Virus record (IMG/VR): IMGVR_UViG_3300022748_000010
Coordinates: 1-37,548 of that record
Source: a virus
Strand: one strand, 5' to 3'
Length of the DNA: 37,548 nucleotides
Under the pieces are notes generated by a model that saw only the letters and a list, made by a program, of their open reading frames with translations, had not been told where the DNA came from and made no database searches. The translations under genes and the position numbers were made by a program. Positions 1 through 37,548 of this stretch are shown here, one piece after another; position 1 is the first letter of the stretch; the number at the start of each line of letters is the position of its first letter.

Positions 1-127
1 CACGGTCAACGCCGCCGCCGAGAGTGACATATCCAGCGCCATTTGATATGCCGCTTGTGCTATATGTGGTTTGATAACTATACGACCAAGTGTTGCCAGT
101 CACTTTGTTGAATTCACAATATCCCGA
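1..127. repeat. Terminal direct repeat, left copy (circular contig overlap)
   Basis: Bases 1-127 are identical to 37422-37548. The repeat lies inside one open reading frame, and joining the ends restores a whole fibre gene. A length of 127 is a common assembler k-mer size, so this is most likely the overlap of a circular assembly rather than a physical terminal repeat. Confidence 0.9.
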
Positions 128-1966
128 TGCAGGATACCCAGAAAACATATAAATAATGAATGAAGTGGTCGAAGATGTTGTCGCCCCTGAACCAGCGTAA
201 TTGAGTTGTGCTGTGCTTTGATAACCTGTCGTCGTGAACGAGCCACTGCCAATCTGTATATATGGATAAGTTGTTGCAAAATCCACGTTAGAAAATGTCA
301 AAACAAATCTCGTTGCAGAAGTTGATATACCAACAAATTGACGAACAGTTGTGACCGTGCTGTTTGCCGTGAAAAATGTTCGTGGAGTTCCTGCGGGCCC
401 GGTTGGCCCGGTCGGTCCGGGCGAGCCAGTTGGGCCAGCCGGACCGGTGGGACCAGTTGGGCCGGGAACCGTAGATGCAGGGCCAGTGGGACCAGTGGGA
501 CCAGTTGGGCCAGTGGGTCCTTGAGGCACGGTGAAGTTGAAAATGGCGGCCGATGTGGTTCCGCTATTGGTCACAGCAGCAGGACCTGTCGAGGTGGTTC
601 CAACCGTGACGGTTGCCGCAGAACCAGTCGGGCCAGTAGGGCCGGGGGAGCCAGTCAAGCCTGTTGGACCAGTTGGACCGGGCGCTCCAGTAGTTCCTGT
701 GGGGCCCGTTGGGCCAGTGGGGCCTGTTGCGCCCTGAATACCAGCATCGGTCACGGTCCATGCTGCAATCGTGCCAGAGCCGCCCACAAGCGTCACGTTA
801 ACCGTGAGCGAGGTTGAGGTGAAGGCGGTGATCGTGCCTTCCATGTAGTTGGCTGGCGTGGCGGTGCTAAACACGCGAACGTATTGACCAACCACAAAAG
901 CGGTTGCCGTAGATGCCAAGTTTGTAGTGAACGCTTTGGAACCAGTGCCGATTGTTACCGATGTTGTTGATGTAAGACCCGCATAACCAATGCCTGTCGG
1001 ACCGGTCGGACCAGTTGGGCCGGTTGGCCCGGGAGAGCCAGTTGGTCCGGGTGAGCCAGTTGTTCCCGTGGGTCCTGTTGGGCCTGTTGGCCCCGTTGGA
1101 CCTTGTGGAACTGTGAAATTGAAAACAGCCGCCGAACTTGTGCCACTGTTGGTGACGGCGGCAGGGCCGGTAGTGGTTGTGCCGACTGAAACTGTTGCCG
1201 CCGCGCCAGACGGTCCGGTTGGTCCCGGAGAGCCAGTGGGACCGGTAGGTCCGGGTGAGCCTGTTGGTCCAGTTGGACCGGGAGCACCAGTTGGCCCGAG
1301 TTGGGTATACATCACCTGTTGCGCGGTCAAAATCACGCAAGGCGTGCGTGGAACCGTTGGTGAAGTTTGAGCAGCAATCGTTTGCAAAGAAACAGCGGTA
1401 TTTGTGACAGACCAAACCACTTGAACGTAATCACCAGCAGCAACCGTCAAAACATAATTGACAGTTCCAATTGTGTGGCCGTCAATTGCGCCGTGTTTTG
1501 CGGGGATGCTGAATTGGCTATTGCTGTCAACAACATCAGCGCCGTTTAATCGCAACCATACGTTTGAATCATTTGCAGCGGAATCGGTATTTGTGAATTG
1601 CAACGAAAAAGTGATGCTGTATGTTCCAGCGTATGTAAATGTCACTCGATTGCCGCTGACAATGTTCACGCCGTTTGATTCGTCAGTAACGCCAAGACCA
1701 ATCACATACGCGGTTGTGGTGTTTGCCGCTGTTTGATTTGTGACGTCTTGAAACGCGCCATAGTAGCCAAGCGCACCACCCGCACCAGTTGGACCAGTAG
1801 GACCAACAGCGCCAATCTCAACAATGCTTGCAGCAACGCCGTTATCTTTTTTCATGAACAACTTGCCGTTGTTCGTGTTGAGTGCGAGTTCGCCAAGGTC
1901 AAGATCGGCAGTCGTTGGAACTTTGCCATTGACTGCCGAGCGCTTGACTTGAATTTTGTTTGTCAT
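1..1966 (-). CDS. Collagen-like tail fibre protein (main part; ends across the circular junction)
   Basis: Probable tail fibre. Reading from the ATG at 1966, the frame stays open to base 1 and continues in phase at 37421 to a TAA at 37363, giving about 674 residues. The N-terminus ([10 protein letters not shown], then a GELALN-type motif) resembles the Mtd_N-type domain that starts many phage fibres. Two long collagen-like stretches of Gly-Pro-Thr triplets follow, with a beta-rich segment between them and a non-collagen insert repeated twice (about 1105-1206 and 511-625; both contain [11 protein letters not shown]). The C-terminus is a globular Ser/Thr/Gly/Tyr-rich domain related to that of the fibre at 4014-4844. 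SD AAGGGAAG precedes the start. Role as a fibre is inferred from architecture and place. Confidence 0.85.
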
Positions 1967-2004
1967 GTGACTTCCCTTTGATTGCTATTTAGCAGGGTGA
2001 ATTT

Positions 2005-3111
2005 TTAGTATGTGCCGCCGTCCACGTTAATGTCGTATGCAGCAAGCGAAGTGAGTTGGCCTTGGGCGTTCACAGCGGCAACCAAAGTTTGAGTGCCGCC
2101 CACAACGCCATAAGTCGCAGCAGTGACAGCCGTGTTGGTGATGCTGAATTGTGTACCGGTCAAAGTCAAACCTGTGCCCGCAGTATAAGTGCCTGCACCG
2201 CTGAATTGAGCGAATGTGACCGGAGTTGTGCCCAACGTGCCGCCTGCATCCACGGTGCAAACCCAACCGGTGTCGGCTTCTGTTGCGCCGGTTTGAATGA
2301 ACGTGAAAGCGGAAATCAACTCGGACCATGTGTTTGCATCGGCAGCACGGGTCCATGTGCTTGCGTCGGCAACATAAATTCCGTTGTTTTGTGGCAGCGT
2401 TTGATTTTTCACCAACACGCGGTCACCAGCGGTCAAAACAGAAGCCCAGTCACCACCGGCTTGAGTTGCCAAACCAGACAAAGTGATGTTGCCAATTGTG
2501 GTGGCAAAACAAGCCTGTTTGACGTTCAAACCTTGCGCAACGGAATCGACGTAATTTTTTGTCGCACCGTCTTGTGGGTTCACGGGGTCTGCAAGACTTG
2601 TCAGGTTTTGACTGCCGAAACTGAAAGAACCAGTCGGAGCAGACAAATCGGACAAACTGGCTTGTGCACCAGCAGTTGCCAAACCTTTTGCGTTGATAGT
2701 GATTTTGGTGAACGCGCCAATGTTGGAGTTCACGGTTGCCAAAGTCAGCGCAATATCAGCATTTGCAGAGCCATCAAACGAGGCAGAGCCAGTTGCGTCG
2801 CTGGACACAGAGATGTTGCGTGCGGTAGCAAGTTTTGTCGCAGTGCCAGCATTTCCCGTGACAGAGCCTGCAATTGCATTGGTAAATGTTTTTGTGCCGC
2901 CAACAGTTTGATCGCTCGCTAAATCAACAAACGCGCCAGTGCCAGCGATAGGAATGATTGCGGTTGCAGAACCACCAGTGCCACCAGTGCCAGTGCCGTA
3001 ATAAAGAACATTCGTTTGTTCGTTGAACGCCATCTCAGCGTTTTGCAATGTCGTGGGAGCGCCTGCTCCACCACCAGCGGCGCGACGTTTAATGCGGATT
3101 GTGTTTGACAT
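2005..3111 (-). CDS. Tail fibre protein
   Basis: A 368-residue protein rich in Ala, Gly, Thr and Ser, typical of trimeric phage fibres. The N-terminus (MSNTIRIKRRAAGG, then an NAEMAFNE segment) resembles the tail-attachment region of the neighbouring fibre. Then comes a TVGGTKTFTNAIAGSVTGNA segment, a DGATKNYVDSVAQGLNVKQ segment often seen in phage fibres, and a C-terminus ending NVDGGTY. SD AAGGAA lies 7 bases before the ATG. It sits between the collagen-like fibre and small virion-associated genes. Fibre identity is clear; receptor role is inferred. Confidence 0.8.
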   Translation of the reverse strand: MSNTIRIKRRAAGGGAGAPTTLQNAEMAFNEQTNVLYYGTGTGGTGGSATAIIPIAGTGAFVDLASDQTVGGTKTFTNAIAGSVTGNAGTATKLATARNISVSSDATGSASFDGSANADIALTLATVNSNIGAFTKITINAKGLATAGAQASLSDLSAPTGSFSFGSQNLTSLADPVNPQDGATKNYVDSVAQGLNVKQACFATTIGNITLSGLATQAGGDWASVLTAGDRVLVKNQTLPQNNGIYVADASTWTRAADANTWSELISAFTFIQTGATEADTGWVCTVDAGGTLGTTPVTFAQFSGAGTYTAGTGLTLTGTQFSITNTAVTAATYGVVGGTQTLVAAVNAQGQLTSLAAYDINVDGGTY

Positions 3112-3120
3112 GATAGTTCC

Positions 3121-3414
3121 TTAAAAGTTGCCGCCGTCGGCGATTTCGGTTTGCGGGATATTCACCCATTCGTTGTTGAGAAACATGAGGGCATCAAGAT
3201 TTTGAGCGCCTGTGATGTTGATCGGATAACCGCCAATGCTGCTATTACCGCTTGCGCCTTGCACGCCACGATTGATTTGAATCACCTGCGTGGCTACTGG
3301 CGTGACCGCAACCTTTACGGTGCTTGCCGGTTGCACATTCAATTGAATGTTGTTTGCATCTTGAACGGTGACGGTAGTATTGCTTGGGACTGCTTTGACA
3401 TTGATATTTGCCAT
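3121..3414 (-). CDS. Small virion-associated protein, unknown
   Basis: 97 residues, beginning MANINVKAVPSNTTVTVQD. It is rich in Val, Thr and Asn and looks all-beta, with no transmembrane segment or Cys. SD GTAAGGGGG precedes the ATG. It lies among fibre and tip genes on the same strand, so a tail-tip or fibre-accessory role is likely from position only. The C-terminal DGGNF resembles the DGGTY end of the next fibre, a small sign that the ends share a role. Confidence 0.6.
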   Translation of the reverse strand: MANINVKAVPSNTTVTVQDANNIQLNVQPASTVKVAVTPVATQVIQINRGVQGASGNSSIGGYPINITGAQNLDALMFLNNEWVNIPQTEIADGGNF

Positions 3415-3423
3415 GCGTCCCCC

Positions 3424-3912
3424 TTACACTTTTACGATGCCATCAGAACGAACGATGAACAACAAAAAAATGATGTTGTCTTCTGGGGGCGTTCCGCTCA
3501 CTTGCGGGAAACTGATTTTGATGCGACCTGAAAAACCAGCACCGTTGGCAGAATTGATTGCCATCGCTGCGTCAGTGTCGACCAAATCCCATGAATTGTC
3601 GTCAATCACAAGCGTGAATGAGCCTGTTGCATCATCACGGTTTGTGATGGTCAACGGAATGGGTGTTGGTGTTGGTTCATAGTTGCCAATGTCAAAAGAC
3701 AAACCGTATCGGGTGTCTTGAACGTTGGACAATGTGCGTCGAACGATTTGAGCGTCAATCGTTGCGCCAGTCAAATTCACCGGAGTGATGCCATCCTCAG
3801 AAGTGAGCACCAAATTCCAGTAGGTTTGCTGTTGATAGACGAGTTCGCCAGTAATGCAAGGATTGTTGAATCCGCTTACTTGCGTGATGGAGTTTTTGTT
3901 GAATACAGCCAA
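3424..3912 (-). CDS. Tail-associated beta-sandwich-like protein, TTG start
   Basis: 162 residues, apparently all-beta with alternating hydrophobic strands and an acidic stretch VIDDNSWDLVDTD. I do not recognise a named family. Its position between tip and fibre genes suggests a minor tail component. The start is TTG (forward complement CAA at 3910-3912), with SD AGGGAA six bases upstream; no in-frame ATG fits the beginning. It follows a 101-base gap holding a hairpin, so its expression may differ from that of the fibre gene upstream. Confidence 0.6.
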   Translation of the reverse strand: MAVFNKNSITQVSGFNNPCITGELVYQQQTYWNLVLTSEDGITPVNLTGATIDAQIVRRTLSNVQDTRYGLSFDIGNYEPTPTPIPLTITNRDDATGSFTLVIDDNSWDLVDTDAAMAINSANGAGFSGRIKISFPQVSGTPPEDNIIFLLFIVRSDGIVKV

Positions 3913-3942
3913 GATAGTTCCCTGTTCTCAGGTTGTGACGCT

Positions 3943-3960
3943 CCCCGTGTACTCACAGGG
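3943..3960 (-). other. Hairpin in the 101-base gap 3913-4013
   Basis: On the minus strand CCCTGTG pairs with CACGGGG around the loop AGTA: seven pairs including one G-T. There is no T-run after it, so it is not a simple terminator. A weak promoter-like pair also lies in the gap: TTGATT (4002-4007) and GAAAAT (3979-3984), 17 bases apart. The hairpin would sit in the 5' leader of the TTG-start gene. Confidence 0.4.
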
Positions 3961-4013
3961 CTACGAGTCTTATCTTGTATTTTCTCAAATCATCATGTAT
4001 AAATCAATGAAAT

Positions 4014-4844
4014 TTATTCATACATAATGTTTACGTTTCCGCTGAATGTTGATGCGCCGGAAATAGAAGTCAATTTGATTCTATCAATAGCCCCACTCAG
4101 GGAAACAGAGCCAGCGCCCAAACTAATACCGCTCGTATCATAAGTCATCATGTGGCTACAAGTCCAAACGTTACCAGTTTGTTTTATCAAAGTGACCTGA
4201 CCCGACATTACATAACCAGAATATGTGGCGATGGCGAATCCTTGAGTCGAACTTTGTGTTGAGCCGGAACTGGAATAAACGTTTTGCCCAGTTGATGTAT
4301 ACCCAGAAGCAAGATAACTGCCAGCGCCTATTTGAATCAAAGTATCCGTTGCACTCGGTGTCACTCCCACCATTGTCATGGTGATTTTGGTGACCCAAGC
4401 GGGGATTCCGGTGAACGCTTTTTCAGTCACGCCAACAGAAGTATTGACGGTTCCCAACGTGGTGACGGATTGCACCGCGCCTGTTTTTGCATTGACCGAG
4501 GTGACCCCGCCATTGCCAGCAGTTGACGCGTAATTTACAGATTGGCTTCCAATATTCAGGGAGGTGATGAAACTACCACCGCCAGCGGGATTGGTTGCGT
4601 TCGTTGCGTTTGTCGCGTTCGTTGCGTTGGTTACAGCAGTTGTGCCAATCGCGGAAACAATTTGTGCCGCACTTGCCGCGGTAAATGCGCTGGCCCCGTT
4701 GCCAAAAGCAAGACCAGACAAAGTGGAAACACCAGTTCCACCGTTCGCAACAGGAACAGAATTGACGAGGCCATCGGTGGCGTCAAGTTGACCGCTGGAA
4801 TTTAGATTGTTCGCCAGTTGCGAAAGGTTATATGCTTGTGTCAT
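4014..4844 (-). CDS. Tail fibre protein with C-terminal domain shared with the collagen-like fibre
   Basis: 276 residues. The N-terminus contains VPVANGGTGVSTLSG, a motif frequent in phage fibres, then a short Asn-Ala-Thr tandem repeat (about residues 72-84), then VTSVNAKTGAVQSVT. The last 110 residues or so align with the end of the collagen-like fibre (IQIGAGSYLASGYTSTGQN against [19 protein letters not shown]; both contain TSGIS and end in a VDR/IDR segment followed by a Tyr-rich end). SD AAAGGAAA precedes the ATG. It lies directly downstream of the tip protein, as expected for a receptor-contact fibre. Confidence 0.8.
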   Translation of the reverse strand: MTQAYNLSQLANNLNSSGQLDATDGLVNSVPVANGGTGVSTLSGLAFGNGASAFTAASAAQIVSAIGTTAVTNATNATNATNATNPAGGGSFITSLNIGSQSVNYASTAGNGGVTSVNAKTGAVQSVTTLGTVNTSVGVTEKAFTGIPAWVTKITMTMVGVTPSATDTLIQIGAGSYLASGYTSTGQNVYSSSGSTQSSTQGFAIATYSGYVMSGQVTLIKQTGNVWTCSHMMTYDTSGISLGAGSVSLSGAIDRIKLTSISGASTFSGNVNIMYE

Positions 4845-4853
4845 GGTTTTCCT

Positions 4854-7800
4854 TTAAGCCGCGCCAATTCTCGCAAAAGTTTGCTGATTGAGCAACGTAA
4901 TGTTGTTGTTAAAAGCGGTAGACAAAATGAAATTGGATGCGCTTGCGGTGTAATCGTAACCCGTGCCTTTGGAAAGCAACGCGCCGTTGGCATACACCTC
5001 CATTGACAGCGGATTGCTTGGAAACGGATATGTGGTTTGACCAGAAGTTGTATAAGCAACAGTGTTGGCGATATTGCTGGCAGGCACGCCCAAATTGTTT
5101 GGTGTCCACATCAACACGGTCAAATTGCCGGTGAGCGGTCCGGGGAAACCGTCAATTGCCGGTCCGGTGATGTTGTAGTCAATATCACTGAATTGGATGC
5201 CGTTCACATAGATTGACTCAAACCCGTTGTTCACAGAATAAATCGACGGCGTGAATGATGTTGTCGCCGAAACCGTTTGATCATATCGAGTGAATGGCGC
5301 GTAATTTGAACCAGCCGCACGGTGACGATACACGGTCAATCCAGCGGTTGCACCGGAAATGGTCCCGCTGAATGTCACAATTTTCGTGGTGTCATTGATT
5401 CCGGTTACGGTGTAAAGCGTTGGCGTTCCGGTGTTGGAGAAACTTAGTTGATCGCCAACAACAATTGAATTCCATGGCGCACCGGCATAAGTGATTGTGT
5501 TGGTTGTGCTTGATGCGATGGTGATGTTCAATGGTTCGTAATACTCACTGGTGCTGACGCCGCGTGCATAAATGATGACCACGTTCTCGCCAACCGCACA
5601 AGCGTTTGCCATCACAACAGTTGTGCCCGTTTCGGTGTAATCGGATGGGCTCAACAAAGTGCCATCACGGAACACCAAAATCCATCCAACCGTGTGCGTG
5701 AATGAGAAACTTGTTTGTCCGGCAGTTGCTGTGAACACCTGTTCCGTGTAGTAGAACTGATCTGCCTCAGTGAAGCCCACCACGCGCCCATAAATGTCGA
5801 TGGTCAATGTCGCAGCGTTGAAAGACTTGGAGTAAACACCAGCGCCGAAATTCAAAAAGTCATGCAGGTTGACTTTCATTGAGCCGTCGGTGTTGTTGGT
5901 CACAGCCAAGAAACCGTCGTTCACGTTGTTGCCCGTTGCGCCAGCAATTGTGAGTTGACCGGTGCGTGCATCCAAGTCAATAAAACTTTGATTCGTGCCG
6001 GTTGGGTCAATCAACGCTGACCATTGTGTAGGGTCATAAATGGATGCGTTGGTTGGCACAAATGCCCCACCCAAATTGATGTAACCGGCGTTGCCTACGT
6101 CGAAACTGAATTTGCGGTTCTGACGGTTGGCATACAGCAAATAATTTGCGGAACCAAACGCAGACACAGAATACCAAGTGTAGAGCGCGGGGTTTGTGCC
6201 ACCGTTCGCAGTGTCGTTGTTGTAGATTCCGAAATATGCCTTGCTGCGTGGGTTGTAACTGAATCCGCTTGTGCCTGTTGCGTTATCAGCATAGGCCACA
6301 GCCAACCAGCGTTTGCTGAATTGAAACGTCAACGGACGCCACTTGAAAACAGCAGAAGACGCAGAAAAATCACTCGCGCCAAGTGAGTTCACATATTTGA
6401 CAGCGAAATACCAATCGCCCTGCGGAATATTTGAAAGCGTAACAACGCCCATTGATGCCGAAGGTGTGTAGGGGTTTCCACCGGGATTGATTGCAGTTGT
6501 TCCGGCAAAGAACCGTTGTGCCAAAGTTGGTGAAGCATACGCGGAATAATACACTTCTGCATATTGCACAATGCCTGCTTGCGCCGCCGTTACCGCAACG
6601 TCAAAAGACGGCACGGGGGCCGATGTTTGCACATTGGTGACCGTGGGCGCATACAACGTGCCAAAGCCGAGGGGCGAGCCGATGCCGGTGTTTGGCGAAG
6701 GTGTGAACTGAGTGATGTTTTTGTCGTCATACACTTGTGGGTTGTATTCCATCAAAGACAACGCCGCAGTGATTTGACCATCATCGCCAAATTTTTCAGT
6801 CACTTGAGAAATGCGGAACAACTTGGCAGTCCAACCGTAACTCGCGTTTGTGACAGTGACAATATCGCCTGCTTCGAGTTGGATTCCAGAAAAATCGACG
6901 TCAACTTTGATCTGCAAATCTTCTCGCGCACCTTCAAGAAAACGATTCGCAAGGTATTGCGCACGCACGCTGTTATTCACCAATGGCAGGCTGATTGTTT
7001 GTTTGTTCACCGGCTCGTTTGGATACAACAGCGCGGGGTCAATTTGAGCCAAGTCAAACGTGGAACTGTTGAACGCGTCTTGCGCGGAACTGTCTGGAAA
7101 TTTCACCTCTGCGATGTTGTAACTCGAAGCCAAGTCAATCGGCGAAACTTGAATCGCCGAAACCATATTCGAGTTGTTAATGTCCATCACAACCGTGTAG
7201 GTTGGCTTTTGAACAATCACACCCCATTGACCACTGATCTCGTTGTATTTAATTAAACAATCACAGCAAGAAGCCATTGATTGCATGTTTGTCATGATGG
7301 TGTTGTTGGTGTCTAGCGTGCCATCAAACCGGAAACGTGTTTGCGTGGATGTAGCGCCGCCATAAGTTGTATAGGTGAATGCCTCGTCACCGTATGCGTT
7401 CAATGCAGTCAATGATGCCGTGTTGATTTCTGACAAAGACAAACCCGCACCATAACGCGTAGACTGCCAATAGTCGCTGAAACAATCTCCGGTTTTGTAG
7501 CGACTGTTCGTAAGTTGAAATTTTGTTTGTTGTATGCCGGTAATGTTCGCATCGCGGTTGTAGGTCAACTCAATGATCGCAAAAGCCACGTTGCTCATTA
7601 ATTTAGTTGAGTCCCATGTGTAAACCAAATCTGTCGAGTTCATCACTTCAATTGCAGACTTAGTTGTGTTCGCACCTGAGTAGGAACCGTTTTTGAACAA
7701 ATAAATGTTCATTTTTCCCGCAACGGTTGTGTCTGTGATTCCAGTCGATTCGTCGAGCAATCCAATAACTTTGTAACGGTCCGTGCCATCGAACACGCAT

Positions 7801-8177
7801 TTTTTCCCACCCCAATACACATCGCCGAATGTATAGGTGTCTGGCGTGCCGCCTGTTTCGGTGTTGGTCACTTCTGCAAGCGTCAACACATAAAACATTT
7901 TTTGATTGTTTGATGTGATGCTTAAATCTGTGATGATGCCGCCAACATAAGCGGAGCCATAAATCACGGGAACTTTGTTGTCACCAGCGGGAGGAATTTG
8001 AGAACGGCTCCCGGGGTTTTGTGTTGCGTCGTTGTAATTCGGACCTTGAGGTGCGAGTGATTTGCTGATTACAGAGGATGCAACCATGTTGATTGCGAAC
8101 GCTTCTGCAATTTGATACCAAGCAAAATCAGCGACTGCCGTTTCAGTTGCCCATGCGACGATCATTGAACCTGGCAT
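4854..8177 (-). CDS. Tail tip / host-specificity protein (J-like)
   Basis: At 1107 residues this is the largest protein. It is the central tail-tip or hub protein of siphoviruses. The N-terminal half carries the hub-like part (KVPVIYGSAYVGGIITDLSI near residue 70) and a conserved block around residues 385-480. The middle (about 530-640) looks like a fibronectin-type beta domain, and the C-terminal third is a series of beta domains with FTATAGQTSFSF-like repeats. Its stop is next to the following fibre gene, and its ATG overlaps the stop of the acetyltransferase gene. It lies downstream of the two tip-complex genes, the usual siphovirus order. Confidence 0.85.
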   Translation of the reverse strand: MPGSMIVAWATETAVADFAWYQIAEAFAINMVASSVISKSLAPQGPNYNDATQNPGSRSQIPPAGDNKVPVIYGSAYVGGIITDLSITSNNQKMFYVLTLAEVTNTETGGTPDTYTFGDVYWGGKKCVFDGTDRYKVIGLLDESTGITDTTVAGKMNIYLFKNGSYSGANTTKSAIEVMNSTDLVYTWDSTKLMSNVAFAIIELTYNRDANITGIQQTKFQLTNSRYKTGDCFSDYWQSTRYGAGLSLSEINTASLTALNAYGDEAFTYTTYGGATSTQTRFRFDGTLDTNNTIMTNMQSMASCCDCLIKYNEISGQWGVIVQKPTYTVVMDINNSNMVSAIQVSPIDLASSYNIAEVKFPDSSAQDAFNSSTFDLAQIDPALLYPNEPVNKQTISLPLVNNSVRAQYLANRFLEGAREDLQIKVDVDFSGIQLEAGDIVTVTNASYGWTAKLFRISQVTEKFGDDGQITAALSLMEYNPQVYDDKNITQFTPSPNTGIGSPLGFGTLYAPTVTNVQTSAPVPSFDVAVTAAQAGIVQYAEVYYSAYASPTLAQRFFAGTTAINPGGNPYTPSASMGVVTLSNIPQGDWYFAVKYVNSLGASDFSASSAVFKWRPLTFQFSKRWLAVAYADNATGTSGFSYNPRSKAYFGIYNNDTANGGTNPALYTWYSVSAFGSANYLLYANRQNRKFSFDVGNAGYINLGGAFVPTNASIYDPTQWSALIDPTGTNQSFIDLDARTGQLTIAGATGNNVNDGFLAVTNNTDGSMKVNLHDFLNFGAGVYSKSFNAATLTIDIYGRVVGFTEADQFYYTEQVFTATAGQTSFSFTHTVGWILVFRDGTLLSPSDYTETGTTVVMANACAVGENVVIIYARGVSTSEYYEPLNITIASSTTNTITYAGAPWNSIVVGDQLSFSNTGTPTLYTVTGINDTTKIVTFSGTISGATAGLTVYRHRAAGSNYAPFTRYDQTVSATTSFTPSIYSVNNGFESIYVNGIQFSDIDYNITGPAIDGFPGPLTGNLTVLMWTPNNLGVPASNIANTVAYTTSGQTTYPFPSNPLSMEVYANGALLSKGTGYDYTASASNFILSTAFNNNITLLNQQTFARIGAA

Positions 8178-8624
8178 TTAGATCACCCAAAATTCTTCTA
8201 GTTTTTGAAATCCAAATTTGTCATAAGACAAATCGGGGCTGTTCACCATTTTGCTGATGAAAAAATTGCAAATGCGACCCGAGTCTTTTTGCGCTTGTGC
8301 TTCTGCCACATACATATTCAACAAACGATACCCCGCTGTGCCACCACGATGTTCTGGTGAAACCCAGTAGGCCAACTCTGTCATCAACAAATGTTTGGGT
8401 GACCAGCGGCTTGGATGAATGCCAGCCAACAACATACCGAACACGTTTCCATTTTCTGCAACGAGCGCAACACCTTTGCCGCTGATGATTTCATTCAACA
8501 TATTGGTGATGTATTTTTCGTCATCGGCTTCGCTCAAAAATTGCAATGGCGTTTGCGAACGGTATTCGCGCAACAACGAAATCAATGCAGGAATGTCAAA
8601 CGGCGTGGCGTGACGAACTCTCAT
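8178..8624 (-). CDS. GNAT family N-acetyltransferase
   Basis: 148 residues. The acetyl-CoA pyrophosphate loop is visible as YWVSPEHRGGTAGYRLL (about residues 86-102; R93-G-G-T-A-G98), followed by a helix and a C-terminal YDKFGFQKLEEFW segment typical of GNAT enzymes. The acceptor is unknown; it could be a virion or host protein. The ATG overlaps the upstream stop (ATGA at 8621-8624), so it is translationally coupled inside the tail-tip gene row. SD GGGAAAG precedes it. GNAT genes at this place occur in other siphoviruses. Confidence 0.8.
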   Translation of the reverse strand: MRVRHATPFDIPALISLLREYRSQTPLQFLSEADDEKYITNMLNEIISGKGVALVAENGNVFGMLLAGIHPSRWSPKHLLMTELAYWVSPEHRGGTAGYRLLNMYVAEAQAQKDSGRICNFFISKMVNSPDLSYDKFGFQKLEEFWVI

Positions 8625-9214
8625 ATGTCTTTCCCGAATTGATAGTTGATGTTTTGAATGAAGTTCACACGGTTCATCGACGTGTCACCCGGATTGAAAA
8701 ACTGCCAAGAGTTGTCGTTGGTGTATCTGCCTGCAATGCGGTTTTGCAAAATCAATTGAATTGCAGATGCTGCAACCGTGATCGTGCCAACGTATGAGCG
8801 AGAAGATTCCAACCACGTTTCAGAAATCGTGAACGATGTAATGATGCCGCTGAAAAATTGATACAGGCCACCAGAGCCGCCACTTGTGATGAGTTGGTCG
8901 TCAGTGTTGTAAAAGCCGTGCCACATTTGAATTTGTGCGCCTTTGACGTTTTGCCCGAGCACCCAACCAAGCAACGCTGTGTCGATGCCCACAATGGTCA
9001 CCGTGGTTTCGTTGGCTGTGCTTTTAATGTCGCGCTGCACGTCGCCGACTTTCATCAATGTGCCTACGGCGTTAAACGCTGTCGAATCAACAGCAGGCAC
9101 AAAAGTGTCCGAGGGCGCTGTTGTGAAACGATAAATGTCAACGCCAGTGTTCACACGCACAAAATCCGCGATGCGAATGTTGTTTGTTCCAACTACGGGT
9201 GCGATCACGTTCAT
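8621..9214 (-). CDS. Tail-tip complex protein
   Basis: 197 residues, mainly beta. Its C-terminal part contains FNPGDTSMNRVNFIQNINYQ, reminiscent of the conserved end of tail-tip assembly proteins between tape measure and J in lambda-like tails. Start and stop overlap both neighbours by ATGA, so it belongs to a coupled set (9891 to 4854). The exact equivalent (gpL-like or a DUF2163-like protein) cannot be fixed by eye. Confidence 0.65.
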   Translation of the reverse strand: MNVIAPVVGTNNIRIADFVRVNTGVDIYRFTTAPSDTFVPAVDSTAFNAVGTLMKVGDVQRDIKSTANETTVTIVGIDTALLGWVLGQNVKGAQIQMWHGFYNTDDQLITSGGSGGLYQFFSGIITSFTISETWLESSRSYVGTITVAASAIQLILQNRIAGRYTNDNSWQFFNPGDTSMNRVNFIQNINYQFGKDI

Positions 9215-9891
9215 AGGACGCTTTCAAATGCCTTGAACGAACCACTCCAATTGATGTATGAGTCGTTCGTGATTGGCACAAGTGTATATGTTGGGTAGTC
9301 GCGCAACACCACAGGGAAAGTCACTCCGGTGTAAGTGCTGCCACCCATGGAAACCGTAGTTCCAAACTCACCAGCAACGCACGCTACCGTAGACCCCAAA
9401 GCGGAAATCAAACTACGATGCACCGGCACGTTTACAGTCGAGCCAGAGCCGCGCAAAACGTCAGCGGTCACGATGTATGAATACAACCCGACTTGAACAA
9501 AATCGCCGATCTTGAATAAATACGCGGTGCTTGAAATTGCAGGCAACGAACCGAGCACCAAAACTTTTGCCGCGCTTGATGTTTGCCATTGGCAGGCGGC
9601 GATTTGTAAGGGTGTCATGCTGCCTTGATATTTGATGTAGTTCACCCAACCGGTTGAACCGAAATTCAAATATTGTGTCAATGCCTTGTCAGGAATACGC
9701 AAACTGTTCAATATTCCGCGGCTTTGTGAGTAGCGCAAATAGTTCATCGGTTTGAGTTCAAACGCAAAAGGCACAACGGTCAAAATTTCGGACGTTGTGA
9801 TTTTTTGGTTGCGACTGATTGTTTGACCAACAAACCGTTGATCGTTGATTCCAACCGACTCGCTGATTGACAAAATGTTTTGCAAACTCAT
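9211..9891 (-). CDS. Distal tail protein-like minor tail protein
   Basis: 226 residues beginning MSLQNILSISESVGINDQRF. All-beta composition, position directly after the tape measure gene and overlap with the next tip gene all point to a distal-tail or gpM-like protein that joins the tube to the tip. No catalytic motif seen. The start is only one base beyond the region preceding the tape-measure stop, so genes here are packed tail to head. Confidence 0.6.
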   Translation of the reverse strand: MSLQNILSISESVGINDQRFVGQTISRNQKITTSEILTVVPFAFELKPMNYLRYSQSRGILNSLRIPDKALTQYLNFGSTGWVNYIKYQGSMTPLQIAACQWQTSSAAKVLVLGSLPAISSTAYLFKIGDFVQVGLYSYIVTADVLRGSGSTVNVPVHRSLISALGSTVACVAGEFGTTVSMGGSTYTGVTFPVVLRDYPTYTLVPITNDSYINWSGSFKAFESVL

Positions 9892-9892
9892 G

Positions 9893-11812
9893 TTACTTGC
9901 TCACTGGTAAAGACCGTTGTGCGGATTGGTTGACCGCCCAAATTGTCTGTTTGTTTTTTGCCAAGAACTGCGTCGCCGACTGCGTGTCAATCGCGCTCAT
10001 GTTAGCGATGTAAGGCCCGTTGTAAACAACTTGCGGCGTTTGGCTTTGCGAACTTGTCATGCGGTTATTTGGAATAATCGAGCCAGAGCCTTGCGGAATG
10101 AACAACTCAGGCCCGCGCTCGCCCACCAAATAGGGCTGTCCAGCGCCAGCAAAGCCACCATCGGCATGAGGCGCAGGCGGGCCAACAAACGAAGCAGAAG
10201 CAGGGTTGTATTGGCCTCCAAAGCCCATTGCCATCATGCCCATGCGGAACAGTTGCGCGGCCTGCATTTTCATTTCCATCGCAATGATGTTGCGAATAAT
10301 GGAGGTCGTGAAATCTTGGAACGAGAACTTGCCTGTTTGCACAAAAGTGTCAATCGCGTTGTTCATCGCGCCGGTCATAGTTTCAAAATAACCAGCGCCA
10401 AGCCGTGCCGCGTTTTGCGAGTCCTCAATAAATTGTCCAAACGCTTTGTTCCAACCGAATTCGAAAGTGCTCTGCGCTTGGACTTGCGCTTGCATTTCAG
10501 CCTCAGTGAGTTTTTCGTATTCGTGGCCCAACAGACGAATGGCAATTGCCTGATTGTCGATTTCGTCGATCACATCTTGGTTTGCACCATGCGCAGCGGC
10601 TTCCTCGCGTTTTTTTTGAACCTCGTCAAGTTTTTTGCTTGTGTCGTCCGACACTTTGTTGATTGCCTCTTGAATCTGACGTTGTTTGTCAGTCATGTAG
10701 GCCATATCACCTTGGGTTTTCAAATTTGACAAATTGAAATCGAGGTGACGCTTGTACTCACCAGAAATCAATTTCGCCATTGCAAGCATTTGCGCCATGC
10801 GTTTTGCTTCTGGGCTGTCTTTGATTTCACGGCGTGCGCCGGTAGGTGCTGATTTTTTTGCTGCTGGCGTTTCCGTGCCGCCACTCATGATGCGACGTTG
10901 AAATTCCTCAAGTCGGTCGGCTCGCTCTTGCATGTCTTTTTCAAAACGGATGTTCTCGCGAATAGCGCCGTCGATGCCGTCTTTCCAAAATGCTTTGATG
11001 TTGTCAATCGTGTGCTCAAGTTCTGCCGCAATTCCACCGATGATGAATTGCAAATCAGAGGCAACAACCGCCACAGTTTGAAAAACCGTTTTGACCGCCT
11101 CTGCAACAAAATTTGATTTCTCGTTGAGTTGGTCAAAATATTCCAACGTGTCTTTGAGAACCGTTCCCATTCCGGCAGTGAACTGCGTCACAAACTGGTG
11201 ATGGCTTTTTGCCAGCATGTCCCATGCGTCACCAGCGTCATTGATGGATTGAGTCCATTCGTCATTCAAGCCAACGCCATTTTGAATTTCGTCGTTCAAC
11301 GAACGAAAATCTACGCCTTTGGCGGCTTTGCCAAAAACATCAAATGCTTTTGCGTTGCGCGTTACCGTGTCTTCAATGTTGGAAAGGCTTTCCGTCACTC
11401 GGTTGAACAGTTGCTCGTTTGAAAGCGATGCAAGTTCTTTGAGAGAAATACCCATTTTCGTGAATGAGTCTTGCGCGTCTTGGTTGCCGGAGGCGGCTTT
11501 ATCCACGTAGTTCGTGAACGAGTTGAGCATTTTGCCCGCGTTCTCAGCCTCACCACCGGAAACCATCAACGCCTCTTGCAACTTGAGGATTGACGACACG
11601 GTCATGTCGTTGGCTTTGGCGGTGTCCGACAACTCGTCGGCAAATTTCATCGCCTCATAAGTCATCGCGGCGAATGCGGCGGCTCCAGCCGTGCCGATTG
11701 CCGGCAGTTTGTCAACGAACTTTGAAAGTTGCTTGTCAGCCTTTTCCAAGCCTTGTTGGAACTCTGCCGAGTCAAGACCTAAAACAACACCGAGCCGTGC
11801 CAGCATACCCAT
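9893..11812 (-). CDS. Tail tape measure protein
   Basis: 639 residues, mostly helical. The N-terminus (LGVVLGLDSAEFQQGLEKAD) is the usual tape-measure beginning, a hydrophobic segment lies near residues 38-50, long charged helices fill the middle, and the C-terminus has the lambda-type sequence VGERGPELFIPQGSGSIIP. At the usual ratio of about 0.15 nm per residue the tail would be roughly 95 nm. SD AGAGG precedes the ATG at 11812. It follows the tail chaperone pair, the canonical order. Confidence 0.92.
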   Translation of the reverse strand: MGMLARLGVVLGLDSAEFQQGLEKADKQLSKFVDKLPAIGTAGAAAFAAMTYEAMKFADELSDTAKANDMTVSSILKLQEALMVSGGEAENAGKMLNSFTNYVDKAASGNQDAQDSFTKMGISLKELASLSNEQLFNRVTESLSNIEDTVTRNAKAFDVFGKAAKGVDFRSLNDEIQNGVGLNDEWTQSINDAGDAWDMLAKSHHQFVTQFTAGMGTVLKDTLEYFDQLNEKSNFVAEAVKTVFQTVAVVASDLQFIIGGIAAELEHTIDNIKAFWKDGIDGAIRENIRFEKDMQERADRLEEFQRRIMSGGTETPAAKKSAPTGARREIKDSPEAKRMAQMLAMAKLISGEYKRHLDFNLSNLKTQGDMAYMTDKQRQIQEAINKVSDDTSKKLDEVQKKREEAAAHGANQDVIDEIDNQAIAIRLLGHEYEKLTEAEMQAQVQAQSTFEFGWNKAFGQFIEDSQNAARLGAGYFETMTGAMNNAIDTFVQTGKFSFQDFTTSIIRNIIAMEMKMQAAQLFRMGMMAMGFGGQYNPASASFVGPPAPHADGGFAGAGQPYLVGERGPELFIPQGSGSIIPNNRMTSSQSQTPQVVYNGPYIANMSAIDTQSATQFLAKNKQTIWAVNQSAQRSLPVSK

Positions 11813-11817
11813 ATAAA

Positions 11818-12165
11818 TTACCTCTCAAACAAGTGTGCAGGCGCGTTTGGACTTGCCTTCATGAAGGTTGACAAACTTTCACTCACCTTGCTTGCCTTTT
11901 CCTCGTCAGACATTGGCGGGTAAATGTAGTCGTAACCCCGTGGAATCATGTCTTGTAGTGTGTAGGCACGCTGCGCTTCCGGCCTCATGTAATTGTAAAT
12001 CGCGCCTTTCAAAGAGCCAAGCGTTTCCAACAATCCACGATTGCCAATTTGACCGTCCACATACATGATGCAAATATCGGTCAGCCTTTCCTCGTCTACG
12101 GTGTCAGGGTCAGTTCCGTGTGCGGTCAAATACGCTTTGACCTGCCTGCGGACTGACCCCGTTAT
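11818..12165 (-). CDS. Tail assembly chaperone, -1 frameshift extension (GT-type)
   Basis: This frame has no convincing start of its own; a TTG start at 12129 has no clear ribosome binding site. A -1 slip at 12165-12171 joins it to the upstream chaperone and adds 115 residues (beginning ITGSVRRQVK), making a fusion of about 277 residues. This matches the gpG/gpGT scheme of lambda, in which the fusion binds tape measure and tube subunits during tail assembly. The sequence then contains DEERLTDICIMYVDGQIG and ends at 11818, just before the tape measure gene. Confidence 0.8.
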   Translation of the reverse strand: MTGSVRRQVKAYLTAHGTDPDTVDEERLTDICIMYVDGQIGNRGLLETLGSLKGAIYNYMRPEAQRAYTLQDMIPRGYDYIYPPMSDEEKASKVSESLSTFMKASPNAPAHLFER

Positions 12166-12650
12166 TTTCCCTTTTGTGCCTCGTATGAAGGCGAAACAGT
12201 TTTGGTGATCTCATCCACGAGTTGCATTTGAATGGGGAACGGGAAAAGTTCCTCAATCATCTCGTAGGTGATTGTGTTCATGTCAAAACCTTGTTCCTCG
12301 GGGACAAGCATTTTGCACATTTCGGTGATGCGATTTTCGAGCAGGATTTTGTTCTTGGCAGTTTCGCGCATGGAACGTCCGTCGAGTAATACATCGTTCT
12401 CAAGCCATTCGCATTTGATGTTTGAGTCTTTTGCATTTTTCAGCGGCACAAGGCCCGCTGTAAGTTGTTCGTAATACTTGCTGACGCGGGCCTCGTCAAC
12501 AATTTTCATGCGCTCTTGCATGGCTTCAAACTCCGCGGTCAGCGGCACTTTGACTTTGAAAACGTGGCCTCCAAGTTCGAACGCACGCGTGCGCACCATG
12601 TCCTTGTGTTTCAAAAAGTTTTTGCCAAAAGCGTTTGCGAGTTGGTTCAT
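12162..12650 (-). CDS. Tail assembly chaperone (G-type)
   Basis: 162 residues, charged and helical, ending SYEAQKGK before TAA at 12162. It lies between the HK97 gp10-like gene and the tape measure gene, the standard place of the tail chaperone. SD AAAGGAT precedes the ATG. The last codons form the slippery heptamer that produces the longer form. It acts in the host cytoplasm and is not expected in the mature virion. Confidence 0.8.
   Translation of the reverse strand: MNQLANAFGKNFLKHKDMVRTRAFELGGHVFKVKVPLTAEFEAMQERMKIVDEARVSKYYEQLTAGLVPLKNAKDSNIKCEWLENDVLLDGRSMRETAKNKILLENRITEMCKMLVPEEQGFDMNTITYEMIEELFPFPIQMQLVDEITKTVSPSYEAQKGK
12165..12171 (-). other. Programmed -1 ribosomal frameshift site GGGAAAA
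   Basis: On the minus strand the zero frame reads AAG GGA AAA TAA. The heptamer G GGA AAA fits X XXY YYZ, and the stop follows at once. After a -1 slip the next codons are ATA ACG GGG, entering the open frame 12165-11818. Lambda uses the close relative GGGAAAG in the same gene pair. Confidence 0.8.
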
Positions 12651-12653
12651 GTC

Positions 12654-13184
12654 TTATCCTTTCTTGGCTCGTTGAGCCTGTCTTGCTTTGTATTTGTCTA
12701 TCGCCTGCCGTAGTGTAGTCGATAGGTTTTCCACGATCACATTGGCATTGCTTTCCAACGATGAGCGCAAAAATGGTTGTGGTGCAACGTGCGCAGTGCC
12801 AAACTCCGCGGCAATCGCACGCGCATCGCTCTTGATACCTTTGGTTTTTTTCTTGGTCTTTTCGTTGAAGTAACTTTTGCGTGCCAAGACGCTGCCGGGA
12901 GCAGTTGTGACCGTTGCCACCACGGTGTCGTTCTCGTTGATGTATTTCGACGCCTTCATGCGTTTGTTGGGCTTGCGTGCCTCAATACGCAAAGACTCGC
13001 GCAACGCGCCGGTGTCCACGGGCACGTTGGCTTTGGCTGTCATCAAAGCGGGGACCATCGCCTCGCGAACGCCGCGAATCAAAATGTTCCGTGAATCTTT
13101 TGGTCCGAAGTCGTTTGCGAGTTCCTGAAAGACGGCTCTCAGTTCATCAGCACCAACAACGGCAACCGAGAACGTTTTTGCCAT
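12654..13184 (-). CDS. HK97 gp10-like head-tail / tail completion protein
   Basis: 176 residues. It carries VPVDTGALRESL near the middle and the family signature GTAHVAPQPFLR near residue 140, typical of HK97 gp10-like proteins at the head-tail interface. A basic C-terminus (YKARQAQRAKKG) closes the protein. The ATG at 13184 overlaps the upstream stop as TGATG, so it is preferred over the GTG one codon upstream. Confidence 0.8.
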   Translation of the reverse strand: MAKTFSVAVVGADELRAVFQELANDFGPKDSRNILIRGVREAMVPALMTAKANVPVDTGALRESLRIEARKPNKRMKASKYINENDTVVATVTTAPGSVLARKSYFNEKTKKKTKGIKSDARAIAAEFGTAHVAPQPFLRSSLESNANVIVENLSTTLRQAIDKYKARQAQRAKKG

Positions 13185-13411
13185 CACTCACCCTTTACGA
13201 GTTTTTGGAATACGGCGTTATTCAGTCGGGCGGCAAAATCCGCAATTTCCTCTGGTGTCATTTTGTCAGCGTGAATTTTGGCGATCTCATACGCGAGGTG
13301 GATGCCAACGATTCGTTGCTGAGTGAAACCGAACCAGTTTTTTTGACCTGAGTTTGCACAACCTACGATGTAGTTGAGCAGGTCGTCGGAGTTTTGTATT
13401 GGTGCTGTCAT
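13184..13411 (-). CDS. Small protein of the tail region, unknown
   Basis: 75 residues beginning MTAPIQNSDDLLNYIVGC. Mostly helical, no membrane segment, no family recognised. It follows a strong terminator by a few bases and has no good ribosome binding site of its own, so its expression should be low, perhaps from read-through. Its stop overlaps the next start (TGATG). Confidence 0.55.
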   Translation of the reverse strand: MTAPIQNSDDLLNYIVGCANSGQKNWFGFTQQRIVGIHLAYEIAKIHADKMTPEEIADFAARLNNAVFQKLVKGE

Positions 13412-13418
13412 GTTGAAG

Positions 13419-13439
13419 AAAAAGCCCCGAAGGGCTTTT
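13419..13439 (-). terminator. Rho-independent terminator after the major tail protein gene
   Basis: On the minus strand AAAAGCCC pairs perfectly with GGGCTTTT around a TTCG tetraloop, and the T-run continues as TTTTTCTT. It lies between the stop at 13442 and the next start at 13411. It would end most transcripts of the abundant tail tube gene. Confidence 0.85.
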
Positions 13440-13441
13440 GT

Positions 13442-13963
13442 TTAGTCGTTGGACCAACCGTATTCGTTGCCGCCTACGGGGTGCACTGTGAAGATGAATT
13501 TGCTTTCGGCCGATGGAGACAAATCCCATTGCAGGCCACCGATGCGTGCGTTGAACGCGTATGCAACAGTGTTTGCGCCGTCATAAACAGCCACTACGAA
13601 AGTGCGAATAATGTCGCCAGCGTAGCCGTCAGAACGGATTTGCAACAAAGCAGCGTCAGATGGATTCCAAGCGGCTGTGATTTGCATCGAAGTCACTTGG
13701 TTTTGTGTAGTGATCTTCGCGCCGGTGCGAGCGCCTGCGATAGAGTAGGTTGCAGATGCGTCATCAGCACCGAAAGCAGGGATTGCTTCAACGGGAACTT
13801 GCATGCCAGTTGTGCCAGTGCCGCCAGCGGTTGTGCCGACGATTGCTTCGACTTGCGCAGTCCATGTGCTCAATTGCGAAACGGTCAACGGAGTTGGAGT
13901 TGCGCCATTTTGCATCCACAGGGTTGCAACATATCCGGGTAAGACTTTATTGATGAGTGCCAT
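13442..13963 (-). CDS. Major tail (tube) protein
   Basis: 173 residues. Its size, all-beta composition and place after the tail completion genes and before the tail chaperones identify the tube protein. The N-terminus has the form MALINKVLPGYVATLW and the C-terminus is rich in Asn, Gly and Trp. A strong SD (AAAGGAAA) precedes it and a strong terminator follows, as expected for a highly expressed structural gene. Confidence 0.75.
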   Translation of the reverse strand: MALINKVLPGYVATLWMQNGATPTPLTVSQLSTWTAQVEAIVGTTAGGTGTTGMQVPVEAIPAFGADDASATYSIAGARTGAKITTQNQVTSMQITAAWNPSDAALLQIRSDGYAGDIIRTFVVAVYDGANTVAYAFNARIGGLQWDLSPSAESKFIFTVHPVGGNEYGWSND

Positions 13964-14002
13964 TTTTAAGTTTCCTTTGAAAGAGTTTGGTCAATTCTTG
14001 TC

Positions 14003-14428
14003 TTATGTTGGAATGTCGAGTGTGCAGTCCAAAATAACTTGGTTCATCCCGATGGTGTCATCGTAGGTGTTGAACAACCAAGTCACATCAGCCTTTGCTA
14101 CAAAGAAACCATTTGTGGCGGGATTGCCGAAAGTTCCTGAGTAACCGTGCAGAGATTGTATGACTTCGTTCGCCAAATTGAAAGCGGCATCGAGGTCTTT
14201 CGCAAACACGGAAATTTGAAAAATCGGACGGTCAATGCCTTTGTTTCCTTGCGTTTGTCCAGTGTAAACCGGCTGGTGCACGTTGCGCAAATTCCAAGTC
14301 AGAAAACCAGAACCTTCGGTTGCCCAATTCCTGTTGAAGTTTGCATAAACAGGCAGCGGCGCAACAATGCTCGCCAATTGATATTGGATGCACTGCGCGT
14401 ATACCGCTGGATTTTGTTGTGTCGTCAT
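14003..14428 (-). CDS. Tail terminator / completion protein
   Basis: 141 residues from MTTQQNPAVYAQC. This start is preferred because its ATG overlaps the upstream stop as ATGA (14425-14428); an upstream in-frame extension has no such support. Position between the head-tail joining protein and the tube protein suggests a tail terminator (gpU-like or DUF3168-like) that caps the tube. No motif settles the family. Confidence 0.6.
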   Translation of the reverse strand: MTTQQNPAVYAQCIQYQLASIVAPLPVYANFNRNWATEGSGFLTWNLRNVHQPVYTGQTQGNKGIDRPIFQISVFAKDLDAAFNLANEVIQSLHGYSGTFGNPATNGFFVAKADVTWLFNTYDDTIGMNQVILDCTLDIPT

Positions 14429-14769
14429 ACTGTTGTCGCGGGGTCGTTGCGGTAACACAAAAACGTCACTTTCATCCGGTCGTTTGACTCACGAATGTCG
14501 GTGATGCGCCAGTCAAAGCCGCGCCAGTTGATCGCATACAAATTTTGGTTGTCCACAATTTGCCGCACGTTTGGTGTGTAGTTCACCGTGATGTTCACCA
14601 AATCTTGATAGACGCGGTAACGGTCAGAGATTCGCAAACTGTTGGCAACATCAGCCACGCGCCCACGGGTTTCAAACCACTTGGTCAACGTGGTCGTGTA
14701 TTGACCATAGTCATCAATCGCGTTGATGACGTTGTTGAAAATAAAATTCTCGTACCGTGCGATTGCCAT
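14425..14769 (-). CDS. Head-tail joining (head closure) protein
   Basis: 114 residues beginning MAIARYENFIFNNVINAI. It contains RGRVADVANSLRISDRYRVY and NWRGFDWRITDIRESNDR. Length, beta content and order after the gp6-like connector match a small head-closure protein. The ATG follows the upstream TAA directly. It is coupled to the next gene by ATGA. Confidence 0.6.
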   Translation of the reverse strand: MAIARYENFIFNNVINAIDDYGQYTTTLTKWFETRGRVADVANSLRISDRYRVYQDLVNITVNYTPNVRQIVDNQNLYAINWRGFDWRITDIRESNDRMKVTFLCYRNDPATTV

Positions 14770-15432
14770 TTACATCACCAAAGGCTTGTATGGTCGCAGC
14801 AGGGCTTGCACGCCGAACGGAATTTGTTTCAATTGCACCTCTGTCGTGTCGGAACGGTTGTTGTAAAGGTGCGTGAGCAACAACAACGCCGCTTGTTTGA
14901 TGACAGGGTATTGCGCCAAAAAACTCGCGTTCTGCGTGTAGGTCACAGTGATCGGGTTGGCAACGTTTTGGTTCAACGTGTTGGGGATTGTGTTCAAAAT
15001 CACTCGGTTGCCCGTTGGGTCATACGAATAATTTGAAGGCGCGATCAACTCTGGCACGGTGTTCGAGTTCCCGTAGAACTCCACGCGGTTGATGGTCACA
15101 CCCGCAGCACCTTGATTCGGACCGGACACCTCGGGCAAATCCAAAAACACAGCCGTGTTGTAAAGCCCGAAATTCGGGTAATACACTTTGTATTGCGTTG
15201 GATAAATTGCCAGACCGAGGAAATCCTCAATCGCCATACGCGTTGCGAGTTCAAGACTCATCAAATACGTGTCTTGGCTTTCATCGTCGAACAGGTTGAG
15301 TTGCTGAGTGATCTCGGCAAGCGTCAACCATTCAGTCTGAATATCACGGCCGACTTGTTCAAACTTGGCGTAGTTGTATGGATTCCCTTGCGAGGAATAA
15401 AACGGCGCGAGTGTTTGATTTTCAACAGCCAT
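14770..15432 (-). CDS. Head-tail connector protein (gp6-like)
   Basis: 220 residues. A helical N-terminal part (LTLAEITQQLNLFDDES, near 35-52) and an end of the form LLTHLYNNRS, followed by IPFGVQALLRPYKPLVM, are typical of gp6-like connectors that sit under the portal. SD AAAGGTAA precedes the ATG. It lies directly after the capsid genes, in the usual HK97 order. Confidence 0.8.
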   Translation of the reverse strand: MAVENQTLAPFYSSQGNPYNYAKFEQVGRDIQTEWLTLAEITQQLNLFDDESQDTYLMSLELATRMAIEDFLGLAIYPTQYKVYYPNFGLYNTAVFLDLPEVSGPNQGAAGVTINRVEFYGNSNTVPELIAPSNYSYDPTGNRVILNTIPNTLNQNVANPITVTYTQNASFLAQYPVIKQAALLLLTHLYNNRSDTTEVQLKQIPFGVQALLRPYKPLVM

Positions 15433-15441
15433 GATTTACCT

Positions 15442-16461
15442 TTAAGCGGCAGAGGCGCGAACGCCAGCAAACGGGTCGCGCACGGTAGTTGCCACACGTT
15501 TCTCAGCATACAGTGTAACGAAGCCGGGAGCGGTTTGTTCGTAAACCTGCACATCCATTTCCTCAACGTCTGCGATGGTCAAGAAACGGTCCCAGTTTGC
15601 CAAATAGATCGGGAAATCTGCTGACAGGTAAGGGTTTGGCACAACAGACCAACCAAAAATTGAACCGACTGCGCCGCCTTCGTTTGGTTCGCCCAGTTCC
15701 AAGAACAATGGCAAACCTTGCAGGTCTTTCAACTGACGCAGGGTTTGAATCATCGTGGGGGTCATGTGCCAAGCGGTCGTAGGCAGCGACCAATATTGCG
15801 CGGGCAACGCATTGGCGATGTTTGTGATTTTGTTGTAAGTCGGAGCAGCACCACCCAAAGAAACGGTAGCGATTGTGTGGATGCCGTCTGTCATGGCTGA
15901 ACCGCTTGTGCCATAAGCAGAAACGGAGCCGCTTACATACGAATCCAAACCGCGCAATCCATATGTCGCGCCAGTGCTTGTGGTTGTCGAACCTGCTTGA
16001 TCGTTGTTAGTTGCTTGCGATGCGCCCTCTTGTTGGCTGAATTCCAAAGCCAAGTCTGTCAACAAAGATTCTTGCAAACCGTTAATGTCGTCCATCGCGG
16101 CGATGCGGATAGGCAACGTTGCGTTAATGATGCGTGTTGGCATGACCCAAAACGACGTTGCCGTGTCTGGCGAGCCGGAGTTAGGGGTAGCGTTAGGGTT
16201 CCAAGGGTTTGCGCTTGTGGCGTTACCTGTTTTGGCAACGAATTGCACTGCGGAACTGTTGGGGGCTTTGATGTTGCGCGAACCCATGCGAAAAGGGTTC
16301 GCATAGCGCAACGCTGCAAAAGCGTCATCAAAATAAGTGCGACCACCGATACCAAGACCCGAACCGGTGAGCGTAGACGCTTCACGCAAGTCGATTGTTA
16401 CTTTGCCGCCTTCGTTGATGGCTTTTTTGATGCCGTCGATGATTTTTTGTGATGCACTCAT
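15442..16461 (-). CDS. Second HK97-fold capsid protein, without the N-terminal delta domain
   Basis: 339 residues from the ATG at 16461 (SD AAAGGAAT). It aligns with the capsid protein encoded just upstream: LTGSGLGIGGRTYFDD, ALEFSQQEGASQATNNDQAG, TGATYGLRGL and VYEQTAPGFVTLYAEKR all have close counterparts. It lacks the 70-100 residue helical N-terminal region of the first copy and has only a short helix (IIDGIKKAINEGG). It could form pentons, a minor shell component or decoration. A hairpin terminator lies between the copies. An alternative TTG start at 16485 was rejected because it lies inside that terminator. Confidence 0.85.
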   Translation of the reverse strand: MSASQKIIDGIKKAINEGGKVTIDLREASTLTGSGLGIGGRTYFDDAFAALRYANPFRMGSRNIKAPNSSAVQFVAKTGNATSANPWNPNATPNSGSPDTATSFWVMPTRIINATLPIRIAAMDDINGLQESLLTDLALEFSQQEGASQATNNDQAGSTTTSTGATYGLRGLDSYVSGSVSAYGTSGSAMTDGIHTIATVSLGGAAPTYNKITNIANALPAQYWSLPTTAWHMTPTMIQTLRQLKDLQGLPLFLELGEPNEGGAVGSIFGWSVVPNPYLSADFPIYLANWDRFLTIADVEEMDVQVYEQTAPGFVTLYAEKRVATTVRDPFAGVRASAA

Positions 16462-16483
16462 TTGGATAATTCCTTTGAAAAAC

Positions 16484-16508
16484 AAAAAGAGGGGAGCCGA
16501 AGCCCCCC
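16484..16508 (-). terminator. Rho-independent terminator between the two capsid genes
   Basis: On the minus strand GGGGGGC pairs with GCTCCCC around a TTCG loop (seven pairs, one G-T), followed by TCTTTTTG and then a second T-run. It starts 8 bases after the stop of the first capsid gene and would reduce transcription of the second copy and all later genes. Confidence 0.8.
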
Positions 16509-16515
16509 GCTTTCA

Positions 16516-17862
16516 TTACGCGCCAGTGGCGGTCGAACGGTAGCGAATGATCGAGAAGGGATCGACCACGCTGGTTGCCAAGCGTTTTTCACCGTAGAAA
16601 GTGATAAATCCGGGCTGTGTTTGTTCGTAGCGACGCAACACCATGCTCAAACGGTCAACGATGGTGTGACCACGTTGGAAATCGCCGAAATACATTGGGT
16701 ATTGGCTGTTTGTGCCAGCAGAACCACCAGCGGCGATAGGGCTTTCCAAGTAGGTGTTTACCACAACGTCAAAGCCGAGCAGTTTGCCGACGATGCCGTC
16801 ATAGATCAGCGGAGACATACGTTCGAACACTGGAGTGCCGTTGTCGTCTTTCAAACCACGGATGCCAGCAAGCATGATCGGGTTAATGATGAAACGGTTA
16901 CCGGTAGACCAGTATTGTTGTGGCAGGCTGTGAATGAAGTTGATCAAATCAGAATACGAAACGTTGTTGGCAGTGCCAAAACCGTTGGTAGTGATCTGGT
17001 CATAAGTGGCGATGCTGTGCAAACCGTCGCTAGACGAAGTGCCGCTAGAGCCAAAAGCCGCTGTGCTGATTGTGCCGCCAGTGTAGGTGGAGTTAGAGCC
17101 GCCGTACTGGTTCAAACCGCGCAAACCGTTGGTCGCACCGTATGCAGTGGTAGTCGAACCGGCTTGATCGTTGTTCAAGATCATGCTGAGGCCCTCTTGC
17201 TGCGAGAATTCTTGCAGCATGTCGTCCACCACGTTTGCTTCCAAACCATCAATATCGTCCAAAGCGGCGGTACGGATGGGGAACTGCACGTTAATGTCTT
17301 GCATGTTCAATTGCCAAATGCTCGTTGCTTCAGTAGTAGCCGAGCCGTTGTTTTGAATTGCATAGCCCCATTGAGCGCCTGCATCGCCCGTTTTTGCGCG
17401 GAATTGATATGTAGAGCCATCAGTTGCAACGTTGCGAGAAACGCCGCGCATAGGGTTCATCAAACGCAGTTTGTGGAACACAGGGTCATAAGCGGTGCGA
17501 CCACCGATGCCAGCGCCGGAACCGGTCAAAGCAGAGGCTTCGGTCAGGTAAGCAGCGTGTTGGTCTTCGGATTCCCACAACTTCAACTCTTGGTGCAACT
17601 TTGCGCCGGTTTGCTTTGCAAAGCCAGCCAGTTGTTCACGCACGCGACGGTTCACATCGCCGCGAACGGTTTTGTGTGGAGCGCGGATGAACTCAGGTGC
17701 AGAGATGGTTGCGACTTTTGCTTCCAAAGCGGCCATTTTTTCGTTGACTTCGTTTTTGACGGCATCAACAGTGGCAGCGACTTCGGTTTTCACTTCGTCG
17801 ATTTTGGTGAGTTGAGCGACTTCAATCGCTTCAACTTTTTCGAGGATTTTTTCAACTGACAT
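16516..17862 (-). CDS. Major capsid protein, HK97 fold, with N-terminal delta domain
   Basis: 448 residues from the ATG at 17862; SD AAGGAA is eight bases upstream, whereas a further ATG at 17868 is too close to it. Residues 1-60 form a charged coiled coil (EKILEKVEAIEVAQLTKIDE onwards), the scaffold-like delta domain normally removed by the protease. The shell domain begins near ASALTGSGAGIGGRT, with a conserved FSQQEGLSMILNNDQAGS helix-loop and the end YEQTQPGFITFYGEKR. It follows the protease gene, as in HK97. Confidence 0.92.
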   Translation of the reverse strand: MSVEKILEKVEAIEVAQLTKIDEVKTEVAATVDAVKNEVNEKMAALEAKVATISAPEFIRAPHKTVRGDVNRRVREQLAGFAKQTGAKLHQELKLWESEDQHAAYLTEASALTGSGAGIGGRTAYDPVFHKLRLMNPMRGVSRNVATDGSTYQFRAKTGDAGAQWGYAIQNNGSATTEATSIWQLNMQDINVQFPIRTAALDDIDGLEANVVDDMLQEFSQQEGLSMILNNDQAGSTTTAYGATNGLRGLNQYGGSNSTYTGGTISTAAFGSSGTSSSDGLHSIATYDQITTNGFGTANNVSYSDLINFIHSLPQQYWSTGNRFIINPIMLAGIRGLKDDNGTPVFERMSPLIYDGIVGKLLGFDVVVNTYLESPIAAGGSAGTNSQYPMYFGDFQRGHTIVDRLSMVLRRYEQTQPGFITFYGEKRLATSVVDPFSIIRYRSTATGA

Positions 17863-17872
17863 TTTCATTTCC

Positions 17873-18697
17873 TTATTTCAGGCGTTTGGAGAGTGCTTTC
17901 GACAACTCACGCAACTCAAGAGCGCGGAGCAGTTCGTCGGCTTCGGTCACCACCGCATCAGGCTCACCCTGAGTTGGGGGCACTTCAACTTTCACTGGAG
18001 CATCACGCTCGCTCATTACTCGTTTGAAGATACTAGATGCGGTGGTCGCATCCTTTTTGTTGAGGCCAGCATCACGCAAAGCCTTTTCCAAAACTCGTGG
18101 ATTCAAATTGCCTTGCGCGTCAAACGCCTCAAGTTTTTGAATCTCTGCATTAGGGTTGTTGGGATACATCACGACAGACACTTCGCGCAAACCACCTTTG
18201 GTGATTTGAAAATATGCGTTTTCCCAGTCCATTTCAGGGTTCGAATAAATTGTTCCGTCAGGCCCGGGAGCAAAAGGCTCACCATCAGCGTTGACATACA
18301 TCGCTTCTTCTGCAAAAGCGCCAACAGAAACGCCGCCAAACATATTGGGGCTCTCTTTGAGGATTTGATACAGGTCGTTGCCGCCCACGGTGTTCAAATA
18401 TAAACGGCCTTTTGCGGTCATGCCGGTGTCGTCGAATTCAAACGAATTCCACTCACCCATTGGCATACCCATGTCGTTGTGATTCAAGAACATCGGCAGC
18501 GGTTTGCCAGCCTCGGCAAACTCAGCGGCCCAGTCTGCAAAACCTTCTGGCTGATAGTTGAATTTGCGTCCGTCAGCGCCTTCGCGTGCGCCCCAAGTGG
18601 TTACGCGGGCTTCAAGTTGCCCGCTTGGTTGGGCGGCCTCGTTTGCGTTTTGCGACAGGCTGACTTTCGCCTCGCATACCAGATTCAGTTGTTTCAT
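17873..18697 (-). CDS. Prohead protease, HK97 (S78) family
   Basis: 274 residues. The catalytic His is visible in MFLNHNDMGMPMGEW (H73) and the Ser in FGGVSVGAFAE (S124); REVSVVMYPNNPNAEI then closes the protease core. The C-terminal 80 residues are charged and helical and probably act with the capsid delta domain as scaffold. It matures the capsid by cutting the delta domain. It lies between portal and capsid genes. Confidence 0.9.
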   Translation of the reverse strand: MKQLNLVCEAKVSLSQNANEAAQPSGQLEARVTTWGAREGADGRKFNYQPEGFADWAAEFAEAGKPLPMFLNHNDMGMPMGEWNSFEFDDTGMTAKGRLYLNTVGGNDLYQILKESPNMFGGVSVGAFAEEAMYVNADGEPFAPGPDGTIYSNPEMDWENAYFQITKGGLREVSVVMYPNNPNAEIQKLEAFDAQGNLNPRVLEKALRDAGLNKKDATTASSIFKRVMSERDAPVKVEVPPTQGEPDAVVTEADELLRALELRELSKALSKRLK

Positions 18698-18830
18698 TTA
18701 TCACCCCGTTGTGAATAGATTGATTGTCGTCTTGTATCTTGTGGGGTTTCTCTGTTGGGCAGAGTTTAACATCAGACTTCTTGGTTTGTGAAGCGACAAA
18801 AGCCAGCAATTGATTCAATGCGCTCATCAT
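18612..18830 (-). CDS. Small basic-tailed protein overlapping the protease start
   Basis: 72 residues beginning MMSALNQLLAFVASQTKKSD and ending in a basic RKRGRPTKR segment (62-70) that looks like an AT-hook. Its ATG overlaps the portal stop as ATGA. Its last 86 bases overlap the start of the protease gene in another frame. It fills a stretch that would otherwise be a 129-base gap, which favours it being real, but the overlap and lack of a family keep confidence low. Confidence 0.45.
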   Translation of the reverse strand: MMSALNQLLAFVASQTKKSDVKLCPTEKPHKIQDDNQSIHNGVINETTESGMRGESQPVAKRKRGRPTKRAT

Positions 18831-20224
18831 TTAGCCCCGATGTTCATTTTGTTGCGCTGATTACCACCACCACCGCCCGTGTCTTGCGGGCTTGTGCCAG
18901 AAATTTGTGTATCGCTACCGCCGCCATTTGAACTCAGTTCATCACCGCCGTCAATATCAGGCATGTTCATGTATTGACGCGCTTCGTTTGGTGTCATGAT
19001 TCCGGCTTTCACGCCAGCGGTCACAAAATTCATTTGGTCAAGCGGCGCGCCTTTCAAAAAATCTTTTGTGTCAAAACGAACGTGCAAATTTGGGTAACCG
19101 CGCAACAATTGCGATTTCAATTTTTGCTCGATGTTGATGACCATAGGATACATGACGGTTTTGTAAAACTCATCCAACATCGTTTGCGTGTTGTTGTATT
19201 TTTGGTCAGCAATACCAAGCATCGCAGGTGGCACGCCAAACAAACCGCAAATACGTTTCATGGTTTGCGTTTTCAACGCGGCAGCGTCAGCGTCTTGCAG
19301 CGTGAGCATTTTGATCGGGTCATATTTCATACCTTGATCGAGCAACATGCCTTGGCCTGCTTTGCTTGGGTCGGTTGAGCGCGAGCCTGTCATGGCGTTC
19401 CAAGTGTCTTTGATGCGCGAGGCAATTTCCTTGAATTTCGCGTCGGGAATTACTTGGTCGGTGTAAAAAATGCCGGTTGGCTTTGCGCCGTTCTGCATGA
19501 TAAAGTTTGCATAAATATCAATGTCTTGGTCCAGCGCAACCAACTCGGTTGCCAAAATGCCTTTGTTGAAACCGGACGAGCCTTGCCATGCGGCTTCTTT
19601 GATGTGCATGACTTGGTAATACTCAAGCGGCGTGTCTTTGCTGAAACCGTAGGACGGAGAACTCAGCACATACATTGGATAACGCGTTTCGGACAACTTC
19701 ACGGTGATGAGCGTTGCGTCGAGGTTATACATCTCGATTGGCGTTGCGGTGGAATCTTTTTGCTTTTCGCGCCACCACAGCGTGAACGACTCGCCTGCCA
19801 AATCTTGCCACATGCACCACTGATACCAAAATTCGTAGGCGCTTTGGAAATTGTTTGGCGTAGTCAGCAGGTTCAAAACCTGTTTTGCTTTCGCTTTGTC
19901 GCGGCTTCCAACGCTTTTGTCTTTAATCGCGTCAACAAAAGTGCCGTCATCATTTTTGGACATGATGGAAATGGAACATTGCGACAACGCACGCGCTTTC
20001 ACGCCGACGCAACCCATGATGGTCGAATTGCGCGTGAGCGCGGAAATATCCACCACTCTGCCAGCGGTTGTGGTGCTAGACGTTGTGACATACAGCAACT
20101 GTTGCGCGGGTTGGCTTTTTTGATCGCCAATGACAACTTGGTTACCGAGTTGGAGTTGACCGAGGACAACGTTCGACTCGTTCTGGGTCGTCTTTTTTCC
20201 CTTGAAAATGTCAAAAATTGCCAT
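18827..20224 (-). CDS. Portal protein, HK97 family
   Basis: 465 residues. The middle has the usual portal features: an NAMTGSR segment (about 285), a clip/stem region with MKRICGLFGVPPAMLGI (about 332-348) and the helix TQTMLDEFYKTVMYPMVINI. The C-terminus is a disordered Gly-rich tail. A strong SD AGGAG precedes the ATG. The gene lies between large terminase and protease. Twelve copies would form the DNA entry ring. Confidence 0.92.
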   Translation of the reverse strand: MAIFDIFKGKKTTQNESNVVLGQLQLGNQVVIGDQKSQPAQQLLYVTTSSTTTAGRVVDISALTRNSTIMGCVGVKARALSQCSISIMSKNDDGTFVDAIKDKSVGSRDKAKAKQVLNLLTTPNNFQSAYEFWYQWCMWQDLAGESFTLWWREKQKDSTATPIEMYNLDATLITVKLSETRYPMYVLSSPSYGFSKDTPLEYYQVMHIKEAAWQGSSGFNKGILATELVALDQDIDIYANFIMQNGAKPTGIFYTDQVIPDAKFKEIASRIKDTWNAMTGSRSTDPSKAGQGMLLDQGMKYDPIKMLTLQDADAAALKTQTMKRICGLFGVPPAMLGIADQKYNNTQTMLDEFYKTVMYPMVINIEQKLKSQLLRGYPNLHVRFDTKDFLKGAPLDQMNFVTAGVKAGIMTPNEARQYMNMPDIDGGDELSSNGGGSDTQISGTSPQDTGGGGGNQRNKMNIGAK

Positions 20225-20254
20225 GTTTTTCTCCTGAATTGGCTCGATGTTATA

Positions 20255-21925
20255 TCAAAACGCTCTGAAACCAAAACTGTTGCTCACGAACGGATTGTCC
20301 AAAGAGCAGTGCGCAGCAATAATGAGCGCGATTATTCCGTCAACTTTCGCGGCTTTGTCGGCTTCGTTTTTGCGCACCTTGATGTTGCCGTTCACGTCGG
20401 TGTAAACCTCGCAGTTTCCAAGTTGCCAACCAACAAAAGGGTTCCCGTCGTGTTTGATTTGCTTGTTTAGAATCAATTTTTCCACGTATTTGCTCGGATT
20501 GTTCAAGACCGCCATGCCTTGACCCACCTTTTTCACGGGGACACCAGCATCATGCAAACGAGCCACCAAAGAAGCCGCGTTGTAAGCGTCATAGCCCACC
20601 TCTTTGACGTCATACTTTTTGCATTGCTGGTTAATTATGTAATCGCTGATTTCCCTGTCGTCCATCACGTTGCCCTCGGTCAATTTGAGAATGCCGCTGT
20701 CAATCGCCACGCGGAAAATGTCGAGGTAGTGTTTCGGGATGAATGTGAGGCTTTCCTCCGGCAGGAAAAATTGCCACTCAGCCTCGTAGTCCAGTTCGCC
20801 GTATCGTTTCAGGGTGCACACGGCGTTCAAGTCACGCGTCGCCGCCAAGTCAAAGCCAATGAACACGGCTTCTGGTTGCCTGTCGGCCGGCTCAATCAAA
20901 CAAGTCGGGTCGTCCCAGTGCGCGCGGTCCAACCAAGCAGCATTTGCCGAAACCCACACGTTCAAAGTTTTGCACAAAAACTCATTCAGGGCTGCGGGTT
21001 TGTGTTTCGCTTCCTCGGCACGCGCTTCAATCGCTGACTCAAACACAGAAATGCCGTGCATCGGGTTGGCCTTGGCCCAAGTTGCGGGGTCGTGCCAGTC
21101 GTCGCCCACATCCAAGCCGTACAGCAGGCCGAACCAGCGCGGGTTGTCCGTTGCCTCGCCGCGAAGCATTGATTCGTACATGGACAAATCTTCGTAGAAC
21201 TTGGTGTCTTTGGTGAAAGCCGCCGTGGTGATGTAAATGCGGAGCGGGTTTTGCCGCGCCACCATACCGGAGTGCAAAACTTCAATGGAGTTGCGGTCCA
21301 CGATTTGCGCGGCCTCGTCCACGATAACTGTTGAAGGGTTTTTGCCGTCACCCGTCTTTTTGGTGTCGCGGCTCAACGCTTTGAAAATACTTTGGCTGTC
21401 GCCCCGTTTGCCGATGGCGTATTTGCTTGGCGTGAACAAATCTGCCAATTCTTTTGGCATCGCTTCGATGAAACCTTTGGACGCGTCAAAAACGATGGTC
21501 GCCTGTTCGCGGTTGGTTGCCAGCGTGTAAACCTCTGGTCCAGCCTCGCCAAAAAGCAGTTCGTACAGCGAGATCGCGCCGGTCAGTGTGGATTTGCCAG
21601 CCTTGCGCGGGATGAACAAAATCACATCTGTCACCATGCGACGGGTCAAATCTTTTTTGCCGCGGAACCCGTATATTGCACAAATCAGCAGAATTTGAAA
21701 CGGCTCCAGCACAATCGGCTCGCCAGCCATCGGGCCTTTGGTGTGCTTCAACGTGGCGGTGAAATCCAACACGTGTTGCGGGAAACGCTCATCGAAAACC
21801 CATTCCCACTCTTTGTTCTCGTACTGGTTCAAGAACCGTTGACAAGCCAACTGCACGTTGCGGCAAACCAGAATCTCGCCCTTTGCTACCGCGTGGGCAT
21901 ACGCTACACCGTCCTGCCAGTTCAT
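20255..21925 (-). CDS. terL: Terminase large subunit
   Basis: 556 residues. The ATPase has Walker A PRKAGKST (106-113) and Walker B STVIVDEAA (D203, E204). The nuclease has FIGFDLAATRDLNA (D359, D365) and a late Asp in KVDGIIALIIA. It drives DNA packaging together with the small subunit at 22189-22677. The ATG overlaps the stop of an 85-residue gene (ATGA). The arrangement with P27-type small subunit and HNH nuclease is typical of HK97-like packaging modules. Confidence 0.93.
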   Translation of the reverse strand: MNWQDGVAYAHAVAKGEILVCRNVQLACQRFLNQYENKEWEWVFDERFPQHVLDFTATLKHTKGPMAGEPIVLEPFQILLICAIYGFRGKKDLTRRMVTDVILFIPRKAGKSTLTGAISLYELLFGEAGPEVYTLATNREQATIVFDASKGFIEAMPKELADLFTPSKYAIGKRGDSQSIFKALSRDTKKTGDGKNPSTVIVDEAAQIVDRNSIEVLHSGMVARQNPLRIYITTAAFTKDTKFYEDLSMYESMLRGEATDNPRWFGLLYGLDVGDDWHDPATWAKANPMHGISVFESAIEARAEEAKHKPAALNEFLCKTLNVWVSANAAWLDRAHWDDPTCLIEPADRQPEAVFIGFDLAATRDLNAVCTLKRYGELDYEAEWQFFLPEESLTFIPKHYLDIFRVAIDSGILKLTEGNVMDDREISDYIINQQCKKYDVKEVGYDAYNAASLVARLHDAGVPVKKVGQGMAVLNNPSKYVEKLILNKQIKHDGNPFVGWQLGNCEVYTDVNGNIKVRKNEADKAAKVDGIIALIIAAHCSLDNPFVSNSFGFRAF

Positions 21926-22179
21926 TTGTCGTACCCGATTTGCTGCGACGTTTCAGCCAGTTTCCACAGCGCACGCTCTTGTTTGATGCCAGCGTCGCGC
22001 CCGCGCTCAAAGCCGTCCATGTGTGCGATGGTCAACATATCGGCGTACTCTCGCTCCACTTTGTCTTCTATCAGTTTGGCAAAGGCTTCAAGTTCAAAAC
22101 TTGTAAAGTGAAACAATTGGTGTTTCTTAAAACATCCAGCCTGTCTAGCCATCTCAATGATTTCATCTTGTTTTGTCAT
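21922..22179 (-). CDS. Small phage protein of the DEIIxMAxQAG type
   Basis: 85 residues beginning MTKQDEIIEMARQAGCFKKH, with ELEAFAKLIEDKVEREYADM in the middle. It is related to the plus-strand protein at 33451-33750 (MTQDEIIKMAKQAG, LEVFVKLVAAKEREEIARM). Such proteins are common in phages and have no assigned function. SD AAGGAAA precedes it. It is coupled to the terminase large subunit gene, which may only reflect gene packing. Confidence 0.7.
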   Translation of the reverse strand: MTKQDEIIEMARQAGCFKKHQLFHFTSFELEAFAKLIEDKVEREYADMLTIAHMDGFERGRDAGIKQERALWKLAETSQQIGYDK

Positions 22180-22188
22180 GTTGTTTCC

Positions 22189-22677
22189 TTATCGCGCCAT
22201 TGGACCTTTGAGGAATTGAGTCAGCGGGCTGTCTTCCTCTGACTTGCCGGCCGACAAACGGCTACGCGGGGTGAGGCCCATTTCATTCATCAGTTGGATG
22301 ATGAGTGTCATGGTCTTTTGCCGGATGCCGATGTAAGGGTTAGGGCCAACGGTCGCGCCGTTGTTGAAAGTGGTCACGATGCCGTTTTTGTTGATGCCAC
22401 GGGTGCATTTGACATACAACTCCACGTGGTCAGCCAGCATCGCCAGCGTGTGTTTGTCTTGGTCGTTGCCAATTCCGTAGACGGTGAACAGAAAATCAGC
22501 GGTTTCCTCGATGAATTTGTCCTTGTCCCACCCGTCGGGATTGTCGAGCCATTCCGCTTTAGGGATTCTCTTTTTTATATTTTCGGGCAGGGCCGTAGGC
22601 ATTCCCTTGCGTGGGGTTGTGCCGTCAACCAAATGCAGTTCTGGGGCTTTTTTGTTACTCATGCCGTAATAATACAT
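22189..22677 (-). CDS. Terminase small subunit, P27-like
   Basis: 162 residues. The helical C-terminal half with NPYIGIRQKTMTLIIQLMNE and MGLTPRSRLS is typical of P27-family small terminases, which recognise the packaging site. The start at 22677 is chosen because a G-rich SD (AAGGGGGGG) lies five bases upstream; an ATG at 22662 is too far from it. A dyad at 22681-22722 immediately upstream is a candidate packaging site. Confidence 0.75.
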   Translation of the reverse strand: MYYYGMSNKKAPELHLVDGTTPRKGMPTALPENIKKRIPKAEWLDNPDGWDKDKFIEETADFLFTVYGIGNDQDKHTLAMLADHVELYVKCTRGINKNGIVTTFNNGATVGPNPYIGIRQKTMTLIIQLMNEMGLTPRSRLSAGKSEEDSPLTQFLKGPMAR

Positions 22678-22680
22678 GGG

Positions 22681-22722
22681 GACCCCCCCTTCGTCAAATT
22701 ACTTTGCGCGTAATTGGGGGTC
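22681..22722. other. Candidate packaging site (nested dyad, cos/pac-like)
   Basis: In the 74-base gap between HNH and small terminase genes, GACCCCC (22681-22687) pairs with GGGGGTC (22716-22722), and inside it AATTAC (22697-22702) pairs with GTAATT (22710-22715). The G/C blocks are unusual for this genome. The site could equally be an RNA hairpin that controls the small terminase, because its G-run is part of the ribosome binding site. Confidence 0.4.
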
Positions 22723-22751
22723 GGCCTTGCTTGTTTCGATGCTTCCGACGT

Positions 22752-23228
22752 TTAAGTTTCAGTCCGCAGGGCTCCGGGCGCGTCATCCTCAAGCCCCATG
22801 ACGTATGCGTAGTCTGTGCGTTGGTAGTCCTGATGTGGCGTGCCAAAGCGTCTGTATATGCCCACTCGCTCCAGTTGGCCCTTATGTGCGTGATGCGTGT
22901 CACACAGGCTTTGGAACTTGTTGATGAAGAAGGCTTCTTTGTTGATGCGTGACCAAGGGAACACATGGTCCACAGTGGTTGCCGAGGTGATGATGCCTTC
23001 TGCTTCACATCCTGCGCAGATCGGGTGCTTGCTGAGTTGAATCTGCCTCAGTGCTTGCCATTGCCGTGTTTGATACATGGCGTTGAACTGCTTGCGCTCA
23101 TCACTCTGGTTGATGTGTGTGGTTTGCTTCTCTTTGCCGCCGTGCTCCATGCAATAGGCATTCAGTTTGCTTTTGCCGTTCTTGCACCCGAGGCTGGCAC
23201 ACTTCTTGTATGTCGGGATGCTGGGCAT
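22752..23228 (-). CDS. HNH endonuclease of the packaging module
   Basis: 158 residues. CAGC (C71, C74), VDHVFPW (D87, H88), NKFQSLC (N103, C109) and HH (112-113) make a zinc-bound HNH site; a CASLGC/CMEHG zinc motif lies at the N-terminus. HNH proteins beside terminases nick or cut DNA during packaging in HK97-like phages. The start overlaps the upstream stop as TGATG. Confidence 0.88.
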   Translation of the reverse strand: MPSIPTYKKCASLGCKNGKSKLNAYCMEHGGKEKQTTHINQSDERKQFNAMYQTRQWQALRQIQLSKHPICAGCEAEGIITSATTVDHVFPWSRINKEAFFINKFQSLCDTHHAHKGQLERVGIYRRFGTPHQDYQRTDYAYVMGLEDDAPGALRTET

Positions 23229-23716
23229 CAGCGCAAGAAACGCAATTTGTAGATGGTGCTGTCGATCAGTTGAGCAATCTCGTCTGTGATGTTCTGGAGT
23301 TCGCTGTCTTGGGCCAACTCTTTACGGGCGTTGGCAACGTACTCGCTCAACAGAATCATGTATTCCAGTGCGGGCGGGGCTGTCCAAAAACGGGTGTCAT
23401 ATCCTTCGATGATGCCGTATTTGCCCTGATACGCCTCTACATAGTCGTCCACCAAATCACCGATCTCGGTGTAATAGGTCTCAAGCGCTTTGTGTTCCGA
23501 GTACGAGCGGCTTTGCAAATGCAGGATGTGCGCCGAGGTGACAGAGTTGAGCAAACTCAGGACGAACTCTTGGACTGTGTATTCGTTTTCGTTCATGGCT
23601 TCGCCTTTGAATCCGTTAGCGTGTGCTGCTTGGCCCACTTGAATCGCCTTCTGCTTGGTGCTGAATGGGCCTTTGCTCCCCCAGTACCATCCGTCCTGTT
23701 TCTTCATTATCGGCAT
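23228..23716 (-). CDS. Unknown phage protein, DUF5856-like, with WYWGSKGPF N-terminus
   Basis: 162 residues from MPIMKKQDGWYWGSKGPF, a small motif common in phages. SD AAGGA is five bases before this ATG (23716); an upstream in-frame extension to 23803 runs inside another gene and is rejected. The second part, from about MNENEYTVQEFVLSLLN, is helical with HILHLQSRSYSEHKALETYY and DYVEAYQGKYGI, resembling DUF5856. The two parts may be separate genes in relatives, and an internal ATG with a weak SD exists. Function unknown. Confidence 0.7.
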   Translation of the reverse strand: MPIMKKQDGWYWGSKGPFSTKQKAIQVGQAAHANGFKGEAMNENEYTVQEFVLSLLNSVTSAHILHLQSRSYSEHKALETYYTEIGDLVDDYVEAYQGKYGIIEGYDTRFWTAPPALEYMILLSEYVANARKELAQDSELQNITDEIAQLIDSTIYKLRFLR

Positions 23717-23813
23717 GTCTGTCCTTTTTTTTGCCAAAGATGAGGTCCATGTTGCGACTGAAAGCCTCATGGTCTGTTGGTCGCTGTGCGCTACCTTTGC
23801 CACCGTCGCTCAT
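23616..23813 (-). CDS. Small SDGGKGS/FGKKK phage peptide with overlapping tail
   Basis: 65 residues beginning MSDGGKGSAQRPTDHEAF and containing NMDLIFGKKK. This type of peptide is widespread in phages and usually ends soon after FGKKK. Here the frame continues past an A8 run (23725-23732) and overlaps the next gene by about 100 bases. SD GAAGG is best spaced for the ATG at 23813; an ATG at 23819 overlaps the upstream stop. Function unknown. Confidence 0.6.
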   Translation of the reverse strand: MSDGGKGSAQRPTDHEAFSRNMDLIFGKKKDRHADNEETGRMVLGEQRPIQHQAEGDSSGPSSTR

Positions 23814-23815
23814 AC

Positions 23816-24040
23816 TCATCCCTTCTGATATTGTCGCCGCTTACAGGCGTGTTTGCAACCGCAATTCGGTTCGACTTTCCACTCCGGCACTTCGCCCCAT
23901 CGCTCCATGCTTTTCGCCATGCCTTGTCGCATCATCTTGCATGGCTCGTCTAATAGTAGTCGCTCGCGGCAACCGAGGCAGGTCATTTGATAAATGCCCC
24001 AGTGTTTCTCGGTCTTGGCTCTGTCGCAGTCTTGGCACAT
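23816..24040 (-). CDS. Cys-rich small protein, zinc-finger-like
   Basis: 74 residues with MCQDC (C2, C5) and CLGC (C21, C24), probably one zinc site, and a Cys-rich basic end (CGCKHACKRRQ). The ATG at 24040 overlaps the stop of the dioxygenase gene as TGATG, so it is the last gene of the coupled cassette. It could bring DNA binding to the cassette or be unrelated. No family recognised. Confidence 0.65.
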   Translation of the reverse strand: MCQDCDRAKTEKHWGIYQMTCLGCRERLLLDEPCKMMRQGMAKSMERWGEVPEWKVEPNCGCKHACKRRQYQKG

Positions 24041-24813
24041 CACCAAAATTGATTGAACGCTTTGAGCGGGTAGAACACCAGCGTGTTGCGATATCCGTCC
24101 TCACGCAGCGGGATGATTGGCGTCACACCGTGCACGTTGCGCCACGCAGGGTAGACCAGCATGGAGTTATCCGCGGAGTCTACGGTTGCGCCGTAGTCTG
24201 GCACTGTGGTATTGCCACCTTTGGCGTGGCTACGCTTGGCGATGATGACGTTCACGCATCCCTCTAGGTTTGCGGCATCACGGTGGAATGGCGCGGCGAT
24301 GTTGTAGTTCGAGATGGAACTGGTGAACAGTCTGCCGAAACGCCATTGCGGAGGCACTTTCTCGTTGATGATCGCCTCTTGCTGCTCGTAGATGTTGGGT
24401 GTGATTTCTTTTATCAGGTCTTCCGCTTCCTTACACGCAACCAACATGGCTTTGATGAACGTCTGCGCGGATTTGACTTGGTGCACACTGGAAATCGTTG
24501 GGTAATTGCGCCTCATGTGTGGCTTGGGCGGCACGGAGCCGATGATCGTGCTGTATTGCTTGACCTCTGCCTCTTTGTTCATCAGCCCGCTGGAGCGTCG
24601 CATTTCGCTTTTGGGCACACGGCTGGAGCGCAGTTCCGCGTTCGCCACTTCCACGGCTTTGAGCAATCGGCCCGACACGCTTTTGATGTAGAAACCGATC
24701 GGCTCGCCGTTGACGGTGAAAATCGTGTCTTCCGTGATGTTGGGCTCAATGTCTCCGCACTTGTCGCCGATTTTGACGCTGTGTTCAAGTTGTAATAGTT
24801 CGACACATTTCAT
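24040..24813 (-). CDS. 2-oxoglutarate/Fe(II) dioxygenase, TET/JBP-like; candidate DNA base oxidase
   Basis: 257 residues. The double-stranded beta-helix core shows FHRDAAN (H177, D179) as the first iron ligands, GG at 199-200, NVHGVTPI (H228) as the third ligand and YRNTLVFYPLKAF (R242) for 2-oxoglutarate. This spacing and the HGVTPI...YRNTLVFY pattern fit TET/JBP-family enzymes, which oxidise 5-methyl groups of pyrimidines in DNA. The N-terminal 150 residues are helical and may bind DNA. The start overlaps the glycosyltransferase stop (ATGA) and the stop overlaps the next start. Family call is by motif only; another 2OG class is possible. Confidence 0.7.
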   Translation of the reverse strand: MKCVELLQLEHSVKIGDKCGDIEPNITEDTIFTVNGEPIGFYIKSVSGRLLKAVEVANAELRSSRVPKSEMRRSSGLMNKEAEVKQYSTIIGSVPPKPHMRRNYPTISSVHQVKSAQTFIKAMLVACKEAEDLIKEITPNIYEQQEAIINEKVPPQWRFGRLFTSSISNYNIAAPFHRDAANLEGCVNVIIAKRSHAKGGNTTVPDYGATVDSADNSMLVYPAWRNVHGVTPIIPLREDGYRNTLVFYPLKAFNQFW

Positions 24814-25694
24814 ATTGCCTCCAAGAATTCTTTTTCCAACTCGGCTTTGAAATCGCGCCCTGCAAACATGGCAATCTGTTTCTCACGCAGTTTTTCATAG
24901 TCCTTGAGCCTTTCGCTGACGTCTGTTTGCGAGGACACGGAGAACGCATCGTCCCAGAATCCGGCGTGTTCAAGTGTGCGGCGGCTCCGGCTGTCGTACA
25001 GCATCAACACTTTGCCACCAATCACCTCGTAGAAACGATTTGCAGGACTCATCGTTGTTTTGTGGGAGAACGTGTCCTCGATGTAAATTGAGGACTGAAA
25101 CAGGGGCAAAACCTTGCGAATATCGCGGTCACCCTTGTAAATGCTCATTTTGCGGTTGATGCTGTGGAAGTTTTCGATGTTGCGCTGCGAGGTGGAGATG
25201 TGAATCGGCACTTCATTGCCCGAGAACCAGTGTCGGAACGCGGGGATGCGATCTTCACGGAAAGCGCCGTAATAGAACAATCCGTCGTGTTTGTGCTGTT
25301 TGACGGGGCCGTCCCAGTGCAACAACTTGTTGAAGTCCACATATTTGTGGCTTTTCCAGTTGTTGAAATTAGAATACTGCGCGATGCGTGACACTTTCGG
25401 GTTGTCGCGCAAAAACTTGAGTTGGCTGGGCAAAATGATCGCGTAGTCATTGCCAATCCACACCACTTCTTTAGCGCGCTGGCACAGCCATTTGATTTCG
25501 TCACGGAAGTCGCAGAACGCAAACACTCCGTTCACCAAGTAAACGCGGTCTATCTCAAACCCGAGCGCGATCTTGGCTTTGGCAGGGTCATCCACCAAAC
25601 GGATGCCGAGCAAGTTGCTCATCCAAGAGGCGATGCGGTTGGAGGCCGTAGTCGTTCCTGCGGTGCATTTTGTTGGGTTGATGACGATGTTCAT
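24810..25694 (-). CDS. GT-B-type glycosyltransferase, candidate DNA glycosyltransferase
   Basis: 294 residues from MNIVINPTKCTAG. The start at 25694 overlaps the ParB stop as ATGA, which rules out a longer extension. The N-terminal half looks like a Rossmann-type domain. The C-terminal half has GLFYYGAFREDRIP (138-151), IYIED (203-207) and PANRFYEVIGGKVLMLYD (217-234; Glu223), the layout of the nucleotide-sugar site of GT-B enzymes. Next to a TET/JBP-like enzyme it probably adds sugar to an oxidised base. Acceptor and donor are unknown. Confidence 0.65.
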   Translation of the reverse strand: MNIVINPTKCTAGTTTASNRIASWMSNLLGIRLVDDPAKAKIALGFEIDRVYLVNGVFAFCDFRDEIKWLCQRAKEVVWIGNDYAIILPSQLKFLRDNPKVSRIAQYSNFNNWKSHKYVDFNKLLHWDGPVKQHKHDGLFYYGAFREDRIPAFRHWFSGNEVPIHISTSQRNIENFHSINRKMSIYKGDRDIRKVLPLFQSSIYIEDTFSHKTTMSPANRFYEVIGGKVLMLYDSRSRRTLEHAGFWDDAFSVSSQTDVSERLKDYEKLREKQIAMFAGRDFKAELEKEFLEAI

Positions 25695-26305
25695 TCTGCT
25701 TTGGCTTTCTCTTTGCGCAGGTAGTCCATGAACATAAAGCCAACGTAAGCGCCCTTCTCGCGCCACCATTTGACCAACTCCATCGCCTCGTCGTAGTGGT
25801 CCAACTCGAACTCAATTTGAATGGCCTTGCGTGTTCCCTTCATCATGTCCTCAATCTGAGAGTCGAGGTCGTCCTCGTCATCAAGCACCGAGTAGTCCAC
25901 ATCTGATTGCTTGATTTCCGACGGGTCGAACGCCAACAGGCTAATGTCTTCGCCAAGTTCGCGCAGTTCGCCAATCTCCAACATCAACATTTCCTCGTCC
26001 CATGTTGAATTGAGCGCAATCTTGTTGTCTGCGATGACGTACATCCGCTTTTGCGTTTCGGTCATGTCGCTGCCGTCAATCGTTGGCACTTCCTCCATGC
26101 CGAGTTTCATGGCGGCTTTCACACGCCCGTGGCCCGCGATGATGCCGTCCTCGCCGTCGATCAAAACAGGCACACGGAAACCGAACTCACGGATGGAGCC
26201 AGCAATTTGCGCCACTTGCGCGTCGCTGTGTACGCGGCTGTTCCGCGCATAAGGTATTAGGTCTGCAACGGGTTTGTAGACGATTTGCAATTTTTGTTGT
26301 GTCAT
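25691..26305 (-). CDS. ParB-like nuclease/CTPase-domain protein
   Basis: 204 residues from MTQQKLQIVYKPVADLIPY. The ParB box GIIAGHGR lies at 54-61, with the preceding NSRVHSDAQVAQIAGSIREF helix. The C-terminal half is acidic (DDEDDLDSQIEDMMKG) and not the usual ParB HTH, so it is not a partition protein. SD AAAGGAA is well spaced and the ATG overlaps the upstream stop. ParB-like proteins of this sort are found near phage DNA modification genes. Confidence 0.82.
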   Translation of the reverse strand: MTQQKLQIVYKPVADLIPYARNSRVHSDAQVAQIAGSIREFGFRVPVLIDGEDGIIAGHGRVKAAMKLGMEEVPTIDGSDMTETQKRMYVIADNKIALNSTWDEEMLMLEIGELRELGEDISLLAFDPSEIKQSDVDYSVLDDEDDLDSQIEDMMKGTRKAIQIEFELDHYDEAMELVKWWREKGAYVGFMFMDYLRKEKAKAE

Positions 26306-26541
26306 GTCGTTTCCTTTGTTGACATTGGTGCGTAGGTGTAGAGCCACACGTTCTTGCGGCCTTTGCTTTGCTCGTTGGGAATTTGCGACCTAGTTAATTC
26401 ACCTTTTTTGATGAAGTAACAGAGCGCCATCGAAATCTGATTTGACTTCAACTCAGGCATTGCCATTTTGATATCGGTCAATGTGAGCGGGCATTGTGCT
26501 GCGTCGAATATCGCTCGCACATTGCGGGTTGCGTTAGCCAT
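26302..26541 (-). CDS. Small winged-helix-like protein, first gene of the modification cassette
   Basis: 79 residues. LTLTDIKMAMPELKSNQISM followed by ALCYFIKKGELTRS and a basic strand (GRKNVWLYTY) reads as a winged helix. It may bind DNA or regulate the cassette. The stop overlaps the ParB start (ATGA). Its ribosome binding site (GGGGGA) is the descending arm of the terminator hairpin just upstream, so translation and termination are physically linked. Confidence 0.65.
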   Translation of the reverse strand: MANATRNVRAIFDAAQCPLTLTDIKMAMPELKSNQISMALCYFIKKGELTRSQIPNEQSKGRKNVWLYTYAPMSTKETT

Positions 26542-26570
26542 AAAAAATCCCCCGTTTTGATGCGGGGGAT
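26542..26570 (-). terminator. Rho-independent terminator that also covers a ribosome binding site
   Basis: On the minus strand ATCCCCCG pairs perfectly with CGGGGGAT around an eight-base loop and is followed by TTTTTT and then the ATG of the next gene. The GGGGG of the second arm is the only SD-like sequence for that gene. It ends transcripts of the DUF932 gene. Confidence 0.85.
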
Positions 26571-26594
26571 AATACTACAAATCTAATACTTAGA

Positions 26595-27581
26595 TCAAGC
26601 GGTCAGCACCTCAATTGCTTTTGCCTTTACCGCGTCACCGTTGCCGAACCAAGTGCTGTTGAGTCGCGCATCGTCCGTTCTGGCGGGTAGGTGATGATCG
26701 TAGTACTCGGTCACCGCGTTGAGCAAACCCCATTTTGTGTAGCCAACCAATTCCGCGCCCTTGGCCTCGCCGTTGAACAGGTCGATGATCTTGCGGAACG
26801 TGCGGTTTTCTTTGGGCTCGTCCTCGGTGATGTATTGCGAATCGAGAATTTTCGCCACAAAGTGTTTGGCTTCGTCGAGGCGAACACGCTGCTTTTGCAG
26901 GTGCTGCGACATGAGCATGAACCCATCAAAAGCGCTCACAGCCGCGCCGAGTTTGGCTTTCATGAGTTCGTGGTCAAACTCACGAGCATGGGTGAAAGAA
27001 ACGCAGTTCGCGGTGTTTGACGCTGCCATTGACAAAGTGTTGTTGCAGACGACACGGATGGAGGTGAACCGCGCCGTGGTTGCCAGCGATTTGTCCGCGG
27101 AGGTGGACAGCAACAAAAAGCCGCCGATGCCGTCGCCTTTGGTCACTTCGGCAAAACGACCCGTTTCAGCCAGTGCCCACAAGCGGCGACCACCGAACAA
27201 AGTGCCAGCGGTGTGGAGCCGGAAACCGCTTTCCTCCACCAAGTCGCGGAAAAACTCCAACACTTCACGCGGCTGCACAGTTTTGTAACGGTCAGACACG
27301 ATGGATAGCGGGGCTTTTGTGTCGCTTCGGTACAACACGTTTTGCCCTTCAAAGTTTTCGAGGTGCATCACGGGGTCTGTGTTTTGAGGTGTGCCCTGCG
27401 TGATGCCGCTGATAAATTGAACCGGAGCGGATTCGATAGACCAATCCATGCCAGCCGCTGTGCGCCATTCCTCGATGCTTGCGTCCTGTTTGAGTTCTTG
27501 CCCGAGGCCATGCCAAGGCGTAGAGCCTACGAAAGCCATTTCGGTGTAACCGTCTGCGCGGGTAGTGAGTTCGTGTGCCAT
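26595..27581 (-). CDS. DUF932 phage/plasmid-like protein
   Basis: 328 residues from MAHELTTRADGYTEMAFVGS; the TPWHGLGQ segment near residue 20 and the RYKTVQPREVLEFFRDLVEE region are typical of the phage/plasmid-like DUF932 family. An in-frame extension to 27722 runs over another small gene and is rejected. SD TAGGA precedes the start. The family is common on phages and plasmids; its biochemical role is not known. It is followed by a strong terminator, suggesting high expression. Confidence 0.85.
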   Translation of the reverse strand: MAHELTTRADGYTEMAFVGSTPWHGLGQELKQDASIEEWRTAAGMDWSIESAPVQFISGITQGTPQNTDPVMHLENFEGQNVLYRSDTKAPLSIVSDRYKTVQPREVLEFFRDLVEESGFRLHTAGTLFGGRRLWALAETGRFAEVTKGDGIGGFLLLSTSADKSLATTARFTSIRVVCNNTLSMAASNTANCVSFTHAREFDHELMKAKLGAAVSAFDGFMLMSQHLQKQRVRLDEAKHFVAKILDSQYITEDEPKENRTFRKIIDLFNGEAKGAELVGYTKWGLLNAVTEYYDHHLPARTDDARLNSTWFGNGDAVKAKAIEVLTA

Positions 27582-27612
27582 TTTGTATTTTCCTATCTTG
27601 TTGAGTTGATGT

Positions 27613-27771
27613 TTATTTAACGATGATGCACTCGTTAGCGTGATGGATGCCCTTGCTGTCCACGTAAGCCTCGCCACACCCTGCCGCCCATTCGATGAAC
27701 ATGACGACAAAGAGCGCCGCAATGATTGCGCTGAGTAAAACTTGACCGATGAATTTGAAAACTTTTTGCAT
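27613..27771 (-). CDS. Small membrane protein, 52 residues
   Basis: MQKVFKFIGQVLLSAIIAAL begins a 52-residue protein with one hydrophobic segment (about 8-28) and a polar Cys-containing tail ending CIIVK. SD AGAGG is six bases before the ATG at 27771. The first residues (MQK) and the leader sequence before the ATG resemble those of the next gene upstream. Function unknown; an inner-membrane location is likely. Confidence 0.65.
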   Translation of the reverse strand: MQKVFKFIGQVLLSAIIAALFVVMFIEWAAGCGEAYVDSKGIHHANECIIVK

Positions 27772-27780
27772 GATTACCTC

Positions 27781-27957
27781 TTACTGGAGAACGTAGGCGG
27801 GAACGAGGCCAATGTCAGAGCCGATGTTTTTGAAGAACGAGTGCCAAGCGCGGTACACGCCAGCACCACATTCCTCGACCAACAACAACGTGCCAGCGGG
27901 CCAGCCGTTGAACTCTTGTTTGAGGGAGGCGATTGTTTTTCCGTTTACTTTTTGCAT
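27781..27957 (-). CDS. Small unknown protein, 58 residues
   Basis: It begins MQKVNGKTIASLKQEFNGW. The start at 27957 has a good SD (AAAGGAAG) with seven-base spacing; a longer in-frame extension into the non-coding region has no support. It is a soluble, mixed alpha/beta sequence with GTLLLVEECGAGVYRAWHSF. It is the first gene after the structured non-coding region. Function unknown. Confidence 0.6.
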   Translation of the reverse strand: MQKVNGKTIASLKQEFNGWPAGTLLLVEECGAGVYRAWHSFFKNIGSDIGLVPAYVLQ

Positions 27958-28312
27958 GATTACTTCCTTTTCGTGGTATGGAGGCGACCTTCGCTTCCAT
28001 GACTGAATTTTGCCCGTAAAAAAGAGTTTGTTACGAACTATCGGAAAATAAATGCTGAAAATTAGTAAAATAATTCTCAAATTCGTTGTTTTTTGGAAAC
28101 GAAGCCCTGTCGATGCTTGAAAACAATGACCAGTTCGGGTCAAAACTGGTAACGCCAGTGCGGCATGGGGTCACACCAACACGGATGAACCCTTACAACT
28201 GTAACTGGGCGAAATTGCCCGTAAAGGTTCATCCGTCTTAGAGGGTGGGGGAGGACCACGAAAGGATTGGCAGTTATTTTAGGGTCGCCAGCCCCGCCCT
28301 CCCCCGTAAACC
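27958..28312. other. Structured non-coding region (355 bases)
   Basis: The longest gap in the genome. It holds an A/T-rich part (about 28010-28100), an inverted repeat TTCGTT/AACGAA (28082-28103), CCAGTT/AACTGG (28130-28149) overlapping ACTGG/CCAGT (28145-28159), a large stem-loop at 28182-28235 and GGGGGAGG/CCTCCCCC (28247-28305). No open frame with a ribosome binding site was found. Candidate roles are an origin of replication, a leader RNA or a terminator region for ssb. Confidence 0.6.
28182..28235. other. Large stem-loop in the non-coding region
   Basis: CGGATGAACC (28182-28191) pairs perfectly with GGTTCATCCG (28226-28235). Inside, TTAC can pair with GTAA and GGGC with GCCC around GAAATT. 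There is no adjoining T-run on either strand, so it is not a simple terminator. Confidence 0.7.
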
Positions 28313-28726
28313 TTAGAACGGAATGTCGTCGTCTGGGAAGTCGTCAGGCACAGGCGGCGCTGCTGGTCGGCTTGCAGCGGGTTTGCCTTCACCTTTGCTG
28401 GAGAGCATGTCCATTTTCTCCGCTACGATTTTGGTTGTGTAACGGTCTGTGCCCGTGTTTTTGTCGGTGTACTTCTCCGTTTTGAGTTTCCCCTCCACAT
28501 ACACTTTTGAACCCTTGGCAAGGTACTCACCCGCGATCTCAGCCAGTTTGCCGAACATCACGATGTTGACCCATTCGGTGACTTCCTTCATTTCGCCGCT
28601 GGTTTTGTCTTTGTAACGCTCGCTGATTGCGATGCTGAAATTGCACACCGCGTTGCCGTTGGGCATGAAACGCATCTCAGGGTCTTTGCCGAGGTTGCCG
28701 ATGCCGATGAACTTGTTGACTGCCAT
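28313..28726 (-). CDS. ssb: Single-stranded DNA-binding protein
   Basis: 137 residues. The OB-fold starts [20 protein letters not shown] and includes [21 protein letters not shown]. It ends in a Pro/Ala linker and the acidic tip DDDIPF, which in bacterial SSB binds partner proteins. It coats single strands during replication and recombination and is grouped with the exonuclease and annealing protein genes. SD AAGGAA precedes the ATG. Confidence 0.95.
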
Positions 28727-28728
28727 GA

Positions 28729-28908
28729 TTAAATTTCCTTGGTTGTTAGATTGTTTACGACGGCGATGATTTTTTGTACGACTTTTGGGTTGTTGTCATT
28801 GAGCCATTGCATCGGTATTTCTTGACGAAAAAACTCTTGCGGGCTCACATATTTTCCGTCTATCTCTTTTTTTCGATGTGAGATTGTGATGATGATGACT
28901 TCATCCAT
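28729..28908 (-). CDS. Small unknown protein, 59 residues
   Basis: [20 protein letters not shown] begins a 59-residue protein ending [11 protein letters not shown] at 28729. SD GGAGAG lies six bases before the ATG at 28908. It sits between the exonuclease and ssb genes in the recombination set, and its stop is near the ssb ribosome binding site, suggesting co-translation. The [15 protein letters not shown] pattern is not one I recognise. Confidence 0.65.
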
Positions 28909-28910
28909 GT

Positions 28911-29546
28911 TTACTCTCCAAGTTTGATGATTAAGGATTCGACTTCTGCCAAGAATTTCTCGACTTCGGCCTTCATTTCCGCGATGAGTTCCTCATCACG
29001 TTCTGCCCGCACAATAAAAAGTTGATTGCGCTTGGGCAGTCTGGGGTCGTAGGAAACGAAGTCACACCACTGGCGACCCGTTACCCACAATTGACACTGA
29101 ATTTGCTTGTAATACCCTGTGGGCACAACGCCGTCAAACAGGTAACCGAGATGCGTTGTGGTGTTGGGGCATTTGATTTCAACAAGACCTTCGTCACCTA
29201 CCAAACGGTCAGGCGAGACACCGAGCCATTTAATCGTCGGATGAGGCCAGAACCCCGTTTTCTCCACAAATGTTTCTTTCGCCACCTCGTAGGCAATCGC
29301 GGCGAACTGCTCCTGCTCTACGCCCCATTCCATCGCAGAGTTTGAGAACGATTCGCCAGCAACGCCAGTCATACGCTCGGCAACAAGACGCACCTTGTAT
29401 TTGTAGCGCCCGATTGCTTCGGCGTTGCCTTTGCCCTTGGACATTACTTCGGCTACGTTGGAGGCCGTCACGCATCCTAAGCGGAGTTGTTTCCACAGGT
29501 CTGAGCCTTGCTCCACTGTGCGCGGGTCAATAGTTGTTTCAGTCAT
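28911..29546 (-). CDS. YqaJ/lambda-exonuclease family recombination nuclease
   Basis: 211 residues. The nuclease motifs are MEWGVEQEQFA (E79), GVSPDRLV (D113) and VEIKCP (E123, K125), the PD-(D/E)XK core of YqaJ enzymes. It would resect double-strand ends 5' to 3' and hand single strands to the annealing protein at 29887-30537. The ATG overlaps the upstream stop (ATGA). Confidence 0.9.
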   Translation of the reverse strand: MTETTIDPRTVEQGSDLWKQLRLGCVTASNVAEVMSKGKGNAEAIGRYKYKVRLVAERMTGVAGESFSNSAMEWGVEQEQFAAIAYEVAKETFVEKTGFWPHPTIKWLGVSPDRLVGDEGLVEIKCPNTTTHLGYLFDGVVPTGYYKQIQCQLWVTGRQWCDFVSYDPRLPKRNQLFIVRAERDEELIAEMKAEVEKFLAEVESLIIKLGE

Positions 29547-29728
29547 TTGCGAGCCTCCAGCATTGCGTCGGCATAGTCATACGCTTCTTTCGCCGCATCC
29601 ACAGGAATTCGGTTGTGAACAAATGCCTCCAGCGCCTTGGCAGCAAAGTAATCACGCAAGGTCATGCCTCTGAATGGGTCGCGGTCGTGATATGTGGGAA
29701 ATGCTGCCCCACCTGTTTCTTTACTCAT
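29543..29728 (-). CDS. Small phage protein of the GMTLRDYFAAKAL type
   Basis: 61 residues. The sequence TGGAAFPTYHDRDPFRGMTL, followed by RDYFAAKALEAF and YADAMLEAR, is a widespread phage protein type without known function. SD GAGG precedes the ATG. It is coupled to the exonuclease gene by ATGA. Confidence 0.75.
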   Translation of the reverse strand: MSKETGGAAFPTYHDRDPFRGMTLRDYFAAKALEAFVHNRIPVDAAKEAYDYADAMLEARK

Positions 29729-29737
29729 ACAACTACC

Positions 29738-29887
29738 TCACTTGAACCACAGGTAAAACCCGTGCAGGATGCCAATTGGAAAGAAGATTGCGCCAGCCAC
29801 AAGAAAGCCCCAAAAGCCCTGCGCAAAACAGGTGAAGATGTGCGTCAGCCAAGCCGCAGCACAGGTGAGTCCGATGATTTGTCCCAT
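29738..29887 (-). CDS. Small membrane protein, 49 residues
   Basis: MGQIIGLTCAAAWLTHIFTC begins a 49-residue, very hydrophobic protein with two possible membrane segments (about 3-20 and 24-42), ending FYLWFK. Its ATG overlaps the stop of the annealing protein gene as TAATG, which supports it over an overlapping open frame at 29733-29924 in another phase. Function unknown. Confidence 0.65.
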   Translation of the reverse strand: MGQIIGLTCAAAWLTHIFTCFAQGFWGFLVAGAIFFPIGILHGFYLWFK

Positions 29888-30537
29888 TACGCTTTCTCCC
29901 TTTCTGTTTCTGGTTGCGCGGCAATCCAGTTTTTCACGCGGTCTTTGGCAACCTCAAGTTGTTTGAGTACGGATTGATCGCCTTTTGCAACTTTCACGGC
30001 GGCGATGTAGTTTGCTTTCAACGTGTCCAAAGTTTTGGATGAGTCGATGGATTCCAACAGCGGGTCAATGTCGATCGGCTCTGGTTCGCCTTCGCTTGGC
30101 AAGTCTTCGCCAGCGTAGATGTAAATTCCCAAACCGAACATTGCTAAGTTTTTCACCAAACAGCGCATGATGGTTTTGTTCACATCAAACATAGTGAACG
30201 CATCAACAGTTTTTTCCACTTGCTGTTTAGTTTTCCAATCTCGCACAGAATAGGTGTAAGCAACGGATTTCATCGCTTTATTTTTGCCGTCCATAACAGG
30301 AAGCCACATTTCGTGAGTTTCGCCGTTGGCAGTCACTTTCGTGTAAACCATTGCGCCAGCCTCAGATTCAAAGTAGGGCAAGCCGTTTGCGGTTTTCACA
30401 ACTTCGTAAGTCGCATCAGGGCAGTTGACTTTGAAAGTGTCCCAAGCCCAAGCCCAAGACAAATACGATAAGCCTTCTTTTTTCTCGACACGTTCGTTGA
30501 CGTTTAGTTCACGGAGTTTGTTGAATATGTTTGTCAT
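29887..30537 (-). CDS. Single-strand annealing protein, SAK3/DUF1071-like
   Basis: 216 residues. LSYLSWAWAWDTFKVNCPDA near residue 23 is the signature start of DUF1071/SAK3 proteins, followed by MWLPVMDGKNKAM and a VNKTIMRCLVKNLAMFGLGI helix. It is a Rad52-like annealing protein that pairs homologous single strands, and forms a recombination set with the YqaJ exonuclease and SSB. SD GAAAGAAG precedes the ATG. Confidence 0.88.
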   Translation of the reverse strand: MTNIFNKLRELNVNERVEKKEGLSYLSWAWAWDTFKVNCPDATYEVVKTANGLPYFESEAGAMVYTKVTANGETHEMWLPVMDGKNKAMKSVAYTYSVRDWKTKQQVEKTVDAFTMFDVNKTIMRCLVKNLAMFGLGIYIYAGEDLPSEGEPEPIDIDPLLESIDSSKTLDTLKANYIAAVKVAKGDQSVLKQLEVAKDRVKNWIAAQPETEREKA

Positions 30538-30539
30538 GA

Positions 30540-30851
30540 TTACTTCTTTCTGAGTTGGATGATTGATTCCGCACGGTCATTCGCGGTTGTTTGGCAGTAG
30601 GCGTTGACTGCGTCGTAGATGAGTTCGCCAATGTCGGCGTAACTGTGACCTTTTTCTAAAATTTGCTTCAAACGCTCGTGGACAATTTTGTCGTCCAAAC
30701 AAGCGCCCTCGTTGATCGCTTCCAAGAACACATCGGGGTTTTGAATGTTGCACTCGTCGGCGAGCAAGCCCTCAACGATTTCGTCAATCGCATCCTGCTC
30801 TGCGCAAGCGTCTTGAAACGGCTTCTCAAGCCAGTTGTCGTATGCTGTCAT
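30540..30851 (-). CDS. Unknown acidic protein, first gene of the minus unit
   Basis: 103 residues from MTAYDNWLEKPFQDACAEQD, acidic and helical. The start at 30851 has SD AAAGGAA; the in-frame extension to 30890 lies in the divergent promoter region and is rejected. It lies first in the minus-strand recombination unit. No family recognised. Confidence 0.65.
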   Translation of the reverse strand: MTAYDNWLEKPFQDACAEQDAIDEIVEGLLADECNIQNPDVFLEAINEGACLDDKIVHERLKQILEKGHSYADIGELIYDAVNAYCQTTANDRAESIIQLRKK

Positions 30852-30929
30852 GTGGTTTCCTTTTATCGTGTAACTTGCCGTGATTGGCAAGTAGTATTAT
30901 TTTGCCTCACTTTTCGGAGTTTTCGGAAA
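30852..30929. promoter_or_regulatory. Divergent control region between the minus and plus units
   Basis: The 78-base gap separates divergent genes. A perfect dyad CTTGCC-GTGATT-GGCAAG lies at 30874-30891 and may be an operator. On the minus strand TTGCCA, 17 bases, then GATAAA is promoter-like; on the plus strand TATTAT at 30895-30900 is a possible -10 without a clear -35. A repeated TTTTCGGA precedes the RusA start. Confidence 0.45.
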
Positions 30930-31319
30930 ATGCTTGAAATTTTTTTACCTTTTCCTCCGAGCGTCAATGGTTACTGGGGTTTCAGCGGTTCGCGGCGCTT
31001 CCTCACCAGCAAGGCAACAGCCTTCAAAGCGGTCACCAAGGAACGATTCAAAGCCACGGGTCACCTTGGGCTAGGCAGGGCGCGTTTGTTCGTCACAATG
31101 ACGCTCCACGCGCCAGACAAACGGGTGCGCGACATTGACAACGTGGTCAAAAGCACATTGGACGCGCTGTGCCAAGCGGGTGTGTTCGAGGACGATGGGC
31201 AAGTTGACGTCTTGCTCGTGAAACGCGCCACACCCATGAAAGGCGGCTCATGCGTGGTGCGCATCGAGGAAATTATTTCCGCACCGTCCGAAAAAACCTC
31301 CAAATCTGAGGCAAAATAA
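30930..31319 (+). CDS. RusA-like Holliday junction resolvase
   Basis: 129 residues from MLEIFLPFPPSVNGYWGF. The catalytic acidic residues are in RVRDIDNVVKSTLDAL (D68, D70; K74) and VFEDDGQVD (D88, D89), the RusA pattern. It cuts branched DNA intermediates formed during recombination and before packaging. It is the first plus-strand gene. The start at 30930 is set by homology-like N-terminus and a weak upstream SD; a longer in-frame extension covers the promoter region. Confidence 0.9.
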   Translation: MLEIFLPFPPSVNGYWGFSGSRRFLTSKATAFKAVTKERFKATGHLGLGRARLFVTMTLHAPDKRVRDIDNVVKSTLDALCQAGVFEDDGQVDVLLVKRATPMKGGSCVVRIEEIISAPSEKTSKSEAK

Positions 31320-31323
31320 TAGT

Positions 31324-31378
31324 TGTCGGGCTAGGGGTAGCCTCCGAAACAGTCGAATCATCACCGACTTGCCCGACA
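31324..31378 (+). ncRNA. Structured leader upstream of the DUF1376 gene
   Basis: TGTCGGGC (31324-31331) pairs perfectly with GCCCGACA (31371-31378). Inside, AGTCG (31351-31355) pairs with CGACT (31365-31369). An alternative hairpin GGCTA-GGGG-TAGCC (31329-31342) shares bases with the outer stem, so the two exclude each other. ACTTTTTG follows, so the outer stem may act as a terminator or attenuator. Type unknown. Confidence 0.45.
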
Positions 31379-31407
31379 CTTTTTGTGATGCCTTTGATGA
31401 GGGAACT

Positions 31408-32172
31408 ATGTACTACTACCAATTCCACATTGGTGACTATCGGGCCGCTACCGCGCACCTGACAAACGAGGAAGACCTTGCATATCGGCGTTTGCTGGAT
31501 ATGTACTACGACACCGAAAAACCCATTCCCAACGATGTGACTTGGCTTGAGCGCCGTATACGCGTTTCGGGTTCGATCATCCGTGATGTGTTGAACGATA
31601 TGTTTCAGGCCAGCGATGAGGGTTACCGCCACTCACGCGCTGACGCTGAGATTGCCAAGTTCAACGACTTCTGCGAGGCGGGCAAACGTGGTGCGGCTAA
31701 AAGGTGGGGTATAGGGGGCGATAGCCCCCCTAATGCCACCCTTATGCAAACCAGAAACCATAAACCAGAAACCATAAACCAGAAACCAAAGAAAGAGAAA
31801 GCGACTGTCGCCTTGCCGCCAGAGGCGGTGTCTGAATCTGTTTGGTTGGATTTTGTTGCCCTGCGCAAAGCCAAGAAAGCCGTGTTGACCAACACCGCGA
31901 TCAACGGCATCCAGCGCGAAGCCAAGAAAGCGAACATCACCCTTGAGCAAGCCCTGCAAATGTGCTGCGAGCGTGGGTGGACAGGCTTCCGCGCTGACTG
32001 GGTTGCTGGTCAGGCTATCCGCGTGGCGAACCCTCGGGACGTTGCGCACATCACCACCCCCACTCCCGCGAACCATGACGCGGCACTCAGGAAAATCGAG
32101 CGGGACAGCAAAAACGCTGCGCCTATGCCCGACCACATCAGAGAAAAAATCAATCAACTCAAAAAGGCGTAA
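31408..32172 (+). CDS. DUF1376 replication-associated protein
   Basis: 254 residues from MYYYQFHIGDYRAATAHL; SD AGGG is four bases before the ATG, and the family normally begins here, so the upstream extension to 31369 is rejected. The N-terminal domain has EEDLAYRRLLDMYYDTEKPI, the DUF1376 signature of phage replication initiator-like proteins. A Lys/Pro/Asn-rich linker (about 114-133) is encoded by tandem repeats. The C-terminal part is helical (ITLEQALQMCCERGWTGF). It probably starts or organises replication; the phage has no own polymerase. Confidence 0.85.
   Translation: MYYYQFHIGDYRAATAHLTNEEDLAYRRLLDMYYDTEKPIPNDVTWLERRIRVSGSIIRDVLNDMFQASDEGYRHSRADAEIAKFNDFCEAGKRGAAKRWGIGGDSPPNATLMQTRNHKPETINQKPKKEKATVALPPEAVSESVWLDFVALRKAKKAVLTNTAINGIQREAKKANITLEQALQMCCERGWTGFRADWVAGQAIRVANPRDVAHITTPTPANHDAALRKIERDSKNAAPMPDHIREKINQLKKA
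31748..31789 (+). repeat. Iteron-like tandem repeats inside the DUF1376 gene
   Basis: Three adjacent 14-base units AAACCAGAAACCAT (the last ending in A), or six heptamers AAACCA plus one variable base. They encode the linker of the replication protein. In lambda the origin iterons lie in the same way inside gene O. Confidence 0.75.
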
Positions 32173-32174
32173 TC

Positions 32175-32384
32175 ATGAAACAGCCGACACTCGCATATTG
32201 CGATTACATCGCTTTCATCATCCGTGAAAACCTCATGGCGCTCGACAAACGCCGCCTCATTGACGAGGTAGGGCGCGTTCAATTTGACATTGGCATGGGT
32301 GACGAGTTCACCTCTACAACCAAAACGATTGACGTGCTGGACATGCAGGGCAAACAGTACCGCATCACGGTGCAAGAACTATGA
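32175..32384 (+). CDS. Small unknown protein
   Basis: 69 residues, mixed charge, with LMALDKRRLIDEVGRVQFDI and an end of the form KQYRITVQEL. SD AAAAGG precedes the ATG, two bases after the DUF1376 stop. The stop overlaps the next start (ATGA). No family recognised. Confidence 0.6.
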   Translation: MKQPTLAYCDYIAFIIRENLMALDKRRLIDEVGRVQFDIGMGDEFTSTTKTIDVLDMQGKQYRITVQEL

Positions 32385-32617
32385 AATGCGTTTCATGCGG
32401 CGCTGTCACTACGGTTGATGAAACAAGACTACAACCCGATGGAACCGTGAAACGCACCAGAACCTGCCTCAACCTTCACACATTCAAAACGGAAGAAAAA
32501 ATTGCAAGTCCAATCAAAACCAAAAAATCAGTCACAAAGAAAACAATACGGAGTGCGTACTCAAGCAATAAAAATGGCCCTCGAACAGTATGGCAACCAA
32601 TCTCGGGCAGAACTTGA
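32381..32617 (+). CDS. NrdR-like zinc-ribbon protein
   Basis: 78 residues. MKCVSCGAVTTVDETRLQPD followed by GTVKRTRTCLNLHTFKTEE resembles the N-terminal zinc ribbon of the regulator NrdR and of small phage relatives (CxxC, then C with a His near by). The second Cys pair is incomplete: LNLH replaces the usual CxxC/GH. The last 40 residues are basic and overlap the next gene. It may bind DNA. Confidence 0.65.
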   Translation: MKCVSCGAVTTVDETRLQPDGTVKRTRTCLNLHTFKTEEKIASPIKTKKSVTKKTIRSAYSSNKNGPRTVWQPISGRT

Positions 32618-32924
32618 GGTGAACGCTGACATTCCAAAAAATTTGATCTCTGCCGTGCTGTCACGCATGAACAAATGCTGCCCTCGCGTTGGAAAACAAA
32701 TTCACATCACGCACTACGTTTATGACGCAGAAGGCGCAAGGCGTTATCCGCGAGCGGTGTATGCGTTGGGCGATGGTGTTGATGCGAAAAAGCCAAAAGC
32801 AAAAACGCTCGAAAACCGTCGTCGCTATGACGCAAAAAAGAAAGGCATGTATCGCATGAACAGCGTTTTCAACATGGGCAAATCGCGTGACCAAGTGCGC
32901 GCCGAACTGAGGGCCTCATCATGA
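32502..32924 (+). CDS. Helix-turn-helix-like DNA-binding protein, TTG start
   Basis: 140 residues from a TTG at 32502 with GGAAG six bases upstream. RAELEVNADIPKNLISAVLS is helix-turn-helix-like and is followed by a wing-like stretch with ITHYVYDAEGARRYPRAVYA. The C-terminal part (RRYDAKKKGMYRMNSVFNMG) is basic. An internal ATG (about 32574) is an alternative start. It overlaps the zinc-ribbon gene by 116 bases in another frame. It may regulate the phage or act in replication. Confidence 0.6.
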   Translation: MQVQSKPKNQSQRKQYGVRTQAIKMALEQYGNQSRAELEVNADIPKNLISAVLSRMNKCCPRVGKQIHITHYVYDAEGARRYPRAVYALGDGVDAKKPKAKTLENRRRYDAKKKGMYRMNSVFNMGKSRDQVRAELRASS

Positions 32925-33103
32925 TGGTTTACATAATTTGCAGGAAATTCACTTTGCCGCCAACTGCGTTTCGCGTCATCTCTGCTTATGCTGACAAAAA
33001 CGAAGCCTACGCAGCGTTGGAAAAAAAACAAGAAAAAGACTGCGAATACCTTTATCACTTCATTGTCGCTAAACAACTGAAAGAGCCAAATGCAATTGAT
33101 TAA
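32921..33103 (+). CDS. Small unknown protein
   Basis: 60 residues beginning MMVYIICRKFTLPPTAFRVI. Two ATGs (32921, 32924) overlap the upstream stop, indicating coupling. It has a helical charged middle (DKNEAYAALEKKQEKDCEYL). No family recognised. Confidence 0.55.
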   Translation: MMVYIICRKFTLPPTAFRVISAYADKNEAYAALEKKQEKDCEYLYHFIVAKQLKEPNAID

Positions 33104-33353
33104 CGCGTTTCATCCAGACTATGTAAAAACTCACATGCCTGAATTTTTGACAAACGTAAGAACAGAATCAAGGCAAACAACAGCGGGACAAACGCTTACG
33201 ACTTACGTTGAAAAAACACGCAAACAAAAGCCAATGCACGGCACGCTGTCAGGCATTAGCCGCAAAGAAATTTCACTCAAACCGTTGGAGTTCATGTATT
33301 ACAGCAAAGCGGGCACAAAAAACACAACAGCAAAAAAGAAAGGCAAAAAATGA
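33090..33353 (+). CDS. Small basic unknown protein
   Basis: 87 residues with a Lys-rich end (NTTAKKKGKK). The start at 33090 overlaps the preceding gene by 14 bases. It contains VRTESRQTTAGQTLTTYVEK. It lies in a run of short overlapping early-type genes. No family recognised. Confidence 0.55.
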   Translation: MQLINAFHPDYVKTHMPEFLTNVRTESRQTTAGQTLTTYVEKTRKQKPMHGTLSGISRKEISLKPLEFMYYSKAGTKNTTAKKKGKK

Positions 33354-33454
33354 ACTGGCCTTTCCCAACACATCCACCAACACCATGGACAGAAAAGCAA
33401 ATCAAAGAATACGCGCAACAACAACGCGCACAGATGCCGGAGGCTCCGTTATGA
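33350..33454 (+). CDS. Very small protein, 34 residues
   Basis: MNWPFPTHPPTPWTEKQIKE begins a 34-residue protein ending MPEAPL. Start and stop both overlap neighbours (ATGA at 33350 and at 33451). The MNxPFPT...PEAPL form resembles small peptides seen before hypothetical genes in other phages. It also carries the strong SD (GGAGG) of the next gene. Function unknown. Confidence 0.55.
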   Translation: MNWPFPTHPPTPWTEKQIKEYAQQQRAQMPEAPL

Positions 33455-33750
33455 CACAAGATGAAATCATTAAGATGGCTAAACAGGCCGGGGGCATACC
33501 ATTCCGAGATAGCGCAATCATGGGATGGGGATGCGAGTTTGATATTGAACCGCTCGAAGTTTTTGTCAAACTGGTAGCAGCCAAAGAGCGTGAGGAAATA
33601 GCGCGAATGTGCGATTCAGCGTCTGAAATAACAAAAGATGCAAAAACTCAATTAAGACCAGACGAATATATGGCCCATGGTGTTGCGGCTGGCTCAATAC
33701 ACCAAGCAGAACGTCTAGCAACAGCAATCCGAGCAAGAGGTGAAGCATGA
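33451..33750 (+). CDS. Small phage protein of the DEIIxMAxQAG type
   Basis: 99 residues from MTQDEIIKMAKQAGGIPFRD; the start at 33451 has a strong SD (GGAGG) and overlaps the previous stop, so the in-frame extension to 33208 is rejected. LEVFVKLVAAKEREEIARMC and a second half with AGSIHQAERLATAIRAR follow. It is related to the 85-residue protein at 21922-22179 on the other strand. Function unknown. Confidence 0.7.
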   Translation: MTQDEIIKMAKQAGGIPFRDSAIMGWGCEFDIEPLEVFVKLVAAKEREEIARMCDSASEITKDAKTQLRPDEYMAHGVAAGSIHQAERLATAIRARGEA

Positions 33751-34217
33751 AACATGAATCCACTAATGAGCCTGTGGCTTGGATGCAGCCAGACGAAGTT
33801 CATATATCGCTATGGAAAGACAAGTACCACACCATTCCTCTCTACACTTGCCCGCAAAACCCGCAGCGAAGCGAGGACATTAATCTATCCTGCAAATCAA
33901 CACAAGCCCGTCTTGCAGCGTCTTGGGGGTATGTGAAGGCACAGCCAGAGCAGCGTAGCGTTAGCGAGCAACAGGAGCCTGTGGCGTGGCAAGACACAGC
34001 AAAGCCAACTGAACTGGTGTCTGCCGAAGATTGGGACAACATCGACCCTCAATGGCATTGGATGTATCGACCTCTCTACACCACCCCACCACAGCGCAAG
34101 CCGCTGACGGATGAGCAGATTGAAACTGCGTGGCCTTTTGTTTGGCGCAAACATGAAGCGGCAGCGCATTTGGTAATCGTTCGTGCCATCGAAGCCGCCC
34201 ACGGCATCAAGGAGTAA
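33747..34217 (+). CDS. EPVAW/PLYT repeat protein, unknown
   Basis: 156 residues with a module that occurs twice: EPVAW...IPLYTCPQ (residues 8-37) and EPVAW...RPLYTTPPQ (77-114). The end RKPLTDEQIE plus RAIEAAHGIKE is common in hypothetical proteins of Burkholderiales phages. The start overlaps the previous stop (ATGA). Function unknown. Confidence 0.65.
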   Translation: MKHESTNEPVAWMQPDEVHISLWKDKYHTIPLYTCPQNPQRSEDINLSCKSTQARLAASWGYVKAQPEQRSVSEQQEPVAWQDTAKPTELVSAEDWDNIDPQWHWMYRPLYTTPPQRKPLTDEQIETAWPFVWRKHEAAAHLVIVRAIEAAHGIKE

Positions 34218-34220
34218 GAA

Positions 34221-34442
34221 ATGACAAAAGAATGCGAATGTGCAGCGCATAGTGCGGCTGAGTGCGTTTGTGGCGCTTGGGATGAGCCATCACAGCGCAC
34301 ATGGGTTGGGCTGACGGATGATGAGATTGAAATGACGTGGTTGAAGCATCACGATGCAGAAGGATATTTGCGTAATCCAAACCAAGAAGGTTGGGCTTAT
34401 GAAAAAGAATTAATAGCCAAACTCAAGGAGAAGAACACATGA
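34221..34442 (+). CDS. Small unknown Cys-containing protein
   Basis: 73 residues. MTKECECAAHSAAECVCGAW carries four Cys in the first 17 residues and may bind metal. TWVGLTDDEIEMTWLKHHDA then resembles the LTDEQIE part of the protein encoded just upstream, so the two may be diverged relatives. The stop overlaps the next start. Confidence 0.55.
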   Translation: MTKECECAAHSAAECVCGAWDEPSQRTWVGLTDDEIEMTWLKHHDAEGYLRNPNQEGWAYEKELIAKLKEKNT

Positions 34443-34774
34443 CAGAACAAGACATTTCCCCGTTCAAAGCGTTGGACTTCATCCGTGACAACGCCGCCGC
34501 GTATGCCGAAGCAAAAGCGAACGTAATTTACATGACCGAGTACCGCAAAACCATCAAAGCGCAACTCATGGCATCGTCTAGTGAAAAAACCGAGTCGGCA
34601 AAAGAAACCTACGCCTACGCTCACATGGATTACCGCGCACACCTCAGAGCCTTGCAACAGGCTGTTGCGGAGTGCGAAAAAATGCGATGGTTGATGGTGG
34701 CAGCAGAGGCCAAAATTGAAGTGTGGCGTTCGCTTGAGTCGTCGGCGAGGGCAGAAGGGAGATCAACACAATGA
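34439..34774 (+). CDS. Helical unknown phage protein
   Basis: 111 residues, almost entirely helical: ALDFIRDNAAAYAEAKANVI, YRKTIKAQLMASSSEKTES, then a further long helix with ALQQAVAECEKMRWLMVAAE. Such proteins are frequent in phage recombination or early regions but have no assigned role. Overlaps neighbours at both ends by ATGA. Confidence 0.65.
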   Translation: MTEQDISPFKALDFIRDNAAAYAEAKANVIYMTEYRKTIKAQLMASSSEKTESAKETYAYAHMDYRAHLRALQQAVAECEKMRWLMVAAEAKIEVWRSLESSARAEGRSTQ

Positions 34775-35265
34775 TTCGCGTTCACCTCACACCAAGCGAG
34801 ATTGCAATTTGCAACTATGTTGGCAAATACCGAAACCACATCACCAGTCAACACGGCACGGAGCGAAAACAAGACCAACGACAAGACGGTGAGCAAATGT
34901 CAATTCGGGGCGTGTTGACCGAATACGCTGTTTCCAAGTATTTAAATCTTCACTTTGATTTGAACTGCGAGTTCCGAAAATTCGGCGCTGATTTGGTGAC
35001 GCAAAAAGGCTCAACGATTGACGTGAAATGCACTAGCACGAACGGCGGCAACCTCAACGCTGTTGCTTGGTCAGAAAACAAGCCATGTGACGTTTTTGTT
35101 TTGACCGAAATTCTGCATTCTCACGTTTTGATCGTTGGATGGATAAGTGCGGATGAATTTTTGCAGGAGCGTAACAAACGTGACGTAGGCAATGGCCCGT
35201 TTTACTCGGTTCCTCAATCACAACTCAAACCTTTCAGGGAACTTGATGACAAAAAAGCATTATGA
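34771..35265 (+). CDS. PD-(D/E)XK-type nuclease-like protein
   Basis: 164 residues. The core reads GVLTEYAVSKYLN (E51), FGADLV (D74), STIDVKC (D84, K86), then strands DVFVLTEI and VLIVGWISADEFL, which is the layout of restriction-endonuclease-like folds. A DNA nuclease is likely, perhaps for recombination or host DNA. The first 40 residues are helical and charged. The start overlaps the upstream stop. Confidence 0.65.
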   Translation: MIRVHLTPSEIAICNYVGKYRNHITSQHGTERKQDQRQDGEQMSIRGVLTEYAVSKYLNLHFDLNCEFRKFGADLVTQKGSTIDVKCTSTNGGNLNAVAWSENKPCDVFVLTEILHSHVLIVGWISADEFLQERNKRDVGNGPFYSVPQSQLKPFRELDDKKAL

Positions 35266-35518
35266 CAAAGTAGCAAAACTCGGTTGCATTTTGTGTTTGC
35301 ATCTTGGGCTCGGGCATCCTGAAAACCCAAGCCCGTGCGAGATACATCACATCCGGCGTTTTGGCGGCAAACGTGACAATGCGCCTGTCATTGGCCTATG
35401 CCCAGAGCATCACCGCGGTAACACGGGTGTTCATGGGCTTGGGGCCAAAGGATTTGAAAAACGATACGGGTTCGGGCAAGAGTTCTTGCTCGAATTGACC
35501 AACGAACTACTCAAATAA
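35246..35518 (+). CDS. Ref-like (RecA-dependent) HNH nuclease
   Basis: 90 residues from MTKKHYDKVAKLGCILC; SD AGGGA precedes it. C14/C17 form a zinc motif, CEIHHIRRFGGKRDNAP (H34, H35) and LCPEHHRGNTGVHGLG (C52, H55, H56, H63) follow, and then FEKRYGF. This is the pattern of Ref-type nucleases such as that of phage P1, which cut at RecA-made D-loops. Overlaps the previous gene by 20 bases and meets the endolysin gene tail to tail. Confidence 0.82.
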   Translation: MTKKHYDKVAKLGCILCLHLGLGHPENPSPCEIHHIRRFGGKRDNAPVIGLCPEHHRGNTGVHGLGAKGFEKRYGFGQEFLLELTNELLK

Positions 35519-35855
35519 CGTTGCGTTCAAAATGAGGGCAATCGACGATGGATTTGAAATTGCCACCCCACCTGTTTTGCGGGTTCAAACTTTCCCAAAA
35601 TGCGCCTATCGGTGCAAGTGTTTGTTTGTCCCAAATCAATGAGCCGTCTTTGACAAAATTCAAATCAATGGCGAGTCGCCTCAAGTGATTTGATTGCAAA
35701 GTTTTGGAGCGGCCTGTTTTCACATAAATGGCTTGCTGCTCTGGCGTGCGCGCAAGTTCGCCACCAGTGACAGTGAAACCAAGTTGCGTAGCGTGTGTGA
35801 TGAGTTTGCACGCGTCCAACAAAAACGCCGCTTGTTGTTCTACCAATGCCATCAT
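35511..35855 (-). CDS. Endolysin, M15-type peptidase
   Basis: 114 residues. SNHLRRLAIDLNF (H57, D64) and DCPHFE (H108) are the zinc ligands of the M15 L-Ala-D-Glu/D-Ala peptidases. It should cut peptide links of peptidoglycan. It is the last gene of the minus late unit. The first ATG overlaps the holin stop; a second ATG at 35852 has better spacing from the GGAGG. No signal peptide, so a holin is needed. Confidence 0.88.
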   Translation of the reverse strand: MMALVEQQAAFLLDACKLITHATQLGFTVTGGELARTPEQQAIYVKTGRSKTLQSNHLRRLAIDLNFVKDGSLIWDKQTLAPIGAFWESLNPQNRWGGNFKSIVDCPHFERNVI

Positions 35856-36382
35856 TGGCCTCCACTCAAACGTTTGATGGTTTCGTCTTTGTTTTGCGAC
35901 CCGCGTGTCGTGCCAAATTCAAAGTTGTAAATGTTGTCTAGGTAGCCCAAAAACCGGCCCAACACCAAAGTGAAAATGCCTTTGACGTATTCGCTAATGT
36001 TTTGGTCTTTCCAAACAATCCATACCATTACGGAAACAACACACACCGCCAAAAATGCCATCAAATCAGCGCGACTATTGCGCACGTTATGCCGCACAAA
36101 TTCTGCGTCGCGTGCTCGTGCGGAATCACGGTCTTGAACTTCTGCTTTGAACGATTCGAGTTCTTGTTTTGCGTTCTCGATGCCAAGTTCCAACAATTTT
36201 TCTTCATGCTGGAATTGCAGTTGTCGCAAACTTGCAATGTCTTTGTCTGTTGGTGCGTCGGGAATTTGCACACCGAGCGTGCTTTCAACAAACTGTTTTC
36301 CCTTTGCTTGTATCGCGCTTGAAAGCAAACCCAAGCCGTTTTCGGCAAGTGTGCCAAGCAATGCGCCAAAAATGGGAATCAT
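35852..36382 (-). CDS. Holin-like protein (3TM holin type)
   Basis: 176 residues from MIPIFGALLGTLAENGLGLL. A central charged coiled coil (about 60-100) is followed by hydrophobic segments, the clearest LMAFLAVCVVSVMVWIVW and then IFTLVLGRFLGYLDNI. This resembles the GTA/3TM holin family. It would open the inner membrane for the endolysin encoded next. The start at 36382 follows the upstream stop; the extension to 36418 is rejected. Confidence 0.65.
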   Translation of the reverse strand: MIPIFGALLGTLAENGLGLLSSAIQAKGKQFVESTLGVQIPDAPTDKDIASLRQLQFQHEEKLLELGIENAKQELESFKAEVQDRDSARARDAEFVRHNVRNSRADLMAFLAVCVVSVMVWIVWKDQNISEYVKGIFTLVLGRFLGYLDNIYNFEFGTTRGSQNKDETIKRLSGGQ

Positions 36383-36384
36383 CT

Positions 36385-36570
36385 TTACTTTGCCATGTGC
36401 GGCATCAAAGCCGCCCAAATAGCACCAGCCATCGACACGATCATCAACCCGCTGGCTTTGATAATCACGCTCTCAAGTCGCTTGAGGCGAGCATTAATTT
36501 GTTCATATCGTTCAGCGCAAACCGCCTCATGTGAATTGAGACGTGCATCAGTTGCGTCGATTGTTGCCAT
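36385..36570 (-). CDS. XhlA-like membrane-associated coiled-coil protein
   Basis: 61 residues from MATIDATDARLNSHEAVCAE. The coiled coil RYEQINARLKRLESVI is followed by one membrane segment (about 42-57). Proteins of this form occur in lysis cassettes of phages of Gram-negative hosts. The ATG overlaps the oxygenase stop as TAATG, so the extension to 36597 is rejected. Probably assists the holin. Confidence 0.75.
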   Translation of the reverse strand: MATIDATDARLNSHEAVCAERYEQINARLKRLESVIIKASGLMIVSMAGAIWAALMPHMAK

Positions 36571-37115
36571 TATCGAAACCTCGGGCCGTTGAGCCAAATT
36601 GTGGATGAAATTCGAGTACCCGAAATGACAGGCGTTACTCGGTGAAAAAGTATAGACGGAAACGCGATGATTGTGCCTTTTTGCAACGGGGCAATGTAGT
36701 CTTGATAGAGGCGAATTTGAAACTCACCCCCCTCAAACTCTGAAGGGTCGTTCATCAAACACACTGCGGTCACTTTGCGGTCACGTGGATTTCCAGCGAG
36801 CGTGAAAGTGTCTGTATGCCAGTCGTAATGTTGATCGGTTCCATACTCCGCGTATTGCACGGCTTCGTGAGAATCTATCTCATAATTCCAACCGTTGTCG
36901 TGATTTGCTTTGAGCGCGTGCTCATACATGACACCACCAAACCAATGAGCCTCTGGCGCAAAACGCACAATGGTGTTGCGCTGAGTGTGTTCTTTTTTTT
37001 CACCATCAGTGCCCATAGTTGCGTCGCGTGACTCAATGAGTTGAAACTCACGCACAGCAGCGTCGCAAACTTCTGCGGGAACTTGGCCTAAAAGCCAAAT
37101 TGGTAAATGTGACAT
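36570..37115 (-). CDS. 2-oxoglutarate/Fe(II) oxygenase, prolyl-4-hydroxylase-like
   Basis: 181 residues. HYDWHTDTF (H100, D102) supplies the first iron ligands, FPSILFHRVTPV the third (H158) and SGTRISSTIWLNGP the 2-oxoglutarate Arg (R168); GGEF lies between. This is the P4Hc/PiuC pattern of enzymes that hydroxylate Pro or other residues. It lies one small gene downstream of the collagen-like fibre, so the fibre's Gly-Pro-Thr repeats are an obvious possible substrate, but this is inference. Confidence 0.85.
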   Translation of the reverse strand: MSHLPIWLLGQVPAEVCDAAVREFQLIESRDATMGTDGEKKEHTQRNTIVRFAPEAHWFGGVMYEHALKANHDNGWNYEIDSHEAVQYAEYGTDQHYDWHTDTFTLAGNPRDRKVTAVCLMNDPSEFEGGEFQIRLYQDYIAPLQKGTIIAFPSILFHRVTPVISGTRISSTIWLNGPRFR

Positions 37116-37116
37116 A

Positions 37117-37353
37117 TTATTCTTTCGGGTATTTTGTTTTCACAGCCAAACAGTCTGCAATGTATTTTGCGATTTGCGCGGAGTCATTTTTAACCACGCC
37201 ATCAATGTAATCAGTCAACGGAGGATATTCTGCCATCCGTTTTTCAATATACGTTTCAGGCTTCAACGTATTTTGAATTTCTTGCAGTTCTTCGGCCGTC
37301 ATTTCCACAAGCGTTTCTTCGCCTGTGTTCATATCAACAATAGATTTATACAT
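37117..37353 (-). CDS. Small fibre-associated protein
   Basis: 78 residues. MYKSIVDMNTGEETLVEMTA leads into a helical part and AEYPPLTDYIDGVVKNDSAQ ending CLAVKTKYPKE, a pattern common in short proteins that follow tail fibres. It may be a fibre assembly or tail-completion factor. SD AAGGAA precedes the ATG, and it lies between the fibre gene and the oxygenase gene. Confidence 0.65.
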   Translation of the reverse strand: MYKSIVDMNTGEETLVEMTAEELQEIQNTLKPETYIEKRMAEYPPLTDYIDGVVKNDSAQIAKYIADCLAVKTKYPKE

Positions 37354-37362
37354 ACTGATTCC

Positions 37363-37548
37363 TTAAACTTCGTAATAGCAACCAATTGTTCCGGTCATGT
37401 TGCCAGCGCTTACTATTTGCACACGGTCAACGCCGCCGCCGAGAGTGACATATCCAGCGCCATTTGATATGCCGCTTGTGCTATATGTGGTTTGATAACT
37501 ATACGACCAAGTGTTGCCAGTCACTTTGTTGAATTCACAATATCCCGA
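37363..37548 (-). CDS. Collagen-like tail fibre protein, C-terminal end (same gene as 1-1966)
   Basis: This is the last part of the fibre gene that starts at 1966. Bases 37422-37548 duplicate 1-127, so only 37363-37421 is new sequence. It encodes the C-terminal residues from about VDRV to GCYYEV followed by TAA. The reading phase matches exactly across the join, which supports both circularity and an intact gene. The next gene (start 37353) has its ribosome binding site AAGGAA next to this stop. Confidence 0.85.
   Translation of the reverse strand, partial: SGYCEFNKVTGNTWSYSYQTTYSTSGISNGAGYVTLGGGVDRVQIVSAGNMTGTIGCYYEV
37422..37548. repeat. Terminal direct repeat, right copy
   Basis: Exact copy of bases 1-127. 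It should be trimmed from one end before gene counting, otherwise the fibre gene appears as two partial genes. Confidence 0.9.

Follow-up and report, generated by a model that had tools for sequence, protein, structure and literature searches.

The 37,548-nucleotide viral sequence analyzed here (the window) carries on its minus strand two adjoining capsid genes, here named CapA and CapB, between the genes for the prohead protease and the head-tail connector (Table 1); the question that this locus raises is whether a phage of this size divides the building of its head between two capsid proteins. We consider it rather probable, as the best of several readings of the sequences and structure models, that CapA would form the hexons and CapB the pentons of the shell, in the manner of gp23 and gp24 of phage T4.

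Two HK97-fold capsid paralogs in tandem

CapA is read from an ATG at position 17862 to the end of its stop codon at 16516; an ATG at 17868 was rejected as its start since the spacing to the AAGGAA ribosome site is too short. CapB is read from an ATG at 16461 to the end of its stop codon at 15442; the TTG at 16485, taken as the CapB start in a mechanical list of open reading frames, is unneeded. The ATG is preceded by AAAGGAA, and an AAGGA-like site ahead of the CapB start is usual among the relatives of this phage. Elsewhere in the window are a queuine tRNA-ribosyltransferase-like gene (24040-24813, minus strand; phrog_6059, E 1e-58), which may be part of a phage tRNA- or DNA-modification pathway, and, amid the tail genes, an acetyltransferase-like gene (8178-8624, minus strand; phrog_1249, E 4e-18).

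Table 1. Head genes and associated features of the capsid locus, in window coordinates.
Feature	Position	Strand	Basis
Terminase large subunit	20255-21925	minus	Head gene context
Portal protein	18827-20224	minus	PF04860, E 1e-58
Prohead protease (S78)	17873-18697	minus	PF04586, E 3e-07; PHROG head maturation protease
CapA, HK97-fold major capsid protein, 448 aa	16516-17862	minus	PF05065; phrog_10; structure model
Delta-like N-terminal region of CapA, residues ~1-105	17548-17862	minus	Predicted helices; start of the CapA-CapB alignment
Stem-loop resembling an intrinsic terminator, with a T-run behind it, in the CapA-CapB gap	16491-16508	minus	Sequence; relatives
AAAGGAA, likely CapB ribosome-binding site	16470-16476	minus	Reading of the sequence
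CapB, 339 aa, HK97-fold paralog of CapA lacking a delta region	15442-16461	minus	PF05065; identity to CapA; structure model
Head-tail connector, likewise below the terminator	14770-15432	minus	PF05135, E 1.4e-05; phrog_40

Both products match the Phage_capsid family of Pfam (PF05065) above its curated cut-off of 24.2 bits, CapA with 108.7 bits (E 4.5e-31) and CapB with 62.6 bits (E 5.2e-17), and both match a 'major head protein' family of PHROG (phrog_10 for CapA). They are identical at 149 of 340 positions (44%; BLASTP E 9e-77), far above chance, in an alignment that starts at CapA residue 106. A reading made from the sequence alone (the sequence-only reading) had taken the two genes for tandem paralogs of HK97 fold, with common blocks from LTGSG(A/L)GIGGRT to a YEQTxPGF end; the Pfam matches and the degree of identity bear this out, and the LTGSGxGIGGRT and YEQTxPGF blocks were verified in both proteins.

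The structure model of CapB (pLDDT 74) has the full HK97 fold and matches the capsid protein of RcGTA (Z 21.9 over 250 residues, 3.8 A) and the HK97 prohead (Z 18.1); the weaker model of CapA (pLDDT 60) also finds the RcGTA and HK97 capsids, with a Foldseek value of 2.5e-15 to RcGTA. A sequence search of the PDB with CapB as query gave nothing meaningful, and gp24 was absent from the sequence matches in the PDB and phage records, which returned RcGTA-like and siphophage capsids; kinship with gp24 is compatible with the lack of such a match. The CapB model also matches encapsulins, HK97-fold proteins without a delta region, at a Z score of about 16, and CapB might thus act outside the virion, by forming a compartment or small shell of its own or by serving as a decoy for host defenses that sense capsid protein. 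We regard this as decidedly unlikely, since phage capsids are the better structural matches and the CapB gene was never found outside the head operon. It is highly improbable that CapB assembles a second shell during infection, either a compartment of encapsulin type or a second type of head, which would give each phage two HK97-fold containers.

Conservation of the gene pair and of the intervening predicted terminator

The sequence-only reading had pointed to related phages as the place to look for the pair, and there it recurs. Six scans of viral contigs, a scan of genome contigs from bacteria and archaea, and a single phage record yielded 386 loci, the window included; some contigs were fetched repeatedly, and the number of distinct CapA-CapB junction sequences is 234. 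In each of the 360 loci with room for both genes, CapB comes directly after CapA on the same strand (in two of these, one capsid gene is split between frames). Loci with CapA or CapB only numbered 26, every one of them cut by a contig end within 154 nt, so that none represents a real single-gene case. The matches filed in bacterial or archaeal bins are probably phage contigs. The longest contigs bearing the pair are mostly 35-39 kb in length, and among the 253 loci of one set, CapB is at least 49% identical to its counterpart in the window. The sole isolate found is Methylophilaceae phage P19250A, a siphovirus of 38.7 kb that infects LD28 bacteria of fresh water (PMC8163748); its genes 5 and 6 are the same pair in the same order, with a terminator between them, and are 61% and 56% identical to those of the window, the second being annotated merely as 'hypothetical protein'. 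No description of this second protein was found among the open-licence papers.

In a maximum-likelihood tree, rooted tentatively with five single-capsid outgroup phages on long branches, all CapA sequences form one group and all CapB sequences another (SH-aLRT 82 and 94); these separate clades therefore point to a single old duplication that would have preceded the radiation of the lineage. A sister lineage without the pair was not found among phage records, in a search for the pre-duplication ancestor whose sampling stopped short of very distant relatives; from P19250A there is a gap down to capsids of less than 30% identity. The median dN/dS over 60 pairs of loci is 0.12 for CapA and 0.09 for CapB, indicating purifying selection on both, and strong selection on CapB. 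As judged from sequence comparison, CapB is a selected, functional protein, because the paralogy, the absence of the delta region and the terminator are conserved across hundreds of relatives. Nothing was found in favor of CapB as a decaying, functionless duplicate, and this idea, whose probability we consider negligible, is refuted by the unbroken retention of the gene (360 of 360 loci), its low dN/dS and its old, separate clade. In some loci (L135 and L259), CapA of one sublineage stands beside CapB of another, and the CapA and CapB trees disagree relative to the window; the two genes seem to recombine, each phage still keeping one of each.

Between the two genes of the window, the stem of the hairpin is followed by TCTTTTTGTT; this site is the best terminator match within positions 12000-22500. 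Terminator-like matches in the window number 18 vs. 17 expected by chance, and since this count is near chance, the credibility of the site derives from its conservation across relatives. A GC hairpin with a T-run occurs at most 75 nt from the CapA stop codon in 230 of the 234 distinct junctions, vs. 0/130 in control regions ahead of CapA, 1/129 beyond CapB, and 2/130 within CapA; the stems vary widely in sequence, with pairing preserved. In three of the four exceptions the GC hairpin persists, but the T-run is weak or there is a mismatch; the remaining one (L283) is identical in sequence to L288, where an inserted open reading frame for an HNH endonuclease (2096-2422; PF01844, E 3.7e-5) replaces the ordinary short junction between CapA and CapB. 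No CapB promoter was found in the gap between the genes, and codon use, a possible clue to the expression ratio, is alike in CapA and CapB and thus uninformative. The terminator-like element that had been proposed from the window is therefore present and retained in the lineage, and it would likely set CapA far above all genes that follow. Its predicted effect extends to every downstream head-tail gene, the connector and the tail genes as well as CapB; the earlier argument that it would lower the second capsid product is weaker than originally stated.

N-terminal regions and the proposed place of CapB in the shell

The assignment of a delta region to the first protein and its absence from the second agree with the predicted secondary structure: helices span residues 3-52 and 66-83 of CapA (at modest confidence), vs. 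a single short helix at residues 3-17 of CapB. CapA is longer at its N-terminus by approximately 80-100 residues, with long helices predicted, as expected of a delta region; in most members of the two families, the common EASxLTGSG motif is preceded by approximately 25 residues in CapB and 105 in CapA. In CapB, the LREASxLTGSG motif, which is common to the two proteins, follows a short conserved stretch of approximate sequence xKILxGIKxALxEG. In the model comparison, CapB from residue 50 onward aligns with HK97 from residue 128 onward, and HK97 loses an N-terminal peptide of 104 residues (PMC9024508); the counterpart of the mature HK97 N-terminus should therefore lie near CapB residue 26, and the predicted cleavage would release a propeptide of at most approximately 25 residues from CapB vs. 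approximately 105 from CapA. The corresponding propeptides in T4 have 10 residues in gp24 and 65 in gp23 (PMC9958956).

In approximately ten loci, belonging to two separate CapB sublineages, an in-frame domain of approximately 99 residues (phrog_2859, of unknown function and without Pfam match) is fused to CapB at the place of the delta region (L135, 6072-7397; also L136, L150, L256, L260, L261, L263, L269, L271, and L281). The same domain opens the capsid polyprotein of Roseobacter phage CRP-821 and Synechococcus phage S-CBS3, and lies within the prohead protease of phiPsal1; this occurrence ties CapB to prohead assembly and is counted in favor of a penton function. The short CapB N-terminus, exchanged in some relatives for a domain of head morphogenesis, and the position of the gene beside the connector gene could also accord with a different role in the head. 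CapB might initiate assembly or act as an adaptor around the portal vertex, or it might be an internal prohead protein that is removed before maturation; we consider such roles quite unlikely, as they would not require the complete HK97 fold and the conserved N-arm of CapB. One CapB subgroup (L292, L358, and L364) carries a threonine/glycine-rich insertion of up to approximately 70 residues in the E-loop region, where other HK97-fold capsids bear extra domains.

The similarity of CapA to CapB differs by region, from 0.56 in the N-arm and 0.56 in the spine/P-domain to 0.41 in the E-loop and 0.34 in the A-domain, a pattern that constitutes only moderate evidence because the domain borders are approximate and because CapB by itself is also fast-evolving in the E-loop and A-domain; among CapA proteins themselves, none of the compared regions is as conserved as the E-loop (0.74). 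The solved structure of a siphophage head shows the E-loop resting on a neighboring subunit of its own capsomer and the N-arm extending to the adjacent capsomer (PMC11445458). Since the divergence is largest in the parts that make contacts within a capsomer, CapA and CapB seem to be adapted to one lattice and to different capsomers, which would favor homomeric CapB capsomers, with the pentons as their natural place. In a close parallel, the T4 bypass mutations by which gp23 replaces gp24 include A-domain sites at the within-capsomer interface (PMC9958956). Alternatively, CapB could be a shell subunit without a dedicated penton role, mixed with CapA in hexons or placed at chosen lattice positions, as in the shells of Family 2B encapsulins; the 44% identity, the conserved N-arm and P-domain/spine, and the two-component encapsulins among the structural matches are in keeping with such mixing. 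This arrangement is rather unlikely, given that the E-loop and the A-domain, which pair within the capsomer, are the most divergent parts, and that CapA and CapB of different sublineages can be combined.

The preferred assignment of CapA to hexons and CapB to pentons, the latter already put forward in the sequence-only reading with T4 gp24 beside gp23 as its model, is supported indirectly by the fixed gene order, the selection on CapB, the separate clades, the conserved terminator-like element, the HK97 fold and the asymmetry of the propeptides; it has to be weighed against the observations that most HK97-type heads of such size need no separate penton protein, and that the terminator would act on all downstream genes. 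The expression ratio, the proteolytic processing, the presence of CapB in virions and its vertex position described here are what we infer for this arrangement. After a single ancient duplication of a major capsid gene of HK97 type, CapA would have retained the delta region as a built-in scaffold driving prohead assembly, and would be made in excess, as most transcripts are expected to end at the hairpin behind its gene, to form the hexons. CapB, its delta region lost, would be made at a lower level from read-through transcripts, and its homopentamers would be recruited at the vertices of the lattice formed by CapA, where the conserved N-arm and P-domain would meet the CapA hexons while the E-loop and A-domain of CapB would hold the pentamer together. 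CapA, and perhaps CapB as well, would be the expected substrate of the S78 prohead protease. If the head has T=7 geometry, it would contain CapA and CapB subunits in a ratio of 360 to 55.

Comparison with known capsid systems

According to a 2026 review, a single protein makes up hexons and pentons alike in phages with genomes of approximately 40 kb, such as HK97 and P22, and a distinct protein for the pentons is a rarity, exemplified by the large phage T4 (PMC13185644). The sequence-only reading had called the pair unusual in small phages; this agrees with the review, but within the present freshwater lineage the pair is common. Searches of the open-licence literature for paralogous capsid proteins or dedicated penton proteins in small phages turned up no earlier report; the division of labor between hexon and penton proteins is known from T4, and an obligatory, ancient form of it in phages of approximately 38 kb was not found described in that literature. 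If the penton assignment is true, this division of labor would have evolved in small phages too, in an ancient freshwater lineage in which a second capsid gene is obligatory. The pair would then offer a simple system, with 44% identical proteins and one isolate, for the question of what makes an HK97-fold protein form a pentamer or a hexamer, and it allows one to ask whether vertices need the delta domain.

HK97 gp5 and RcGTA Rcc01687, the best structural matches, share the fold and the head module of delta region plus S78 protease; they differ in that one capsid protein supplies both hexons and pentons. In Family 2B encapsulins (Streptomyces lydicus Enc1/Enc2, PDB 9bje and 9bix), two HK97-fold paralogs have been described in one shell; this shell belongs to a bacterial compartment that lacks a portal, a protease and a delta region. 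In T4, the hexon protein gp23 and the vertex protein gp24 are likewise two HK97-fold paralogs, the minor one with a much shorter propeptide, and are thought to have arisen when the major capsid gene was duplicated (PMC9958956). In contrast to the phages described here, T4 has a genome of approximately 170 kb, a prolate head (T=13/20) and a separate scaffold, and gp23 and gp24 are only approximately 20% identical, vs. 44% for CapA and CapB; since no T4-like capsid is a close sequence match, the CapA/CapB pair probably arose separately from that of T4.
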